DNA of 64,000 nt from Ignavibacteriaceae bacterium (GTDB taxonomy: Bacteria > Bacteroidota > Ignavibacteria > Ignavibacteriales > Ignavibacteriaceae), in assembly GCA_019638025.1 (NCBI GenBank), contig JAHBUO010000002.1, positions 62,001 to 126,000 on the forward strand. Reading direction: 5' to 3'. The position numbers and the translations under genes are program-made. The notes under the pieces are model-generated. The model was given only the letters and a program-made list of their open reading frames with translations. It did not search any database and was not told the DNA's origin. Positions 1 through 64,000 of the stretch are shown piece after piece (the first letter of the stretch is position 1; each line of letters starts with the position of its first letter).

Positions 1-1
1 T

Positions 2-682
2 CAGAGAATAGGTTATTCCGGTTATAGTGATTTACGTGAAGCAATTGCGTTTTCACTTCAGAGTCATCTAACTAAAAAAGATACATTCCCTTTAGTTCGA
101 CAGTCTTCGAAGGATGAAGATATACTTACATCAGTTGCAAATATTGATGTAATGAATATTAATGAAACATTGAATGAATTAGATAGAGATTTATTTAACC
201 ATGCAGTTAAGTTGATGATTCAATCCAATCGAGTATTTACTGCAGGATTGGGGATATCTTATTTATTGGCTGAAATATTAGCCTATCAATTAACTCAAGT
301 AGGTATAGATGCCTCGGTATTAAAACATACGTACTCGGTTTTTGAAGAACAGATTCTATACTTGAAAAAAAATGATGTTCTAGTAACTTTTTCTTTCCCT
401 CCATACTCAATTGAAACTATTGATGCGGCAAAAGCCGCTAATAAAAAGGGAATTAAAGTAATTAGCATTACAAATAAACCCTCCTCTCCGGTTACTTTTT
501 ATTCTGAAGCAGTGCTCATAGTTAAAAGTGAGAATATGTTGTTCACAAATTCATTTGCGGCGATATCTGTTATTATCAACGCTTTGGCAACTGCATGTGC
601 AGTTAAAAATAAATCTAACGCGAAAATAATCTTGGACGAAAGTGATAAGATTATGACAAACCAAAAGTTAGTTATCAAATAA
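2..682 (+). CDS. RpiR/MurR-family transcriptional regulator, SIS domain (5' truncated)
   Basis: The reading frame is open from base 2, so the gene begins before the window. The first visible residues (RIGYSGYSDLREAIA) resemble the end of the N-terminal helix-turn-helix domain of RpiR-type regulators. From about base 152 a SIS (sugar isomerase) fold follows, with the glycine-rich start AGLGISYLLAE and a later VISITN strand typical of phosphosugar-binding SIS domains. Family members sense sugar phosphates and repress or activate catabolic operons. The gene ends 20 bp before a TonB-receptor operon on the same strand, so that operon is a likely target (inference). The ATG at 152 is internal to the domain and is not the true start. 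Confidence 0.85.
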   Translation, partial: QRIGYSGYSDLREAIAFSLQSHLTKKDTFPLVRQSSKDEDILTSVANIDVMNINETLNELDRDLFNHAVKLMIQSNRVFTAGLGISYLLAEILAYQLTQVGIDASVLKHTYSVFEEQILYLKKNDVLVTFSFPPYSIETIDAAKAANKKGIKVISITNKPSSPVTFYSEAVLIVKSENMLFTNSFAAISVIINALATACAVKNKSNAKIILDESDKIMTNQKLVIK

Positions 683-702
683 ATTTTATTAGTGGAGTAT
701 AA

Positions 703-3183
703 ATGAGAATTAAAATTATTTCTCCAATTATTTTGATATTAGTAATTCTTTCGGTATTAACTGGATTAATTCATGCGGGGACAACCGGAAAACTTGTAGG
801 TAAAATAAAAGACGGACAATCTGGTGAGCCTCTAATAGGAGCTAATGTTGTTATCGAAGGGATTGGTCTTGGTGCAGCAAGTAATATCAATGGAGATTAT
901 GTAATATTAAACATTCCACCTGGGAGATATAATGTCAAGTTCTCATTTATTGGTTATGAATCTGTAACCGTAAGTAGTGTTATTGTTACAGTAGATCAAA
1001 CAACACATCTCTCGGTTGAATTGAATTCCCAAAGTCTGCAGTTTGGAGAAATTTATGTTACAGCAGCAAAACCTCTTGTTCAAAAAGATATTACCAGTTC
1101 AATAGCCACAATAAGTCGTGAAGAAATTGAAGCCTTACCTGTATCATCTTTTACCGATTTACTTTCACTACAAGCAGGAGTTGTTGGGAGTGGTTCAAAT
1201 TTGCATGTACGCGGAGGTCGTTCAAATGAGGTTGCATATATGATTGATGGTATGCTTGCCGTTGACCCTCTATTGGGGGGTCTTGCAACAACAGTCAATA
1301 ATGATGCTATTCAGGAGCTGAATTTATTAAGCGGAACTTTCAATGCAGAGTATGGAAATGCATTAAGTGGAATTGTGAATATTGTCACGAGAGACGGTTC
1401 AGATAAAATCTCAGCGAAACTTGAATATCGTACATCTGAATTTGGTATTGAGAGATATGCCCAGCTACATGAAGCACGAGTAAATGGAAGTTTGAGCGGC
1501 CCTATCTTTACTGAAAAAGTAAAATTCTTTATATCCGCCGAGCAAGATAAGCGAGGAAGTTATTTGCCGTTTGGTTACAACAATGACAGATCCTTCTTTA
1601 CTAAAATTACATCAACTCAAATTCCGTTGATGAAAATTTCTTTCTCGAACAGAGGTAGCATCGGTAGAAGACAAAGTTATAGTCATGCATACAAATATGT
1701 TCCCGATCAGTTTACTAGACGTAGAACAGATAGCTGGCATTCTGCCGTTACTCTTACACACACAGTCTTGAATAATCTTTTTTATGATTTAAAATTTTCA
1801 TATTTCAACCAAGGTTATTATTCCGGAATTGACAAAGATACATCACAATATCTTCCTTCATCTCAGAGGACATATCTCCCAATAGGGAATGGTTTTGAGT
1901 TTTTTTCAAAATCTGATCCACTTCAATTAGATGATAGCAGAACGATTTCCTTTGATATAAAAGCTGATGCAGTTTGGCAAATCGATAACAAAAATGAGGT
2001 AAAATTTGGTTTATCATATAAAAAGCATAAACTCAAATACTTCAGTGTTTACGATCCTAAAAGAAATTTCCCTTATATTAATGATTATACAACCCAGCCA
2101 TTCGAATTTGCAACATACATTCAAGACAAAATCGAACTTCCTTACTTAGTTATTAATTTAGGTTTACGTTTCGATTATATGAATGCTAATAACGAGTTTC
2201 GAAATAATCCATTAGACCCAACATCAATAATTAAAGCTAAACCAAGAGCACAAATTTCTCCAAGAATCGGTATCGCACATCCAATTTCTGATAGAACAAA
2301 ATTGCATTTTTCTTATGGACACTTTTTCCAAAATCCCGATTTCCAATTTTTGTTTGAGAATACTCAGTATGATTATAATGTCAGAGAACCATTATTCGGT
2401 CAGCCAAATTTAGATGCACAGCGAACCATCTCTTACGAGGTTGGAATTTCACATCAACTAAATGATAGAACAGCGGTAAGTTTGACTTCTTATTATCGAG
2501 ATATTACAGGATTAATCGGTACGAGATACTACTTCCCATTTGTTGATGGTCGATTTGTCGGCTACACATTATATGTAAATGAAGACTATGCAAATGTTAA
2601 AGGATTTGAGTTGTCTCTTGATATGCGTCCTGATCAATATTTTTCCGGGGGAATGAGTTATACTTATTCTATTGCTAAGGGAAGTGCATCTAGTGAAACC
2701 GAACAATATCCCGGAACTCAAGAGTCTACACAACTTTATTATCTCGATTTTGATAGAACTCACATGTTGAATGTAAGCGGAACTTATACCATTCCCAAAG
2801 ATGATGGTCCAAGTTTATTTAACACTAAACCATTTGAGCTAATGGATTTCTCTTTAATATTTAGATTAAATTCCGGCGCACCATATACACCGGGTGGAAG
2901 AGACATTGGATTTGTAGAAAGAAATTCTTTACGACAACCATCAACTTACAGTATTGATTTAATGGTCGGGAAAGAATTTTCATTCTCGAATATAATAAAA
3001 GTTCGCTTGTTTGCTGAAATATTAAACCTTACTGATCATCGAAATATTCTCTATGTATATAGAGATACCGGCGAACCCGATTTTACCTTCGAGGGAAATC
3101 AATCAGTTGAGTATATGCAGGATCCGTCAAACTTTGGTCCGCCACGATCCATTCGTTTAGGAACAACTTTACGTTTTAGATAA
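703..3183 (+). CDS. TonB-dependent outer-membrane receptor with N-terminal regulatory-like beta domain
   Basis: This 826-residue protein has a signal peptide (about residues 1-25). A carboxypeptidase-regulatory-like domain follows at about 30-110 (GKLVGKIKDGQSGEPLIGAN), then a plug domain at about 125-235 (HVRGGRSNEVAYMIDGM), then a long beta-barrel ending in the aromatic/basic terminus TLRFR. This is the Bacteroidota-type TonB receptor layout, in which the plug gates import of a ligand bound at the surface. It is the first structural gene of a co-directional run (gaps of 57, 14, 5 and 27 bp) with a secreted protein, a PorV-like barrel and two peptidase-like enzymes. The ligand is probably an oligomer processed by those enzymes, but its identity cannot be read from sequence. 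Confidence 0.9.
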   Translation: MRIKIISPIILILVILSVLTGLIHAGTTGKLVGKIKDGQSGEPLIGANVVIEGIGLGAASNINGDYVILNIPPGRYNVKFSFIGYESVTVSSVIVTVDQTTHLSVELNSQSLQFGEIYVTAAKPLVQKDITSSIATISREEIEALPVSSFTDLLSLQAGVVGSGSNLHVRGGRSNEVAYMIDGMLAVDPLLGGLATTVNNDAIQELNLLSGTFNAEYGNALSGIVNIVTRDGSDKISAKLEYRTSEFGIERYAQLHEARVNGSLSGPIFTEKVKFFISAEQDKRGSYLPFGYNNDRSFFTKITSTQIPLMKISFSNRGSIGRRQSYSHAYKYVPDQFTRRRTDSWHSAVTLTHTVLNNLFYDLKFSYFNQGYYSGIDKDTSQYLPSSQRTYLPIGNGFEFFSKSDPLQLDDSRTISFDIKADAVWQIDNKNEVKFGLSYKKHKLKYFSVYDPKRNFPYINDYTTQPFEFATYIQDKIELPYLVINLGLRFDYMNANNEFRNNPLDPTSIIKAKPRAQISPRIGIAHPISDRTKLHFSYGHFFQNPDFQFLFENTQYDYNVREPLFGQPNLDAQRTISYEVGISHQLNDRTAVSLTSYYRDITGLIGTRYYFPFVDGRFVGYTLYVNEDYANVKGFELSLDMRPDQYFSGGMSYTYSIAKGSASSETEQYPGTQESTQLYYLDFDRTHMLNVSGTYTIPKDDGPSLFNTKPFELMDFSLIFRLNSGAPYTPGGRDIGFVERNSLRQPSTYSIDLMVGKEFSFSNIIKVRLFAEILNLTDHRNILYVYRDTGEPDFTFEGNQSVEYMQDPSNFGPPRSIRLGTTLRFR

Positions 3184-3240
3184 AATTAATTTGAATAATA
3201 ATACCACGATTTCACAACAGAAAGATTTTTAGAGGTATTC

Positions 3241-5973
3241 ATGATTAGATATTTATTGATGTTTATTGTGATAACAACAACTTTCTTCGCTCAAAGTAAA
3301 AAAGCAGTCGACGAGATAAATCGGTTAAAACTTGAAAAAGAATCTGGGATTGTTGACAGAGCCGCTGGCACTCACAATGCAAGTAACATCGGACTATTTT
3401 TTGAAAATCGTGGGAAGCTTTATCCGCGTAGAATCACTCAAGGTCCATCCGGCGAATTTCCAATAAATAGCACAAAACATTATATCTATAGGGTTAATCC
3501 GTGGGTTGGTGTTCCGGGAAATGTTGTACAAGCTTTACACACCACAAATGAAGAGTGGGAGGCTGTCGGTGGAACTCATAATAATGATTTAGCTCAAATT
3601 GCATTTTCGGATAATCCATCAACATGGCATCCAATCAACGGTTGGCCTATTAAAGACCTTACAGGAAGCAATCTTTTTGTTTCGGACCAGGACTCATATT
3701 GCGAATATAGTGATAGCAATAATTCCGTGAACACTCTCGGAATTAAAGTTGCTCAGACCGGCTATGCTTTCGGAATTAAAATTGCGAAAAATATTTTATT
3801 CTATAAATATGAAATTACAAATCATGGTCAAAATGATTTGGCTGATTTATACTTTGCGCTTTATTGTGATATTGATGTTGGAAATGTGAGTGGTGGTGTC
3901 CCGGAATATTTAGATGACAAGATTGATTTTATTAAAAATCGGAATTTAGTCTATTTTTATGATGATGGTGTTTCATCAGAATGGCCAGGAGGTAAAACCG
4001 GATATTTTGGAATATCACTTTTAAAAACTCCAATTAAAAATGGTGTACAACCGGGTATTACAGATATGCACTATAATCTTTATGATGATGATTTAGATAT
4101 CGATTCTGTTCAATATGGAATAATGTCGAGCAGTCCATCTTTGTATAATTCTTCGTTAGGAACAAAGTTTTTTCACATTGGAAATAACTCATCACTGAAT
4201 TTTGATGATCCGGCAACAATCCCGGCAGGAGGTTTAGATTTAGTGGCTACTCTCTCATCAGGTCCATACAATCTTAATAGAGGAGATACTCTTGTTTTTA
4301 TTATGGCTTTTGTAGCCGGCGAAACAAAAGATGAAATGTTAAACTACGCAACATCTGCTCAGAGTATTGTTGATGCTGATTTTAATTTACCCAAACCGCC
4401 TACTCGTCCTTTATTAAAAGGGGTTCAAGGGAATAATAAAGCTGTTTTATACTGGGATGATAGAGCGGAGAAAAGTTTGGATTTATCAAGCGGTTTATAT
4501 GATTTTGAAGGTTATCGTCTTTACCGAAGTAATGATAAAGGGAGAAACTGGAATAAAATTTCTGATTTTGATGTAGTAAATGCAATCGGCGAGGATGTTG
4601 GACTTCAATACAGCTACACGGACACTACAGTTGTTAATGGATTTGAATATTGGTATTCCATCACCGCATACGACCAAGGCAATGATTTGATTGAAAGTTT
4701 AGAGAGTCCGATTGGAAATACTTTGGAAGCAGAAAATACTGTTGCTGTTATTCCTATAAGCGATGCAATAGGTAGATTACCTGTTGGAGTAAACTCAATA
4801 TGGCGAGAAGGTTTCGGAGTCTCAAATTATGAGATGAATATAGAGCCTATTGATGATGACAATCTTTCAGCCAATACTTATGAAGTTAATTTTAATTTTT
4901 TTCCTCAAAAATTCCGTGGAAATCTTGAAACAAAGGTTACTGTAACAATAACTGATTCCACAGCTACACGACCAATAAACTATGGTTTACGGTTTAATTC
5001 TCCTACCAATGTTGATTTGGTAAATCTATCAACCAACGAGATAATAAGAGCCGGCTATAACTACCCATTCGGCGGAAGGGATGTAACCGTAACCGGACAA
5101 GGGTTAAGAATTACACTCCGTGATTCATCTAATGCTTCTGCTGATGAAAGACCTAAGCAAGGTGATTTAATTGCGGTTAACTTTGTTATAAATGCAATCA
5201 AAAATAATTCAATAAAAGTAATAGATAGTAGAGTATTTACTGAACGACAATTACAAAGCACTTCAGATGGTGTTATCTTCGACATCAGAAAACCTGATAT
5301 AATTAAGAGTGTATCAAGGATTGGCGGAAGTGATGTTGTTAATATATCGTTCTCAGTTACAGCAGATACACTTATTATCCAAAATATTTATGTGGTAAAT
5401 GTCGAATCGAGTGGTATCAGCGGTAGTGGAGCTTATGTTATTGTTTCAGTTTCAAATACTCCAATAACAGGTGATACAGTCTATAACAATGGCACATTCA
5501 CTTTTAACGGTATCACAGGAAGAATTGTTTTCCCCGGAGGGGTAGCGCCTTCTCCCGGAAACAAATTCTCGGTAGAAGTTGTTAAACCAATCGAATTGGA
5601 TGTACGAGATAGATATCTTTTCTCATTAAAAGGTTCTTCAATTAATGCTGATAGAATTAAAAGTGACATAAATAAAATTAGGGTTGTTCCGAATCCCTAT
5701 GTAGCTTCTTCATTGTTCGAGCCCGAATTTGGAGAGCTTCGAAGAGAACCACTACGACAAATACAGTTTATAAATCTTCCACCGGAATGTACTATTTACA
5801 TTTTCACTGTGGATGCAAACTTAATTAAAACGATTAATCACTCATCAATAAGCGGAACAGCTGTTTGGGATTTACGAGCAGAAGGGGGAAGAGAAATCGC
5901 ACCCGGAGTTTATATGTATCTTGTGAAAACTAGTGATACTGAATTCATTGAACGCTTTGCAGTAATTAAGTAG
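3241..5973 (+). CDS. Large secreted surface protein with fibronectin-III-like domain and T9SS-like C-terminus
   Basis: This 910-residue protein has a short signal peptide (cleavage near FFAQ). Residues about 30-380 are a beta-rich region of unknown function. A fibronectin-III-like module spans about 385-500 (KAVLYWDDRAE ... YWYSITAYDQ), followed by further beta-rich segments. The C-terminal 90 residues start with VVPNPYVASS and end with GVYMYLVKTSD and a short basic tail, a variant of the T9SS/FlgD-like sorting domain. It lies between the TonB receptor and the PorV-like gene, as surface-exposed partner proteins of such receptors often do. The molecular role is unknown. It could be a substrate-binding lipoprotein substitute or a surface-layer-like protein. 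Confidence 0.75.
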   Translation: MIRYLLMFIVITTTFFAQSKKAVDEINRLKLEKESGIVDRAAGTHNASNIGLFFENRGKLYPRRITQGPSGEFPINSTKHYIYRVNPWVGVPGNVVQALHTTNEEWEAVGGTHNNDLAQIAFSDNPSTWHPINGWPIKDLTGSNLFVSDQDSYCEYSDSNNSVNTLGIKVAQTGYAFGIKIAKNILFYKYEITNHGQNDLADLYFALYCDIDVGNVSGGVPEYLDDKIDFIKNRNLVYFYDDGVSSEWPGGKTGYFGISLLKTPIKNGVQPGITDMHYNLYDDDLDIDSVQYGIMSSSPSLYNSSLGTKFFHIGNNSSLNFDDPATIPAGGLDLVATLSSGPYNLNRGDTLVFIMAFVAGETKDEMLNYATSAQSIVDADFNLPKPPTRPLLKGVQGNNKAVLYWDDRAEKSLDLSSGLYDFEGYRLYRSNDKGRNWNKISDFDVVNAIGEDVGLQYSYTDTTVVNGFEYWYSITAYDQGNDLIESLESPIGNTLEAENTVAVIPISDAIGRLPVGVNSIWREGFGVSNYEMNIEPIDDDNLSANTYEVNFNFFPQKFRGNLETKVTVTITDSTATRPINYGLRFNSPTNVDLVNLSTNEIIRAGYNYPFGGRDVTVTGQGLRITLRDSSNASADERPKQGDLIAVNFVINAIKNNSIKVIDSRVFTERQLQSTSDGVIFDIRKPDIIKSVSRIGGSDVVNISFSVTADTLIIQNIYVVNVESSGISGSGAYVIVSVSNTPITGDTVYNNGTFTFNGITGRIVFPGGVAPSPGNKFSVEVVKPIELDVRDRYLFSLKGSSINADRIKSDINKIRVVPNPYVASSLFEPEFGELRREPLRQIQFINLPPECTIYIFTVDANLIKTINHSSISGTAVWDLRAEGGREIAPGVYMYLVKTSDTEFIERFAVIK

Positions 5974-5987
5974 AGAAGGAGAAGAAT

Positions 5988-6977
5988 ATGAAAAACGCAA
6001 TTTTATTATTTATTTTCCTTACAGTTTCTGTTTTCCCACAAAATCCAAATTTGGGAACCAGTGGAGCAAAATTTCTTTCTCTTTCATTGAGTCCTCGCGC
6101 AGAGGCATTAGGGAGTGCCGTTGTAGGTTTGTCGGATGATGCCGCTTCTGTATTTTACAATCCTGCCGGGATTGTTAAAGTTAAAAATGTTGAAGCATTC
6201 TTCTCATATTCAAATTGGTTCAATATGTTTGATTTGAATGCAGCATCTATAGTGTACAATGCCGGAGATTATGGCACTTTTGCAGCAAGCATGATTCTTT
6301 TCACAACCGGTAAAATGGAAGTTACAACCGAAGAAAAACCAAACGGTACCGGAAGGTATTTTGATGCGGGTGATGTCGCAGTAGGAATAACTTATGCAAA
6401 GTATCTTACCGATAGATTTAATGTAGGTATTACTGCAAAATATATTCGTCAACAGATATGGAATGAATATGCAAACGGTTTTGCTTTTGATATCGGAACT
6501 CAATATCGAATCGATTTTCAGAATTTAACTATTGCTATGAGTATGAGTAACTTTGGCGGTGATATGTCATTTGATGGTCCAGATTTAGATTTAGTGCACC
6601 TTAAAAACAATAATTATCCTTTAAGTCGATTAACCCCGGCTCGGTATAAAACAGACGAATACCCACTCCCATTAAATTTCCAGGTCGGAATCGGCTTTGA
6701 TATCTTTGAGTACGATTTTATTAAAGCACGCGGCGGTATTGATGCATCTCATCCAAATGATAATAATGAAAGAGTTCATACCGGACTGGAAATTAAGTTC
6801 TTCGATAGATTTTTTGTTCGGGGAGGTTACAGATACAATTATGATGACCAAAAATTTAGTTTTGGTGCGGGGGCTAATGTTCCGTTTGGAGATTCATTTG
6901 TCTCTTTTGATTATGCCTACTCAGTTTATGAATTACTTCCTAATGTAAATCGAATCGCACTTTCAATAATGTTTTAA
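5988..6977 (+). CDS. PorV/PorQ-family outer-membrane beta-barrel protein
   Basis: This 329-residue protein has a signal peptide. The family's N-terminal signature follows: GAKFLSLSLSPRAEALGSA, then SDDAASVFYNPAGI. The rest is amphipathic beta strands, with a barrel-type end (ALSIMF). PorV-type proteins are T9SS attachment or shuttle components of the FadL-like fold that deliver sorted cargo to the cell surface. Many Ignavibacteria encode several paralogues beside cargo genes. Here it follows a T9SS-like surface protein by 14 bp and precedes a T9SS-tailed enzyme by 5 bp, which suggests a dedicated helper for these cargos (inference). The start is supported by the AGAAGGAGAAG Shine-Dalgarno-like stretch just upstream. 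Confidence 0.85.
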   Translation: MKNAILLFIFLTVSVFPQNPNLGTSGAKFLSLSLSPRAEALGSAVVGLSDDAASVFYNPAGIVKVKNVEAFFSYSNWFNMFDLNAASIVYNAGDYGTFAASMILFTTGKMEVTTEEKPNGTGRYFDAGDVAVGITYAKYLTDRFNVGITAKYIRQQIWNEYANGFAFDIGTQYRIDFQNLTIAMSMSNFGGDMSFDGPDLDLVHLKNNNYPLSRLTPARYKTDEYPLPLNFQVGIGFDIFEYDFIKARGGIDASHPNDNNERVHTGLEIKFFDRFFVRGGYRYNYDDQKFSFGAGANVPFGDSFVSFDYAYSVYELLPNVNRIALSIMF

Positions 6978-6982
6978 ATATT

Positions 6983-9049
6983 ATGATTAAAGTTCGTATT
7001 CAATTTTTAGTAGTGTTGCTATTTGTCTTAGTATCATCAGATGTATTTGCGCAAGGATACATCTGCGCGGTTGGTGGTGGTTCAGAAAATTATAATAGTT
7101 GGAGTGATGCTCCTTACAAATGGATTGTCGAAAAAAGTGATAGCGGTAAAATTATTATTCTTTCTTATTCGACAGATAATACAAATTGGCTTCCCACTTA
7201 TTTCCTATCACTTGGAGCATCTCAAGCTTACAACAAAGCAATTACTTCTCAAGCAAATGCAAACTTGCAAGCCAACTATGATGAGTTAAAAACCGCTTCA
7301 GCGATTTTCATTCGAGGTGGTGATCAAGTAAGATATATTAATTATTGGAAAGGGACTAAAACCGAGCAGGCAATTGTTGAACTTTATAATGAAGGAAAAG
7401 TTATTGCCGGAACTAGTGCCGGAGCAATGGTTTTAGGAGGATATGATTTCTCAGCAAGATTCGGTAGTATAACTTCAAAATCTGCACTCAAAAATCCTTT
7501 CAGTAATGGGATTGACCTAGAAAATAATTTTATTAATCTTCAAACAAATCTCCTATTTGATACACATTTTATTGAGCGAGGAAGATTTGGCAGATTATTC
7601 AGTATGATATTAAAATTGAAGCATACGGCAAATGTTGACTTACTCGGAGTTGGAATTGATGATGCAACCGCACTATGCATTGAGCCGGATGGCATTGCAA
7701 CAGTAATGGGAAGTGGTGCGGTGAGTTTTTTTTATTTTGATTCTCTAACTGCTTATTTCGCTTCTACAATCGATTCAGAATATGGTGTAGCACGACTTAA
7801 ATGTGATCAACTTACTGCTAATTGGAAGTTTAATATTCCGGCAAGAACCATCCATTATATGCCACCAAGTGCTCGTGTAGCAGAAAGACAACACCAGACA
7901 AGAACAGTAAATAATTCCATTCTCTCAAACTCAGCAACTTCATTTACGAATTTACTAAATTCGTTGTATACTCTTGTGGGTAGTACATCAGGATATAAAT
8001 CAGTAATATTAACACACCCCGGTTATGTTTCTAAACTCGATTCACTCTTGAATTATTTGAATAATGCACTTCCACAATATGATCTTATTTCGGTTTCTTC
8101 CGCAACTATCAACGATTCAGCAATCGCACACAAAGTTAGTGAAGCTTCAATGGTTATGATTTTGGGAGATTCAACTTCGCGTTTAGAAGTTTTAACTGAT
8201 TCTCTCAATTTGCTTGGAGCTACTTTAAAATATAAAATCCAAAATCATCCGTATAACTCTTTTTTATTTTTTGATAAGGCTGTTAAGCTGCAAGGTGAGT
8301 ATTACGTTGATAATACTGATACAGATGCATTGGCATCATATAGAGGAAAGATGACTTTGAAAAAAGGATTGGGCGTTGTGAAGTCATCCATCATTCAAAC
8401 AAATCCTTTGGAAGATGATGACTATATTGAAAATCGGGTTTCGGCTCTACTTTGGGGCATGATGAGAAATAATGCTTCTTTTGGACTTTATTCAAATCCT
8501 TATGAAAACTACTTTTATAACTATCTAACTGATGGTGTAGGAAGTATTGGCTATAATATTTTGATTTCTATTGATGCAACACAAACAACTCATGTTGATT
8601 CTTCTACATTCCGAGCAAGCAGTAGTATTGGTCCCAGACAAGTTGTAGCAATGAACAACTTGCGATATAATATTACTAACTCCTCCGGTATATATTATAG
8701 CTTTCCGATGAGGGTGCTTGCGATTTATCCCAATGTTGAAAATGAAGGAACTGAAATACCCAATACTTTATCAATCGCTAATTATCCCAATCCATTTAAT
8801 GGCTCAACAAAAATTAGTTTTTCACTTCCACACGATGGCGAAGTGAAGATTTATCTTTATGACATTCTTGGTAAAAGTAGAGAGGTTGTTAATTCTCAAT
8901 TTTATGAACAAGGAGTCCACGAAGTACAACTCGAGTTGAATTCAAATATCAAAACGTTTACTTCGGGAGTATATTTTGTAAGAATTGAATTAACTTCCAA
9001 ATCACGCCCGACAATTACAAAATCAGCCAAGTTGATTTATCTTAAATAA
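6983..9049 (+). CDS. Secreted cyanophycinase-like peptidase (S51/GATase-1-like) with degenerate second lobe and T9SS tail
   Basis: This 688-residue protein has a signal peptide (cleavage near FAQG). The first lobe (about 25-260) has the S51/cyanophycinase nucleophile elbow GTSAGA, with Ser145, plus IRGGD at 110-114 and FDTHFIERGRFGRL near 192-205. These are the hallmarks of cyanophycinase and dipeptidase E relatives, which hydrolyse unusual (beta-aspartyl) peptide bonds. The second lobe (about 330-500) repeats the fold pattern (MVMILGD, then IIQTNPLEDDDYIENR) but lacks the serine elbow. A T9SS type A domain starts at NYPNPFNG. Cyanophycin itself is not proven as substrate. The neighbouring M14 carboxypeptidase fits a peptide-degrading unit. 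Confidence 0.8.
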   Translation: MIKVRIQFLVVLLFVLVSSDVFAQGYICAVGGGSENYNSWSDAPYKWIVEKSDSGKIIILSYSTDNTNWLPTYFLSLGASQAYNKAITSQANANLQANYDELKTASAIFIRGGDQVRYINYWKGTKTEQAIVELYNEGKVIAGTSAGAMVLGGYDFSARFGSITSKSALKNPFSNGIDLENNFINLQTNLLFDTHFIERGRFGRLFSMILKLKHTANVDLLGVGIDDATALCIEPDGIATVMGSGAVSFFYFDSLTAYFASTIDSEYGVARLKCDQLTANWKFNIPARTIHYMPPSARVAERQHQTRTVNNSILSNSATSFTNLLNSLYTLVGSTSGYKSVILTHPGYVSKLDSLLNYLNNALPQYDLISVSSATINDSAIAHKVSEASMVMILGDSTSRLEVLTDSLNLLGATLKYKIQNHPYNSFLFFDKAVKLQGEYYVDNTDTDALASYRGKMTLKKGLGVVKSSIIQTNPLEDDDYIENRVSALLWGMMRNNASFGLYSNPYENYFYNYLTDGVGSIGYNILISIDATQTTHVDSSTFRASSSIGPRQVVAMNNLRYNITNSSGIYYSFPMRVLAIYPNVENEGTEIPNTLSIANYPNPFNGSTKISFSLPHDGEVKIYLYDILGKSREVVNSQFYEQGVHEVQLELNSNIKTFTSGVYFVRIELTSKSRPTITKSAKLIYLK

Positions 9050-9076
9050 CTTTTTTTACTGAACAATGAGATTCAA

Positions 9077-10540
9077 ATGAAAACAATTTTCTTCCTTTTG
9101 ATTTTATTAATCGAACAATCATTTTGCCAACAACTTCCGATTGTCGCAAGTAATTCTGAAAAACTTACTGGCTATGAAGAACTTAGTGATTTTCTTTCCT
9201 CTATTGAGGGTAAGCATAAGTTTGGAAAGATTAATGTAATTGGAAAAACTGTTGAAGGGAGAAATATCTATTCGTTTGAATTTTCTAAAGAGGGTATAAA
9301 CCCGAATACTAATCGATTAAAGGTTCTTGTTTTTGCTCAACAACACGGGAATGAGCATTCCGGAAAAGAAGCCGCCATAATGCTTATTAGTGATTTTGTG
9401 GATGGGAAATTCGACCATCTTCTGGAAAATTTAGATATCGCAATTATTCCTCAAATTAATCCCGATGGTTCAGAAAAAGATAAAAGAAGAAATGGGAATA
9501 ATGCTGACTTAAACCGGAATCACTTAACTCTAACACAACCCGAAAGCATTGCTTTACATAATTATTTCAATAAAATTTTATTTGATTTAACGCTTGATGT
9601 GCATGAATATTTCCCATTCAGTTCAGACTGGAGAAATTTCGGTTTTTATAAAATTGCTGATGAACAATTGGGTTTGTTAACTAATCCAAATATTTCAACT
9701 GCGATTAAAAAATTTTCTAAAGAGCAAGTTTATCCCTTTGTTGAAAAGTATTTAATCGAGAAAGGATTTCGCTTTAATGAATATATCGTCGGGGGACCAC
9801 CTAATATTGAAAGATTGAGGCATAGTACAACAGATATTAACGATGGTCGACAAAGTTTTGGGATACAGGGTTCTTTGTCATTTATTTTAGAAGGAATTAA
9901 CGGGGAGAAGAATTCTGCTGATGGAATTGAAAAACGCTCTAAAGGACAATATGAAGCAATTGTTGGACTACTAAATATCGCTAACAAAAAGCATGAAGAA
10001 ATTAAATCACTTGTAAAAAATGAGCGGGATTATATCGTTAATAAAAAGTCAACTCTAAGTTTGCGAGGAGACCATTTCAATAATGGACAAATATTCCGAT
10101 TTCCTGTAAGAGATGCTTTCAAAGGGATTGATACAATTATTTCGTCTCAAAATTATAATCCCGAAGTGAAATCGCTTCTTGATATTGATGTTCCGATTGG
10201 CTGGCTTATTCCCAAAAATGATCCCAAGCTGAATTCTCTTATTACTTATCATAATATTAAAACTGAAGAACTTGAATCACGCGCTGAAATTATCGAATAT
10301 GAAATCACGTCCTTAGATTCTATCTTTTTAGAAGGTGAGTGGTTACGGGATGTAAAAATTAAAGAAACTCTAAAGAGTGATTTAAATTTGAGTGAATACT
10401 TCTTTCTTCCTTCAAAACAAATTAAGAAGATAACACTTAATCTTGCATTCCATCCACAATCGATGCACTCTATTGTTCAATACGATGATTTCGAGTATTT
10501 ATTGAGGAATAAAATTTATCCGATTAAAATGGTTAGATAG
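9077..10540 (+). CDS. Secreted M14-family zinc carboxypeptidase
   Basis: This 487-residue protein has a signal peptide (near SFCQQ). The M14 zinc site is complete: HGNE gives His90 and Glu93, and DVHEYF gives His176. NPDG (128-131) and DLNRNH (144-149) match the substrate-binding loops, and FILEGING is a good candidate for the catalytic glutamate. M14 enzymes remove C-terminal residues from peptides or trim peptidoglycan stem peptides. The C-terminal 170 residues are not family-typical and end without a T9SS sorting domain, so it is probably periplasmic. It is the last gene of the operon that includes the cyanophycinase-like gene, consistent with sequential breakdown of an imported peptide (inference). 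Confidence 0.85.
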   Translation: MKTIFFLLILLIEQSFCQQLPIVASNSEKLTGYEELSDFLSSIEGKHKFGKINVIGKTVEGRNIYSFEFSKEGINPNTNRLKVLVFAQQHGNEHSGKEAAIMLISDFVDGKFDHLLENLDIAIIPQINPDGSEKDKRRNGNNADLNRNHLTLTQPESIALHNYFNKILFDLTLDVHEYFPFSSDWRNFGFYKIADEQLGLLTNPNISTAIKKFSKEQVYPFVEKYLIEKGFRFNEYIVGGPPNIERLRHSTTDINDGRQSFGIQGSLSFILEGINGEKNSADGIEKRSKGQYEAIVGLLNIANKKHEEIKSLVKNERDYIVNKKSTLSLRGDHFNNGQIFRFPVRDAFKGIDTIISSQNYNPEVKSLLDIDVPIGWLIPKNDPKLNSLITYHNIKTEELESRAEIIEYEITSLDSIFLEGEWLRDVKIKETLKSDLNLSEYFFLPSKQIKKITLNLAFHPQSMHSIVQYDDFEYLLRNKIYPIKMVR

Positions 10541-10581
10541 CTCAAAATTTAGTCGAAGTCATCAAATAATTCTATCTATTC

Positions 10582-10611
10582 TTGGATTAAGATTTCTTTT
10601 TTATATATTTG
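10582..10611 (+). promoter_or_regulatory. Candidate Bacteroidota-type promoter for the esterase/amidoligase cluster
   Basis: TTG at 10582-10584 lies 19 bp (counted from 10585) upstream of TATATTTG at 10604-10611. This matches the TTG...TAnnTTTG arrangement of the Bacteroidota main sigma factor. It is in a 141-bp gap, about 70 bp before the esterase start. It supports separate transcription of the second cluster from the TonB operon. This is a motif match only. Confidence 0.4.
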
Positions 10612-10681
10612 CGTATCGCTCTGAATTAAGCATTTGGGGCTGTTAACATCTGCACATCATCCCGAAAAAAAATAGGTTAAA

Positions 10682-11404
10682 GTGAAAGAAGAATATCATA
10701 AATGGTTTACAAACTATCTTGATAGAGAATTTGAAATGTTGGTGTTCGGCCATTCCGGATATCCGGTTATACTCTTCCCAACTTCTCGAGGTAGATTTTA
10801 TCAGAATAAAGATTTCGGACTTGTAGAATCAGCATCTTATTTGATTGAACAAGGGAAAATAAAAATCTATTGTCCCGATGGTGCTGATGAAATGAGTTGG
10901 TATAACTATTCAATTCATCCTGCTGATAGAGTGAAAACTCATATCGGTTATGAGAATACAATTTTATACGATGTCGTTGAATATGCAAAATATGATACCG
11001 GACAAGAAAAAGTTGGGGTTGCAGGTTGCAGTTTTGGCGGTTATCATGCGGCGAATTTAGCATTCAGGCATCCCGATAAAGTAGGATATCTCTTCACGAT
11101 GGGGGGTGCATTTGATATCAAACAATTTATCATGGGTTATTATGATGAAAATTGCTATCTGAATAATCCACCGGATTATTTGCCGAATTTAACTGATAAT
11201 TGGTATTTAGAAAAAATAAAAAGTATGGGAATAATTTTTGGAACCGGCGAGTGGGATATGTGTCTTGATGAAAACGTTAGATTATCTCACATCCTAAATG
11301 ATAAAGGAATTTCTCACTGGCTAGATGTAAAAAAATGGGCAGGGCACGATTGGAACTGGTGGAAAGAAATGTTTCCACGTTATCTTAATGAAATTCAATT
11401 TTAA
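10682..11404 (+). CDS. Esterase-like alpha/beta hydrolase, first gene of amidoligase cluster
   Basis: This 240-residue cytosolic protein has no signal peptide and uses a GTG start. The nucleophile elbow GCSFGG (115-120, Ser117) sits after a VGVAG strand. Asp192 in GEWD and His222 in AGHDW complete a plausible catalytic triad, and FPTSRGRFYQ near 32-41 lies where the oxyanion loop is expected. It resembles the putative esterase (COG4947-like or esterase-D) group, whose substrates are largely unknown. It is first in a run of six genes with two ATP-grasp ligases, a GCS2-type ligase and a glutamine amidotransferase. It may hydrolyse or transfer an acyl or peptidyl product of those ligases (inference). 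Confidence 0.8.
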   Translation: MKEEYHKWFTNYLDREFEMLVFGHSGYPVILFPTSRGRFYQNKDFGLVESASYLIEQGKIKIYCPDGADEMSWYNYSIHPADRVKTHIGYENTILYDVVEYAKYDTGQEKVGVAGCSFGGYHAANLAFRHPDKVGYLFTMGGAFDIKQFIMGYYDENCYLNNPPDYLPNLTDNWYLEKIKSMGIIFGTGEWDMCLDENVRLSHILNDKGISHWLDVKKWAGHDWNWWKEMFPRYLNEIQF

Positions 11405-11432
11405 TTTTTAATCAATTTGAGAGGGCATCATA

Positions 11433-12374
11433 ATGAAAAAAATAGGGATACTTTTCGGTCAAGAAAATACTTTTCCTCAAGCTTTTGTTGATAGAGTTAA
11501 TGAGAAAAAAGAGCCGGGCATTGTTGCAGAATTTGTCTCACTTGACAAAGTTATTCAAGGAGTACCGTTAGATTACGCTGTAATTATTGATAGAATCTCT
11601 CAAGATGTTCCTTTCTATCGTGCAATGTTAAAGAATACTGCACTTATGGGAACAGCCGTACTTAACAACCCTTTCTGGTGGAGCGCAGATGATAAATTCA
11701 TAAATAATGGTTTAGCAATTCAGCATGGGATTGCAGTTCCCAAAACTGTAATACTTCCTTCAAAAAATCATCCTGACGATACTAATGAAAGATCTTTTAG
11801 AAATCTTGCTTATCCTCTCGATTGGGAAGGGATATTTAATTACGTCGGATTTCCTGCATACTTCAAACCATTTGCAGGAGGAGGCTGGAAGAATGTTTAT
11901 CGAGTTGAAAATCCCGAGCAGTTCTACAAAGCATACGATGAGACCGGACAATTAGTAATGATGCTTCAGGAAGAAATTGTTTTTACTGAGTATTTTAGAT
12001 GTTACTGTTTGGATAGAAAAGATGTTCATATTATGCAGTATGACCCAAAACAACCTCATCATTTACGCTATGTTCAAAATCCTTTACCAAAAGCTAAAGA
12101 ATTGATGGATAAATTAAATCATGCTGTTTTAACTCTTAATAATGTATTAGGCTATGATTTTAATACAGTAGAATTAGCTGTTCGTGATGGAATTCCTTAT
12201 GCGATAGATTTCTGTAATCCGGCTCCGGATGCAGATGTCAATTCGGTAGGACAAGAAAATTTTGAGTGGATAGTTGAAGCCGCTGCAAATATGGCAATCA
12301 GAAGGGCTAAAAGTCATAAAGACGGTAAGTTTAATACCACCTGGGGAGATTTCGTAAAAAAATCTCTTAAGTAA
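11433..12374 (+). CDS. RimK/glutathione-synthetase-like ATP-grasp ligase
   Basis: This 313-residue protein has an N-terminal pre-ATP-grasp domain (KKIGILFGQENTFPQ), then an ATP-grasp fold. The phosphate loop is KPFAGGGW (145-152) and the adenine-side acids are LQEE (178-181). The metal-binding C-terminal end is NTVELAVRDGIPYAIDF followed by NPAPDAD, with Glu247, Asp259 and Asn262. ATP-grasp enzymes activate a carboxylate as acyl phosphate and join it to an amine or thiol. The substrate is unknown. It is directly followed by a GCS2-type carboxylate-amine ligase, so the two may add successive amino acids to one scaffold (inference). GAGAGGGC at 11419-11426 gives a clear ribosome binding site. 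Confidence 0.8.
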   Translation: MKKIGILFGQENTFPQAFVDRVNEKKEPGIVAEFVSLDKVIQGVPLDYAVIIDRISQDVPFYRAMLKNTALMGTAVLNNPFWWSADDKFINNGLAIQHGIAVPKTVILPSKNHPDDTNERSFRNLAYPLDWEGIFNYVGFPAYFKPFAGGGWKNVYRVENPEQFYKAYDETGQLVMMLQEEIVFTEYFRCYCLDRKDVHIMQYDPKQPHHLRYVQNPLPKAKELMDKLNHAVLTLNNVLGYDFNTVELAVRDGIPYAIDFCNPAPDADVNSVGQENFEWIVEAAANMAIRRAKSHKDGKFNTTWGDFVKKSLK

Positions 12375-12448
12375 ATCACTTGTATTAAAGTTTTCTAAAT
12401 ATTCTTTAAAACGTGTGTGTATAAACAAATAATAAGCATGGAATAGTT

Positions 12449-13561
12449 ATGTCAAAGAAGAACCTTTTTACTTTAGGTGTTGAAGAAGAATTTCAAATAG
12501 TTGACCCTGTAACAAGAGAATTACGATCTCATATTCAACAAATAATTGAAGAAGGGAAAATGATTCTACAAGAACAGGTTAAAGCAGAAATGCATCAATC
12601 AGTTGTTGAGATGGGGACAGAAGTGTGTCAAGATATTTCTGAAGCGCGTAGAGAAGTATTTAAATTACGGACTGAATTAGCAAAACTTGCAATTCGAAAT
12701 GGTTTACGAATCGCCGCAGCGGGAACCCATCCTTTTTCGCATTGGAAAGACCAAAAGATAACTGAACACCCACGCTACAAACAAGTTGTAGATGATATGC
12801 AGCAAGTAGCTCGTGCCAATTTGATTTTTGGATTACACGTACACGTTGGTATTGATGATAGAGAACTTGCTATTCATATTATGAATGCTGCGAGATATTT
12901 CCTTCCGCATATTTTTGCACTCTCAACAAACTCACCATTTTGGTTGGGAAGAAACACCGGATTTAAATCATATCGGGTGAAAGTATTTGACCGTTTTCCA
13001 AGAACAGGAATCCCTGATTATTTTAATAGTGTTTCTGAGTATGATAATTATATTAATCTCCTCATAAAAACAAATTGCATCGATAATGCAAAAAAAATAT
13101 GGTGGGATATTCGAATGCATCCTTTCTTCAGTACCTTAGAATTTCGTATTTGTGATATTCCTATGCGAGCAGATGAGACCATTGCCTTAGCCGCATTAAT
13201 GCAAGCTGTTGTCGCTAAGCTTTATAAATTAATCAGACAAAATCTTGGCTTTAGATTATACAGAAGAGCTTTGATTTCAGAGAATAAATGGCGTGCAAGT
13301 AGATATGGCTTAAGCGGAAAACTTATCGACTTCGGAATCAGAGAAGAAGTTCCTACTATGGATTTGATTAATGAACTACTTGAATTTGTTGATGATGTCG
13401 TTGATGAATTAGGTAGCCGAAAGGAACTCGATTACATTCAAGAGATGATTAAAATGGGAACCGGTGCTGACAGGCAATTAGCTGTTTGGGAACAATCTTA
13501 TGACACAAAAAATGTTGTCGATTTAATCATCGATGAAACACATCACGGTCTTGTATTATAA
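12449..13561 (+). CDS. GCS2/YbdK-type carboxylate-amine ligase (glutamate-cysteine-ligase-like)
   Basis: This 370-residue protein is the usual length of the YbdK (COG2170) family. It has the N-terminal signature LGVEEEFQIVD (9-19), the HVHVG metal/substrate motif in FGLHVHVGIDD, and DIRMHPFFSTLEFRICD with the acidic/arginine pair of the glutamine-synthetase-like fold. Family members form an amide bond between a gamma-carboxylate and an amine using ATP. E. coli YbdK has weak glutamate-cysteine ligase activity, but many relatives have other unknown substrates. Its setting between an ATP-grasp and a class I amidotransferase argues against a simple glutathione pathway. The next gene's start lies 16 bp downstream. 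Confidence 0.88.
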   Translation: MSKKNLFTLGVEEEFQIVDPVTRELRSHIQQIIEEGKMILQEQVKAEMHQSVVEMGTEVCQDISEARREVFKLRTELAKLAIRNGLRIAAAGTHPFSHWKDQKITEHPRYKQVVDDMQQVARANLIFGLHVHVGIDDRELAIHIMNAARYFLPHIFALSTNSPFWLGRNTGFKSYRVKVFDRFPRTGIPDYFNSVSEYDNYINLLIKTNCIDNAKKIWWDIRMHPFFSTLEFRICDIPMRADETIALAALMQAVVAKLYKLIRQNLGFRLYRRALISENKWRASRYGLSGKLIDFGIREEVPTMDLINELLEFVDDVVDELGSRKELDYIQEMIKMGTGADRQLAVWEQSYDTKNVVDLIIDETHHGLVL

Positions 13562-13577
13562 TCTTCAGAAAGTAATA

Positions 13578-14405
13578 ATGATTAACGAAAACATTAAAGT
13601 AGCAATTATTGATCTCTACAATAACGAAAAAAATGAAGGGATGAGATGCATAAAAGAAATAGTTACTAATTCAGGATTGCAATTCCCAAATGCAAAGGTA
13701 ACCTATTCGGTATTTGATGCCCGTTATAAAGGAGAAATTCCCGATTTAAATTATGATATTTATATCTCTTCCGGTGGTCCCGGCGATCCCTGGGATGGGG
13801 AAGGAAGCGCGTGGGAGTCTTCATACTTTAGATTGATGGATTCAATTATTTCGAATAATCTTAATTCTTCCAATAAGAAAAAATCAGTTTTCTATATCTG
13901 TCATTCATTTCAAATTATGAGTCGTTATTTTAAATTTGCTGATGTAACTAAAAGACCGATAAAATCATTTGGAATATTGCCTATTAATAGGACTAATCAA
14001 GGCGAAAATGATCCGATTCTAAGAAATCTTCACAATCCCTTTTATGCCGCTGACTTTAGACAATTTCAAGTTGTAAATCCGGATTATCAAGTGTTAAGTA
14101 AATTGAATGCCTCGATTTTATCGACTGAAATCCTGCCCGAAAGTGAAAATTATGAACCTGCAGTGATGGCAGTTAGAATTTCAGAAGAGATAGTCGGAAC
14201 GCAATTTCATCCGGAAGCTGACCCCGAAAGTATGTTGTATCACTTCAAGCAACCCGAAAGAAAATCTCAAGTTACAGATCGTTATGGTGAAGCCATGTAC
14301 AATGAAATGATTGGTTACATCGAACAACCTGATAAAATAAAACTAACCCGGAAAACAGTTCTTCCAACTTTTTTAAATGATTCAATTAAAAGAATTTTAT
14401 CGTAG
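13578..14405 (+). CDS. Class I glutamine amidotransferase-like protein
   Basis: This 275-residue protein starts at the ATG after AGAAAG. An in-frame upstream start at 13533 would overlap the previous gene and adds no conserved residues. The triad is complete: Cys108 in FYICHSFQ, His211 and Glu213 in GTQFHPEAD. SSGGPGDPWDG (64-74) is the oxyanion region. Such domains release ammonia from glutamine for a partner synthetase or hydrolyse gamma-glutamyl bonds. No synthetase domain is fused, so the likely partner is one of the adjacent ligases. The alternative is a gamma-glutamyl hydrolase of PuuD type. Only 6 bp separate it from the next ATP-grasp gene, which supports co-translation. Confidence 0.83.
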   Translation: MINENIKVAIIDLYNNEKNEGMRCIKEIVTNSGLQFPNAKVTYSVFDARYKGEIPDLNYDIYISSGGPGDPWDGEGSAWESSYFRLMDSIISNNLNSSNKKKSVFYICHSFQIMSRYFKFADVTKRPIKSFGILPINRTNQGENDPILRNLHNPFYAADFRQFQVVNPDYQVLSKLNASILSTEILPESENYEPAVMAVRISEEIVGTQFHPEADPESMLYHFKQPERKSQVTDRYGEAMYNEMIGYIEQPDKIKLTRKTVLPTFLNDSIKRILS

Positions 14406-14411
14406 GTATTT

Positions 14412-15590
14412 ATGGTTAATGAATTGCGCGAAAAATATAATTCGAATTTCACTGAAGATAAGTATAATCAATTTATTGATGATTTAAACTCTAAACTAAA
14501 ATATCCGGCTGATTTTAGAGTTTCTGAAACTCCACTTTTTCTTTCAAAGCAAGCCGTAGATGAGTTGCAATCTGCATGTGATTCGATAATGGAACAACTG
14601 CAAACTACGGAGTATAAAAAATATTCTACAAGAGCAATTCCGGAAGGACTGAATGTCCCGAATGAAGATGACCACCCTATCTTTTTACAAATTGACTTTG
14701 CTCTAACTTATGACGAACATGGAAATATATTACCGAAGTTGATTGAACTTCAAGGTTTTCCATCGTTATATGCTTTTCAGTTTTATTTGTCCAATACTAT
14801 TCAAAAACATTTTTCGGAAACCTCAAATTTGACTAACTACTTCAGTGGTTACGATAATGAATCTTATAAACAACTTTTCAAATCAATACTACTTGGAAAA
14901 TCAGAAGTTGAAAATGTAATTCTGTTGGAGATTGAGCCGGAAAATCAAAAAACAAGAATTGATTTTGCAGCTACTGAGGAGATTACCGGAGTTAAAGCGG
15001 TGTGTATTTCTAAAGTGGTTAAAAAAGGGGCAAAACTTTTTTATGAGGAAAATTCAAAACTCATTCCGATTGAACGAATTTATAACAGAGTGATTTATGA
15101 TGAATTGCTAAGAAAAAATTTTCCCGCCGGATTTAATTTTACCGATGAATTAGACGTTTGTTGGGTCGGACATCCAAATTGGTTTTTTAAGATTAGCAAG
15201 TTTAGTCTTCCGTTTTTGAAAGGGAAAAATATTCCGAAATGTTATTTCTTAAGCGATTTAAAAGAATATCCTGCAGATTTAAACAATTATGTATTAAAAC
15301 CGTTATTCTCATTTGCCGGACTTGGTGTTGAAATAGACTTAACTCCCGAACGGCTTGATTCAATTTCGGAAAGAGAAAATTATATTCTTCAAGAAAAAAT
15401 AGAATATGCTCCTCTAATTAAAACTCCAGATGATTACTCTAAAGTTGAAATACGAATGATGTATTTGTGGGATGATAAACCCATTCTCGTCAACAATTTG
15501 ATTAGGATGAGTAAAGGGAAAATGATGGGAGTTGATTTCAACAAAAATAAAACTTGGGTTGGTTCAAGCTGCGCATTTTTTGAGCCGTGA
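14412..15590 (+). CDS. Divergent ATP-grasp ligase, possibly circularly permuted
   Basis: This 392-residue protein is not a standard family to me. ATP-grasp features are visible: NYVLKPLFSFAGLGV (292-306) with Lys296 at the nucleotide site, ILQEKIEYAPL with Glu328, and VEIRMMYLW near 345-353. The acidic metal site normally found at the C-terminus seems to occur near the N-terminus (IDFALTY, then LIELQGFPSLYAFQ with Glu112 and Gln114). That resembles the permuted order of glutathionylspermidine-synthase-like ATP-grasps. This is inference from motif order. It is the second ATP-grasp of the cluster and probably adds a further amine or amino acid to the same product. Its end is 113 bp before the GH13 gene. 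Confidence 0.65.
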   Translation: MVNELREKYNSNFTEDKYNQFIDDLNSKLKYPADFRVSETPLFLSKQAVDELQSACDSIMEQLQTTEYKKYSTRAIPEGLNVPNEDDHPIFLQIDFALTYDEHGNILPKLIELQGFPSLYAFQFYLSNTIQKHFSETSNLTNYFSGYDNESYKQLFKSILLGKSEVENVILLEIEPENQKTRIDFAATEEITGVKAVCISKVVKKGAKLFYEENSKLIPIERIYNRVIYDELLRKNFPAGFNFTDELDVCWVGHPNWFFKISKFSLPFLKGKNIPKCYFLSDLKEYPADLNNYVLKPLFSFAGLGVEIDLTPERLDSISERENYILQEKIEYAPLIKTPDDYSKVEIRMMYLWDDKPILVNNLIRMSKGKMMGVDFNKNKTWVGSSCAFFEP

Positions 15591-15632
15591 TAGTTAACAA
15601 GTGGTTGATTTTTAATAGATTCTCTTTATCCC

Positions 15633-15648
15633 AAATTCCTTATATTTC
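15633..15648 (+). promoter_or_regulatory. Possible promoter core upstream of the large GH13 gene
   Basis: AAATTCCTTATATTT (15633-15647) contains a TAnnTTT core (15641-15648, last base C). The same 15-base word occurs upstream of valS at 36618-36632. No convincing -33 element is visible at the proper spacing. A distinct transcript for the GH13 gene is possible. Confidence 0.25.
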
Positions 15649-15703
15649 TGCTCGTAACTCGATATATTTTTAATGCCTTGGAGCATAACTCCGGAGATTT
15701 ATA

Positions 15704-18700
15704 ATGTTCAGATTTAAATCGATATCAAGTCCTCTAACAAAATTTGATTTTCATGTTTCTAAAGAAGCACGTTTGAAGTATGAGTTTGAGGAATCATTAT
15801 TCAGTATTACCGGTGATTTAATAGTTGCCGATTTTGCTTCCGCCAGAATCCTATCAAATAAAATTAATGATTTTAGAAAAAAGAATAAATTAGAAGACAA
15901 ACTTATAACACCAGGGCACATAAATGCACTCGGTTTGTTGCATGAAATCTTTCACTTCATTATTCGAGAGTATGAAGAAAAAGAAAATCCGGGTGTATTC
16001 TCAAGGAGTTTAGTTTTTCTAAAGAAGAGCATTGGAGGTGAGCAACTTGATGAAACAATTAAAAAGTTTGTCGAAGAGTTCCCCCCGATGCCGGTACAAC
16101 GGCAAGAGCAAACTGCCGATGAATATATTAAATCTTTTACAGGACTTAAATCGAACAGAGAAATTATAATTGAAGAAATTCTTTTACTTCATCTTGAAAA
16201 TATCAATCCCGCATTTACAAAATTCAAAGATTTATTTGATGACAAACCGCTTTTAGAAAATACTTCTTACAAAGAAATTATATCGAAAGCTGAAGAGTTT
16301 TTTGAAAAAGAAAAGCCCGCAAGTTTAGAGAATTTATCACTTCTTCAAACCCTAAAAAAGCCGATTGTAGATAATCCTGATGATATTGAATCTCAGTTAG
16401 ATTACGTTCGTTCTAAATGGCAGATTGCCCTAAGTGAAAAGTATAATGCAAAGCTTTTAGGGAGTAAAGATCTTATCTATGAGGATGCTAAATTATTTGT
16501 GATACATGGAGCAGTAGGAACTCCTCCTGTTCCTACATACGAACCAGTTACTAATACTCAAAGTCAGCATTTTATTTCCGGAAAATCTGAAAATCAAATT
16601 AAAAGTGAATTAGCTTCAGCGGATGAAATTTCTCTCAGTTATGCCGAACCTGAACAGTTTACGGTAGATACCCATTGGATGCCTGAAGTGGTGATGATTG
16701 CAAAAAATACTTTTGTCTGGTTAGATCAACTATCTAAAAAGTATGGGGCTGAAATTAAAAGATTAGATCAAGTACCGGATGAAGAACTTGATATTATAGC
16801 AAGATGGAATTTTACTTCGTTGTGGTTAATTGGTCTTTGGGAGAGAAGTAAAGCCTCTCAAAAGATTAAACAGTTTTGTGGTAATCATGATGCAGCTGCC
16901 TCGGCATATTCATTGTTTGATTATAATGTTGCTGCTGAATTAGGAGGAGAAGAGGCTTTCCAAAATCTTAAATATCGATGTTGGATTCGCGGAATAAGAT
17001 TGGCAAGTGATATGGTTCCAAACCATACAGGAATTTTTTCACAATGGATACTGAATCATCCCGATTACTTTATTCAATCAAAAAATCCTCCTTATCCAAA
17101 CTACTCTTTTACCGGACCTGATTTGTCAGATGATGCTTCTGTTCAAATTCGTATAGAGGACAGATACTATTCTAAGCAAGATGCAGCGGTTGTTTTTCAG
17201 CTAATCGATAATCGAACAGGAGAAGTTCGTTTTATTTATCACGGTAACGATGGAACCAACATGCCATGGAATGATACGGCTCAACTCAATTTACTTAAAC
17301 CGGAAGTTCGAGAATCATTAATTCAGATGATTATGCATGTTGCACGAAAAACATCAATCATCCGTTTTGATGCAGCTATGACACTGACAAAAAAACATTA
17401 TTCACGCTTGTGGTTTCCGCAACCAGGGTTAGGTGGTGCAATCCCTTCTCGTTCAGATTATGCAATGACTCGCCAAACTTTTGATTCACTAATGCCGATT
17501 GAGTTTTGGAGAGAAGTTGTTGATAGAATGAATGAAGAAATGCCCAACACATTACTTCTTGCCGAAGCCTTTTGGCTAATGGAGGGTTACTTTGTTAGAA
17601 CACTGGGAATGCACAGAGTATATAATAGTGCTTTTATGCATATGTTTATGAAGGAAGAAAATGATAAGTATCGAGATTTAATTACTAATACGTTGGAATT
17701 TAATCCGGAGATTCTCAAACGATATGTTAACTTCATGAGCAATCCCGATGAAGAAACCGCAGTAAATCAATTCGGAAAAGGGGATAAATATTTTGGTATA
17801 GCTACCATGATGGTTACTCTACCGGGATTACCGATGTTTGCCCACGGACAAATAGAAGGCTTTACTGAAAAGTATGGTATGGAATATAAACGAGCTTACT
17901 ACACTGAATATATTGATGATTACTTAGTTAAAAGACATGAGCATGAAATTTTCCCATTAACCAAACTTAGACACATTTTTAGCCAGGTAGATAATTTCGA
18001 ATTTTATGACTTTATAAATGATAATGGTGAAGTTAACGAAAATGTATTCGCTTTTTCAAATCATTCAGAAAACGAGAAAGCATTAGTATTATTTAATAAT
18101 TCATATTCGCAAGCATCCGGGAAAATTAAATTATCAACAGGAAAAGTTAGTAAAGAAAATCAAGGTATTGACAATAGTCCTATCATTGTTAAATCAATTT
18201 CAGAGGCGCTTAAACTTAGAAAAGAGTCGGGAATATATTACGTATTGAAAGACCATAAAACTAAGCTTGAATATTTAAAGTCAGCTGAAGAGATTAACTA
18301 TGATGGAATATCGACTTCCCTTGATGGGTATCAATATTTTGTATATCTAAACTTTGTTGAGAAGTTTGATGTTAATGGTGATTATCAGCGACTTTATAAA
18401 TCATTAAATGGAAGAGGTGTTCCTTCAGTTGAAGAAGCACTGATTGAACTAAATCTGATTCCACTCCACAATGCGGTGATGGATTTATTCAATAGAGAAA
18501 ATATTTCATCACTTAGGAGTAATTTTTTATCGTTAATTAATCAACTTCAAAATGTGGACAACACAACATCTTTTAATTTTTTAAGAAACAAATTTCTTAT
18601 CGTGCTAAATGCGATTGAAAATTTCAGAGGAATTTCAATCGACAAAGAAAAAGTTGTAGCGTTATTAAATGAAGACCTTCAGATATTATCTCATCTTTCC

Positions 18701-19465
18701 TCATATATTTCTGAGCAGAATGTTTCAGAGAAATCAACTAAAATAGAGGGTGTGGAAAAGTACTTTATAATGAGTACAAAGGAAAATAAAGAAGTCTACT
18801 TTGATTTAATGATCCTCTATGTTATTGTTAAGAGGATATTGGTTACAATTCAATTTGTTGAAAAAAATGAGAGTCCGGCTAAGTTATATGAATCGTTGAT
18901 GCTTCAAAAACCGGTCTGGCAATCGCTAATCAGACTTGGTGATAATTATGAATTTATCAAGCAAGAATTTGATCTTTTAAAAATACTTGCTTCCACCGAA
19001 GGGATTTATCCTACTCATGAAGCAAAGTTAGCTAAGGAAGCTTCACCTATTGCCGATAGAAGTAAAAAGTCAGTAATTGCCATAAATCAGTCGGCACTTG
19101 AACAATTAGTTGGAAATATAGAGGTTCAAAGATTTATTCAAGTGAATGAATACAATGGGACACTTTATTACAACAAAGAATATTTTGAATTGTTACTAAA
19201 ATGGAATTTTACACTGGAACTAATCCGAAGAAGTGAAAAGGAAGTAAGAGGACTATTAAAGCAAAAAGAATCAATTCACGAAGTATTTGAAGCCAAACAT
19301 TTTTCAAGTTCAATAAATGATATGGTTGCTTTTACTGATTTAATCACTAAAGCATCAGAAGAAGCAGGTTTTAAATTCAATATTCTCATTTCATTAATAA
19401 CCTTATTGTATCAACCTAAAGAAAGCATTCCGCAAGAAAAGAAAACCAAAAAAAAGAAAAAGTAA
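15704..19465 (+). CDS. Giant cytosolic GH13 alpha-amylase-family protein with HExxH-bearing N-domain and unknown C-domain
   Basis: This 1253-residue protein has no signal peptide. The GH13 core is at about 320-760: DMVPNH (436-441, region I), IIRFDAAMT with nucleophile Asp556, LLAEAFW with acid/base Glu621, and NPDEE with Asp682 in place of the usual HD. All three catalytic acids are therefore present. An N-terminal domain of about 300 residues holds LLHEIFHFII, a zincin-like HExxH (His80-Glu81-His84). The last roughly 480 residues match nothing I recognise, are helix-rich and end in a lysine tail. The usual GH13 size is 450-700 residues. Its position after the ligase genes suggests it acts on a glycan or glycosidic precursor used by that pathway (inference). 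Confidence 0.8.
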   Translation: MFRFKSISSPLTKFDFHVSKEARLKYEFEESLFSITGDLIVADFASARILSNKINDFRKKNKLEDKLITPGHINALGLLHEIFHFIIREYEEKENPGVFSRSLVFLKKSIGGEQLDETIKKFVEEFPPMPVQRQEQTADEYIKSFTGLKSNREIIIEEILLLHLENINPAFTKFKDLFDDKPLLENTSYKEIISKAEEFFEKEKPASLENLSLLQTLKKPIVDNPDDIESQLDYVRSKWQIALSEKYNAKLLGSKDLIYEDAKLFVIHGAVGTPPVPTYEPVTNTQSQHFISGKSENQIKSELASADEISLSYAEPEQFTVDTHWMPEVVMIAKNTFVWLDQLSKKYGAEIKRLDQVPDEELDIIARWNFTSLWLIGLWERSKASQKIKQFCGNHDAAASAYSLFDYNVAAELGGEEAFQNLKYRCWIRGIRLASDMVPNHTGIFSQWILNHPDYFIQSKNPPYPNYSFTGPDLSDDASVQIRIEDRYYSKQDAAVVFQLIDNRTGEVRFIYHGNDGTNMPWNDTAQLNLLKPEVRESLIQMIMHVARKTSIIRFDAAMTLTKKHYSRLWFPQPGLGGAIPSRSDYAMTRQTFDSLMPIEFWREVVDRMNEEMPNTLLLAEAFWLMEGYFVRTLGMHRVYNSAFMHMFMKEENDKYRDLITNTLEFNPEILKRYVNFMSNPDEETAVNQFGKGDKYFGIATMMVTLPGLPMFAHGQIEGFTEKYGMEYKRAYYTEYIDDYLVKRHEHEIFPLTKLRHIFSQVDNFEFYDFINDNGEVNENVFAFSNHSENEKALVLFNNSYSQASGKIKLSTGKVSKENQGIDNSPIIVKSISEALKLRKESGIYYVLKDHKTKLEYLKSAEEINYDGISTSLDGYQYFVYLNFVEKFDVNGDYQRLYKSLNGRGVPSVEEALIELNLIPLHNAVMDLFNRENISSLRSNFLSLINQLQNVDNTTSFNFLRNKFLIVLNAIENFRGISIDKEKVVALLNEDLQILSHLSSYISEQNVSEKSTKIEGVEKYFIMSTKENKEVYFDLMILYVIVKRILVTIQFVEKNESPAKLYESLMLQKPVWQSLIRLGDNYEFIKQEFDLLKILASTEGIYPTHEAKLAKEASPIADRSKKSVIAINQSALEQLVGNIEVQRFIQVNEYNGTLYYNKEYFELLLKWNFTLELIRRSEKEVRGLLKQKESIHEVFEAKHFSSSINDMVAFTDLITKASEEAGFKFNILISLITLLYQPKESIPQEKKTKKKKK

Positions 19466-19571
19466 ATAACAGTTTTTAATATCGAGGTGAATAGCAATTC
19501 TTTAAGATTGAATTACAATCGATACGATTTGCAAACATCCTCAGACTCAATAACCATTATGTGGAGGATTT

Positions 19572-21599
19572 ATGAGACGTTTAGTCATTTTTATGATTAT
19601 AGCCATTCATAGTTTAACATGCAATGTAACAGCCCAGACTACAATCCAAGTTGCATTCCCAAATTTAACATTTAATCAACCGGTTGACATCCAGCATGCC
19701 GGAGATAACAGTGATCGCTTGTTTGTGGTCTCACAATCAGGCACAATCTCTGTATTTCAAAACAACTCAAATGTAACCGGTGCAAAAACCTTTTTAAACA
19801 TATCAGATAGAGTTGTCAGCGGCGGTGAAAGAGGTTTGCTTGGACTTGCGTTCCATCCTGATTATATAAATAATGGTTATTTCTATGTTAATTACACCGG
19901 AGGCTCACCACTTCAAACATTCGTTTCTCGGTTTCAAGTTTCAACTAATCCTGATTCTGCAATAAAATCGAGTGAATTAGTTTTGTTATCCTTTGCTCAA
20001 CCTTACACAAATCATAATGGTGGACAAATATCTTTTGGCCCTGATGGTTATTTATATATTGCTACGGGTGATGGTGGCAGTGGCGGTGACCCACAAAACA
20101 ATGGACAAAATAAGTCATCGTTCCTTGGTAAAATTTTAAGAATTGATGTTAATAGTACAAACGGAATTGTTAACTATTCTATTCCATCAGATAATCCTTT
20201 TGTTAATAATTTGTCTGGGTGGAAAGAAGAAATATTTGCATACGGATTAAGAAACCCCTGGAGATTTAGTTTTGACCCTGTGACTGACCGGAATTGGTGT
20301 GCTGATGTTGGGCAAAATGTATGGGAAGAAATTAACATTATTGAAAAAGGGAAAAACTATGGATGGAAAATCATGGAAGGTGCACATTGCTATTCTCCAT
20401 CTACAGGTTGTGATACAACAGGATTAACTTTTCCCATATTTGAGTATGCTCATAATTCATCAGGCGGTTATTCTGTGACAGGAGGCTTTGTTTATAGGGG
20501 TCCGAACGTTCCTAATCTTTATGGTAAGTACATTTATGCTGATTTTGTATCTCAAAAAATTTGGGGACTTACCTATGACGGCATAAATCAACCAATTAAC
20601 GAATTATTAATCAACAGTGCCGGTATTGGGATTTCCTCATTTGGTGTTGATCAGTATAATGAACTTTATATGTGTGCTTTATCAAACGGAAAGATTTACA
20701 AATTTACACCCACTGCTCAAATTATTGCTCCGACTGCTTTGAAGATAGTTTCAAATGTGGCATCATCTGTAACAATAGAATGGACTGATAATTCAAATAA
20801 TGAAATGGGTTTTATTATTGAAAGAGAGATTGTAGGGGAAAGTCAATTCATTGCGATTGACTCAGTGTCTGCAAATGTAGTCCGGTATCAAGATACTGCG
20901 GTCAATCCGGAGATAAATTATATATATCGAATAAGAGCTTATAATTCAACATCTCTTTCAGGATATTCTAACGAAGTTTCGGTTTATACAGTCGTACCGG
21001 TTGAAATGGGAAGTCTGAATCTTCAGCAAAATGGAGATGGAGTTTATCTCTACTGGTCTACATTCTCTGAAACAAATAATAAGGGATTTGAAGTTTTTCG
21101 AATGATTAAGAATCCCGAAGTAAATACTAATTATGAAACTTATTCAATCATCGGTTTTGTTAGTGGTAGCGGAACTACTTCATCAAAGAATGATTATAAA
21201 TTTATTGACAAACTTGATGAACAATTCTCCGGTAGTAAAGTTTTTTACAAATTAAAGCAAATTGATTACAACGGTAATTTCATTTTTTCTGATGCAGTTG
21301 AATTGGATTTTGTCAGCTCACCAAAGCAATTCGAACTATTTCAAAATTATCCAAATCCCTTTAATCCCATTACAAAAATTAAATATAGTGTGCCGATGAA
21401 TTCTGAAAATGGAAGCAAAATTGCTTTAAATGTGTTTGATGTCTTAGGGAATAAAGTTGCGACATTAGTAAATGGAGTGAAACCGAGCGGTGTTCATCAA
21501 GTAGAGTTTGACGGAACAAAACTTACAAGCGGAGTCTATTTTTATGAATTAGAAACAGATAACATCAGAATTCTGAAAAAGTTAATTCTACTGAAATGA
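19572..21599 (+). CDS. Secreted PQQ-type glucose/sorbosone dehydrogenase with FN3 and T9SS domains
   Basis: This 675-residue protein has a signal peptide (near VTAQ). The six-bladed glucose/sorbosone dehydrogenase propeller covers about 25-380. Visible motifs include GERGLLGLAFHPDY, NHNGGQISFGPDGYLY with the family's active-site histidine, GSGGDPQNNGQ, and YGLRNPWRFSFDP with ADVGQNVWEEIN. An FN3 module follows at about 385-470, then a beta-rich domain, then a T9SS type A tail starting at NYPNPFNP. Such enzymes oxidise aldoses outside the cytoplasm and pass electrons to the respiratory chain. PQQ dependence is inferred from family, because no pqq genes are in the window. The gene appears to stand alone, convergent with the PAP2 gene. 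Confidence 0.88.
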   Translation: MRRLVIFMIIAIHSLTCNVTAQTTIQVAFPNLTFNQPVDIQHAGDNSDRLFVVSQSGTISVFQNNSNVTGAKTFLNISDRVVSGGERGLLGLAFHPDYINNGYFYVNYTGGSPLQTFVSRFQVSTNPDSAIKSSELVLLSFAQPYTNHNGGQISFGPDGYLYIATGDGGSGGDPQNNGQNKSSFLGKILRIDVNSTNGIVNYSIPSDNPFVNNLSGWKEEIFAYGLRNPWRFSFDPVTDRNWCADVGQNVWEEINIIEKGKNYGWKIMEGAHCYSPSTGCDTTGLTFPIFEYAHNSSGGYSVTGGFVYRGPNVPNLYGKYIYADFVSQKIWGLTYDGINQPINELLINSAGIGISSFGVDQYNELYMCALSNGKIYKFTPTAQIIAPTALKIVSNVASSVTIEWTDNSNNEMGFIIEREIVGESQFIAIDSVSANVVRYQDTAVNPEINYIYRIRAYNSTSLSGYSNEVSVYTVVPVEMGSLNLQQNGDGVYLYWSTFSETNNKGFEVFRMIKNPEVNTNYETYSIIGFVSGSGTTSSKNDYKFIDKLDEQFSGSKVFYKLKQIDYNGNFIFSDAVELDFVSSPKQFELFQNYPNPFNPITKIKYSVPMNSENGSKIALNVFDVLGNKVATLVNGVKPSGVHQVEFDGTKLTSGVYFYELETDNIRILKKLILLK

Positions 21600-21640
21600 T
21601 TCCATCATTTTATACGACAGTTGTTCAGAAGCTTCTCTTT

Positions 21641-22201
21641 CTAACCTTTTGAGTCAGGGCTTAATCTTTTTAATATTTCAGAATGAATGAGGAAGAATAA
21701 ATAACCAAATCCAAGTCCCAATACTGCCCCACCAATTATATCGGAAGGATAGTGAAGTCCAAGATAAACTCGAGATAAGGCAATCAATGTGGCTGTGATA
21801 AAAAGAACATATTTGTAGTTTGGGTAAATTTTGTAGAAAAACATTGCAACCGCAAAATTATTTAATGCATGATTTGAAGGAAAAGAGTATGAACCTGTGC
21901 AACCCAAGGGAGTAAGCACATCATTGAGGACATTACAAGGGCGTATTCTTTGAAAGAATTCTTTTAATAATTTTGCGCCTGTCTGGTCAGCTGCAGCAAC
22001 CAAGAATAAAACTAAAATTGCAGCAACTTTTCCTTTCTTCCCCCCTTTGAAAAATAAAACACCCCAAAGAATTATATATGTTATAAACCAATGATTCACA
22101 TTTGTTATCAGTGAAAAGAATTTATCCAACGCCGGTGTTGATAAAGAATTATTTATTATATAAAGAATAAATAAGTCTATCGAGTATAAAAATTCTGTCA
22201 T
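21641..22201 (-). CDS. PAP2-superfamily membrane phosphatase
   Basis: This 186-residue protein has several transmembrane segments and the three acid-phosphatase signatures: KEFFQRIRP (K-x6-RP), FPSNHAL (PSxH, with Asn where Gly is usual), and SRVYLGLHYPSD (SR-x5-H-x3-D). PAP2 enzymes dephosphorylate undecaprenyl pyrophosphate, phosphatidic acid or phosphatidylglycerophosphate on the periplasmic face. Size and short loops fit an undecaprenyl-pyrophosphatase or PgpB-like role, but the sequence does not decide. It is divergent from the sensor-kinase locus (135-bp gap) and convergent with the dehydrogenase gene. Confidence 0.88.
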   Translation of the reverse strand: MTEFLYSIDLFILYIINNSLSTPALDKFFSLITNVNHWFITYIILWGVLFFKGGKKGKVAAILVLFLVAAADQTGAKLLKEFFQRIRPCNVLNDVLTPLGCTGSYSFPSNHALNNFAVAMFFYKIYPNYKYVLFITATLIALSRVYLGLHYPSDIIGGAVLGLGFGYLFFLIHSEILKRLSPDSKG

Positions 22202-22336
22202 TTAAGTGTCCAATTCAATTAGATTTCGTTACTAAAATATCTATTCGATAATTCAAACAAATTTATTTAATTTAAGTGGTAATTTCATCTATATTATGAA
22301 GCAAAATTCAAAAATATCATAACGGCTAGACATTTA

Positions 22337-22807
22337 ATGGAAAGAAAATCCTCATCTACTGTCATAGATTTCATCTATAATACAAATGTAGTTTTAGATG
22401 ATAAAAGATATGAGTTTATCAAAAAGCAGACGGAAGAGTACTTAATTATTCCATTAAAAGTAATTACACTGCTCATCGCTATTTCTGGTTTGTTTGCAAT
22501 GGTTTTTGAAGTCCGATATTTTTCTGAGTATCAGTTCCAAGTATATATCACGAGATTTTTGGCAACCTTAGTTGCATTCGTAATATTGGTAATACTCTAC
22601 ACCAAACATGCACTAAAAAATCCCGTACTACTCGTTCATATTCTGCTCCTAACGATTATTGTATCGAGTGGATATATGATTTTTTTGATGCCATCAACAC
22701 TTATTGTAAACACTCAGATTGTTGGACTAATGATTTTTACTTCTGCATTATTTTTATCATGGGAAGTTAAAAATCAGATTGACCAGCGGCAATTTACTAC
22801 AACATAG
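22337..22807 (+). CDS. N-terminal membrane part of a hybrid histidine kinase (frameshift-separated)
   Basis: This 156-residue product has about four hydrophobic segments and no domain of its own. It ends at a TAG 20 bp before the kinase ATG at 22828. In the kinase frame, codons before that ATG read AAIYYNIVFAGAIL, a good membrane helix that continues this protein's last helix. A single missing base near 22784-22792 would join the two into one sensor of about 890 residues. The real start is probably ATG 22337, although no clear ribosome site is seen. Read it as the 5' fragment of a disrupted or mis-sequenced gene, or less likely a genuinely separate membrane subunit. Confidence 0.6.
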   Translation: MERKSSSTVIDFIYNTNVVLDDKRYEFIKKQTEEYLIIPLKVITLLIAISGLFAMVFEVRYFSEYQFQVYITRFLATLVAFVILVILYTKHALKNPVLLVHILLLTIIVSSGYMIFLMPSTLIVNTQIVGLMIFTSALFLSWEVKNQIDQRQFTTT

Positions 22808-22827
22808 TTTTTGCCGGTGCTATTCTG

Positions 22828-25011
22828 ATGAACGACAAGCAGATTTACTTTTTGCCTAACATGTATGAATCCGTTCTCTTTGTTATTTTCTTAAGTGTTA
22901 TTTCTGTTGTTGGAAGTGCTGTTAATTTCAAACTCCGTTCCGAAATTGCAGAAAAATCATTCCGAATAAATTTGAGCGAAAGAAAATATCGGTCAATAAT
23001 TCAAAATTCTGCTGAAGGAATTTTCCAGACAAGCGAAGATGGAAGGTTTCTAACCGTTAATCAAGCTCTTGTTTCAATTTTAGGATTTGATTCAGAAGCT
23101 GATTTAAAGCAGTGTGATATCGAATATGACATCTACAAAAATCCGGAAGACAGACGACGAATTATTGAAATGCTAAGAACACATGGCGAAATTAAAAACT
23201 TCAAAGTCGAATTAAAAAAGAAAGACGGTTCGATAATAACTGCCAGAATTAATGATCGAATTGTGAGTGATGAAGAATCGGGAAGAGAGTATTTCGAAGG
23301 AAGTCTTCATGATATCAGTGATCAAATTAGGCTTGAGGAAGAACGTTACATCGCTGAAGAGAAACTTAAAGAAGAAAAAATAAAATCCGACAAACTTGCG
23401 ATTGAGGCACTAAAATCAAGCGAAATTAAGGGACAGTTTTTAGCAAATATGAGTCATGAGATCAGAACACCAATTAATGGTATTATCGGATTTCTTTCGC
23501 TGATTGAACAAGGAGCTTACAAAGATAAAGTAGAATTGCAAGATTTTATTGTTAGTGCAAGAGCCTCTGCTGAAACTCTGCTGGATTTAGTGAATGATAT
23601 TCTTGATTTCTCAAAAATTGAAGCCGGAAAACTTAGTCTATCAGAAAGTAATTTTTATATTCGTGATGTTATCAATGAGGCTGTTTCGGTTGTTATCCCG
23701 AGAATTCAAGAGAAGAAATTAAAACTTACCGTAACAATCGAAAAAACTACTTCAACACATTTAATCGGCGACCCATCCCGATTAAGGCAAATCTACCTCA
23801 ATCTTCTTTCAAATGCAGTTAAGTTTACTGAAGAAGGGGAGATTAAAATCTTTGTCTATTCTGAAAAAGTTGGAAAGAATAAAATTAAACTTTACTCGGC
23901 AGTTGAAGATAGCGGGATAGGAATTCCTCAAGAAAAATTAAATTATCTTTTCAAACCATTTTCACAAGTAGATGGCTCATATACTAGAAAGTTTGGTGGT
24001 ACCGGATTAGGATTAGCAATTTGCAAAGAACTTGTAACACTAATGAACGGGCAGATATGGGTTGAGAGTAATGTTGATAAAGGGACAAAGTTTACATTTA
24101 CAACAATTCTAACCGCACCGGAACAGGTTACGTTAATCGGTAAGCTGAAAGCAAACGCAAATCAAAAGTCTAAAGAGGAAATTGTAATTACCGGTGTTGT
24201 GAAAACCGATACTCGAGAAAGAATTCCGGTAGATCGAAGCGTTCAAAGAAGTAAACATAAATTACTGCTAGCCGAAGATAATCCGGTAAATCAAAAAGTT
24301 ATTCTAAAGATTATCGGTCAAGCAGGATATAATATTGAAGCAGTTGATAATGGTGAAGAAGCTGTTAAAGCCTTGCAACAAAAAAGAGATTATGCTCTTA
24401 TTTTAATGGATGTCCAGATGCCGGTTATGGATGGCTTTACCGCAACGCAGACAATACGGGCACTTGATGAACCTTTGTGTGATATTCCGATAATTGCGAT
24501 AACTGCTCATGCACTTTCGGGTGATCGTGATAAATGTATAGAAGCCGGAATGAATGACTATGTCACTAAACCGATTAAAACAGTTGAAATGTTAAAGCTA
24601 CTTGATGGTTGGTTAAGGCTGGATGAACAGTTTGATAGTCCGGAGCCCGAAGTAAAAACCGAAGTTCCCGATGAAGTTCCGTTGTTTGATAAAGAGCATT
24701 TTGGAATGATTAGCAGTGATAATAAAGAGTTTCAAGTTGATCTGTTAGGGACTTATTTAAGTGATTTAATTCGAAGACTCGGTAATTTGGAAAACTCGAT
24801 TAATGCCGAAGATATTAAAAAGGTTCAAGCAGAATCACATACAATTAAAGGGGCAAGTTTTTCTATCGGGGCAAATGCATTGGGAAATAAAGCTTTCGAA
24901 ATAGAGACAGCAGCTAAGGAAAATAATATTTCAGTAATTAAAGATTTAATTGTCGAAATAAAAGATATTCACTTAAAAACAAAAGTAATTTTAGAAAAGT
25001 ATTTGGAATAG
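22828..25011 (+). CDS. Hybrid sensor histidine kinase: PAS, HisKA, HATPase, receiver and HPt domains
   Basis: The 727 visible residues hold one membrane helix (about 12-33) and a PAS domain (about 50-165). HisKA has FLANMSHEIRTP (His210). HATPase has NLLSNAVKFT and GGTGLGLAI. The receiver has LLAEDNPVNQ with phospho-acceptor Asp528 in LMDVQMPVMDG, and Lys581 in VTKP. The C-terminal HPt has AESHTIKGAS with His671. All phosphorelay residues are intact, so the cytoplasmic part should work. No response regulator with an output domain is adjacent, so the final target is unknown. The true N-terminus probably lies in the preceding ORF, across a one-base frameshift. Confidence 0.85.
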   Translation: MNDKQIYFLPNMYESVLFVIFLSVISVVGSAVNFKLRSEIAEKSFRINLSERKYRSIIQNSAEGIFQTSEDGRFLTVNQALVSILGFDSEADLKQCDIEYDIYKNPEDRRRIIEMLRTHGEIKNFKVELKKKDGSIITARINDRIVSDEESGREYFEGSLHDISDQIRLEEERYIAEEKLKEEKIKSDKLAIEALKSSEIKGQFLANMSHEIRTPINGIIGFLSLIEQGAYKDKVELQDFIVSARASAETLLDLVNDILDFSKIEAGKLSLSESNFYIRDVINEAVSVVIPRIQEKKLKLTVTIEKTTSTHLIGDPSRLRQIYLNLLSNAVKFTEEGEIKIFVYSEKVGKNKIKLYSAVEDSGIGIPQEKLNYLFKPFSQVDGSYTRKFGGTGLGLAICKELVTLMNGQIWVESNVDKGTKFTFTTILTAPEQVTLIGKLKANANQKSKEEIVITGVVKTDTRERIPVDRSVQRSKHKLLLAEDNPVNQKVILKIIGQAGYNIEAVDNGEEAVKALQQKRDYALILMDVQMPVMDGFTATQTIRALDEPLCDIPIIAITAHALSGDRDKCIEAGMNDYVTKPIKTVEMLKLLDGWLRLDEQFDSPEPEVKTEVPDEVPLFDKEHFGMISSDNKEFQVDLLGTYLSDLIRRLGNLENSINAEDIKKVQAESHTIKGASFSIGANALGNKAFEIETAAKENNISVIKDLIVEIKDIHLKTKVILEKYLE

Positions 25012-25014
25012 ATT

Positions 25015-25038
25015 GACTGCCTCAAAAATGAGGCAGTC
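25015..25038. terminator. Hairpin between convergent kinase and ornithine aminotransferase genes
   Basis: A perfect 9-bp stem, GACTGCCTC (25015-25023) and GAGGCAGTC (25030-25038), with a six-base A-rich loop. It sits between two convergent stop codons. No strong T-run follows on either strand, so it may act as a bidirectional weak terminator or mRNA 3'-end stabiliser. Confidence 0.55.
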
Positions 25039-25053
25039 TGAATTATAAAAATC

Positions 25054-26256
25054 TTAAGGCATTTGCAGAACATCACTAACGTGAGAAATAGCCCAATCAA
25101 TTTCTTCTTTGGTGATTACCAATGGAGGAGCAAATCTGATTACATGACTGTGAGTTTCTTTACACAGAACTCCTCTTTTCATTAAAGCTTCGCAAAATCT
25201 TCTTGCACCGCCTGCTTCGGGATGCAATTCAACTCCAATAAATAAGCCTCTTCCACGAATCTCTTTAACATGAGCCGATTTTACTTCGTTAAGTTTTTCG
25301 CGGAAATAATTTCCAAGTTCAAAAGAATTTTCAACTAACTTTTCTTCAACTAAAACTTTTAAACTTTCTCTTGCGATTGCGGCACCCAAAGGATTTCCGC
25401 CAAATGTGGAACCGTGATCTCCGGGGTTAAAAACACCTAACACTTCTTTATCAGATAACACAGCCGATACAGGATAACATCCGCCTGATAAAGCTTTACC
25501 GATAATTACAACATCAGGTCTGATTTCTTCATATTGATAGGCAAAAAGCTTACCGCTTCTGCCGAGCCCTGATTGGATTTCATCAGCTATGAAAAGAACA
25601 TTATTTTTTTTGCATAAATCAAATGCAGCTTTCAAATAACCATCCGGAGGAATAATTACACCCCCTTCTCCTTGAATTGGTTCAACTAAAAACGCAACCG
25701 TGTTTGGTTTAATTGCTTTTTCTAATTCTTCTATATTTCCATATTCGACTACTTTGTAACCGGGAGTAAAAGGAGCGTAACCGTCTCGATATTGCTCTTC
25801 AGTTGAGAAGCTTATTATTGAAATAGTTCTTCCGGAAAAATTATTTGTACATGCAATAATTTCTGCTTTTCCGTCTTCAACATTTTTTACTTTGTATCCC
25901 CATTTACGAGCTGCTTTTAGAGCAGTTTCAACGGCTTCGGCTCCGGAATTCATCGGAAGCATCATTTTGTATCCGGTTAGCTCACAAAGTTCTTGTGTAA
26001 GTAATGGGAGCTGATCATTTCTGAAAGCTCTTGATGTAAGAGTAACTTTTTCGGCTTGTTCTTTAAGTTTAGAAATAATTCGAGGATGGCAATGCCCTTG
26101 ATTTACAGCCGAATAAGCTGCGAGGCAATCAAGATATTTATTCCCTTCAACATCCCACACCCAAACGCCTTGGGCTTTTTCAATTACTACATCTAACGGA
26201 TGATAGTTGTGCGCACCGTATTTTTCTTCAATAGCTATAAAATCTTGTGTATTCAT
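25054..26256 (-). CDS. rocD: Ornithine-oxo-acid aminotransferase
   Basis: This 400-residue class III PLP-dependent aminotransferase starts with EEKYGAHNYHPLDVVI, the characteristic N-terminus of ornithine delta-aminotransferase. MNSGAEAVETALK binds the cofactor phosphate. ADEIQSGLGRSG has the PLP-interacting aspartate. IGKALSGGCYPVSA holds the Schiff-base lysine. The enzyme converts ornithine and 2-oxoglutarate to glutamate-5-semialdehyde and glutamate, linking arginine breakdown to proline and glutamate. Length and motifs are full and normal. It is transcribed alone, divergent from the nuclease-like gene. GGGAACTT just upstream of ATG serves as ribosome site. Confidence 0.95.
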   Translation of the reverse strand: MNTQDFIAIEEKYGAHNYHPLDVVIEKAQGVWVWDVEGNKYLDCLAAYSAVNQGHCHPRIISKLKEQAEKVTLTSRAFRNDQLPLLTQELCELTGYKMMLPMNSGAEAVETALKAARKWGYKVKNVEDGKAEIIACTNNFSGRTISIISFSTEEQYRDGYAPFTPGYKVVEYGNIEELEKAIKPNTVAFLVEPIQGEGGVIIPPDGYLKAAFDLCKKNNVLFIADEIQSGLGRSGKLFAYQYEEIRPDVVIIGKALSGGCYPVSAVLSDKEVLGVFNPGDHGSTFGGNPLGAAIARESLKVLVEEKLVENSFELGNYFREKLNEVKSAHVKEIRGRGLFIGVELHPEAGGARRFCEALMKRGVLCKETHSHVIRFAPPLVITKEEIDWAISHVSDVLQMP

Positions 26257-26284
26257 AAGTTCCCTTTTTTTATAAAATGTTTCA

Positions 26285-26313
26285 CAAAATTAGGAAGTTT
26301 TGGATTCATAAAC
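26285..26313 (-). promoter_or_regulatory. Candidate promoter for rocD
   Basis: On the minus strand TAATTTTG (complement of 26285-26292) fits the TAnnTTTG -7 element, with GTTT (complement of 26310-26313) 17 bp upstream. The implied leader to the rocD ATG is about 28 bases. Motif match only. Confidence 0.33.
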
Positions 26314-26413
26314 GAGGAAAAATCGAACAGACATCAGAGGTGGCGTGCAATTTCGTTTTCGGTTTGAAGATATTTGATTAAGTTTAAACTTAGTAAAATA
26401 TAACAAGTGAAAA

Positions 26414-27247
26414 ATGTCTTTAAATCATCTAAAAGTTATTCTAATCTGTGTCTCCATAACATTTTCTGTTTTCGGATGGGGAGACCAGGGGCATAAACTT
26501 ATAAACAGACATGCAATGAGTAACCTTCCGAAAGAGATGGAATTGTTCAAAGCGTGGACGGACTCAGTCTCTGAAAATGCCCCTCAGCCCGATAAGAGAA
26601 GATCTTGGGATAGTACTGAATATCCAAAACACTTTATCGACCTTGATTTTTATGATGAATTTAAAGATTATAAAATTGTAAAAAGTAAATCTGAGCTGAT
26701 TGAAAAATATGGGGATAGCTTAGTTTCGGCAATGGGAATTTTGCCTTGGAATACTTTGGATTTTTATAATCAATTAGTAGATGCTTTTAGGAATAAAGAT
26801 AAGTCAAAAGCAATATTTAATATGGCATATCTCGGACATTATATCGCAGATGCTCATAATCCGATGCATACGATTTTAAATTATGATGGAATTTTAACAA
26901 ACCAAAAAGGATTACATTCTCGTTATGAATCAAGGATGTTTAATCGCTTTTATAAAAAAATTAAATATGGGCTGAAACCTGTTTTGCCGACACAAATTAA
27001 TTGTATTGAAAAGTATGTATGGGATTATATATTAGCTTCTCATAATTATAATCAATTAATATTTGTGAGTGATATTGAAGCTGCATCGGTTGATTCGGGC
27101 TATGGCGAAAAGTATTATTCGATTATGTGGTTTAGACTTCAACACTTTACTACTCAAACGCTAAATGATGCAGTTGAGTCAATAGTTTCTATTTATTACT
27201 CTGCATGGATTAATGCAGGTAAACCGGAATTTAGTGAGTTTAATTAA
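26414..27247 (+). CDS. Secreted S1/P1-nuclease-like (zinc phospholipase C fold) protein
   Basis: This 277-residue protein has a signal peptide whose likely cleavage before WGDQGHKLINRHA exposes an N-terminal tryptophan, as in S1/P1 nucleases, where Trp1 binds zinc. Other expected zinc ligands are visible: His in GDQGH, HFIDLDF, and GHYIADAHNPMH (H-x3-D pattern), followed by GLHSRYESRM. The family includes 3'-nucleotidases/single-strand nucleases and zinc phospholipases C, and sequence alone does not choose between them. There is no T9SS tail, so it is probably periplasmic. It precedes a secreted amylase by 18 bp, suggesting co-expression for nutrient scavenging. Confidence 0.78.
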   Translation: MSLNHLKVILICVSITFSVFGWGDQGHKLINRHAMSNLPKEMELFKAWTDSVSENAPQPDKRRSWDSTEYPKHFIDLDFYDEFKDYKIVKSKSELIEKYGDSLVSAMGILPWNTLDFYNQLVDAFRNKDKSKAIFNMAYLGHYIADAHNPMHTILNYDGILTNQKGLHSRYESRMFNRFYKKIKYGLKPVLPTQINCIEKYVWDYILASHNYNQLIFVSDIEAASVDSGYGEKYYSIMWFRLQHFTTQTLNDAVESIVSIYYSAWINAGKPEFSEFN

Positions 27248-27265
27248 TTACAAAAAGGAGAAGTA

Positions 27266-30094
27266 ATGAATTCAATTAAAATCTTTTTTTTACTTATATT
27301 TTTTCAATTACCATTACTATCTCAAGTTTTGGAATGGACACCATTTTTTGCAACCGACCAGGATTCGATTATAATTATTTATGATGCAACAAAAGGAAAT
27401 GGAGCTTTGGCAAATGTGGGTCCGCCAATCTATGCTCATACCGGAGTTATAACAAATCTAAGTACAGGTCCAACAGATTGGAAATATGTAAAAACTCAGT
27501 GGACTCAAAATCTACCCGCAAACACAATGCAATTTTTGGGTGGTGGAAAGTGGAAAATCTCTTTTCACATAAGAAGTTATTATGGAGTGCCTGCATCAGA
27601 ACAAATTTTAAAATTAGCTTTCGTATTTAGAAATGCTGCCGGTACTATAGTTGGACGTGAAGCTGATGGAAGTGATATTTATCTTCCCTTAACTCAAGGT
27701 GGGTTGAATGTCGGATTTTCTCAACCATCGGAGAAACAAATACTGACACAGATAGGTGATACCATTACTGTTACGGCTGTATCTATTCAATCAACAAACT
27801 TAGCTTTGTATCTTGATGGAACATTGCTCAATCAAACATCCTCAAATACTTTGACGCACAAAATTCCGGTTAATGCTATCGGGAAGAAATATGTTAAAGC
27901 TGTTGTTACCGGCTCAAATAATGAAACTAAAGCCGATTCCTTCTACTTTATTGTTAGACCTCCGCTCACTATTGAAGCACTTCCAAATGGTATTGTTGAC
28001 GGAATAAACTATCTGAATAATGCTACTGTTGTTTTATCGATGTATGCTCCTGAAAAGGAGTTTGTTTATCTGATAGGTGATTTTAATAATTGGGAGCTTG
28101 ATAATAATTTCTACATGAAATCAACACCGGATAGAAATCGTTATTGGATTCAACTAAACAATTTAACTCCTCAACAAGAATATCGTTATCAGTTTAATGT
28201 TGATAATAAAATTCGTGTTGCTGATTGGTATGCCGAAAAACTTCTTGACCCATGGAATGATCCTTACATTAGCAATACTACTTACCCAAATCTAACACCA
28301 TATCCGACCGGGAAAACTGCAAATGTAGTTTCAGTATTAAAGACAGCCGAAACTCCTTATCAGTGGCAAACCACCAACTATCAACGTCCGGCGAAAGAAG
28401 ATTTGGTTATTTATGAATTGCTAATAAGAGATTTTTCTGCACGACATGATTATCAATTTTTAATTGATACATTAAGCTACTTGAAAAACTTAGGTGTAAA
28501 TGCAATTGAACTAATGCCGGTAAATGAATTTGAAGGAAATGAAAGTTGGGGCTATAACCCGATGTTCTATTTTGCACCGGATAAATATTATGGACCCAAA
28601 AATGAATTAAAAAGATTCATTGATATTTGTCATCAAAATGGAATTGCAGTAATTCTTGATATGGTATTAAATCATTCTTTCGGTAATTCTCCTATGGTTC
28701 GGTTGTATTGGGATGCCGTAAATAATAGACCGGCAACAAACAGCCCTTGGTTTAATCCTGTTGCGAAACACCCTTATAATGTAGGTTATGATTTTAACCA
28801 CGAAAGTCAGGCAACTAAAGATTTTGTTGATCGTGTGAATAAATATTGGCTTGTTGAATATCGAGTTGACGGTTATCGTTACGATTTAAGCAAAGGTTTC
28901 ACACAAGTTAATAGTGGTGATAATGTTGGATTATGGGGACAGTATGATCAATCCCGTATTAATCTACTAAAAAGAATGGTTGATAAAGTTTGGGAAGTTG
29001 ACCCAACAGCTTATACAATAATGGAGCATTTTGCAGATAATACCGAAGAGAAAGTCTTAGCTGATTATGGTATGATGTTGTGGGGAAATCTCAATTATAA
29101 TTATAGCGAAGCCTCAATGGCTTATCATGATAACAACAAGTCGAATTTATCATGGGGCTCATATAAGAATAGAGGATGGTTGTATCCACATTTGATAACC
29201 TATATGGAAAGTCATGACGAAGAACGGATGGTGGTAAGAAATCTTCTCTACGGAAATTCTTCGGGTTCATATAGTATTAAAAATTTAAATACAGCATTAA
29301 ACAGAATAAAACTTGCATCGGCATTTTTCTATACTATTCCCGGTCCTAAAATGTTATGGCAATTCGGTGAGTTGGGTTACGATATCTCAATCGATTATGA
29401 TTGCCGAGTTTGTAACAAACCCATTCGCTGGAATTATTATGCTGATATAAACCGATTTAATCTTTATCGCACAAAAGCAGCACTGATTAAACTGAAAAGA
29501 GAAAATGAAGCTTTTAGAAGTACAAATTATGCTTTAGATGTAGCTTCAGCAGTTAAAAGAATTCATATTTATCACTCAACAATGGATGTGGCAATAGTCG
29601 GTAATTTTGATGTTGTTCAAAGAAGCGTGAACCCGAACTTTAGCCGAACCGGTTATTGGTATGACTATTTCAGTGGAGATAGCGTAAACGTCTCAAATAC
29701 TCAAGCCCAAATTTCTTTAGAGCCGGGGCAGTTTTACATTTATACAACAAAAAAACTTCCAACTCCTCCGTCCGGAATTTTGCTAAGCGCCGAAGAGAGT
29801 GGAGAAGATTATATTTTAGAATCGTTTACTCTGCAACAGAATTATCCGAATCCATTTAATCCATCAACTACAATTAAATTCTCGATCCCTGAATCAGGTG
29901 AAGTTTCTCTGAAAATCTATGATGTCATCGGAAAAGCAGTTGCAACTCTGGTTGATGAATTTAAGTCTGTTGGGAATTATGAAATAAGCTTTAATTCAAA
30001 TGCGAATGGATTGAATCTTTCAAGTGGGATTTATTTTTATCAGCTAAAAATTAATTCTAAAATTGAGACACGGAAGATGGTTTTACTCCAGTAG
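27266..30094 (+). CDS. Secreted GH13 alpha-amylase-family enzyme with CBM48-like module and T9SS tail
   Basis: This 942-residue protein has a signal peptide (near LLSQ). Residues about 20-240 form beta-rich N-terminal domains. A CBM48/isoamylase-N-like domain lies at about 255-340 (VYLIGDFNNWELDNN). The GH13 barrel has DMVLNH (region I), VDGYRYDLSKG with nucleophile Asp540, IMEHFAD with acid/base Glu587, and MESHDEERM with Asp651, so the catalytic set is complete. The C-terminal T9SS type A domain starts at NYPNPFNP. Likely role: surface digestion of starch, glycogen or a related alpha-glucan. The order of N-terminal modules resembles pullulanase or maltogenic-type enzymes, but the exact linkage specificity is not determinable here. 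Confidence 0.9.
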   Translation: MNSIKIFFLLIFFQLPLLSQVLEWTPFFATDQDSIIIIYDATKGNGALANVGPPIYAHTGVITNLSTGPTDWKYVKTQWTQNLPANTMQFLGGGKWKISFHIRSYYGVPASEQILKLAFVFRNAAGTIVGREADGSDIYLPLTQGGLNVGFSQPSEKQILTQIGDTITVTAVSIQSTNLALYLDGTLLNQTSSNTLTHKIPVNAIGKKYVKAVVTGSNNETKADSFYFIVRPPLTIEALPNGIVDGINYLNNATVVLSMYAPEKEFVYLIGDFNNWELDNNFYMKSTPDRNRYWIQLNNLTPQQEYRYQFNVDNKIRVADWYAEKLLDPWNDPYISNTTYPNLTPYPTGKTANVVSVLKTAETPYQWQTTNYQRPAKEDLVIYELLIRDFSARHDYQFLIDTLSYLKNLGVNAIELMPVNEFEGNESWGYNPMFYFAPDKYYGPKNELKRFIDICHQNGIAVILDMVLNHSFGNSPMVRLYWDAVNNRPATNSPWFNPVAKHPYNVGYDFNHESQATKDFVDRVNKYWLVEYRVDGYRYDLSKGFTQVNSGDNVGLWGQYDQSRINLLKRMVDKVWEVDPTAYTIMEHFADNTEEKVLADYGMMLWGNLNYNYSEASMAYHDNNKSNLSWGSYKNRGWLYPHLITYMESHDEERMVVRNLLYGNSSGSYSIKNLNTALNRIKLASAFFYTIPGPKMLWQFGELGYDISIDYDCRVCNKPIRWNYYADINRFNLYRTKAALIKLKRENEAFRSTNYALDVASAVKRIHIYHSTMDVAIVGNFDVVQRSVNPNFSRTGYWYDYFSGDSVNVSNTQAQISLEPGQFYIYTTKKLPTPPSGILLSAEESGEDYILESFTLQQNYPNPFNPSTTIKFSIPESGEVSLKIYDVIGKAVATLVDEFKSVGNYEISFNSNANGLNLSSGIYFYQLKINSKIETRKMVLLQ

Positions 30095-30393
30095 AAGTAA
30101 GTTTTACCTGTATTTATTACGGAATAGGTAATTTTCTCCGTTAGTTCTTGTGCCTTGGGTTTCGATTTTTGAATTATCTGAAATAGGCTAATTGTTCTTT
30201 ATTTGGCTTTTTTTGTGGGGTAGTAAAAACTTGCATTCGAGGGAGAAATCCCAAAATGGAATAGTGTATCAGAATGAGCCAAATGTTTGTCGAGTAGCCG
30301 GGAAAATAAGCTAAAATTCAGTTGATTCGGCTATTCGGGGATTTGGTATGATAATTGAACAATTTTCTCCAATTAATCAATAGGAGGACACAA
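30095..30393 (+). other. 299-bp leader region upstream of the thioester surface protein
   Basis: No ORF or tRNA is seen. The last 100 bases have TAGCCG at about 30295 pairing with CGGCTA at about 30329 across a 28-base interior, and TATGAT near 30347 as a possible -10 box. A strong AGGAGG (30382-30387) lies 6 bp before the chosen start. The region probably carries the promoter and a structured 5' leader for the long adhesin mRNA. No known riboswitch class was recognised. Confidence 0.35.
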
Positions 30394-33300
30394 ATGGTTC
30401 TTAAATTAACAAACAAAATCTTCTTTTCTACCATGGTTGCATTGGCAGTGATTGTAATGTCATCAGCAATTTATGGATATGGATTAGATACCTCAAAAAC
30501 CGGAACAGATTTCCCGAAAGAGTATTTCAATGGTGCCATGGGAACTGAAAATTCAAGTGTTGCTAAAGTTTTCGGAACGGATAAGGGGGCAAATGTTTCT
30601 TTTACAAACCCTTATACTAACCAAACATTAAATACATGGGCCGGTACTTTTAATGGTCAGATGGATAATAATACAACAAAGTTTTACTGTATTGATATCT
30701 CACATAATATAGTCTACTACACATCAAGTCAACCACATACCTATACTGACGATGGTGTAACTCCTCCGGAGATTACTTACATTTTAAACAATTATTATCC
30801 CTTTAAAGCACTCCCTTATACAGGAAGTTTAACCGAGACAAACGAAGCCGCAGCTGTTCAATTAGCTATTTGGCACTACGCTGATGGTATGAATTTGAAC
30901 ACAGTTTCTGTTAGTGCTCTAAAAACAAGAGCATTACAAATTAAAGCTGATGCTGATGCAAACGCAGGATTAACATCTCCGTTTGAAACTCTTTTAATTT
31001 TACCTCAAACCCAAACTATTTTATTTGGACAAGCGGCAACCATTTCAATATCTGCACTTAATTATGCCGGTTTTCCACAGTCTGGTTTGAATGTAAATCT
31101 TTCTACTACTAATGGAAATCTAAATCCGACTTCTGTTGTTACCGGTGCAAATGGAACTGCTGGACCAATCACCCTAAACCATACAGGTGGATTGACCGCA
31201 ACTATAACAGCTAATGCCAATGCAGCCATTCCTCAAGGAACAAGATTTGTCCATTCAATTTCGCCTAATAATTATCAGAAATTGGTTCTTGCAACACCAA
31301 CAGTGGCAAATAGAGCTGTTACTGCTACCGTGAATTGGTATAGCCCAAATGGAAATTGTGATTTGAATGGTTTCACAACATTTACTCAAGGTGGATGGGG
31401 AAGCCCCTCTAATAGTGGACCTGGACAAATTAGAGATCAATACTTCTCTTCTGTATTTCCGACAGGCTTAGTCATAGGTGGAAATTTCAAAATTACTTTA
31501 ACTTCAGCAACAGCAGTTAAAAATTTCTTGCCTCAAGGAAGTACTGCCCAAGCTTTGACGCAAAATTATACAAATCCAACGACTGATATTACTGTTTTAG
31601 CCGGTCAACTTGCAGCACTTTCAATGAATATTTATTATAACAATGCCGGATATTTAGGGTCAAACCCAACAAAATTGAAAGATCTCGTTGTTTCTGCAGG
31701 TCCTTTAGCCGGATTAACCGTAATGCAAGTGCTTCAATTTGGAAATATTGCTTTAGGTGGCGGCTCAACTCCATATACATTTAGTGAGTTAAATAACGCA
31801 GCTACTATGATTAACGAAAACTTTGTTGATGGTACTGTGAACAATAACGGTTTAACTTGTGAAGTAGTTGTTCCTGCAAGTCTTGGTGATAAAGTATGGT
31901 TAGATGTCAATCAAAACGGTATTCAAGATGGTGGTGAAAACGGTGTTAGCGGGGTTACTGTTAGATTATATACTTGTTCTAATGTATTAGTAGGTCAACA
32001 AACAACAGATAACAACGGTAATTATCTCTTTACAAACCTTGTTCCTGGGTCATACTATGTGAAGTTTATTTTACCTTCAGGTTATCTCTTTAGTCCAAAA
32101 GATCAAGGTTCAAATAATAATGTTGATTCAGATGCGGATCCAAACACCGGGAAAACAGTTTGTATCACTTTAAGTAGTGGACAGACAGACCTTTCATGGG
32201 ATGCGGGTATATATCTTGAAACACAAAATACACAATCAGATTTAAGTTTAACTAAAATAGTTGATAATGCTACTCCAAATGATGGTGATAATGTTACTTA
32301 CACAGTTCAGGTTACAAATCATGGTCCTGCAAATGCAACAGGTGTTGAAGTTACAGATATTCTTCCTGCAGGAGTAGATTTCTTATCGGCTTCAGCATCA
32401 ACCGGTACATTTAACAACACAAACGGTAAATGGACTGTCGGAAACCTTAACAATGGAATGACTGCAACTTTAACTATCACAGTAAAAGTAAATCTTTCGT
32501 CAATAAACACAAGTGCATTCAACTTAGGTGCGGCTCAAGATTTCAATCTTTTTGTTCTTGAAGATTTGAATCAACCTTCATCAGATACCGAAGGAAAAGT
32601 TGCAGTTGGTAGAGATGCAAATCTTTCTAACTATAGTGTTGGAGATAAACTTCCTAATTCTAACGGTGCTGAAGATGTATTGGTAGTTGGCAGAGATTTA
32701 TACTATACTAGCGGTGCAGTAATCGGTGGTAATGTGGTTTATGGAAATGCTACTAATCTCCCGATATATGGCGTTAGCATTACCGGTGGAACATTAAGAA
32801 AAGATGCTACAGCTATTGATTTTGCAGATGCAGCAAGCTACTTAACCGGATTATCGACTCAACTTTCAAATTATACAACAAACGGAACAACTACATTCCA
32901 ATGGTCGGGATTGACACTAAACGGTAGTGACCCTTACTTGAATGTATTTTCAGTTTCAGGTGCTAATTTATCTGATGCTACAAATTTTGTTATCAATGTG
33001 CCGACAGGCTCGGTAGTATTAGTAAATATAGATGGAACAAACATTCACTGGAATGGTGGTTTCTCAGTAAACGGTACAGCAAAAAATAACGTGTTGTTAA
33101 ACTTCTATCAAGAAACTAATCTGACAATAGTTGGAATCGGAGTTCTTGGTTCAGTATTAGCTCCTTTTGCTGATGTTAACTTTGCTTCCGGTGTTATTAA
33201 TGGCCAAGTGATTTGTAAATCTATGACCGGACAAGGTCAATTTAACTTAGCTCCATTCATTGGAAATATTCCTTCAGAAACTACATTAAAGAATATTGCT

Positions 33301-34584
33301 GAAGTTACAGCATGTGATCAAAATGATCCCGATTCAACACCGGGCAACGGTATTGAAACAGAAGACGATTTTGGATTTGCATCAATTACAGTTACACGCC
33401 AAACTACACCTACTGGTGGAACTGGAAATGCAAACTGGCAATTAGTTAGTTCATTCGGATTCGGTGAAATCGTATGGACAATGGTTCGTGACAACAACGG
33501 AAATATGTTATCAGGTACATGGGGTGGAAATATCTATCGCTCACTTGATAATGGAATTAACTGGACACGCATCAATAGCTCGATGTCAGTAGTATTTGTA
33601 TGGTCATTAGCAATTAACTCAAGCAATCATATTTTTGCCGGAACAGAGCATGGCGTTTATAAATCAGTTGATGATGGTGCAAGCTGGCAATTAACTTCAT
33701 TAAGCGGAAAAGATGTTCGTTCAGTAGTTATTACTGCAAACGGTACATTATTAGCCGGTACATGGGGTTATGGTGTCTACAAATCAGTTGATAACGGAGC
33801 TACATGGTCACAAGTCAACACTGGGCTAGCTAATAGCACGGTTATGGCTTTGGCTGTAAACTCAAACAACTCAGTGTTTGCCGGAACATTTGGTGCCGGA
33901 GTTAGCAAATCAGTTAATGAAGGTGGTTCATGGTCTACATTAAATGTTGGTTACAATTATGTATGGTCATTAGCAATTACTTCTGATGATGTAATCTTTG
34001 CCGGAACTTATGGAAATGGATTATATCGCTCAACAGATTTTGGTGCTACCTGGTCAAAAGTTGACAACGGCTTAAATGCAAATTACATTTATGCTATCCA
34101 AATTGATAATGATGATAATATCTTCGTAAGTGCTTGGGCAGCAGGTGTTTATGCTTCAACAAACAGTGGAAACAACTGGGCTACATTCGGTATGGGCGGA
34201 TTTGGTGTGAGTTCATTACTCTTAAATACAGATGACGGAACTATCTATGCCGGAACAAGTACAGGTCAACTTTATAAATCAAACTCAACAGTACTTTCTG
34301 CAAAGAATGAAACTTTACCGGTTGAATTTAAGTTGGAACAAAATTATCCAAACCCATTCAATCCGACTACAACAATTAACTTTAGTGTTCCTCAAAACGG
34401 AAACTATCAGTTAAAAGTGTTTAACATTCTTGGTCAAGAAGTAGCAACCTTATTAAATGGTGAACTAAAAACCGGAAATCATTCAATCAACTTTGATGCA
34501 TCAAAACTTGCTTCAGGTGTGTATGTTTACAGATTTACCGGAAATAATGTTAACATTTCTAAGAAGATGTTGTTACAAAAGTAA
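30394..34584 (+). CDS. Multidomain surface adhesin: thioester domain, SdrD-B, DUF11 split by choice-of-anchor-A, propeller, T9SS tail
   Basis: The start is set at ATG 30394, after AGGAGG (30382). An upstream in-frame start at 30355 lacks a site. The 1396-residue product has a signal peptide (1-29). A thioester adhesin domain follows, with FYCID (Cys99) and AVQLAIW (Gln156), the pair that forms a Cys-Gln thioester in this family. Unassigned beta domains run to about 490. Next come an SdrD-B-like domain (about 495-608, GDKVWLDVNQNGIQDG) and a DUF11 domain beginning at about 615. At about 705-962 a choice-of-anchor-A domain interrupts it, and DUF11 resumes at NIAEVTACDQ to about 1000. A BNR-like propeller of GVYKSVDxGxxW repeats lies at about 1012-1300, then a T9SS tail (NYPNPFNP). 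It probably attaches covalently to surfaces. Confidence 0.85.
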   Translation: MVLKLTNKIFFSTMVALAVIVMSSAIYGYGLDTSKTGTDFPKEYFNGAMGTENSSVAKVFGTDKGANVSFTNPYTNQTLNTWAGTFNGQMDNNTTKFYCIDISHNIVYYTSSQPHTYTDDGVTPPEITYILNNYYPFKALPYTGSLTETNEAAAVQLAIWHYADGMNLNTVSVSALKTRALQIKADADANAGLTSPFETLLILPQTQTILFGQAATISISALNYAGFPQSGLNVNLSTTNGNLNPTSVVTGANGTAGPITLNHTGGLTATITANANAAIPQGTRFVHSISPNNYQKLVLATPTVANRAVTATVNWYSPNGNCDLNGFTTFTQGGWGSPSNSGPGQIRDQYFSSVFPTGLVIGGNFKITLTSATAVKNFLPQGSTAQALTQNYTNPTTDITVLAGQLAALSMNIYYNNAGYLGSNPTKLKDLVVSAGPLAGLTVMQVLQFGNIALGGGSTPYTFSELNNAATMINENFVDGTVNNNGLTCEVVVPASLGDKVWLDVNQNGIQDGGENGVSGVTVRLYTCSNVLVGQQTTDNNGNYLFTNLVPGSYYVKFILPSGYLFSPKDQGSNNNVDSDADPNTGKTVCITLSSGQTDLSWDAGIYLETQNTQSDLSLTKIVDNATPNDGDNVTYTVQVTNHGPANATGVEVTDILPAGVDFLSASASTGTFNNTNGKWTVGNLNNGMTATLTITVKVNLSSINTSAFNLGAAQDFNLFVLEDLNQPSSDTEGKVAVGRDANLSNYSVGDKLPNSNGAEDVLVVGRDLYYTSGAVIGGNVVYGNATNLPIYGVSITGGTLRKDATAIDFADAASYLTGLSTQLSNYTTNGTTTFQWSGLTLNGSDPYLNVFSVSGANLSDATNFVINVPTGSVVLVNIDGTNIHWNGGFSVNGTAKNNVLLNFYQETNLTIVGIGVLGSVLAPFADVNFASGVINGQVICKSMTGQGQFNLAPFIGNIPSETTLKNIAEVTACDQNDPDSTPGNGIETEDDFGFASITVTRQTTPTGGTGNANWQLVSSFGFGEIVWTMVRDNNGNMLSGTWGGNIYRSLDNGINWTRINSSMSVVFVWSLAINSSNHIFAGTEHGVYKSVDDGASWQLTSLSGKDVRSVVITANGTLLAGTWGYGVYKSVDNGATWSQVNTGLANSTVMALAVNSNNSVFAGTFGAGVSKSVNEGGSWSTLNVGYNYVWSLAITSDDVIFAGTYGNGLYRSTDFGATWSKVDNGLNANYIYAIQIDNDDNIFVSAWAAGVYASTNSGNNWATFGMGGFGVSSLLLNTDDGTIYAGTSTGQLYKSNSTVLSAKNETLPVEFKLEQNYPNPFNPTTTINFSVPQNGNYQLKVFNILGQEVATLLNGELKTGNHSINFDASKLASGVYVYRFTGNNVNISKKMLLQK
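33460..34290 (+). repeat. In-gene propeller repeats of the surface adhesin
   Basis: About six units of roughly 42 codons carry the pattern (I/L/V)FAGTxGxGVYKSVDxGxxW. Examples are FAGTEHGVYKSVDDGASW, LAGTWGYGVYKSVDNGATW and FAGTYGNGLYRSTDFGATW. They form a BNR/sortilin-like beta-propeller in the product. DNA identity between units is moderate, so recent expansion is not evident. Confidence 0.8.
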
Positions 34585-34606
34585 GATTCAAAAATAATCT
34601 CTTAAT

Positions 34607-34642
34607 CAAAGGCTGCCGATTATCGACAGCCTTTGGTTTTTT
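34607..34642 (+). terminator. Rho-independent terminator after the surface adhesin
   Basis: Stem CAAAGGCTG (34607-34615) pairs with CAGCCTTTG (34627-34635), loop of 11 bases, followed by GTTTTTT. It begins 22 bp past the adhesin stop and isolates it from the toxin-antitoxin pair. Confidence 0.88.
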
Positions 34643-34937
34643 AAAGGGATATTGATGTGTACTGTAAAATCACCAACTCACCATAAGTTATTCTTGTGTG
34701 AAGAGAAGAACTTATAATTTCCCTAAAAATTAAATATTTGTTTTCCTATAGAAGAACTTTTGCGCCTCTTGTGTTTAGGTGCCTTCGGTTTTAAGAAAAA
34801 ACTCCAACACAAAGTTCACTAAGGGAAACCACACGAAGTGCACAATTTGTGATGCATTAAAAACTTAGAGGCAACTGTTTTTTTTTATATTGCATATATA
34901 TCACCAATGTGATATCATTCCTAAAAAGAATTATAAA
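34643..34937. other. Gene-free spacer with decayed CACAAAG/CACTAAGG-type sequence
   Basis: With the terminator just before it, the gap from the adhesin to the antitoxin is 353 bp. No credible ORF is seen. Bases 34804-34846 contain CACAAAGTTCACTAAGG and ACACGAAGTGCACAA, and 34757-34790 hold a roughly complementary text (GCGCCTCTTGTGTTTAGG). Such strings recur as short degenerate repeats near accessory genes in many environmental genomes (recollection, not checked). Confidence 0.4.
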
Positions 34938-35165
34938 ATGATACGAACAATAATATCACTCCCAAGGGAAATAAAAGTCTGGTTAGACGATTATTCGAAG
35001 AAAAAAAATAAACCAACTGCAGAAACAATCAGGGAAGCATTAATCCAATATCGAGAAAAAGTAGAATCAGAAAAAATAGACGCCCTCTCCATAACAGCCG
35101 GAATTTGGTCTGAAAAGAAAATTGATGGTAATGATTATGTAGAAAAGTCAAGAGCAGACTGGTGA
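34938..35165 (+). CDS. Ribbon-helix-helix (CopG-like) antitoxin
   Basis: This 75-residue protein starts with MIRTIISLPREIKVWLDDY, a beta strand and first helix typical of ribbon-helix-helix DNA-binding antitoxins. TAETIREALIQYRE then forms the second helix. An upstream in-frame ATG at 34890 would add 16 residues without domain content, so 34938 is preferred. The acidic and aromatic C-terminal part (about 50-75) probably wraps the toxin. The stop lies 4 bp before a PIN-domain gene, the normal antitoxin-toxin order. The complex is expected to repress its own promoter. Confidence 0.8.
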   Translation: MIRTIISLPREIKVWLDDYSKKKNKPTAETIREALIQYREKVESEKIDALSITAGIWSEKKIDGNDYVEKSRADW

Positions 35166-35169
35166 TGAT

Positions 35170-35532
35170 ATGAAATATGTTATAGATACGGTTATTTTAA
35201 TTGATCACTTGAATGGGATTAAGAAAGCTACACAATGGCTGAAGCGAAATAACGATTCATTTATAAGTCCGATAACAAGAGCCGAATTATTGGTTGGAAC
35301 AGCAGAAACTGAAAAACACTCAATAAAATTACTTTTAGACAGTTTTGAAACACTCCCAATCAACAATGAAGTTGCAGATTTAGCAGCAGAGCTACGAAAG
35401 AAATTTAGATTTAAACTTCCGGATGCATTTCATGCAGCGTTAGCGGTAATAAATAAGGTGAAATTAGTAACAAGAAATACTAAGGATTTTAGTTCGGAGA
35501 TGGGATTTGTTATAATACCTTATAAACTCTAG
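35170..35532 (+). CDS. VapC-like PIN-domain ribonuclease toxin
   Basis: This 120-residue protein has the complete acidic site of PIN ribonucleases: Asp6 in YVIDTVILIDHL, Glu39 in TRAELLVG, Asp85 in LPDAFHAA and Asp106 in TRNTKDF. VapC toxins cut tRNA or rRNA when the labile antitoxin is lost, stopping growth under stress. Length and motif spacing are typical, so it should be active. The pair stands alone between a terminator and a convergent transporter gene, in a spacer with repeat-like text, which suggests an accessory insertion (inference). Confidence 0.88.
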   Translation: MKYVIDTVILIDHLNGIKKATQWLKRNNDSFISPITRAELLVGTAETEKHSIKLLLDSFETLPINNEVADLAAELRKKFRFKLPDAFHAALAVINKVKLVTRNTKDFSSEMGFVIIPYKL

Positions 35533-35585
35533 TAGCAAATCGAAAAATTTAAAACATATTATCGCCACGTTTTTAACTATCAAAA

Positions 35586-36509
35586 TCAACCTTTTCTATT
35601 TTTTACTTTAAACGAGGAAAGATTTGTATTTATAATAGCAACAGCACTTAAAATTATTGTCATTGCTACTAAGATTTTCACGGTAATTTGTTCATCCGCA
35701 AAAAGCCAGCCGAGTATTAACGCAACTATCGGATTGACATAAGCATAAGTAGTTGCTTTTGCAGCTCCGGCTGCTTCAAGTAACCACATATAAGCGGTGA
35801 ATGCAACAATCGAACCGAAAATAGTTAAATAAACAAGAGCCGAAATCGATCTGAGTGAAATTAATTCAACTGAAAATTTTGAAGCATCACCGGTAATTAA
35901 ACTGAAGAAAAATAATAATATCCCTCCCCCAATCATTTCGATTGCAACGGTGAGAATTTTTGATTTGGGGAGTATTGCGCGGTTGCTGTATATTGAACCC
36001 AGCGCCCAAGTAAAAGTGGCAAACAATAGAACTCCTGCCCCAACTAAATCAACGCTCCCACCGTTTGTTAAATCTTGTGGATTAACTAAAAGAAACAAGC
36101 CGATGAACCCTAATACTACTCCAAGAACAGTTTTAACGCCAATCCGTTCACCGTTTGGTATAACCCAATTTATTATCATAATCCAAATCGGGACAGTTGA
36201 TACAAGCAATGCAGTCAATCCTGATGGAACATATTGTTCAGCCCAAACAACACCGCCGTTTCCTCCGAGTAACAATAGCCCGCCAATTATAAAACCGGAA
36301 CGCCAATGAATAAAAGTTAATTTCTCTTTCGATTTTATTCGAGCCAGAAGATACAAGACTGACCCAGCCAACAGAAATCGAAAACTCGCCATTAGAAAGG
36401 GAGGAATTGTTTCGATAGCAATTCGAATTCCTAAATATGTTGAGCCCCAGATTATATAAACTGCTGCAAATGCAAAAATTAGTTTTATAGTTGTGCTTCT
36501 ATTTTTCAA
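35586..36509 (-). CDS. EamA/DMT-family membrane transporter
   Basis: This 307-residue protein has about ten transmembrane helices arranged as two EamA repeats. The first begins AAVYIIWGSTYLGIRIAIETIPPF, including the family's WGS(T/N)-type start, and the second begins near GSIYSNRAILP. It ends with a charged KVKNRKG tail. DMT members of the YedA/RhaT-like group export amino acids, purines or other metabolites, and substrate cannot be assigned. The gene is divergent from valS (202-bp gap) and convergent with the VapC gene. Confidence 0.88.
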   Translation of the reverse strand: MKNRSTTIKLIFAFAAVYIIWGSTYLGIRIAIETIPPFLMASFRFLLAGSVLYLLARIKSKEKLTFIHWRSGFIIGGLLLLGGNGGVVWAEQYVPSGLTALLVSTVPIWIMIINWVIPNGERIGVKTVLGVVLGFIGLFLLVNPQDLTNGGSVDLVGAGVLLFATFTWALGSIYSNRAILPKSKILTVAIEMIGGGILLFFFSLITGDASKFSVELISLRSISALVYLTIFGSIVAFTAYMWLLEAAGAAKATTYAYVNPIVALILGWLFADEQITVKILVAMTIILSAVAIINTNLSSFKVKNRKG

Positions 36510-36617
36510 GTTAACTCATTTATTAAACGATGCAAACATAAACTATATTCTTTAAAAATTGAATTATGCGTAAATAAAATTTTCAAACAACGTTTCCACC
36601 CGATAAAAGAGGAACTA

Positions 36618-36633
36618 AAATTCCTTATATTTA
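36618..36633 (+). promoter_or_regulatory. Possible promoter core upstream of valS
   Basis: AAATTCCTTATATTT (36618-36632) contains a TAnnTTT core (36626-36633, last base A) and is identical to a word upstream of the large GH13 gene. It lies about 80 bp before the valS ATG. No clear -33 element. Confidence 0.25.
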
Positions 36634-36711
36634 CTCCCTAAATTCAGCAGATACTGCGAACATAGGAAACTTAAGACATCAGCAATTTTTTCATAATTAT
36701 CGGTAAAAAGA

Positions 36712-39318
36712 ATGACAGAAATTCCAAAAGCATATAATCCTTCTTCAGTTGAAGATAAATGGTACTCCTATTGGTTAGATAAAAATATTTTTCACTCTGA
36801 AGTAGATAAGGAAAAAGAACCTTACACAATTGTAATTCCTCCGCCAAATATTACCGGTATGTTAACAATGGGTCACATCCTGAATAACACTCTTCAGGAT
36901 ATAATGATTCGAACAAAAAGAATGCAAGGTTACAATGCCTGCTGGGTTCCCGGAACTGACCACGCCTCTATTGCTACAGAAACTAAAGTAACAAATTTTC
37001 TTGCCGAACAAGGAATAGATAAGCATCAAATCGGAAGAGAAGAGTTTCTAAAACACTGTATAACTTGGAAAGAAAAATATGGGGGAATAATTATTCAGCA
37101 GTTAAAGAAACTTGGTGTAAGCTGTGATTGGGAGAGAGAAAGATTTACTCTGGATGAACATTATTATCATAAAGTAGTTGAAACTTTTGTACAACTTTTT
37201 AACGAAGGGAAAATTTATCGCGGTTACAGAATGGTAAATTGGGACCCCGCTTCTAAATCTGCAATTTCTGATGAAGAGGTAATTTTCAGAAAAGTTGAAG
37301 GCTCGCTTTGGTATTTTAAATATCCGGTAGAAGGAACTGATAAATTTATTACAGTCGCAACAACACGCCCCGAAACAATGCTTGGTGATACCGGTATTGC
37401 AGTAAATCCATCGGATGAACGTTATCAAGAGTTTATTGGTAAGAATGTAATCCTTCCGTTAGTCGGAAGAAAAATTCCGGTCTTTGCCGATGAGTATGTT
37501 GACCCCGCATTTGGTACCGGAGCAGTTAAAGTTACTCCGGCTCATGATGTAAATGACTATGCAATGGGGCATCGGCATAATCTTGAATTAATAAACATCT
37601 TTCATCCAAATGCTGTAACAAATGATAATGTTCCCGAAGAGTTTAGAAATCTTGAACGTTATACAGCAAGAAAACTTGTTGTTAAAAAGATGGAAGAACT
37701 CGGATTAGTTGAAAAAATTGATAAGTATGAAAATAATGTCGGTTATAGTGAACGTGGTGGTGTCCCAATAGAGCCGTATCTTTCTGAGCAATGGTTTATG
37801 AAGATGGATGAACTAGCAAAACCGGCTCTCGAAGTTGTTCGAGAAAATAAAGTGAAATTTCATCCGGACCACTGGACTAAAACTTATGAACATTGGATGA
37901 CAAACATTACCGATTGGTGTATTTCCCGCCAGCTTTGGTGGGGACATAGAATTCCGGTTTGGTACCACAAAGATACAAATGAAATTTACTGCAATGTAAA
38001 TCCTCCGGCAGATGTCCAAAACTGGAGGCAAGACGAAGATGTGCTTGATACATGGGCATCAAGTTGGTTATGGGCACATGATGTTTTCAAAACTGATGAA
38101 GAAAGAAATTATTATTACCCAACAAGTACTCTGGTAACCGGTCCCGATATTATTTTCTTTTGGGTTGCAAGAATGATAATGGCAGGCATGCATCTTATGA
38201 AGGATGTTCCTTTTAGAGACGTTTATTTTACAAGCATTATTCGAGATTCTCAGGGAAGAAAAATGAGTAAGTCACTCGGTAATTCTCCTGACCCACTCGA
38301 AGTAATCTCTGAATATGGTGCGGATGCACTTCGTTTTACAGTAATCTATCTTGCACCGCTCGGACAAGATGTATTATTTAGTACTGATAAATGTGAGTTC
38401 GGTAGAAATTTTTCTAACAAAATTTGGAATGCCGGCAGATTCCTTTTGATGAATGCCGAATCAATTCCGGTGGATAAGAATCTTGCTGATTCAAACATTG
38501 ATTTGGTCGATAAGTGGATATCTTCCCGCTTCAATTCAACATTAAAAGAGTTGAATAAGGCAATGGATAAGTTCGAAATCAATAATGCTTCGAAACTTAT
38601 TTATTCGTTTATATGGAATGATTTCTGTGATTGGTACATTGAATTATCGAAAAACAAATTTTATTCTGATAACGAAGACATTAAATCGGCAGCATTAACA
38701 CGCGCTATGATGATGTTCGAAAATTTATTGAAAATCGTTCATCCGTTTATGCCGTTTATTTCTGAAGAGCTTTGGCAGTTACTCGAAAAACGGAACGATG
38801 GCGAAACAATTTCAACTTCAAATTATCCACTTGTCGATGATAAATTAATCGATGAAAATACTGAAGCGGAAATGACTTTTCTTCAAGATATTATTACGGC
38901 GGTTAGAGCAATTAGAGGAGAGATGAATATTCCTCCTTCTAAACATCTAAAGCTTTATCTCAAAACTTCATTGTTAAGTAGCGAGCTTGTTGACTTTATC
39001 AAAAAACTTGCCCGTGCTGAAGAAATTCATTTTGCTGAAGATTTAATTAAACCGGAAAAAAGTGTTTCTTCAATAATTAAAGGTTGCGAAATTTTCATCC
39101 CTCTTGAAGGTTTAATAGACATTGAAACAGAAAAGAATCGGTTGTTAAAAGAAATTCAGAGGATCGAAGGAGGATTAATAGGAGTAACAAAAAAACTCGG
39201 TAATGAAAATTTTGTTAAAAACGCTCCCCCTGATGTCGTTGAAAAAGAGAAACAGAAACAAGCCGATTGGGAAGCCAATTTAAGTAAGTTAAAAGAGATT
39301 TTTGAAAATCTAAAGTAA
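36712..39318 (+). CDS. valS: Valyl-tRNA synthetase
   Basis: This 868-residue class I synthetase has the HIGH-type motif in PPPNITGMLTMGHIL, the editing (CP1) domain with TTRPETMLGDTGIAV, the valine-specific stretch SEQWFMKMDELAKPAL, and the catalytic loop KMSKSLGNSPDP. An anticodon-binding domain follows, then a C-terminal coiled coil (about 800-868) typical of bacterial ValRS. It charges tRNA-Val and edits mischarged threonine. Length is normal and all motifs are present. The next gene starts 15 bp downstream, so the secreted glycosidase may be read from the same transcript, though the functions are unrelated. Confidence 0.97.
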   Translation: MTEIPKAYNPSSVEDKWYSYWLDKNIFHSEVDKEKEPYTIVIPPPNITGMLTMGHILNNTLQDIMIRTKRMQGYNACWVPGTDHASIATETKVTNFLAEQGIDKHQIGREEFLKHCITWKEKYGGIIIQQLKKLGVSCDWERERFTLDEHYYHKVVETFVQLFNEGKIYRGYRMVNWDPASKSAISDEEVIFRKVEGSLWYFKYPVEGTDKFITVATTRPETMLGDTGIAVNPSDERYQEFIGKNVILPLVGRKIPVFADEYVDPAFGTGAVKVTPAHDVNDYAMGHRHNLELINIFHPNAVTNDNVPEEFRNLERYTARKLVVKKMEELGLVEKIDKYENNVGYSERGGVPIEPYLSEQWFMKMDELAKPALEVVRENKVKFHPDHWTKTYEHWMTNITDWCISRQLWWGHRIPVWYHKDTNEIYCNVNPPADVQNWRQDEDVLDTWASSWLWAHDVFKTDEERNYYYPTSTLVTGPDIIFFWVARMIMAGMHLMKDVPFRDVYFTSIIRDSQGRKMSKSLGNSPDPLEVISEYGADALRFTVIYLAPLGQDVLFSTDKCEFGRNFSNKIWNAGRFLLMNAESIPVDKNLADSNIDLVDKWISSRFNSTLKELNKAMDKFEINNASKLIYSFIWNDFCDWYIELSKNKFYSDNEDIKSAALTRAMMMFENLLKIVHPFMPFISEELWQLLEKRNDGETISTSNYPLVDDKLIDENTEAEMTFLQDIITAVRAIRGEMNIPPSKHLKLYLKTSLLSSELVDFIKKLARAEEIHFAEDLIKPEKSVSSIIKGCEIFIPLEGLIDIETEKNRLLKEIQRIEGGLIGVTKKLGNENFVKNAPPDVVEKEKQKQADWEANLSKLKEIFENLK

Positions 39319-39333
39319 TTTTATGAGGAAAAA

Positions 39334-41016
39334 ATGAGTGTAAGAAAAGTTATTCAGCTATTTCTGATAACCCTATTTATAAGCTCAACGCTTAGTGCTC
39401 AATCAATTACTTGGTCTGAGATTTCCTCTTCTTACAATTTACCTTATGGTGTTAAATTGTTTTTGGGCACACGAACAAGTCCGGCATTAAAAGCCTGGTA
39501 TTTTGAAGTTGATTTGAAAAAAAGCAATATCATAGTTAAGCCTTATCTCAATCCTATCGGAAAGGAAGGAATAACTTCTTTTGCAAATAGATTTGGAGTT
39601 TACGGCGCAATTAACGGTGGTTATTTTGATATTAACAGTAATGCTTCATATTCGGCATGTGTAAATCAACTTGGAGTTCTTGCAAGAAATATTTCAAGTG
39701 TAACAAGAAACGGTACTCCGTATTACGTTACTCGTGGTTTTTTCGGGATGAAAGAAACTCGTGAGTTATCAATCGATTGGATATACCACTTCGGAAATAA
39801 TAAAGGGGATATTTACAAATACGCAAATCCGACAAACAATCTTGAAGGAACACCTGCCCCTTCTCCAAGCATACTCAATGGCACTCGTTATGATGAACTG
39901 ATTGCAGGAATAGGCGGAGGACCGGTTTTGGTAAAAGGGGGTATTCCTAAAATTACTTACACTCAAGAAGTTTTTTGGGGAAGTGGTGTTGGGTTGGATA
40001 ATCGAGACCCACGAACCGCAGTAGGGTTTACTGCCGATAATAAAGTTATAATGCTTGTTGCTGATGGGAGACAGGCGGCAAGTGAAGGTTTTTCTTTAAC
40101 TGAATTAGCCCAAGTGATGATTAACCTTGGTTGCGTAGAAGCAATGAATCTTGATGGCGGCGGCTCTTCGCAGATGTCTGTTGGAAATCAACTTGTTAAC
40201 TTACCTGTCGGTTCAACCTACCAAAGACCAATTCCTACAATGCTTGCTATTGTTCCGGCTGATTCACTTCCCACTTTACCTCCGATTTTTTATAATAAAA
40301 TAATCGATACGGGAGACCCTGATTGTTCAATAATAGGAAGTGGCTGGACACCTTCAACTATTGCAGGATTTTATGGGACTACTCAATCTATTTATGTGGC
40401 TAAAGGAGAAGGTGATAAGTATGCTGAGTTTAAATTGAATCTCCCACAATCTACTAACTATGAAATTTCCGCTTGGTGGACTGCGGCATCCAACCGTGCT
40501 AAAGATGTCCCATTTATTATTCATCATATAAACGGAATAGATACTGTACGTGTCGATCAATCAATTAATGGAAGTAAGTGGAATAGAATAGGCGAGTGGA
40601 CATTTGCCGGTGATGCACTTGATAAAGTTATAATTTCAAATGCGGCTACACAAGGGGATGTAATTGTTGCCGATGCAATTCGTATTCTTTCTTTCGATAG
40701 CTTGATGGTATCAACTAAAGAAAACTTTAAGCTGGTTCCTGAGTCGAGTGAATTATTGGAAAACTATCCAAACCCATTCAATCCTTCAACAAAAATAAAA
40801 TATACAATTCCGGTAGGTGTAAAATCTAACAGCATCACAACACTAAAAGTTTTTAATATTTTGGGGAACGAAATAATCACCCTCGTAAATGAAGTTAAGC
40901 AACCGGGGAATTATAAGATTGATTTTAACGGTTCAGATTTGCCGAGTGGAGTATATTTTGCAAAGTTGAGTATTGGCGAATTAAATGTAGTGCGCAAATT
41001 AGTTCTTATTAAATAA
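39334..41016 (+). CDS. Secreted phosphodiester glycosidase (NAGPA-like) with golvesin-like domain and T9SS tail
   Basis: This 560-residue protein has a signal peptide (near LSAQ). The NAGPA-family domain (about 45-310) shows GVYGAINGGYFDI, DPRTAVGFTADNKVIML and MNLDGGGSSQMSV, the core motifs. A second domain (about 315-455) ends in QGDVIVADAIRIL, with AWWTAASNRAKDVPF and VRVDQSINGSKWNRIG, matching the golvesin C-terminal-like beta-sandwich. A T9SS type A tail starts at NYPNPFNP. Family enzymes uncover sugars by cleaving sugar-phosphodiester bonds, for example in mannose-6-phosphate tagging or bacterial exopolymers. The target here is unknown. It is probably a surface enzyme acting on phosphodiester-linked glycopolymers. 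Confidence 0.85.
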   Translation: MSVRKVIQLFLITLFISSTLSAQSITWSEISSSYNLPYGVKLFLGTRTSPALKAWYFEVDLKKSNIIVKPYLNPIGKEGITSFANRFGVYGAINGGYFDINSNASYSACVNQLGVLARNISSVTRNGTPYYVTRGFFGMKETRELSIDWIYHFGNNKGDIYKYANPTNNLEGTPAPSPSILNGTRYDELIAGIGGGPVLVKGGIPKITYTQEVFWGSGVGLDNRDPRTAVGFTADNKVIMLVADGRQAASEGFSLTELAQVMINLGCVEAMNLDGGGSSQMSVGNQLVNLPVGSTYQRPIPTMLAIVPADSLPTLPPIFYNKIIDTGDPDCSIIGSGWTPSTIAGFYGTTQSIYVAKGEGDKYAEFKLNLPQSTNYEISAWWTAASNRAKDVPFIIHHINGIDTVRVDQSINGSKWNRIGEWTFAGDALDKVIISNAATQGDVIVADAIRILSFDSLMVSTKENFKLVPESSELLENYPNPFNPSTKIKYTIPVGVKSNSITTLKVFNILGNEIITLVNEVKQPGNYKIDFNGSDLPSGVYFAKLSIGELNVVRKLVLIK

Positions 41017-41057
41017 ATTGATGTGTTATACAATCTAACAATAAGTGAGGCATTAGT

Positions 41058-41789
41058 ATGTCAGAAAAACATAATTTAGCATTAGCCGCCGCAATAATAA
41101 CAATCGGGTTGTTGCTTTCGGTTTTGATGTTAAATAGCACATGGCGAAGTCAAATAAGTACATCGCAAACGATTAATGTAACGGGTTCGGCAAAAAAAGA
41201 AATCGTTTCTGATTTCGGAATTTTGAAAGGGACTTTATCTGCTCAAGCTTTTACTTCGGCTGAAGCATACAGAAGCTTGCAAAGACAAAAACCGATTCTA
41301 TTAGCTTTTATAAAGAAAGAAGGATTTGACCCCGATAAGGTTAAGCTCTCTACAATTTCTCAATATCCGATTTATGAATATAACTCAAGCGGAATGCAGA
41401 CAAACAATGTATTAAGCTATGTCTATAATCAACGGATTGAGATTGAGTCGCAAGATGTAAAAAAAATTGAAAAATTATCGCTTGATATAAGCTCTATAAT
41501 TGAACAAGGGGTTAATTTTGCGGTTGATATGCCGGAATATCACTACTCCAAAATGGCACAGCTAAAAATTGAAATCCAGGCAGAAGCTGCAAAAGATGCT
41601 TTAATCCGAGCACAAAAAATTGCAGAAGCAACAGATGGAAATATCGGGAGTATGAGGTCGGCACGAATGGGAATTTTGCAAATCACACCGAAACATTCCA
41701 ACATGGTTTCTGATTATGGAATTAACGATTTAAGTTCGATTGAAAAAGAGATTACTGCGGTTGTTAATGCTTCATTTGAAATTAAGTAA
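41058..41789 (+). CDS. SIMPL-domain (DUF541) protein, membrane-anchored
   Basis: This 243-residue protein has one N-terminal hydrophobic anchor (about 8-27), then a SIMPL domain: TINVTGSAKKEIVSDFGILK, then SVLSYVYNQRIEI-like strands (here NNVLSYVYNQRIEIES) and a long helix EIQAEAAKDALIRAQKIAEA. SIMPL proteins are periplasmic, widespread and poorly understood, and some are linked to oxidative stress. The gene sits alone, with a hairpin immediately after its stop. Confidence 0.85.
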   Translation: MSEKHNLALAAAIITIGLLLSVLMLNSTWRSQISTSQTINVTGSAKKEIVSDFGILKGTLSAQAFTSAEAYRSLQRQKPILLAFIKKEGFDPDKVKLSTISQYPIYEYNSSGMQTNNVLSYVYNQRIEIESQDVKKIEKLSLDISSIIEQGVNFAVDMPEYHYSKMAQLKIEIQAEAAKDALIRAQKIAEATDGNIGSMRSARMGILQITPKHSNMVSDYGINDLSSIEKEITAVVNASFEIK

Positions 41790-41801
41790 GAATTAATTTG
41801 G

Positions 41802-41823
41802 GGAGTCGGTGGCTTCCGGCTCC
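41802..41823. terminator. Hairpin between SIMPL gene and small minus-strand ORF
   Basis: GGAGTCGG (41802-41809) pairs with CCGGCTCC (41816-41823) with one G-T wobble, loop of six bases. Only a short T pair follows on the plus strand. It lies between two convergent stops and may serve both. Confidence 0.5.
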
Positions 41824-41839
41824 TTAAACTAATTCTAAG

Positions 41840-41998
41840 CTAATCTTCCGATTTCAGTTTATCTTCTTTTAGTTTTCTTTTCCCCTTCTTCTTACCGTAC
41901 TTGCTCTCGTATTCATTGGCAATTAAACACTTGCTGCAAAAGCTTGCACAACATTTAGCCCAATCTTTAGAAGAAAATTTCTTGCGTAATTTTGACAT
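41840..41998 (-). CDS. Small cysteine-rich, lysine-rich protein of unknown function
   Basis: A 52-residue ORF beginning MSKLRKKFSSKDWAKCC, continuing ASFCSKCLIANEYE and ending in a highly charged Lys/Glu tail. The CCxxxCxxC cluster suggests metal or Fe-S binding. Codon use looks coding: ordered hydrophobic/charged pattern and no rare-codon clutter. A convergent hairpin lies just beyond its stop. No strong Shine-Dalgarno is visible, and I do not recognise the family. The gap between the SIMPL gene and efp would otherwise be over 430 bp without a gene. Confidence 0.55.
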   Translation of the reverse strand: MSKLRKKFSSKDWAKCCASFCSKCLIANEYESKYGKKKGKRKLKEDKLKSED

Positions 41999-42184
41999 AA
42001 CTAATAATAAATATTAATGCAAAGTTAATCGATTTCAGAAAAATATTTAGTGTCAAAATTTGTAGGATTGTAGGTTAATCAAAACTCATCCGGCTGTTGA
42101 GTGCCACTCCCCGAGAGCAGGTGAAGTAAAATCAAAAACATAAAAAGAGTTGAAGTAAGCTAAACATCATGAGTAATTCAAAAG

Positions 42185-42217
42185 GGTAAAAAAAGAGACG
42201 GATAAACCGCCTCTTTT
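42185..42217 (-). terminator. Rho-independent terminator of efp
   Basis: On the minus strand AAAAGAGGCGG, a five-base loop and CCGTCTCTTTT form an 11-bp stem with one G-T wobble, followed by a run of T. It starts about 10 bp after the efp stop. The remaining spacer, 42001-42184, holds no gene that I can see. Confidence 0.85.
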
Positions 42218-42226
42218 AGTAAGATT

Positions 42227-42787
42227 TTATTTTACACGTTCTACATATCCGCCTGTGCGGGTATCAATTTTAAGCATATCGTCAGTATTAACAAAGAGAG
42301 GCACATTCACAGAAACACCGGTTTCAAGAGTAGCCGGTTTTAATGCTCCGGTTGCTGTATCGCCTTTAAACCCGGGTTCAGTAGAAACAACTTTAAGTTT
42401 TACAAACACCGGAATTTCGACATTAATAATCTCTTCGCCATTAAAAAGAATTTCAACTTCTTCACTCTCTTTTAAGAAGTTAACTCCATCACCGAATAAA
42501 ATTTCAGGGACGTTAATTTGTTCATAAGTATCGTTATCCATACATACAAGGAACTCACCATCGCGGTATAAATACTGATATTTTCTCCGTTCAACTCTAA
42601 CAACGTCAACGCTTTCGCCCGAACGGAAGGTATTGTCAAGGACTCTTCCTGTCCTTAAACTTTTTAAAGTTGTTCTTACAAAAGCTCCCCCTTTACCCGG
42701 TTTTACATGTTGAAATTCTGTAATTGTGTAGAGGTCATTTTTAAATTTGATGATAAGACCATTTTTGAAATCTGAAGTAGCGGCCAT
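42227..42787 (-). CDS. efp: Translation elongation factor P
   Basis: This 186-residue, three-domain factor has VKPGKGGAFVR with Lys32 at the tip of the loop that reaches the peptidyl-transferase centre. The C-terminal signature is present as GFKGDTATGALKPATLETG. EF-P relieves ribosome stalling at polyproline stretches. Lys32 rather than Arg32 points to lysine-type (EpmA-like) or no modification rather than EarP rhamnosylation. No modification enzyme is adjacent. The length is normal, and it is a single-gene unit with its own terminator. Confidence 0.97.
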   Translation of the reverse strand: MAATSDFKNGLIIKFKNDLYTITEFQHVKPGKGGAFVRTTLKSLRTGRVLDNTFRSGESVDVVRVERRKYQYLYRDGEFLVCMDNDTYEQINVPEILFGDGVNFLKESEEVEILFNGEEIINVEIPVFVKLKVVSTEPGFKGDTATGALKPATLETGVSVNVPLFVNTDDMLKIDTRTGGYVERVK

Positions 42788-42994
42788 TAAATTCCCTTAA
42801 TTATATAATTTGAAAATTAAAAATATAGAGAGGGGCTCTGAAAGTCAAGGAAAGCTACTCTGTAAGTTTTGTGGTTTTAGGTGGAGATTGAATAGGTTTA
42901 AGAATCAAACTCCCTTCGGAGTAAAATATTACGATAAAATTTTCTTATTTTTGAATCAATTGAAGATTAAGTAATTAAAATTTCGGAATTGAAA

Positions 42995-44308
42995 ATGGAA
43001 TTAAGCGAGAAGTTGAAAAATGGAGGAGTGGTTGGTGCCGGTGGTGCCGGATTTCCTACATCAGTAAAAGCTAAATCAAAAGTAGAATTTGTTTTAGCTA
43101 ACGGAGCTGAATGTGAACCTCTTATTCATAAAGATTATGAATTGATGGTTCATTTTGCAGATGAAATCATAAGAGGCTTTGAGTATATGATTGAAAGTAC
43201 CGGCGCAAGAAAAGGTTACTTCGGCATAAAAGGAAAAAATGTTAAAGCAGTTGAAATAATTGATTCACTTATAAAAGATAGCCGTATCGAAAAAACTGAA
43301 CTCGGTGATTTTTATCCAGCCGGTGATGAATATGAGTTAGTTTATGCCGCAACAAAAAGATTAATTCCACCTGCCGGAATACCCCTCCAAGTCGGTTGTG
43401 TGGTAAGTAATGTTGAATCCCTCTATAATGTTGCATTGGCTTCTGAAGGAAAGGGAGTTACTGAGAAATTTATTTGCGTTAACGGTGCAGTTAAAAAGCC
43501 TTCTTCTTTTTTTGTCCCGATTGGTACAACATACAGAGAAGCAATAGAATTTGCAGGGGGAACAACGGTAAAAGATTTCGGTGTTTTCGTCGGTGGTGTT
43601 ATGATGGGGCAATTAACATTCGATTTAGATGAAGTAATTACGAAAACTACAGCCGGTTTTATAGTTCTTCCAAAAGAACATTATTTAATCAAAAGGAAGA
43701 ATCAGCCGGAACAAAATTGGCATCGGATAGGTAAATCTGCTTGTGATCAGTGCAGTTATTGTACTGAATTTTGTCCCCGCTATTTACTTGGTTATGATGT
43801 ACAGCCTCACAAAGTAATGCGCTCACTCGGTTTTAATAAAAGCGGAAATGAAATATGGAACCAGATGGCAGAGCTCTGCTGTGCATGTGGATTATGTACG
43901 CTCTACGCATGTCCCGAAGACCTTTTCCCAAAAGAAGCATGTGATAAATCAAAGCGCGAAATGAGAAGTGAAGGAATAAAGTATGTGCAATCTAAACCGG
44001 TTAAAGTTCATCCGATGAAAGATGGAAGAAGAGTTCCGCTAAAGCAACTTATCAAAAAACTTCAGCTTCAAAATTATGATGTGCATACTCCTTATAATCA
44101 ATCTAAACCCGAAGTTTCAAAAGTTAAAATATTGATGAAACAACACGTGGGTGAAAAAGCCGTACCGATTGTTAAAATTGGAGATAAAGTAAATAAAGGT
44201 GATTTGATTGGAGTTGTTGACCCGAGTAAATTAGGGGCTGATATTCATGCTTCTATAAGCGGAACAGTAACTGATGTATCAAGTGATTTTGTAAGAATAA
44301 GCAATTAA
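42995..44308 (+). CDS. PduS/RnfC-like flavo-iron-sulfur electron-transfer protein
   Basis: This 437-residue protein starts at ATG 42995 (TTG 42989 is the alternative). The N-terminal RnfC/NuoF-like nucleotide region has GGVVGAGGAGFPTSVK and ANGAECEPL. An SLBB-like part follows. Two 4Fe-4S motifs follow: CDQCSYCTEFCP (CxxCxxCxxxC) and CCACGLCTLYACP (CxxCxxCxxxxC). A C-terminal barrel-sandwich domain has KIGDKVNKGDLIGVV. This order matches PduS, the microcompartment-associated cobalamin reductase, more than RnfC, and a PduT-like shell gene comes next (16-bp gap). It probably carries electrons from NADH across or into a microcompartment. No rnf or other pdu genes are in the window. Confidence 0.85.
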   Translation: MELSEKLKNGGVVGAGGAGFPTSVKAKSKVEFVLANGAECEPLIHKDYELMVHFADEIIRGFEYMIESTGARKGYFGIKGKNVKAVEIIDSLIKDSRIEKTELGDFYPAGDEYELVYAATKRLIPPAGIPLQVGCVVSNVESLYNVALASEGKGVTEKFICVNGAVKKPSSFFVPIGTTYREAIEFAGGTTVKDFGVFVGGVMMGQLTFDLDEVITKTTAGFIVLPKEHYLIKRKNQPEQNWHRIGKSACDQCSYCTEFCPRYLLGYDVQPHKVMRSLGFNKSGNEIWNQMAELCCACGLCTLYACPEDLFPKEACDKSKREMRSEGIKYVQSKPVKVHPMKDGRRVPLKQLIKKLQLQNYDVHTPYNQSKPEVSKVKILMKQHVGEKAVPIVKIGDKVNKGDLIGVVDPSKLGADIHASISGTVTDVSSDFVRISN

Positions 44309-44324
44309 GAGAAAGTAAACTAAT

Positions 44325-44879
44325 ATGATAGAAATGAACTCACTCGGATTAATAGAAATGACAAGCATTGCAGCAGGAATGCAAGCAGCCGATATTATGC
44401 TAAAGACTTCTAATGTTGATTTGATACTCTCACGGACAATATGCTCAGGAAAATATATGACACTGATTGGCGGAGAAGTTGCCGCAGTTCAAACAGCTAT
44501 TGATGCCGCTGTAAATACAATCGGTTTTGGAGTAATCGACCATTTTGTAATTCCGAATGTACACAGATCAATTTTCCCTGCGATATCAGGACACACAAAC
44601 GTGCAACTATTACAAGCACTCGGAATAGTGGAATCATTCTCTGTTGCCTCCTTAATTGAAGCCGCAGATGCCGCAGTTAAAGCGGCAAATGTTGAGTTAA
44701 TTGAAGTTAGACTCGCAATGGCACTCGGTGGAAAAGCCTTCTTCACTTGTACCGGAGAAGTTGCTGCTGTTACAGCCGCTGTTGATGCCGGTGCTCATGT
44801 TGTTTCAGAAAGAGGACTGTTGGTTAATAAAGTTGTGATTGCACAACCGCGTCAAGAATTATTATCGGAAATGATTTAG
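44325..44879 (+). CDS. PduT-like tandem BMC-domain shell protein with Fe-S cysteine
   Basis: This 184-residue protein has two BMC domains (about 5-90 and 98-180): LGLIEMTSIAAGMQAADIML and its repeat IVESFSVASLIEAADAAV. It has SRTICSGKYM with Cys40, the position that in PduT trimers holds a 4Fe-4S cluster at the central pore. Trimeric double-BMC proteins form pseudohexameric shell tiles, and PduT is thought to pass electrons through the shell. The pairing with a PduS-like gene fits that role. Its stop shares one base with the next start (TAGTG), suggesting coupled translation with the U32 gene. Confidence 0.9.
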   Translation: MIEMNSLGLIEMTSIAAGMQAADIMLKTSNVDLILSRTICSGKYMTLIGGEVAAVQTAIDAAVNTIGFGVIDHFVIPNVHRSIFPAISGHTNVQLLQALGIVESFSVASLIEAADAAVKAANVELIEVRLAMALGGKAFFTCTGEVAAVTAAVDAGAHVVSERGLLVNKVVIAQPRQELLSEMI

Positions 44880-46114
44880 TGGAAACCAAAATTAATAAAC
44901 CGGAGTTGATGGCTCCAGCCGGTAATTGGACAATGTTGAGAGCCGCAGTTAAAAACGGTGCCGATGCTGTTTACTTTGGAATCGGTAAGTTGAATATGCG
45001 TGCAAAAGCCGAGAATTTTACTATCGATGAATTAAGTGAAATAAATCAGTTCTGTATTGAAAATAATGTACTCCCTTTTTTAGTTGTTAATACGATTATT
45101 AGAGGCGAAAAAATTTCCGATGTAGATGTAATTTTACTAGCCGCAAAAGATGCCGGCATAAAAAAAATTATCTGTTGGGATTTTGCAGTAATCGAAAAGT
45201 GTAAAGAGCTTGGATTGGAATTTTGTATTTCTACTCAAGCTTCAATTGCTAATGTATCGGCGGCTAAATTTTATCAATCGCTGGGGGCATCGAGAGTTGT
45301 TCTTGCAAGAGAATGCTCACTTGAAGAAATCTCGGAAATAAAAAAGAATATCGATATTGAAGTTGAAGCATTTATTCATGGTGCGATGTGTGTTGCCGTA
45401 AGCGGAAGGTGTTTTTTAAGTCACGAAATGTTCGGAAGAAGTGCAAATGAGGGTGAATGTCTTCAGACTTGCAGAAGAGAATTCGAAATTTACGATAAAA
45501 GAATGAATCAGAGTTATTTGGTAGGAGAAGATTATGTCTTATCTGCAAAAGACTTATCTACAATTGACTTTATAGATAAACTAATTGAAGCGGGAATCGA
45601 TTCATTCAAAATTGAAGGACGGAAAAGAAGTCCCGAGTATGTTGCTAAATCAGTTTCAGTTTATAGAAAAGCTATAGATGCATATTTTGACGGGACTTTA
45701 ACCGAAGACTTAAAAAAATATTTTAATCAAGAGTTATCAACAGTTTACAACAGAGGATTTTCCTCAGGCTTTTATAATTATGACCCATCGACAAATGAAT
45801 TTACTGGAGCTGAGGGGAATGTCTCAACGATTAAAAAAGAGTATGTAGGCAAAGTGATAAACTACTACACAAACTCAAAAATTGTTTATGTGGAATTGGA
45901 ATCAGGTCAGGTTTCGGTTGGTGATAAAATATTAATTATGGGAAAAACATCCGGCGTAATTGAGCTTGAACTTAGGAAAATTATTGTAGAAGAAAATGAA
46001 GTGAGCTCGGTTTCTAAAGGTGAGAGGTTCACTACAGAGTGTGATGAAAAAGTAAGGCCCAGAGACCGGGTATTTATACTTAAGGACATTTCTGACCAAA
46101 AATCAAAAATCTGA
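44879..46114 (+). CDS. U32-family peptidase/tRNA-hydroxylation-like protein
   Basis: This 411-residue protein has a GTG start overlapping the preceding TAG by one base. It begins KPELMAPAGNWTMLRAAVKNGADAVYFG, the U32 signature. HGAMCVAVSGRCFLSHEMFGRSANEGEC, in two parts, bears the cysteine set of the YegQ/RlhA/TrhP group. It ends in a small beta-barrel (about 320-405). Some relatives hydroxylate tRNA uridine-34 or 23S rRNA with prephenate and Fe-S help; others are called collagenase-like. I favour a tRNA/rRNA hydroxylase role. The BMC neighbours are probably a coincidence of operon structure, but co-translation is worth noting. Confidence 0.88.
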   Translation: METKINKPELMAPAGNWTMLRAAVKNGADAVYFGIGKLNMRAKAENFTIDELSEINQFCIENNVLPFLVVNTIIRGEKISDVDVILLAAKDAGIKKIICWDFAVIEKCKELGLEFCISTQASIANVSAAKFYQSLGASRVVLARECSLEEISEIKKNIDIEVEAFIHGAMCVAVSGRCFLSHEMFGRSANEGECLQTCRREFEIYDKRMNQSYLVGEDYVLSAKDLSTIDFIDKLIEAGIDSFKIEGRKRSPEYVAKSVSVYRKAIDAYFDGTLTEDLKKYFNQELSTVYNRGFSSGFYNYDPSTNEFTGAEGNVSTIKKEYVGKVINYYTNSKIVYVELESGQVSVGDKILIMGKTSGVIELELRKIIVEENEVSSVSKGERFTTECDEKVRPRDRVFILKDISDQKSKI

Positions 46115-46191
46115 CCCGAAGTTTCTAAGGTGTTACCGTGATTAAAAACTTGCTAATTGCCTAAAATAGTTCTAACTTTGGAAACAGTTTT

Positions 46192-46212
46192 CGCCCGGGT
46201 AGGGCGATTTTT
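46192..46212 (+). promoter_or_regulatory. Attenuator-like hairpin just before rimP
   Basis: CGCCC (46192-46196) pairs with GGGCG (46202-46206) around GGGTA, followed by ATTTTTA. This is an intrinsic-terminator shape placed only about 15 bases before the rimP ATG. The position suggests readthrough control of the operon rather than the end of the U32 gene, whose stop is about 80 bp earlier. Confidence 0.5.
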
Positions 46213-46220
46213 ATTTGTAT

Positions 46221-46679
46221 ATGAACGTAATAGAAGAAAAAATATCGAGAATTTGTGAAAAGGTTTCCGCTGAGCACGGCTACTTTTTAATTGCAATTCA
46301 ATTTAGGGGTCAGAAAAGCCAAAAGATAATTGAAGTTTTTATCGATGGCGAGAAGAATTTGACGGTTGATGACTGTGCAAAAATCAGTAGAGGAATAAAT
46401 GAACAAATCGAGACTGAAAATTTAATAGAATCAAGCTATCGTCTTGATGTTTCATCTCCCGGAGTTGACCGCCCGCTTAAACATTTGCCGCAATACAAAA
46501 AACATATCGGCAGAAAGTTCGAAGTAATCTACAAAGACGACTCAAATACAGAAAAGAAACTGACGGCTAAATTACAAAGCATAGAAAGCGATGTTTTGAT
46601 TTTCACAAACAAAAATGAAGAAATAAATATCCCATTTTCAAACATAATAAAAGCTCAAGTACTAATAAGTTTTTCTTGA
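46221..46679 (+). CDS. rimP: Ribosome maturation factor RimP
   Basis: This 152-residue protein starts at ATG 46221; an upstream TTG in frame is less likely. The N-domain has VSAEHGYFLIAIQFRG and the family core LDVSSPGVDRPLKHLPQYKKH-type motif, here read in two parts (LDVSSPGVDRPL, then QYKKHIGRKF). It binds 30S precursors and aids uS12 region assembly. It is first in the conserved rimP-nusA-infB order, 17 bp before nusA. A terminator-like hairpin in its leader may set operon expression. Confidence 0.95.
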   Translation: MNVIEEKISRICEKVSAEHGYFLIAIQFRGQKSQKIIEVFIDGEKNLTVDDCAKISRGINEQIETENLIESSYRLDVSSPGVDRPLKHLPQYKKHIGRKFEVIYKDDSNTEKKLTAKLQSIESDVLIFTNKNEEINIPFSNIIKAQVLISFS

Positions 46680-46696
46680 TGGAGGTAAATTAAAAA

Positions 46697-47941
46697 ATGA
46701 ATTCCGAAATAGTCGAATCCTTTGCGCAGATGGTGCGCGAAAAAGGTGTGGATAAAGATGTTTTGCAAGGCATTCTTGAAGAAGTCTTCGGTATAATTGT
46801 TAAAAAGAAATATGGCGAAGAGGCTAACTACAGCGTTGTTGTAAATATGGATAGAGGCGATATAGAAATTTATCTTATGCGCGAAGTTGTGGAAGTAGTA
46901 GAAAACCCTAACCTTCAAATTCATATTGATGAATTAAACAGAATCGGTAATGAAGATGAATTGGAAGTTGGCGAAGAATATGCAGAAAAAATCAAGATTC
47001 CAAGTTTCGGAAGAAGAATGATTAGTCTTGCTAAACAAAGTCTTGCTCAACGAATTCGTGAGTTGGAAAAAGACCTCATCTATAATGAGTATAAAGAGCT
47101 GCTCGGCGAAATAGTAATCGGCGATATTTACCAAATCAGAAAAAATGATATTCTTGTTAACCATAACAAAAATGAATTAATGCTTCCGCGTAACGAGCAA
47201 ATTCCTTTTGAAAAATACCGCAAAGGGGAAACCATCAGAGCAATCGTTAAGGAAGTTAAAAAAGGGAGTACTGGTCCACAGATTATAATCTCCCGCTCAG
47301 ATAATACTTTCTTGAGAAGATTGTTTGAAATTGAAATTCCGGAAATTTATGATGGGATTATCGAAATAAAATCAATAGCAAGAGAACCCGGCGAGCGTGC
47401 AAAGATTACAGTTGAATCGCAAGATAAACGAATCGATGCAGTCGGCGCATGCGTTGGTATGAAGGGCGTTAGAATTCATGCGGTTGTAAGAGAATTAAAC
47501 AACGAAAATATTGATGTTATTCCTTACAATAGTGATATTAAAATCTTAATCGAGAAAGCACTTGCTCCTGGCAAAATTAAAAACATCGAAATTGACAAGA
47601 ACGAAAAGAAAGCAACAGTTTTTGCTGATAGCGACCAAGCATCGTTAATTGTAGGCAGAAACGGTGTTAATATCAGATTAGCAATGAAATTAACCGGATA
47701 TACAATCGACTTAATCAGAGAAGAAAAACCATTCGAAGAATATGAAGATGATATTGAATTAATCGATTTGCGCGAAGAGCTTGGTGAAGAAATTTATCAT
47801 CTCCTTATCGAACATCGATATGATACAGCACTTGAAGTATTACGTGCCGGCGAAGATAAACTCCTCGAAATTGAAGGTTTAACATCTGAAAAAATCACAG
47901 AAATTTTTGAACTAATCAAATCACAGTTTGAAGAAGAGTAG
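46697..47941 (+). CDS. nusA: Transcription termination/antitermination factor NusA
   Basis: This 414-residue protein has an RNA-polymerase-binding N-domain (1-130), an S1 domain (about 135-200, GEIVIGDIYQIRKNDILVN), and tandem KH domains with GACVGMKGVRIHAV and IVGRNGVNIRLAMKLTGY. A short C-terminal helix-hairpin-helix-like end (LEIEGLTSEKITEIFELI) follows. It lacks the long acidic repeats of enterobacterial NusA, as in other Bacteroidota relatives. It modulates pausing, termination and antitermination. The GGAGG at 46681 precedes the ATG. Confidence 0.96.
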   Translation: MNSEIVESFAQMVREKGVDKDVLQGILEEVFGIIVKKKYGEEANYSVVVNMDRGDIEIYLMREVVEVVENPNLQIHIDELNRIGNEDELEVGEEYAEKIKIPSFGRRMISLAKQSLAQRIRELEKDLIYNEYKELLGEIVIGDIYQIRKNDILVNHNKNELMLPRNEQIPFEKYRKGETIRAIVKEVKKGSTGPQIIISRSDNTFLRRLFEIEIPEIYDGIIEIKSIAREPGERAKITVESQDKRIDAVGACVGMKGVRIHAVVRELNNENIDVIPYNSDIKILIEKALAPGKIKNIEIDKNEKKATVFADSDQASLIVGRNGVNIRLAMKLTGYTIDLIREEKPFEEYEDDIELIDLREELGEEIYHLLIEHRYDTALEVLRAGEDKLLEIEGLTSEKITEIFELIKSQFEEE

Positions 47942-47964
47942 TTATACAAGGAATCTCTAAGAGT

Positions 47965-50613
47965 ATGGAAGAAATTAAAGAAAAAAAGATACGTGTTCAC
48001 ATTTTAGCAACGGAATATAATCTTGCTGCCGATAGCTTGATTGACTTCTTGAAGAAGAAAGGATTCGAAGTTAAGACACAAAACTCGATTGTTACGAGTG
48101 AGATGCTCACAGAGATTCAAAATCACTTCAAAAAAGATATTGAAAAAGCGGAGAAACATCAGAAAAAAGTTGCCGAATTCAATAAGAAGATGGCACAGAA
48201 AACTCCTAAAGAAGAAAAAGTTGCATCGATAAAAGAAAAAGTTGAAGAAGTCCCAGCTCCAACTCCCGAAGTTGAAATTGAAGTTCAACCGGTAGTCGAA
48301 GAAGAAATAATTCAGCATGTCGAAGATATTCAACCGGAAGTTGTTCAGGACGTTACGCCATCAGTTGAGGAAACTATACCTGAAATTGCACAAGATGCTA
48401 TTGAACCGGTTGTTAGTGAAGTTCAAGTTCAGCAAGAAACCGTACAAACTTCTGTAGTTGAACCTGTTACGAACAAAGCCCTTGAAGATACACCTAAAAT
48501 GAAAGGTTTAACTGTTTTAGGTAAAATGGATTTATCTGAGAAAAAGCCGGTGCAAGAATCTGAAACAGCAGAAAAATCGGCTGAGACAAAAGATGATGCC
48601 TCTAAAGTAATCAAGAAGAAAAAGAAAAAGCCAAAACCAAAAAAGAAAGTTGACGCCCCGGTTGAAGAACCTGTAGCTAAAAAGCGTCAAAAAGTTAAAA
48701 AGTTTGAAATTGACGAAAAAGAAGTTCAAGAAGCTATAAGAAAAACTCTTTCTGCTATGGATGATTCAGTAATGGCCGGAAGGGCTTCGGTTCGTAAGAA
48801 GAAAAAGAAAGAGCGCCAGGAGCAAGAGGAAATTCTTGAGGAAATCAGGCAACAAGAACAAAACAAAATTTTTGTAACTGAGTTTATCGCCGTTAATGAA
48901 TTAGCTAACCTAATGGGAGTGAACGTCGGTGAAGTTATCACTAAATGTATAGCTTTAGGATTGATGGTTTCAATCAATCAGCGGCTTGAAGTTGAAACGA
49001 TTACTCTTGTTGCGGATGAGTTTGGTTTCGAAGTTGAATTTGTTAAAGAATATACATCTGAAGTACTCGAAGATTATGAAGATGATGAAGATACTCTAAC
49101 CTTCAGATCGCCCGTAGTAACAATAATGGGGCATGTTGACCACGGTAAAACATCTCTACTTGATTATATTCGTCAAACTAATGTGGTTGCCGGTGAATCA
49201 GGTGGAATTACACAGCATATTGGTGCATATAAAGTAAACGTTGGTGGTGACAAATATATCACTTTCTTAGATACTCCCGGTCACGAAGCATTTACCGCAA
49301 TGCGTGCAAGAGGTGCTCAAGTTACCGATATTGTTATCCTCGTTGTAGCCGCTGATGATGCGGTGATGCCTCAAACTGTGGAAGCAATAAGTCACGCATT
49401 GGCAGCAAATGTTCCTATTATTGTGGCAATAAATAAAATTGATAAACCGGGAGCAAATCTAGAAAAAATTAAGCAACAACTTGCAGATAGAAAAGTTTTA
49501 GTGGAAGATTGGGGTGGAAGATACCAGTGTGTAGAACTTTCTGCAAAAACAGGTAAAAATGTTGATCAGTTGCTGGAAAAAATTCTTCTTGAAGCAGAAG
49601 TCTTGGATCTTAAAGCTAATGCAGATAGAAACGCAAGAGGAATCATTATAGAATCAGAGCTTGATAAAGGTCGTGGCGTAACATCTACAGTTCTTGTGCA
49701 AAAAGGAACCTTGAGAATTGGTGATCCATTTGTAGCAGGCATTTTTCATGGACGCGTACGTGCAATGTTCGATGAAAGAAACAAAAAGGTGTTGGAGGCC
49801 GGACCTGCAACTCCTGTGCTTGTTCTTGGTCTGGAAGGTGCTCCTCAAGCTGGAGATTTGTTCATCTGTGTTGATTCTGAAAGAGAAGCTCGAGAGATTG
49901 CAAATAAACGCCAACAATTAAAACGTGAACAAGACCAAAAACAAGTTCATCATTTGACCTTAGATGAAATTTCTCGTCAGATTAAAATCGGTGGAGTTAA
50001 AGAGCTTCCTCTTATTGTTAAAGGTGATGTTGATGGCTCGGTTGAAGCTTTGTCAGATTCTCTAATGAAATTATCAACGGAAGAGGTTATTGTCAGAGTT
50101 ATTCATAGAGGTGTTGGTGCAATTAGTGAAGGTGACGTTCTTTTAGCGGATGCTTCTAATGCAATTATAGTCGGTTTCCACGTAAGGCCAAATCTGAACG
50201 CGCGGAAATTAGCTGAAACTCAAAAGGTCGATATCCGAATTTATAGTGTAATTTACGATGCAATAAACGAAGTTAAATCGGCATTGGAAGGATTACTATC
50301 ACCAATTTTAAGTGAAGAAATCACAGGTACAGTTGAAGTAAGAGAAACATTCAAAGTTCCAAAAGTCGGAACGGTTGCCGGATGTTATGTTCTTGAAGGA
50401 AAAATTTCAAGAAATAATAAGGTCCGAATTATTCGTAATGGAATTGTTAATTATGAAGGTGAAATCGGTGCACTAAAAAGATTTAAAGATGATGTGAAAG
50501 AAGTTGACGCCGGATACGAATGCGGTATCAGTATTCATAACTTTAATGATTTGAAAATAAGTGATATCATTGAATCATTTAAAATCATCGAAACGAAAAA
50601 GAAATTAAATTAA
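47965..50613 (+). CDS. infB: Translation initiation factor IF-2
   Basis: This 882-residue protein has a 380-residue N-terminal extension. It begins with an IF2-N-like segment (IRVHILATEYNLAADSLIDF), then a Glu/Val/Pro-rich and Lys-rich linker, and a second IF2-N module (FVTEFIAVNELANLMGV). The G domain has VTIMGHVDHGKTSLLD (P-loop), FLDTPGHEAFTAMRARG and AINKIDKPGAN. Domains II-IV follow, ending in VDAGYECGISIHNFNDLK. It delivers initiator tRNA to the 30S subunit. The repeat-like linker is normal for the family. The gene is full-length, 23 bp after nusA. Confidence 0.98.
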   Translation: MEEIKEKKIRVHILATEYNLAADSLIDFLKKKGFEVKTQNSIVTSEMLTEIQNHFKKDIEKAEKHQKKVAEFNKKMAQKTPKEEKVASIKEKVEEVPAPTPEVEIEVQPVVEEEIIQHVEDIQPEVVQDVTPSVEETIPEIAQDAIEPVVSEVQVQQETVQTSVVEPVTNKALEDTPKMKGLTVLGKMDLSEKKPVQESETAEKSAETKDDASKVIKKKKKKPKPKKKVDAPVEEPVAKKRQKVKKFEIDEKEVQEAIRKTLSAMDDSVMAGRASVRKKKKKERQEQEEILEEIRQQEQNKIFVTEFIAVNELANLMGVNVGEVITKCIALGLMVSINQRLEVETITLVADEFGFEVEFVKEYTSEVLEDYEDDEDTLTFRSPVVTIMGHVDHGKTSLLDYIRQTNVVAGESGGITQHIGAYKVNVGGDKYITFLDTPGHEAFTAMRARGAQVTDIVILVVAADDAVMPQTVEAISHALAANVPIIVAINKIDKPGANLEKIKQQLADRKVLVEDWGGRYQCVELSAKTGKNVDQLLEKILLEAEVLDLKANADRNARGIIIESELDKGRGVTSTVLVQKGTLRIGDPFVAGIFHGRVRAMFDERNKKVLEAGPATPVLVLGLEGAPQAGDLFICVDSEREAREIANKRQQLKREQDQKQVHHLTLDEISRQIKIGGVKELPLIVKGDVDGSVEALSDSLMKLSTEEVIVRVIHRGVGAISEGDVLLADASNAIIVGFHVRPNLNARKLAETQKVDIRIYSVIYDAINEVKSALEGLLSPILSEEITGTVEVRETFKVPKVGTVAGCYVLEGKISRNNKVRIIRNGIVNYEGEIGALKRFKDDVKEVDAGYECGISIHNFNDLKISDIIESFKIIETKKKLN

Positions 50614-50634
50614 GCAAACGCACGGTTTTGATAA

Positions 50635-50991
50635 ATGAGTTTCAGAAAAGATAAATTAGAAAATTTGATAAAAGAAGAGTTAAGTCTCATCTTTCTTCAA
50701 AGACTCTCTGATCCACTTTTCGGTTTTCTTACAATTACCGGGGTGAAAATGTCGCCGGATTTGAAGAACGCAAAAATTTATCTTTCAGTTTTTGAAAAAG
50801 ATAAACGCGATTTAACGCTTCAAAAAGTGACAGCGAAAGCCGGTTTTATCAGAAGTGAACTTGCCTCCAGAATTCGAGTAAGATATGTTCCGGAGTTGAA
50901 ATTTTTTATTGATGATACACTTGATTACGTTGAGAAGATTGAAGGCTTAATTAAAAAGATACACGAGGATGATAACAAAGAAATCGAATAG
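50635..50991 (+). CDS. rbfA: 30S ribosome-binding factor A
   Basis: This 118-residue single KH-like protein has EELSLIFLQRLSDPLFGFLTIT and VSVFEKDK-type strands, here KIYLSVFEKDKRDL. It ends RVRYVPELKFFIDDTLDYVEKI, the family signature (RxxPELxFxxDxSxxxxxxI). It aids 16S rRNA 5' end maturation and cold adaptation. Its 3' end overlaps the truB start by 23 bp, so the two are probably translationally coupled. Confidence 0.95.
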   Translation: MSFRKDKLENLIKEELSLIFLQRLSDPLFGFLTITGVKMSPDLKNAKIYLSVFEKDKRDLTLQKVTAKAGFIRSELASRIRVRYVPELKFFIDDTLDYVEKIEGLIKKIHEDDNKEIE

Positions 50992-51706
50992 TTCACTTAG
51001 TTATGATTTTTTTTCGGGTGAAAGTATTCTGTTCGATAAGGCTCTAAACAGAACTTCTTTTCAAGTAGTTTATGATGTTAGAAAAATTACAAAAGTAAAA
51101 AAAGTTGGGCACGCCGGTACTCTTGACCCCAAAGCATCGGGATTATTAATAGTTTGTACCGGAAGAAAAACTAAAGAAATCTCATCATTTCAAGAATTGG
51201 GTAAGACTTATACCGGTTCATTCATATTAGGTAAAACTACTCCTTCAATGGATTCGGAGACGGAGCCTGATAGCGAAAAATCATTTTCTCATATTAGCGA
51301 AGAGCATCTTGATGAAGCAAGGATGACATTCATTGGAGAAATTGAGCAGATTCCCCCGATGTACTCTGCAGTTAATTATGGCGGAAAGAAGTTGTATAAG
51401 CTTGCCAGAAAAGGGAAGGTTGTTAAGCGAGAACCCAGAAAAATTCAAATTTATGAGTTTCAGATAACAAAAGTCGATCTTCCTGAAATCTTTTTTAAGA
51501 TAGTATGTTCAAAAGGGACATATATCAGAGTAATTGCTCACGATTTTGGTGAAAAACTTGGATGTGGTGCTTATCTGGGAAGTTTGAGAAGAACACACAT
51601 CGGTGATTTTTCGGTTGCGGATGCATTTTCGATGGATGAATTTAGAAAGTTTTATGGTGATTTGAATCTGATTGAACCATCACCAAAAGTTTTATTTGAA
51701 ACTTAA
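50969..51706 (+). CDS. truB: tRNA pseudouridine-55 synthase
   Basis: This 245-residue protein has KVGHAGTLDPKASGLLIVC containing the catalytic aspartate of the TruB family, the IPPMYSAVNYGGKKLYKLAR substrate-binding stretch, and CSKGTYIRVIAHDFGEKLG with the conserved arginine. The C-terminal PUA-like domain is reduced or absent. It forms pseudouridine 55 in the T-loop of tRNAs. The ATG is inside rbfA, preceded by CACGAGG, which supports the overlapping start. Confidence 0.96.
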   Translation: MITKKSNSSLSYDFFSGESILFDKALNRTSFQVVYDVRKITKVKKVGHAGTLDPKASGLLIVCTGRKTKEISSFQELGKTYTGSFILGKTTPSMDSETEPDSEKSFSHISEEHLDEARMTFIGEIEQIPPMYSAVNYGGKKLYKLARKGKVVKREPRKIQIYEFQITKVDLPEIFFKIVCSKGTYIRVIAHDFGEKLGCGAYLGSLRRTHIGDFSVADAFSMDEFRKFYGDLNLIEPSPKVLFET

Positions 51707-51744
51707 ATCCCGTATTTTTGCAAACTGTCGTTTAATTTAGGAAT

Positions 51745-52674
51745 ATGAGTTTATATCAAAATTTGTCGGAAACAACTCGAAACGATAATTCGATAATTAC
51801 GGTCGGTTCTTTTGACGGTGTACATGTCGGACATGCAAAAATTCTTTTTACATTAGTAAACAGAGCTAAAGAAAGAAATTGCAGAAGCGTTCTTTTAACT
51901 TTTGAACCGCACCCGAGGAAGGTTGTTTCTAAGGATTTTGATTTAAGGCTATTAACCTCAACCGATGAAAAGAAGAGGTTGATTTCTCGGCTTGGCGTTG
52001 ATGAAATTCTTGTAATTCCATTTACGAAAGAATTTTCACAAATGAGTTCCGATGATTTCTTTAATGAGTTTATTATTAAGAAAATCGGGATTAAAGAAAT
52101 TATTCTTGGTTATGACCATCGATTTGGAAAAGGTAGGGATGGCGATGAGAATAAAGTTAGAGAGTTAGGCAAACTTTTCGGTTTTGACGTTACAACAGTT
52201 CCCGCCGTTAAGTTTGGTGATTTAACGGTGAGTAGTTCGTTAATCAGAAAAGAATTGGCTGAAGGTCGAGTGAAAAACATTAGAGATTATCTTAATCGCT
52301 ATTACTCGATAACAGGGTCAGTTTCCGAAGGTGATAAACGAGGAAGATTGTTGGGATTTCCTACTGCTAATATTTCAGTAAGTGATTCTGATAAAATGAT
52401 TCCCTCGAATGGTGTTTATGCGGTTCGTGTGATTATTGGTGATGAAGCCTTTAAGGGTGTAATGAATATCGGTAAAAGACCGACATTCCAAAGTATTGAA
52501 AGTACAATCCTCGAAGTAAATATCTTTGATTTCGAAAAAAATATTTATGGTAGAGAAATTACGGTTGAGTTTATCGATAGGCTAAGAGATGAACAAAAAT
52601 TTTCGTCTAAAGATGAATTGATTGCTCAAATCGAAAAAGATAAAAAAAGAGCTTTAGAAATTTTAACAAATTAA
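51745..52674 (+). CDS. ribF: Bifunctional riboflavin kinase / FAD synthetase
   Basis: This 309-residue protein has an N-terminal adenylyltransferase with VGSFDGVHVGHAKIL (GxFDGxHxGH), LTFEPHPRKVV, LGYDHRFGKGRDGD and SSSLIRKEL. The C-terminal flavokinase (about 185-305) has GDKRGRLLGFPTANI, NGVYAVRV and KRPTF with a metal-binding threonine. It makes FMN then FAD from riboflavin. Its place before rpsO in this operon is common in bacteria. TATTTTTG at 51713-51720 in the 38-bp gap could be an internal promoter core, but no good upstream element is seen. Confidence 0.97.
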   Translation: MSLYQNLSETTRNDNSIITVGSFDGVHVGHAKILFTLVNRAKERNCRSVLLTFEPHPRKVVSKDFDLRLLTSTDEKKRLISRLGVDEILVIPFTKEFSQMSSDDFFNEFIIKKIGIKEIILGYDHRFGKGRDGDENKVRELGKLFGFDVTTVPAVKFGDLTVSSSLIRKELAEGRVKNIRDYLNRYYSITGSVSEGDKRGRLLGFPTANISVSDSDKMIPSNGVYAVRVIIGDEAFKGVMNIGKRPTFQSIESTILEVNIFDFEKNIYGREITVEFIDRLRDEQKFSSKDELIAQIEKDKKRALEILTN

Positions 52675-52682
52675 TAAGTAAT

Positions 52683-52706
52683 TAATTCCGGTAGGTTCTG
52701 GAATTA
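52683..52706 (+). promoter_or_regulatory. Possible rpsO leader hairpin
   Basis: TAATTCC (52683-52689) and GGAATTA (52700-52706) form a perfect 7-bp stem with a ten-base loop (GGTAGGTTCT). It lies 31 bases before the rpsO ATG and has no T-run, so it is not a terminator. It may be an S15 autoregulatory site by analogy with other bacteria. Confidence 0.35.
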
Positions 52707-52737
52707 TATCGTACAAATCAAAAAGGAGAATAGTCAA

Positions 52738-53001
52738 ATGACTAAAGAAGAAAAACTCGAGATAGTTAAAAAGTATGGTGCAACAGAAAAAGACTCAGGT
52801 AAAGCTGAAGTTCAAATTGCTCTTATAACAAAAAGAATTAACGATCTCACGGCTCATTTTAATATGCACAAAAAAGATCATCACTCAAGAAGAGGATTGA
52901 TGATGCTTGTAGGTAAAAGAAGAAGATTGCTTGATTACTTGATTGCAAAAGATATTAATCGATACAGAGCCATAATTAAAGAATTGAATATTAGAAAGTA
53001 A
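52738..53001 (+). CDS. rpsO: Ribosomal protein uS15
   Basis: This 87-residue, all-helical protein has [20 protein letters not shown] and the RNA-binding [25 protein letters not shown] (in two parts), which are diagnostic of S15. It binds helices 20-22 of 16S rRNA early in 30S assembly. It is preceded by a strong AAAGGAGAA ribosome site and a small leader hairpin. It is followed after 9 bp by pnp, the classic rpsO-pnp pair. Confidence 0.99.
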
Positions 53002-53010
53002 GGTGTTTGA

Positions 53011-55119
53011 ATGTTAGTTAGTAAAGAAGTTGTTATCGGCGGAAAAACTTTATCAATAGAAACCGGAAGATTTGCAAAACAAGCAAACGGTTCGGTTATG
53101 GTTCGTTACGGCGATACAATGGTTCTGGTTACTGCTTGCGCAGCTGAAGAAGCAAAAGAAGATCAAGATTTTTTTCCTCTTCAGGTTGAATATAGAGAAA
53201 AATCATCCGCTGCCGGTAAGTTTCCGGGGGGCTTCTTTAAGCGTGAAGGGAAACCTACAGAAAAGGAAATTTTAAGTGCTCGTTTAATCGATAGACCTAT
53301 AAGACCACTTTTCCCTGAGTCATATAAAAATGAAACTCAAGTGATTGCGTTAGTTTTTTCGTATGACGGAGAAAATGATGCTGATGTTCTTGGAGCTGTT
53401 GGTGCATCTGCGGCTTTAGCTGTTTCAGATATTCCGTTTGATGGTCCTATTGGTGAAGTTAGAGTAGGAAGAATTAATGGCGAGTTTATACTTAATCCAA
53501 CTCATGCACAAGTTGCTGAAAGTGATGTTGAACTTGTTGTAACAGGAACAGCCGATTCAATTATGATGGTTGAAGGTGAGTCAAAAGAAGTGAGTGAAGA
53601 AGTAATGCTTAACGCATTAAAATTTGCCCATGAAGAAATCAAAAAAATAGTTCAGCTTCAACTTGATTTAGTTGCCGTCTGCGGTAAACCAAAGAAAATA
53701 GCTCCTACGGTTGGTATCGACCAAGAATTGTTTAATGATGTTAAAGCTTTAGCTTATGATAAGTTTAAATCAATAGTTGCTTCAATTCTTGCAAAAGAAG
53801 AAAGAAGTAAAGCCAATAAAGAACTTACTTCAGAAGTAAAAGCAGCTCTTGCTGAAAAATATCCTGAAAAAGAAAAAACAATCGGAACAATTCTTCACGA
53901 TCTCGAAAAAGAATTGATGCGTGAAAGAATTCTTACTGAAGGTTTAAGACTTGATGGAAGAAATACAACTCAAATTAGACCGATTACGGTTGAGTTGGGT
54001 GTTCTGGCAAGAACTCACGGTTCATCATTATTCACAAGAGGTGAAACTCAAAGTTTAGCTACTTTAACTTTAGGCACAAAGAACGATGAACAAATCATCG
54101 ATGGTTTATTGATGGAATACACCAAGAGATTTTTGCTTCACTATAATTTCCCTCCGTTTAGTGTGGGTGAAGTTGGCAGAATGAGTGGTGTTGGAAGGCG
54201 TGAAGTTGGTCATGGTAATCTTGCTGAAAGAGCCCTAAAAAATATGATTCCTTCTGATGATAAATTCCCTTATACAATAAGGCTTATCTCAGATATTTTG
54301 GAATCGAACGGTTCATCATCAATGGCTTCGGTTTGTTCTGGTTCATTAGCCTTGATGGATGGCGGTGTTCCAATTAAGAGTGCCGTAGCAGGAATAGCAA
54401 TGGGACTTATAAAAGAAGGTTCAGAATTTGCAATCCTTTCAGATATTCTAGGAAACGAAGATCATCTTGGCGATATGGATTTCAAAGTTGCAGGAACTTC
54501 CGAAGGTATTACAGCTCTTCAGATGGATATTAAAATTCAGGGAATCTCATTCGAAATTATGGAAAAAGCCTTAGCTCAAGCCAAAGATGGAAGAATGCAT
54601 ATCCTCGGAATTATGAATGAAGCAATCAGTCAACCACGAGAATCAATATCTCACTATGCACCAAGCCTAATTCAAATAAAAGTTGAAACTGACCAAATCG
54701 GTTTAATCATCGGTTCGGGTGGTAAAACTGTGCAGGGTATGCAAAGATTATTCGGAGTAGAAATCAACATTGCCGAAGATGGTACCGTTAATATCGCTTC
54801 TCCTAATAAAGAAAGCGCAGCCAAGTGTAAAGAATACATTAAAGGCTTAACCGCAACACCTGAAGTTGGAGAAATTTACGATGGTGTAGTCACAAAGATA
54901 ATGGAGTTCGGTGCATTTGTTGAAATTCTTCCGGGTAAAGAAGGATTATTGCATATTTCACAAATTGATACAAAGCGTGTTAATAAAGTTACCGATTACC
55001 TAAAAGAAGGGGACAACGTTAAAGTAAAACTTCTTAAGGTTGAAAACGGTAAGTACAGCTTGAGTAGAAAAGAACTTCTTCCTCCTCCAAGTCCAACAAC
55101 AGAGGAAGTAAAAAGCTAA
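53011..55119 (+). CDS. pnp: Polynucleotide phosphorylase
   Basis: This 702-residue protein has two RNase PH-like domains. The first has the FFPLQVEYREK and GFFKREGKPTEKE motifs. The second is the active one, with LFTRGETQSLATLTLG and DILGNEDHLGDMDFKVAGT holding the phosphate- and metal-binding aspartates. Between them is an all-helical linker. KH (IGLIIGSGGKTVQGM) and S1 (GEIYDGVVTKIMEFGAFVEI) domains follow. It degrades RNA 3' to 5' with phosphate. It is the last gene of the translation/RNA operon, before a strong terminator. Confidence 0.99.
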   Translation: MLVSKEVVIGGKTLSIETGRFAKQANGSVMVRYGDTMVLVTACAAEEAKEDQDFFPLQVEYREKSSAAGKFPGGFFKREGKPTEKEILSARLIDRPIRPLFPESYKNETQVIALVFSYDGENDADVLGAVGASAALAVSDIPFDGPIGEVRVGRINGEFILNPTHAQVAESDVELVVTGTADSIMMVEGESKEVSEEVMLNALKFAHEEIKKIVQLQLDLVAVCGKPKKIAPTVGIDQELFNDVKALAYDKFKSIVASILAKEERSKANKELTSEVKAALAEKYPEKEKTIGTILHDLEKELMRERILTEGLRLDGRNTTQIRPITVELGVLARTHGSSLFTRGETQSLATLTLGTKNDEQIIDGLLMEYTKRFLLHYNFPPFSVGEVGRMSGVGRREVGHGNLAERALKNMIPSDDKFPYTIRLISDILESNGSSSMASVCSGSLALMDGGVPIKSAVAGIAMGLIKEGSEFAILSDILGNEDHLGDMDFKVAGTSEGITALQMDIKIQGISFEIMEKALAQAKDGRMHILGIMNEAISQPRESISHYAPSLIQIKVETDQIGLIIGSGGKTVQGMQRLFGVEINIAEDGTVNIASPNKESAAKCKEYIKGLTATPEVGEIYDGVVTKIMEFGAFVEILPGKEGLLHISQIDTKRVNKVTDYLKEGDNVKVKLLKVENGKYSLSRKELLPPPSPTTEEVKS

Positions 55120-55127
55120 TTTATTTA

Positions 55128-55167
55128 AACTCAGTGTTACTATTTGGTAACACTGAGTTGTTTTTTA
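55128..55167 (+). terminator. Strong Rho-independent terminator after pnp
   Basis: AACTCAGTGTTAC (55128-55140) and GTAACACTGAGTT (55147-55159) form a perfect 13-bp stem with a six-base loop, followed by GTTTTTTA. It begins 8 bp after the pnp stop and closes the rimP-pnp operon. Confidence 0.95.
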
Positions 55168-55400
55168 TAGTTAAGTCTTCAACATAAGAAAGACACAAGT
55201 TTTTTCAACGAAAGTATTTCGATTGAATCATTTTATACAATTAGTTAAACAAATATCCGAACTATTACTTGCTTTGGTTGTAAGTCCTTTTATAGATAAG
55301 GACAATCCCAATCAACATGCAAATTTTGCTTACAAATATCACGACATAAGCAACGATGGATATTTTTGTCAACAACCAAATATTTTAAGTTTTATATTAT
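55168..55400 (+). other. AT-rich leader of the RNase G operon
   Basis: 233 bp without a credible gene. A 91-codon frame from 55223 runs into the next gene and has no conserved content. The region should carry the promoter of the rng operon, and a long 5' leader would be in keeping with autoregulated RNase E/G genes. I could not single out the -10/-35 boxes or a structured element with confidence. Confidence 0.3.
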
Positions 55401-56966
55401 ATGATAAAAGAGATTATCATAAATTCTTCTGCTACACAGACACGGGTTGCAATAACCGAAGACGGAAATTTAATCGACTTCTTTGTCGATTATCCTGAAA
55501 ACAGAAGAATGGTGGGCGATATTTACCTTGGTAAAGTTGCCCGAGTGTTACCCGGCATAAAAGCCGCCTTTGTTGATATCGGAATGAAGCACGATGCGTT
55601 TCTTCATTTTTCTGATATTGGCGAAAGAACAAAAGATTTTCAAGCCTTAGCGGGCGAAGATTTAGACATTGAAATTGAAGAGAATGAAAAAAAGTCTTCA
55701 AAAGAAACTCCCCCGATAAAAGAGCAAACAGAGATGATTAACGGTGTCCCTAAGTTAAAAAAGGGACAAGATATAATCATTCAGATTACTAAAGAACCGG
55801 TTAATAATAAAGGTGTTAGAGTTACTTCATCCGTTTCTCTGCCGGGAAGGTTTTGTGTTCTTCTTCCCTTTGACGATAAAATAGGAATTTCTAAAAAGAT
55901 TTACGATTTCAAAGAGCGTAGAAGACTAAGAACGATAGCAAGAAGTATTCTTCCGCAGAATTGTGGATTGATAATTCGTACAGTTGCTAAAAATCAATCC
56001 GAAGAAGCCTTATCAGAAGATTTGAAGTATCTTAAAAAAACTTGGGAAGAGATTGAAGCAGCGGTAAAATCTGAAGAACCCCCTTCGTTATTGTATCAAG
56101 ACCTCAATACAACGTCAAGTGTAATCCGTGATTTATTCTCTGCAGATGTTTCGAAAGTTTTTATCGATTCGAAAAAACTGTTTAAGCAGATAAAGAGTTA
56201 TGTTTCCCTTGTTCATCCTCAGCTTGCCGAAAAAATTGAGCATTATAAATCACAACGGCCAATTTTTGAGACATTCAAAATCGAAGAGCAAATTAAGACT
56301 TTAATCGGTAGAAAAGTTCCGCTTAAAAGTGGTGGTTATCTGATTATTGAACACACCGAAGCGATGGTTGTTATTGATGTTAACAGTGGTCGTTATGCCG
56401 CAAATAAAGAGCAAGAATTGAATTCATTGAAGACAGACCTTGAGGCCTCACGCGAAATAGCACGTCAATTAAGATTACGTGATATTGGTGGGCTGATTGT
56501 GATTGATTTTATTGATCTCGAAGATGAAAAGAATCGAAAAAAAGTATTTGATGAATTAAAAAAAGAATTCAGAAGAGACAGAGCAAAAGTCTCTGTGCTT
56601 CCAATGTCTGATTTTGGTCTTGTTGAAATTACACGTCAAAGAATTCGCCAAAATATATCCCAAGCTATGAACGAAGTTTGCCCTCATTGCGAAGGAACGG
56701 GTTTATTAACCAAAAAATCACACGTTCTTTATGACATTGAAGAATGGTTGAAAAAATATAAGAGACAACGTCAAGGAAGATCACTGATATTAAAATGTAA
56801 TCCAACCTTAGCCATGAAGATGCGTGAAGGAAAATTTTCTTATATTTTAAAAGCACAATTTAAAAACTTAATGAGAATTAAAGTTTCAGAAGATCCTAAT
56901 CTTAACATCAGTCAATTTCGGTTTATTGTAGCAAAAACTAAGAAAGATGTTACCGAGGATATCTGA
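55401..56966 (+). CDS. rng: Ribonuclease G/E-family endoribonuclease
   Basis: This 521-residue protein has an N-terminal S1-like region, interrupted by a Lys/Glu-rich insert (about 95-120) as in Bacteroidota homologues. The 5'-sensor/RNase H-like part follows. Catalytic DNase I-like motifs are MVVIDVNSGRYA and IVIDFIDLEDE with the two metal-binding aspartates. CPHCEGTGLL is the zinc-link. It lacks the long degradosome scaffold of RNase E. It trims 16S rRNA 5' ends and decays mRNA. It is the first gene of the operon that follows the pnp terminator. Confidence 0.95.
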   Translation: MIKEIIINSSATQTRVAITEDGNLIDFFVDYPENRRMVGDIYLGKVARVLPGIKAAFVDIGMKHDAFLHFSDIGERTKDFQALAGEDLDIEIEENEKKSSKETPPIKEQTEMINGVPKLKKGQDIIIQITKEPVNNKGVRVTSSVSLPGRFCVLLPFDDKIGISKKIYDFKERRRLRTIARSILPQNCGLIIRTVAKNQSEEALSEDLKYLKKTWEEIEAAVKSEEPPSLLYQDLNTTSSVIRDLFSADVSKVFIDSKKLFKQIKSYVSLVHPQLAEKIEHYKSQRPIFETFKIEEQIKTLIGRKVPLKSGGYLIIEHTEAMVVIDVNSGRYAANKEQELNSLKTDLEASREIARQLRLRDIGGLIVIDFIDLEDEKNRKKVFDELKKEFRRDRAKVSVLPMSDFGLVEITRQRIRQNISQAMNEVCPHCEGTGLLTKKSHVLYDIEEWLKKYKRQRQGRSLILKCNPTLAMKMREGKFSYILKAQFKNLMRIKVSEDPNLNISQFRFIVAKTKKDVTEDI

Positions 56967-56987
56967 CAAAACCAACAGGAGGCATAC

Positions 56988-57635
56988 ATGAAAATATTTA
57001 TAGATACCGCAAACATTAATGAAATTAAAGAAGCCGCCGCACTCGGTTTGCTTGATGGGGTTACTACAAATCCCTCGCTTGTAGCAAAAGAAGGAAAAGA
57101 TTTCAGAACACTTTTGAACGAAATTCTTGAAGTTGTTGATGGACCTGTTAGTGCTGAAGTTATTTCTACCGATTATGATGGAATAATTAAAGAAGGAAGA
57201 TTACTTTCTGCAATTCACGAAAATATTGTAGTCAAAGTCCCTTTAATTAGAGAAGGATTAAAAGCAGTGAAAGTCTTTTCGGAAGAAGGGATTAAAACCA
57301 ACGTTACACTTTGCTTTTCTACTTCTCAAGCGCTTCTCGCGGCTAAAGCGGGAGCTACTTATATCAGTCCTTTTGTTGGAAGGTTAGATGACATAAGTAC
57401 AAATGGAATGGAATTAATCAATCAAATTGTAAGCGTCTATCGAAATTACGATTACAAAACAGAAGTTCTTGTTGCAAGTATTCGCCATCCTCTTCACTTT
57501 GTTGAAGCAGCTCTCATTGGTGCAGATGTATGTACCATTCCTTACAATGTAATTGATAAATTATTTGATCATCCGCTAACGGATATCGGCTTAAAGAAAT
57601 TTTTAGCTGATTGGGATAAATCTAAAAAACAATAA
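56988..57635 (+). CDS. fsa: Fructose-6-phosphate aldolase / small transaldolase
   Basis: This 215-residue protein has the short TalB-like subfamily signature: [40 protein letters not shown] with the Schiff-base lysine, and [20 protein letters not shown], then [11 protein letters not shown]. It makes or splits fructose-6-phosphate from dihydroxyacetone and glyceraldehyde-3-phosphate, or acts as transaldolase in the pentose phosphate pathway. The length (about 215-220) is that of Fsa/TalC. AGGAGG precedes the start. Confidence 0.93.
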
Positions 57636-57652
57636 ACTTTATTGGAAGAATC

Positions 57653-58738
57653 GTGAATAAGAAAACTCGTTTTTACGAATTACATAAACTTAATAACGCA
57701 AAAATTGTTGACTTTGCCGGTTATGAAATGCCGATTCAATATTCATCAATTATTGCAGAACATAAAGCAGTAAGAAATTCAGTAGGCGTTTTCGATGTTA
57801 GTCACATGGGTGAAGTTTTCATCAGAGGTGAAAAAGCACTCGACTTTGTTCAACATATTACAACTAATGATGCATCAAAATTAACCCCGGGACGAGTTCA
57901 ATACTCGGCAATGTGTTATCCTGATGCCGGAATTGTTGACGATTTATTGGTTTATTGCATTGCAGAAGATGAATTTATGCTTGTGGTAAACGCTTCTAAT
58001 CTTGAAAAAGACTTTAATTGGATGAACACCAATAATTCTTTCGATGTACAAATTGTTAACGAAAGCGATGAATTTTCATTACTCGCAGTACAAGGACCGG
58101 AATCAAAAACTGTAATTCAAAAAATCACCAAAGAAGAAATCAATCTTGAGTACTATCACTTCATGAAAGCAGAAGTTGCGGGAGTTGAAATGATATTGTC
58201 AAGAACCGGTTATACAGGTGAACTCGGTTTTGAACTCTACTTTAAGGGTGATGAACAAGTCGCTACAACGGTTTGGAATGCAATTTTTGAAGCCGGAAAA
58301 GAATTTAATGTTCAGCCGATTGGTTTAGGCGCAAGAGATTCACTTAGATTAGAAATGGGTTTTTGTTTGTACGGGAACGATATCGACGAAACTACAAATC
58401 CATTAGAAGCCGGGCTTGGATGGATTACCAAACTTCAAAAGAAGAGTTTCATCGGCAAAGAAGCCATTCTAAAAATTAAAGAAGATGGTTTGAAAAGGAA
58501 ATTAGTCCCACTTTTAATTGAAGATAAAGCTTTCCCGCGACACGGTTATGAAGTCGTTTGTAACGGGAAAAAAGTTGGTACGGTTACAAGCGGAACGGTT
58601 AGTCCAATTTTAGAAAAAGGGATTGCTATGGCGTACGTTGAGTCTGAGTATGCAGTTGAAAAAAATCACCTTTTTATTTTAATTCGAGGGAAGGAAGTTT
58701 CTGCCGAAGTAGTACGACTCCCTTTTCTAACAAGATAA
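57653..58738 (+). CDS. gcvT: Glycine cleavage system T protein (aminomethyltransferase)
   Basis: This 361-residue protein, GTG start, has FAGYEMPIQYSSIIAEHKAVR, VGVFDVSHMGEVFIRG, and TNDASKLTPGRVQYSAMCY. The catalytic/folate region is RTGYTGELGFELYF and GLGARDSLRLEMGFCLYGND. The C-terminal barrel has VTSGTVSPILEKGIAMAYV. It transfers the methylene group from aminomethyl-lipoyl H protein to tetrahydrofolate, releasing ammonia. gcvP and gcvH are not in the window, so the complex is encoded at separate loci. Confidence 0.95.
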   Translation: MNKKTRFYELHKLNNAKIVDFAGYEMPIQYSSIIAEHKAVRNSVGVFDVSHMGEVFIRGEKALDFVQHITTNDASKLTPGRVQYSAMCYPDAGIVDDLLVYCIAEDEFMLVVNASNLEKDFNWMNTNNSFDVQIVNESDEFSLLAVQGPESKTVIQKITKEEINLEYYHFMKAEVAGVEMILSRTGYTGELGFELYFKGDEQVATTVWNAIFEAGKEFNVQPIGLGARDSLRLEMGFCLYGNDIDETTNPLEAGLGWITKLQKKSFIGKEAILKIKEDGLKRKLVPLLIEDKAFPRHGYEVVCNGKKVGTVTSGTVSPILEKGIAMAYVESEYAVEKNHLFILIRGKEVSAEVVRLPFLTR

Positions 58739-58763
58739 TTTTATCCTTTACAGAAAACTATAG

Positions 58764-59519
58764 ATGAAAATTAATGTAATCATATCGCCTCCAAATGTGG
58801 ATGAACTTTACTTTACCGGTAAAACAACAGTTATTATTGATGTTCTTCGTGCAACAACAACAATCACAACTGCGCTAATAAACGGAGCTAAAGAAATTGT
58901 TCCGGTCAGTTCTGTTGAATTCGCAATGAAAGCTTCCGGAAGTATGTTCGGTGGTCAAACTTTACTTGGTGGTGAGCGAAATACAAAGAAAATTGACGGA
59001 TTCAATTTGGGCAATTCCCCTTTTGAGTATAAATCAGAAACTATCTCCGGGAAATCAATTATTCTATTTACCTCTAATGGTTCAAAAGCAATTGTAAAAT
59101 CAAAGTTTTCAGAACATTCGATTATTTGTTCCTTTCATAATTTAACAGCTGTTGCAAAGTATTTAGTTGAATTGAATAACAATGTCGAAATACTCTGTAG
59201 CGGGCGTAACGGAGTTTTTAGTTTAGAAGATACAATTTGTGCGGGAAAACTTGTTACTGAAATTACTTCATTGAAAGAAGGAATTGAATTAACTGATTCA
59301 TCTTTAGCAGCATTAACTCTTGCAAAATCATTAGGGAAAAATCTGAAAAAGATGTTAATGGAATCCGAACACGGGAAAATACTTGTTGAAAATGGATTTG
59401 AAGAAGACATCAAGTATTGTAGTAAACTGAATACAACGGATGTAATTCCGGTTTTTTCGAATAATGTTATCAAAATACTTAATATAATAAAATCCGAAGT
59501 TACAACGACTTCGGAGTAA
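58764..59519 (+). CDS. comB: ComB-like 2-phosphosulfolactate phosphatase
   Basis: This 251-residue protein has VIIDVLRATTTITTALINGA and LGGERNTKKIDGFNLGNSP, then SIILFTSNGSKAI and LCSGRNGVFSLEDTICAGKL, together the ComB family signature. In methanogens it dephosphorylates phosphosulfolactate in coenzyme M synthesis. Bacterial relatives are common without coenzyme M and may make sulfolactate or have another phosphatase role. The remaining coenzyme M genes are not visible here. It sits between gcvT and ftsK with gaps of 25 and 7 bp. Confidence 0.9.
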   Translation: MKINVIISPPNVDELYFTGKTTVIIDVLRATTTITTALINGAKEIVPVSSVEFAMKASGSMFGGQTLLGGERNTKKIDGFNLGNSPFEYKSETISGKSIILFTSNGSKAIVKSKFSEHSIICSFHNLTAVAKYLVELNNNVEILCSGRNGVFSLEDTICAGKLVTEITSLKEGIELTDSSLAALTLAKSLGKNLKKMLMESEHGKILVENGFEEDIKYCSKLNTTDVIPVFSNNVIKILNIIKSEVTTTSE

Positions 59520-59526
59520 TGGAATT

Positions 59527-62073
59527 ATGGCAAAGAAAACCAAACCGGTAGTAAAGCCACCGGAAAATAAATCTCCCTTTTTTTCATTGTCCTCAGAGAA
59601 AAAAACTAAAATCTGGGGACTTTTTCTTATTGTTGCATCGATATTAATATTCATCAGCTTAATAACGTATTCGAGAATAGACGAATATCTTCTTGATTAT
59701 CCTCTAATGATGATTCTCAAATCACTTGGAGATTCAAATCTAAACTTAACCGCTTCAAACTGGCTTGGTATTTTTGGTGTTTATATTTCGAATTTTTTAT
59801 TTAAATCAACAATCGGATTTTTTGCATTCATAATGCCTGTATTGATTTTTTTATGGGGTTTCTCATTCTTTGTTCCCATTACAACAAAAAGACTTTTACA
59901 CACCGCAAATTTCTTGTTGTTTGTTGGGTTGCTCACTTCCGGATTTTTTGGAGTTCTCAGAATAAGATTAGGGATTTTATTCGACTGGTATGAACTCTCA
60001 GGTAAAGTTGGTGATTTTATTGGTAGTTCGTTAGGAATGCTCTTGGGTAGTATCGGCGCGATATTATTCCTTATTACAGCGATGACAGTCACCTTGATTA
60101 TTGCCTTTGATATCAAGATAGAAAAAATCTTTCATGCCCTAAAATCACTTTTTACCGCTTCACTCGATAGCGTAAAAGATAAGTTGAATAGTGATGACAA
60201 CGATGCGAACCAAATCGATAAAAAAGAAGAAGAAAATCTTGATAAGATCAAAGCTCTGAGAGAAAAATCTAAAAAGAAAGAACCACCTTTTCCTCAGCAA
60301 GAAGAGAAGGAGACAAACGATGAACGAAAAGACACAACTATCAGAATTTTAAGAAAAGACCAACAAGGAGATTCTGATAAAAATCCTTCAATTCCGGACG
60401 AGTTAAAAAACATTAAAGTATCGGACGAAAAAATTCAGAAGAAAAAAGGGGAAAAAGCGAAAGTTCAAATTGAAGAATTTCCTGTTGAAGACCCTGCTAA
60501 TCCGGCGCCTTCAGCTCAGGACGATTCGGATGATATAAATGTAATTCGTGAAAAAGAAGCTGCCAAACCGGACCCATGGGATGAGAAGATTAAATACAAC
60601 AAGTTGACTATAGATTTACTCGATCCAATCCCTCAGGAAGATTTTAAAGTTGCCGAAGACGAACTAAAGCGAAATGCCGAGCTATTAAAAGAGAAATTAG
60701 CTCTTTTCGATATTGAAATTGAAGATATATCTGTAACTCCCGGGCCCGTAGTAACATTGTACGAAATCAAGCCCGCACCCGGCGTTAAGATTAGTAAAAT
60801 TGTTAGTCTTGAAAACGATATAGCTTTAGCATTAGCAGCAAGAGGAATACGAATCATTGCTCCTATACCCGGTAAGAGTGCTATTGGTGTTGAAATACCA
60901 AACTTAAATGCTTCTCTTGTTGTTGCAAGGTCAGTTGTTGGTGCAGTAACAACTTCAAAGTTTGAACTGCCTCTGGCTTTTGGAAAAACAATTGCAGGTG
61001 ATGTTTATTTGACAGACTTAGCAAAAATGCCTCACATGCTAATTGCAGGCTCTACTGGATCCGGAAAAAGTGTTGGTATTAATATGATTATAGCGAGTTT
61101 GTTATATGCAAAACATCCTTCTGAGGTTAAACTTGCTATTATTGATCCGAAGAAAATTGAACTTTCATTTTATAAATCGTTAAGGAAGCATTACCTGGCG
61201 GTTTCTCCCGATTTAGAAGAAGAAATTGTAACAATCCCACAAAATGCAATTTTACTTCTGAAATCTATTGAATACGAAATGGAACAACGATATGACAGAC
61301 TTGCTAAAGTCGGTGTTAGGAATATCGTTGAGTATAATCAAAAAGTTTCAGACCCGATCAAGAAACCAAAAGATGACGAAAAAATTAAACATCATTTTCT
61401 CCCTTACATTGTAGTTATAATTGATGAGTTAGCGGATTTGATGATAACTGCCGGAAAAGAAGTTGAAGAGCCAATTGCGCGTCTTGCACAATTAGCAAGA
61501 GCAGTTGGGATTCACCTTGTTGTAGCTACTCAGCGACCATCTGTAAATGTAATTACAGGTGTTATAAAAGCAAATTTCAGTGCAAGAATTGCTTACCAAG
61601 TTGCTACTAAGATTGATTCACGAACAATACTTGATATGAATGGTGCAGAGCAATTATTAGGACGTGGTGATATGCTTTATCTTCCAACCGGAACACCAAA
61701 GCCAATAAGAATTCAGAATGCTTTCATTACAACAGAAGAAGTTGAAAAAATAACTCAGTTTATTCAAAGTCAGCAGGGTTATTCTAAACCATATTATTTG
61801 CCATCTTTGTACGATAAAAAGAAAGATAGCGGTACTCGTTCAATGGAGGATTTAGACCCATTATTTGAAGATGCAGCAAGAGTGATTGTTAAGTTCCAAC
61901 AGGGTTCTGTTTCTCTATTGCAAAGAAGATTGAAATTGGGTTATTCAAGAGCTGCGAGAATTGTTGATCAACTTGAAGATGCCGGGATTGTTGGTCCTAA
62001 CGATGGAAGCAAAGCCCGTGAAGTTATTGTTGAAAGTGAAGAACAACTTGAAACGATACTTCGTAATCTTTGA
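59527..62073 (+). CDS. ftsK: DNA translocase FtsK/SpoIIIE
   Basis: This 848-residue protein has four N-terminal transmembrane segments (about 37-200), a charged linker (about 215-360), and the alpha/beta motor with LIAGSTGSGKSVGINM (Walker A), YIVVIIDELADLMI (Walker B) and VVATQRPSVNVITG. The C-terminal gamma winged helix has VSLLQRRLKLGYSRAARIVDQLE. It pumps DNA through the division septum and activates XerCD at dif. Sequence guidance by the gamma domain implies polarised KOPS-like octamers in the genome. It precedes lolA by 27 bp, a usual arrangement in this phylum. Confidence 0.98.
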   Translation: MAKKTKPVVKPPENKSPFFSLSSEKKTKIWGLFLIVASILIFISLITYSRIDEYLLDYPLMMILKSLGDSNLNLTASNWLGIFGVYISNFLFKSTIGFFAFIMPVLIFLWGFSFFVPITTKRLLHTANFLLFVGLLTSGFFGVLRIRLGILFDWYELSGKVGDFIGSSLGMLLGSIGAILFLITAMTVTLIIAFDIKIEKIFHALKSLFTASLDSVKDKLNSDDNDANQIDKKEEENLDKIKALREKSKKKEPPFPQQEEKETNDERKDTTIRILRKDQQGDSDKNPSIPDELKNIKVSDEKIQKKKGEKAKVQIEEFPVEDPANPAPSAQDDSDDINVIREKEAAKPDPWDEKIKYNKLTIDLLDPIPQEDFKVAEDELKRNAELLKEKLALFDIEIEDISVTPGPVVTLYEIKPAPGVKISKIVSLENDIALALAARGIRIIAPIPGKSAIGVEIPNLNASLVVARSVVGAVTTSKFELPLAFGKTIAGDVYLTDLAKMPHMLIAGSTGSGKSVGINMIIASLLYAKHPSEVKLAIIDPKKIELSFYKSLRKHYLAVSPDLEEEIVTIPQNAILLLKSIEYEMEQRYDRLAKVGVRNIVEYNQKVSDPIKKPKDDEKIKHHFLPYIVVIIDELADLMITAGKEVEEPIARLAQLARAVGIHLVVATQRPSVNVITGVIKANFSARIAYQVATKIDSRTILDMNGAEQLLGRGDMLYLPTGTPKPIRIQNAFITTEEVEKITQFIQSQQGYSKPYYLPSLYDKKKDSGTRSMEDLDPLFEDAARVIVKFQQGSVSLLQRRLKLGYSRAARIVDQLEDAGIVGPNDGSKAREVIVESEEQLETILRNL

Positions 62074-62100
62074 TGCGTCTAATTTATAAAAGTTAGTCTT

Positions 62101-62685
62101 ATGAAAATTTTAGCATTTATATTTTTCGTCAATTTTATCTTAATCCCACAGAGCATCGGTATTGCCGATGTTCAGAAAAAATTTAATTCGATTGAAGATT
62201 TTTCAGCTGAATTTAAGCAATCTGTAGACGGGAAAATTGGATTATCCGGCAAAATCTTTTTTAAAAAGAAGAATAACTTCCGTGCTGAATTAAAAAACTT
62301 AACTATAATTACCGATGGAGTTTCATCATGGAATTACCAGCAGCGAGATAATAAAGTAATTATCAGCGATTATTCGGAAGATGATCAATCTTTGTTCTCA
62401 ATTGAAAAATTAATATTAGAATATCCGTCAAAGTGTAAAATTGAAGAATCGAGTGAAGGTGGGCGTAGTGTAATTCTTCTTACTTCACAAACCGCCTCAT
62501 TAAATTTTAAGCGTGCAAAACTCTGGGTTGATGAAAATTCTTTAATAACCAAAATGATTATAACCGATTTGAATAATTCTCAAATTCTTGTCGAATTCAA
62601 TAATTATAAGCTTAATCAGAAAATCCCACAAAGCAAATTTAACTTTACTCCACCGGAAGGATGCAAAGTTATTGACCTCAGATAA
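62101..62685 (+). CDS. lolA: Outer-membrane lipoprotein carrier LolA
   Basis: This 194-residue periplasmic protein has a signal peptide (about 1-20). DFSAEFKQSVDGKIGLSGKIFFKKKNNFRAEL (seen in pieces) forms the half-barrel strands. TDGVSSWNYQQRDNKVIISDY follows, similar to the LolA core (xDGxxxWxYxxxxxQVxxxxx). It ferries lipoproteins from LolCDE to the outer membrane. The C-terminal FTPPEGCKVIDLR matches the FxPPxGxxVxxL end of the family. Confidence 0.9.
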   Translation: MKILAFIFFVNFILIPQSIGIADVQKKFNSIEDFSAEFKQSVDGKIGLSGKIFFKKKNNFRAELKNLTIITDGVSSWNYQQRDNKVIISDYSEDDQSLFSIEKLILEYPSKCKIEESSEGGRSVILLTSQTASLNFKRAKLWVDENSLITKMIITDLNNSQILVEFNNYKLNQKIPQSKFNFTPPEGCKVIDLR

Positions 62686-63730
62686 ACGCAAAAGAATTTC
62701 AATTAAAGAGATAGTCAGTTATGCGATTTCTATTTTATTGGCAGTCGTATTCCTTCTTTTTGCATTTAATGGTGTTAATAGCGATGAAGTAATTTCGGCA
62801 TTAGAAAACATATCTGTTTGGTGGATAATCGTTTTTATCATATTAACACTCTTTGCACATTTGCTTCGTGCCATTCGTTGGAGATTAATCCTCTCTTCAG
62901 TTAAAAAAGATATAAGTGTAAATCATCTGTTTGGTTCGTTGTTGATTGGCTACGGCGTTAACAGTGTTATTCCGCGCCTTGGAGAAGTTTCTAAAGCTGT
63001 TTCTGTCGGACAAATAGAAGGAATTTCTCGCTCATCTATTTTTGGAACTATTGTAGTCGAAAGAGTTATTGATATAATATTTTTTGGATTATCGGTTGTT
63101 GTAAGTGGGTTGATTTACAAAGGCGATTTGTATCATGAATTCACTTGGTTACAACCCACTATATATTTTGGTTTGTTCGCTATTGTTCTAATTGTTTTTA
63201 CACTTTATCTAACAATCAGATTTCGTGAGAAGTTTTATTCGGGAATAATATTAGCAGTTGGAATCTTCTCTGAATCTTTTGCAAAAAAACTTGCTGAGAT
63301 ATTTGATAAACTCATTGCCGGATTTTCGAGTCTAAGGGGAGTTAAAAATACTTTTTTCGTACTTCTGATAAGTCTACTAATTATGGTTGTTTATGCGGTT
63401 ACATCACTAACCGGATTTTATGTTCTTGGAATGCAAAGTTTATCAAATAATTTAGTCCCTACAGCTTGGATTGTGATGAGTATCAGCGCAATTGGAATAA
63501 TGATTCCCACTCCGGGGGGTATTGGTTCTTATCATACAATTACTAAATCATTGTTAGTCAATTTGTTTGCATTTGGTGAGGGGATAAGTATGGCATACGC
63601 CGCGCTTACTCATGTGATATCATATTCAACACATTTAATTGGTGCCGCAATATATTTTTTCGCATTTAGGAAAAAATATTCGGTTTTGAAAAGAGGTTCA
63701 CTTTTTAAACTTGATGAAACAAATCAGTAA
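62672..63730 (+). CDS. Lysylphosphatidylglycerol-synthase-like membrane protein (UPF0104/YbhN-type flippase)
   Basis: This 352-residue protein has about eight transmembrane helices: VSYAISILLAVVFLLFAFNG, LRAIRWRLILSS, LLIGYGVNSVIPRLGEVSKA with the conserved RxGE, and IMIPTPGGIGSYHTI near the C-terminus. I choose TTG 62672, which has GGAAGG upstream and overlaps lolA by 14 bp. A longer frame from 62588 would be antiparallel in composition to lolA and lacks a site. Family members flip or synthesise modified lipids (MprF-like membrane half). No catalytic aminoacyl-transferase domain is present, so a flippase or lipid-carrier role is likely. Confidence 0.83.
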   Translation: MTSDKRKRISIKEIVSYAISILLAVVFLLFAFNGVNSDEVISALENISVWWIIVFIILTLFAHLLRAIRWRLILSSVKKDISVNHLFGSLLIGYGVNSVIPRLGEVSKAVSVGQIEGISRSSIFGTIVVERVIDIIFFGLSVVVSGLIYKGDLYHEFTWLQPTIYFGLFAIVLIVFTLYLTIRFREKFYSGIILAVGIFSESFAKKLAEIFDKLIAGFSSLRGVKNTFFVLLISLLIMVVYAVTSLTGFYVLGMQSLSNNLVPTAWIVMSISAIGIMIPTPGGIGSYHTITKSLLVNLFAFGEGISMAYAALTHVISYSTHLIGAAIYFFAFRKKYSVLKRGSLFKLDETNQ

Positions 63731-63741
63731 AGATTATTATT

Positions 63742-64000
63742 ATGAATAGTAAAACAATTTTTCTCTTCGTTTTTGTTATTACAATTTCTTCATTTGCACA
63801 GATTGACGTACGCAGTAGTATGGGGATAAACCTTGTCAACACTCCATATCTTCAAGACTATCTTCAAGAAAATTATGCTCAAGGCGAATTAGTAAGCAGT
63901 TTTAATAGTGCAGTTGAGTTTGGGTTAGAAGCCGGTTATGAATTTGATAAGTACCAATTAGGACTTGAGTATGCATACGAAATGAGTTCATTTACTTATT
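63742..64000 (+). CDS. Outer-membrane beta-barrel-like protein (3' truncated)
   Basis: The visible 86 codons begin with a signal peptide (SKTIFLFVFVITISSFAQ). Alternating aromatic strands follow (FNSAVEFGLEAGYEFDKYQLGLEYAYEM), typical of small outer-membrane barrels. The window ends inside the frame. It is 11 bp after the flippase-like gene, so it is part of the same operon. Function cannot be assigned from this part. Confidence 0.7.
   Translation, partial: MNSKTIFLFVFVITISSFAQIDVRSSMGINLVNTPYLQDYLQENYAQGELVSSFNSAVEFGLEAGYEFDKYQLGLEYAYEMSSFTY

Follow-up and report, generated by a model that had tools for sequence, protein, structure and literature searches.

The gene described here lies in a window of 64,000 nucleotides, the whole stretch of DNA that was analysed, from an Ignavibacteriaceae genome (assembly GCA_019638025.1, contig JAHBUO010000002.1, positions 62,001 to 126,000). 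The reading frame that the first-pass annotation points to is genuine and open along its length. It carries signals for export at both ends:

30382..30387, + strand: AGGAGG ribosome-binding site, 6 bases 5′ of the ATG at 30394, read from the sequence
30394..34584, + strand: whole gene for the predicted T9SS-exported thioester protein of 1396 aa (open frame; Pfam/NCBIfam domains)
30394..30474, + strand: Sec-type signal peptide, residues 1 to ~27, assigned by eye (MVLKLTNKIFFSTMVALAVIVMSSAIYG)
34345..34575, + strand: T9SS type A C-terminal sorting domain (TIGR04183, 44.1 bits; PF18962, 43.6 bits)

The sorting tail scores well over the cut-offs of both models (27 bits for Por_Secre_tail and 23 bits for TIGR04183). 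By profile matching and alignment, the N-terminal domain is a Class II-type thioester domain (TED), with the following features:

30556..31341, + strand: Class II-type thioester domain, residues 55–316 (PF08341; 62-member alignment; hhalign to a Streptomyces TED protein)
30688..30690, + strand: Cys99, predicted thioester nucleophile (YCID), invariant in 62/62
30859..30861, + strand: Gln156, on helix alpha2 within the TQxxPhiW motif, with a predicted role in supporting the bond and not in making it (invariant in 62/62; helix in the model; role from PMC6194298)
30982..31221, + strand: Ig-like beta-sandwich insert following helix alpha3 and preceding strand P, the probable Class II slipknot insert; across the family it is of Big_1 (invasin/intimin) type, with intimin matches
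31276..31278, + strand: Gln295 (motif NYQKLV), which would pair with Cys99 in the predicted thioester (invariant in 62/62; PhiQzPhiPhi-like strand; aligned with the TIEpLS20 Gln)

The domain matches PF08341 with 45.1 bits in the whole protein and 51.7 bits in the locus (cut-off 22), and the same profile is matched by all 43 family members scanned (E ≤ 0.01). With TED and tail both above their cut-offs, the central proposal of the first-pass annotation, a thioester domain on a T9SS cargo, holds, and its residue numbering is correct (FYCID, residues 97–101; AVQLAIW, residues 154–160). These TED and tail scores exclude chance, as does the constancy of Cys99 and Gln156 across 61 homologues. The assignment to Class II follows the Ig-like insert and a Cys–Gln spacing of 196 residues (188–204 in the family, ∼170–205 in Class II); known TEDs have spacings of 195 (BaTIE), 204 (EfmTIE86), 171 (SaTIE), and 188 (TIEpLS20). 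Big_1 is found in the insert of 35 of 43 family members (E ≤ 0.01), and our sequence itself has no Big_1 match. A phmmer search of this domain against the PDB gave no TED match; the family profile matched intimin/invasin (Big_1), with weak matches to 4c0z (ancillary protein 2) and to 5dcq (fibronectin-binding protein).

The family comprises 62 TEDs, including this one, nearly all from the bacterium's own order (Ignavibacteria). Of the order's 164 genomes, 91 contain a TED, whereas only two of the genomes sampled elsewhere in the phylum do. All 55 complete family proteins terminate in a NYPNPFNP T9SS tail. The viral contigs searched contained no relatives.

Several further domains separate the TED from the sorting tail:

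31876..32211, + strand: SdrD B-like stalk domain, residues 495–606 (PF17210, 137 bits)
32239..32499, + strand: CLIPPER/DUF11 isopeptide domain, first part, with Lys621 and Asp655 (PF01345)
32524..33246, + strand: choice_anch_A/pAdhesive_15 ice-binding-like domain nested in CLIPPER (PF20597, 201 bits; TIGR04215, 197.5 bits)
33265..33402, + strand: CLIPPER/DUF11, last part, with Asn967, predicted to bond to Lys621 (Asn in 52/54 rows)
33436..34293, + strand: BNR/Sortilin-like beta-propeller repeats (PF15902, PF02012, PF07494)

The isopeptide or ester stalk expected of a TIE protein is represented here by the conserved triad Lys621/Asp655/Asn967 and its predicted bond. Across 54 aligned rows, Lys occurs in 53 (the other being a gap), Asp in 49 with Glu in four more, and Asn in 52, and the Lys–Asp spacing is 34 residues vs 33 in the solved CLIPPER domain. 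The ice-binding-like domain splits the triad, being inserted between Asp655 and Asn967. Removing the insert raises the DUF11 score from 104.8 to 118.1 bits and extends coverage of the 114-position model from 1–93 to 1–106.

The genome encodes T9SS parts. It contains at least 150 T9SS tails, together with C25/PorU-like proteases and PorV; SprA is full length in a sister genome (TIGR04189) and present as a fragment in this incomplete MAG. The SprA_N Pfam model had no match in this genome and none in the controls either, which makes it uninformative here. A sorting domain above cut-off in a genome with T9SS parts is the profile of a type A cargo. The protein has no anchor domain corresponding to the sortase LPXTG anchor of TIE proteins, and the genome has no sortase match, in agreement with the earlier view that a T9SS tail stands in place of LPxTG. 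With a real TED on a T9SS cargo, T9SS parts in the genome, and no sortase match, the type IX route would therefore deliver the TED chemistry.

Which Gln pairs with Cys99 is a separate matter, and here the first-pass annotation appears to have chosen the right protein and the wrong residue. It placed the bond between Cys99 and Gln156 and staked this on the conservation of both in close homologues, a check that they pass. Indeed, Cys99, Gln156, Trp160, and Gln295 are all invariant across the 62 TEDs, whose median pairwise identity is 38%. The motif [YF]C[IV]D is likewise found in 62/62, a count that partly reflects selection, as the motif itself served to find relatives among the profile matches, although no profile match lacked it. 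The invariance of Gln156 favours its pairing with Cys99, but every TED with a structurally mapped bond takes its bond Gln from strand Q, in a PhiQzPhiPhi motif, and never uses the TQxxPhiW Gln, which sits on helix alpha2 and is mostly hydrogen-bonded to the Cys backbone (PMC4450167, PMC6194298). In Cpa, moreover, the TQxxPhiW Gln and Trp are reported to be non-essential for bond formation, and the Gln mutant to keep its bond (PMC4450167, PMC6194298). Gln156 is this helix Gln, whereas Gln295 has the expected strand and spacing and is equally conserved. We thus regard a Cys99–Gln156 thioester as highly improbable. Gln295 aligns with Gln256 of TIEpLS20, a modelled bond Gln, in a comparison that rests on MAFFT, the hhalign match to the pLS20 TED covering the Cys stretch only. 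In the Gln295 strand (YQKLV), the residue preceding Gln is not hydrophobic in every member. The other PhiQzPhiPhi match in our sequence, Gln207 (TQTIL), is conserved in 50/62 and lies 108 residues from the Cys, and was rejected.

It is also conceivable that the TED fold is retained with a free or structural Cys, and that the protein sticks non-covalently via its other domains. The AlphaFold models (two, from three input sequences) leave room for this reading, being weak on bond geometry, with a mean pLDDT of 57 and the lowest values near the Cys and Gln295 strands. In the weak model, Cys99 and Gln295 are in strands and Gln156 in a helix, and strands follow the third helix at the position of the Class II insert; Foldseek placed BaTIE (6fwv) at rank 3–4 over ∼250 columns, at a TM-score of 0.29–0.34. 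Against a free or structural Cys stand the invariance of Cys99 and Gln295 in 62 divergent members and the fact that Cys99 is the sole Cys of its domain. A single Cys is found in 53 of the 62 domains, which therefore contain no internal disulfide partner. We consider this alternative unlikely, and favour a Cys99–Gln295 thioester.

Taken together, we infer a T9SS-exported fibrillar surface protein with a Class II TED tip, a Cys99–Gln295 thioester, and covalent target binding, to which we assign a probability of roughly 0.8. The N-terminal TED would form its internal thioester, and attack by a target amine would then hold the cell covalently. Behind this tip would follow the SdrD-B-like stalk, CLIPPER, the beta-propeller, and the T9SS tail. 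CLIPPER would be cross-linked between Lys621 and Asn967, with Asp655 as catalyst, while carrying the nested ice-binding-like domain. The T9SS would export the protein via its tail, which probably also fixes it to the surface. Amines of microbes, of the matrix, or of polymers are all candidate targets; the host amines of the first-pass annotation are unproven, and those relatives that have a name, Ignavibacteria MAGs, give no indication of a host. Within the same reading, the thioester may instead bind the producer's own biofilm matrix, copies of the protein itself, or its neighbours, with no foreign host or prey involved. We consider this possible though less likely than not; it is consistent with those relatives, a gene neighbourhood that contains no pointer to a host, the putative adhesive ice-binding-like domain in the same protein, and a Bacillus subtilis TED adhesin that works between like cells in conjugation (PMC8092201). 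On the other side, the only TED target cited here that has been mapped, fibrinogen, comes from a host (PMC4450167, as cited by PMC6194298).

TED adhesins are described as a Gram-positive trait in the TED papers cited here (PMC4450167, PMC6194298, PMC8092201), and a literature search for thioester domains together with T9SS, with most subscription papers outside its scope, found no paper. If true, order-wide T9SS-delivered TEDs would mean that covalent adhesion chemistry is also functional at a Gram-negative surface, and that such TEDs pass the periplasm and an outer-membrane translocon en route. The single-Cys domain and its predicted partner Gln make a clean system in which this is directly testable. 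Gln156 is a tempting mis-assignment, and a mutant test of Cys99–Gln156 would have misled. We lean towards a broader reading, that of a Gram-negative order in which covalent thioester adhesion has become an established trait. A Class II TED tip on a T9SS-exported fibre would be displayed by most Ignavibacteria of the order, so that covalent tip chemistry is combined with two unrelated attachment systems, sortase/LPxTG and PorU/T9SS. A second new feature would be the isopeptide domain, which, if its bond forms, would clamp the inserted ice-binding-like adhesive domain.

By sequence, the protein is a T9SS-delivered Gram-negative counterpart of the Gram-positive TIE proteins (BaTIE, SaTIE, EfmTIE86, and TIEpLS20). 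Like them, it has a TED at the N-terminal tip with a predicted isopeptide stalk behind, a [YF]CID-type Cys motif, a TQxxPhiW-like helix motif, a long Ig-like insert after helix alpha3, and a PhiQzPhiPhi Gln ∼170–205 residues past the Cys. Unlike them, it belongs to a Gram-negative bacterium, a T9SS tail replaces LPxTG/sortase, most members carry a Big_1 (invasin/intimin) insert, V/I replaces T in the TQ motif, and the stalk is SdrD_B plus CLIPPER vs the CnaB domains of BaTIE. The best-aligned homologue found outside the phylum is Streptomyces WP_326683026, an actinobacterial 'Cys-Gln thioester bond-forming surface protein'. Aligned by hhalign with the family (E = 1.3e-11, 222 columns), it covers the whole Class II layout including the strand-Q region (VPVG...Q...ATVNW vs IPQG...Q...ATVNW); it is only 27% identical, however, and by eye its C-terminus is Gram-positive anchor-like (LAETG plus a hydrophobic tail). 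Acinetobacter B9T28_05395, a Gram-negative fibrillar adhesin with a CLIPPER/DUF11 stalk, shares the Lys-Asp-Asn triad and a nearly equal Lys–Asp spacing, but our protein has an ice-binding-like domain of ∼240 aa between Asp and Asn, and a TED tip and T9SS anchor where B9T28_05395 has an OmpA-like anchor. Finally, the sorting domain begins with NYPNPFNP and ends with KKM...K, as in T9SS type A cargo; unlike other such cargo, the opposite end of this protein bears a predicted reactive thioester.

The 1396-aa protein encoded in this window combines thioester domain (TED) motifs with a type IX secretion system (T9SS) tail, as the first-pass annotation had reported; FYCID (Cys99) and AVQLAIW (Gln156) are both present, and the TED (PF08341; 45.1 bits, cut-off 22) and the C-terminal sorting domain (43.6 bits, cut-off 27) exceed their Pfam cut-offs. 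SdrD_B, DUF11, pAdhesive_15/choice_anch_A and BNR/sortilin-type propeller domains lie between them.

30394–34584, + strand: TED gene, a single open frame of 1396 aa with AGGAGG preceding its ATG
32239–33402, within the TED gene: pAdhesive_15/choice_anch_A nested within DUF11/CLIPPER, between the predicted catalytic Asp and bonded Asn; conserved across the family

The upstream neighbour (27266–30094) encodes an alpha-amylase-superfamily protein that likewise has a T9SS tail, and in the sister genome the same gene also precedes the one for the TED protein (L054:2872–5688). Just downstream (34890–35532) are a short ORF, ribbon-helix-helix-like by eye and without an NCBIfam match, and then a VapC/PIN-type toxin-like ORF (30 bits, below the equivalog cut-off).

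The same annotation paired Cys99 with Gln156, and this assignment is very probably wrong. Published work (Walden et al. 2015, PMC4450167; Miller et al. 2018, PMC6194298) places the thioester Gln of TEDs on strand Q, within a PhiQzPhiPhi motif that is weak. Gln156 is instead the Gln of the TQxxPhiW motif on helix alpha2, where the Gln and Trp engage mainly in hydrogen bonds to the Cys backbone and are dispensable for bond formation (PMC4450167, PMC6194298). The strand-Q residue here is Gln295, in NYQKLV. It follows Cys99 by 196 residues, a spacing in keeping with the Class II TEDs of Gram-positive proteins (BaTIE, 195; SaTIE, 171; EfmTIE86, 204; TIEpLS20, 188), and the family spans 188–204. From homology and invariance we predict, with a probability of roughly 0.85, that the thioester joins Cys99 and Gln295.

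Alignment of the TED with 61 extracted relatives (median pairwise identity 38%, minimum 22%) gave 13 columns invariant in all 62 sequences, including Cys99, Asp101, Gln156, Trp160 and Gln295; every other Cys or Gln column varies. Because each relative was anchored on its first [YF]C[IV]D motif, the invariance of the Cys column owes something to selection; Gln295 played no part in it, and the motif occurs in every PF08341 profile match. Because 53 of the 62 TEDs contain exactly one Cys, a disulfide partner is unavailable inside the domain.

The TED adhesin of the B. subtilis plasmid pLS20 (L120) served as an independent control. Its Cys57 and Gln245, counted from the annotated start, are the Cys68 required for conjugation and the Gln256 modelled as its partner (PMC8092201). 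Its YQRL lands on the family's YQKL in a mixed MAFFT alignment; hhalign by itself recovers just the Cys stretch. Against a Streptomyces protein whose annotation reads Cys-Gln thioester bond-forming, the family profile gives an alignment of 222 columns (E 1.3e-11) that spans the Ig-like insert and reaches the strand-Q region. In 35 of 43 members, Pfam assigns this insert, which separates helix alpha3 from strand P, to Big_1 (invasin/intimin). Two AlphaFold runs of three sequences each gave weak models (pLDDT 57), the second placing Cys99 on a strand, Gln156 on a helix and Gln295 on a strand; structure matches of the template-free weak models, all with low TM-scores, ranked BaTIE (6fwv) 7–8 and 3–4, and Cpa from 14.

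The stalk contains a second predicted covalent bond. DUF11, recently renamed CLIPPER, forms a Lys-Asn isopeptide bond with a catalytic Asp (K715, D748, N806; PMC12617251). The DUF11 match breaks off at profile position 93 of 114, immediately ahead of pAdhesive_15, and picks up again behind it; with the two parts joined, the score climbs from 104.8 to 118.1 bits and coverage extends to position 106. Of 54 aligned rows, 53 have Lys621 (one gap), 49 have Asp and four Glu at position 655, and 52 retain Asn967; the Lys-Asp spacing is 34, versus 33 in the published CLIPPER. In nearly every relative, therefore, the ice-binding-like pAdhesive_15/choice_anch_A domain is nested within a domain predicted to form an isopeptide bond. 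A shortened DUF11 directly precedes pAdhesive_15 in 11 of 13 full-length relatives scanned. One relative (L106:18–3890, + strand) shows a domain permutation, with pAdhesive_15 in front of the TED instead of behind it. Another genome (L059) encodes two short TED proteins with T9SS tails ∼10 kb apart (499 and 483 aa), the shorter a minimal TED, Big_1 and tail.

The closest public relatives are from Ignavibacteria MAGs (82% and 51% identity). By whole-genome PF08341 scans, 33 of 80 genomes in the family and 91 of 164 in the order carry TEDs; an even draw across the phylum gave 33 of 395, with 31 in this order, one elsewhere in the class and one outside it. Our literature search found TEDs described in Gram-positive bacteria only, and no paper joining 'thioester domain' with type IX secretion. 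The component parts are already known, since NCBI and Pfam models recognise the TED; the searchable literature contains no account of the TED–T9SS combination, of its spread across the order or of the nested CLIPPER. In another family of the phylum, a 221-aa protein (L111:1300–1965, + strand) scores weakly against the TED model (23.7 bits; YCVD...ALQAAIWH) and carries a PEP-CTERM tail (TIGR02595, 22.4 bits), hinting at a third way in which Gram-negatives may deliver TEDs.

The signal and tail suggest export by Sec and then T9SS. Each of the 55 complete family members terminates in the NYPNPFNP tail, and the genome holds at least 150 T9SS tails, three C25/PorU-type protease matches and at least 20 PorV-family matches; the sister genome encodes full-length SprA, of which this MAG (86% complete) has a fragment. 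A sortase search found no match in this genome and was positive in three Gram-positive controls. If the internal thioester forms, it would react with an amine of a target surface, just as the TED of SfbI becomes bonded to a Lys of fibrinogen (PMC6194298, PMC4450167). The 'host' first proposed as target may be wrong, because nothing in the analysis points to one. In Porphyromonas, T9SS cargo is held by PorU through a thioester before it is attached to surface lipopolysaccharide (PMC10202324); if anchored in the same way, the present protein would be held covalently at both ends.
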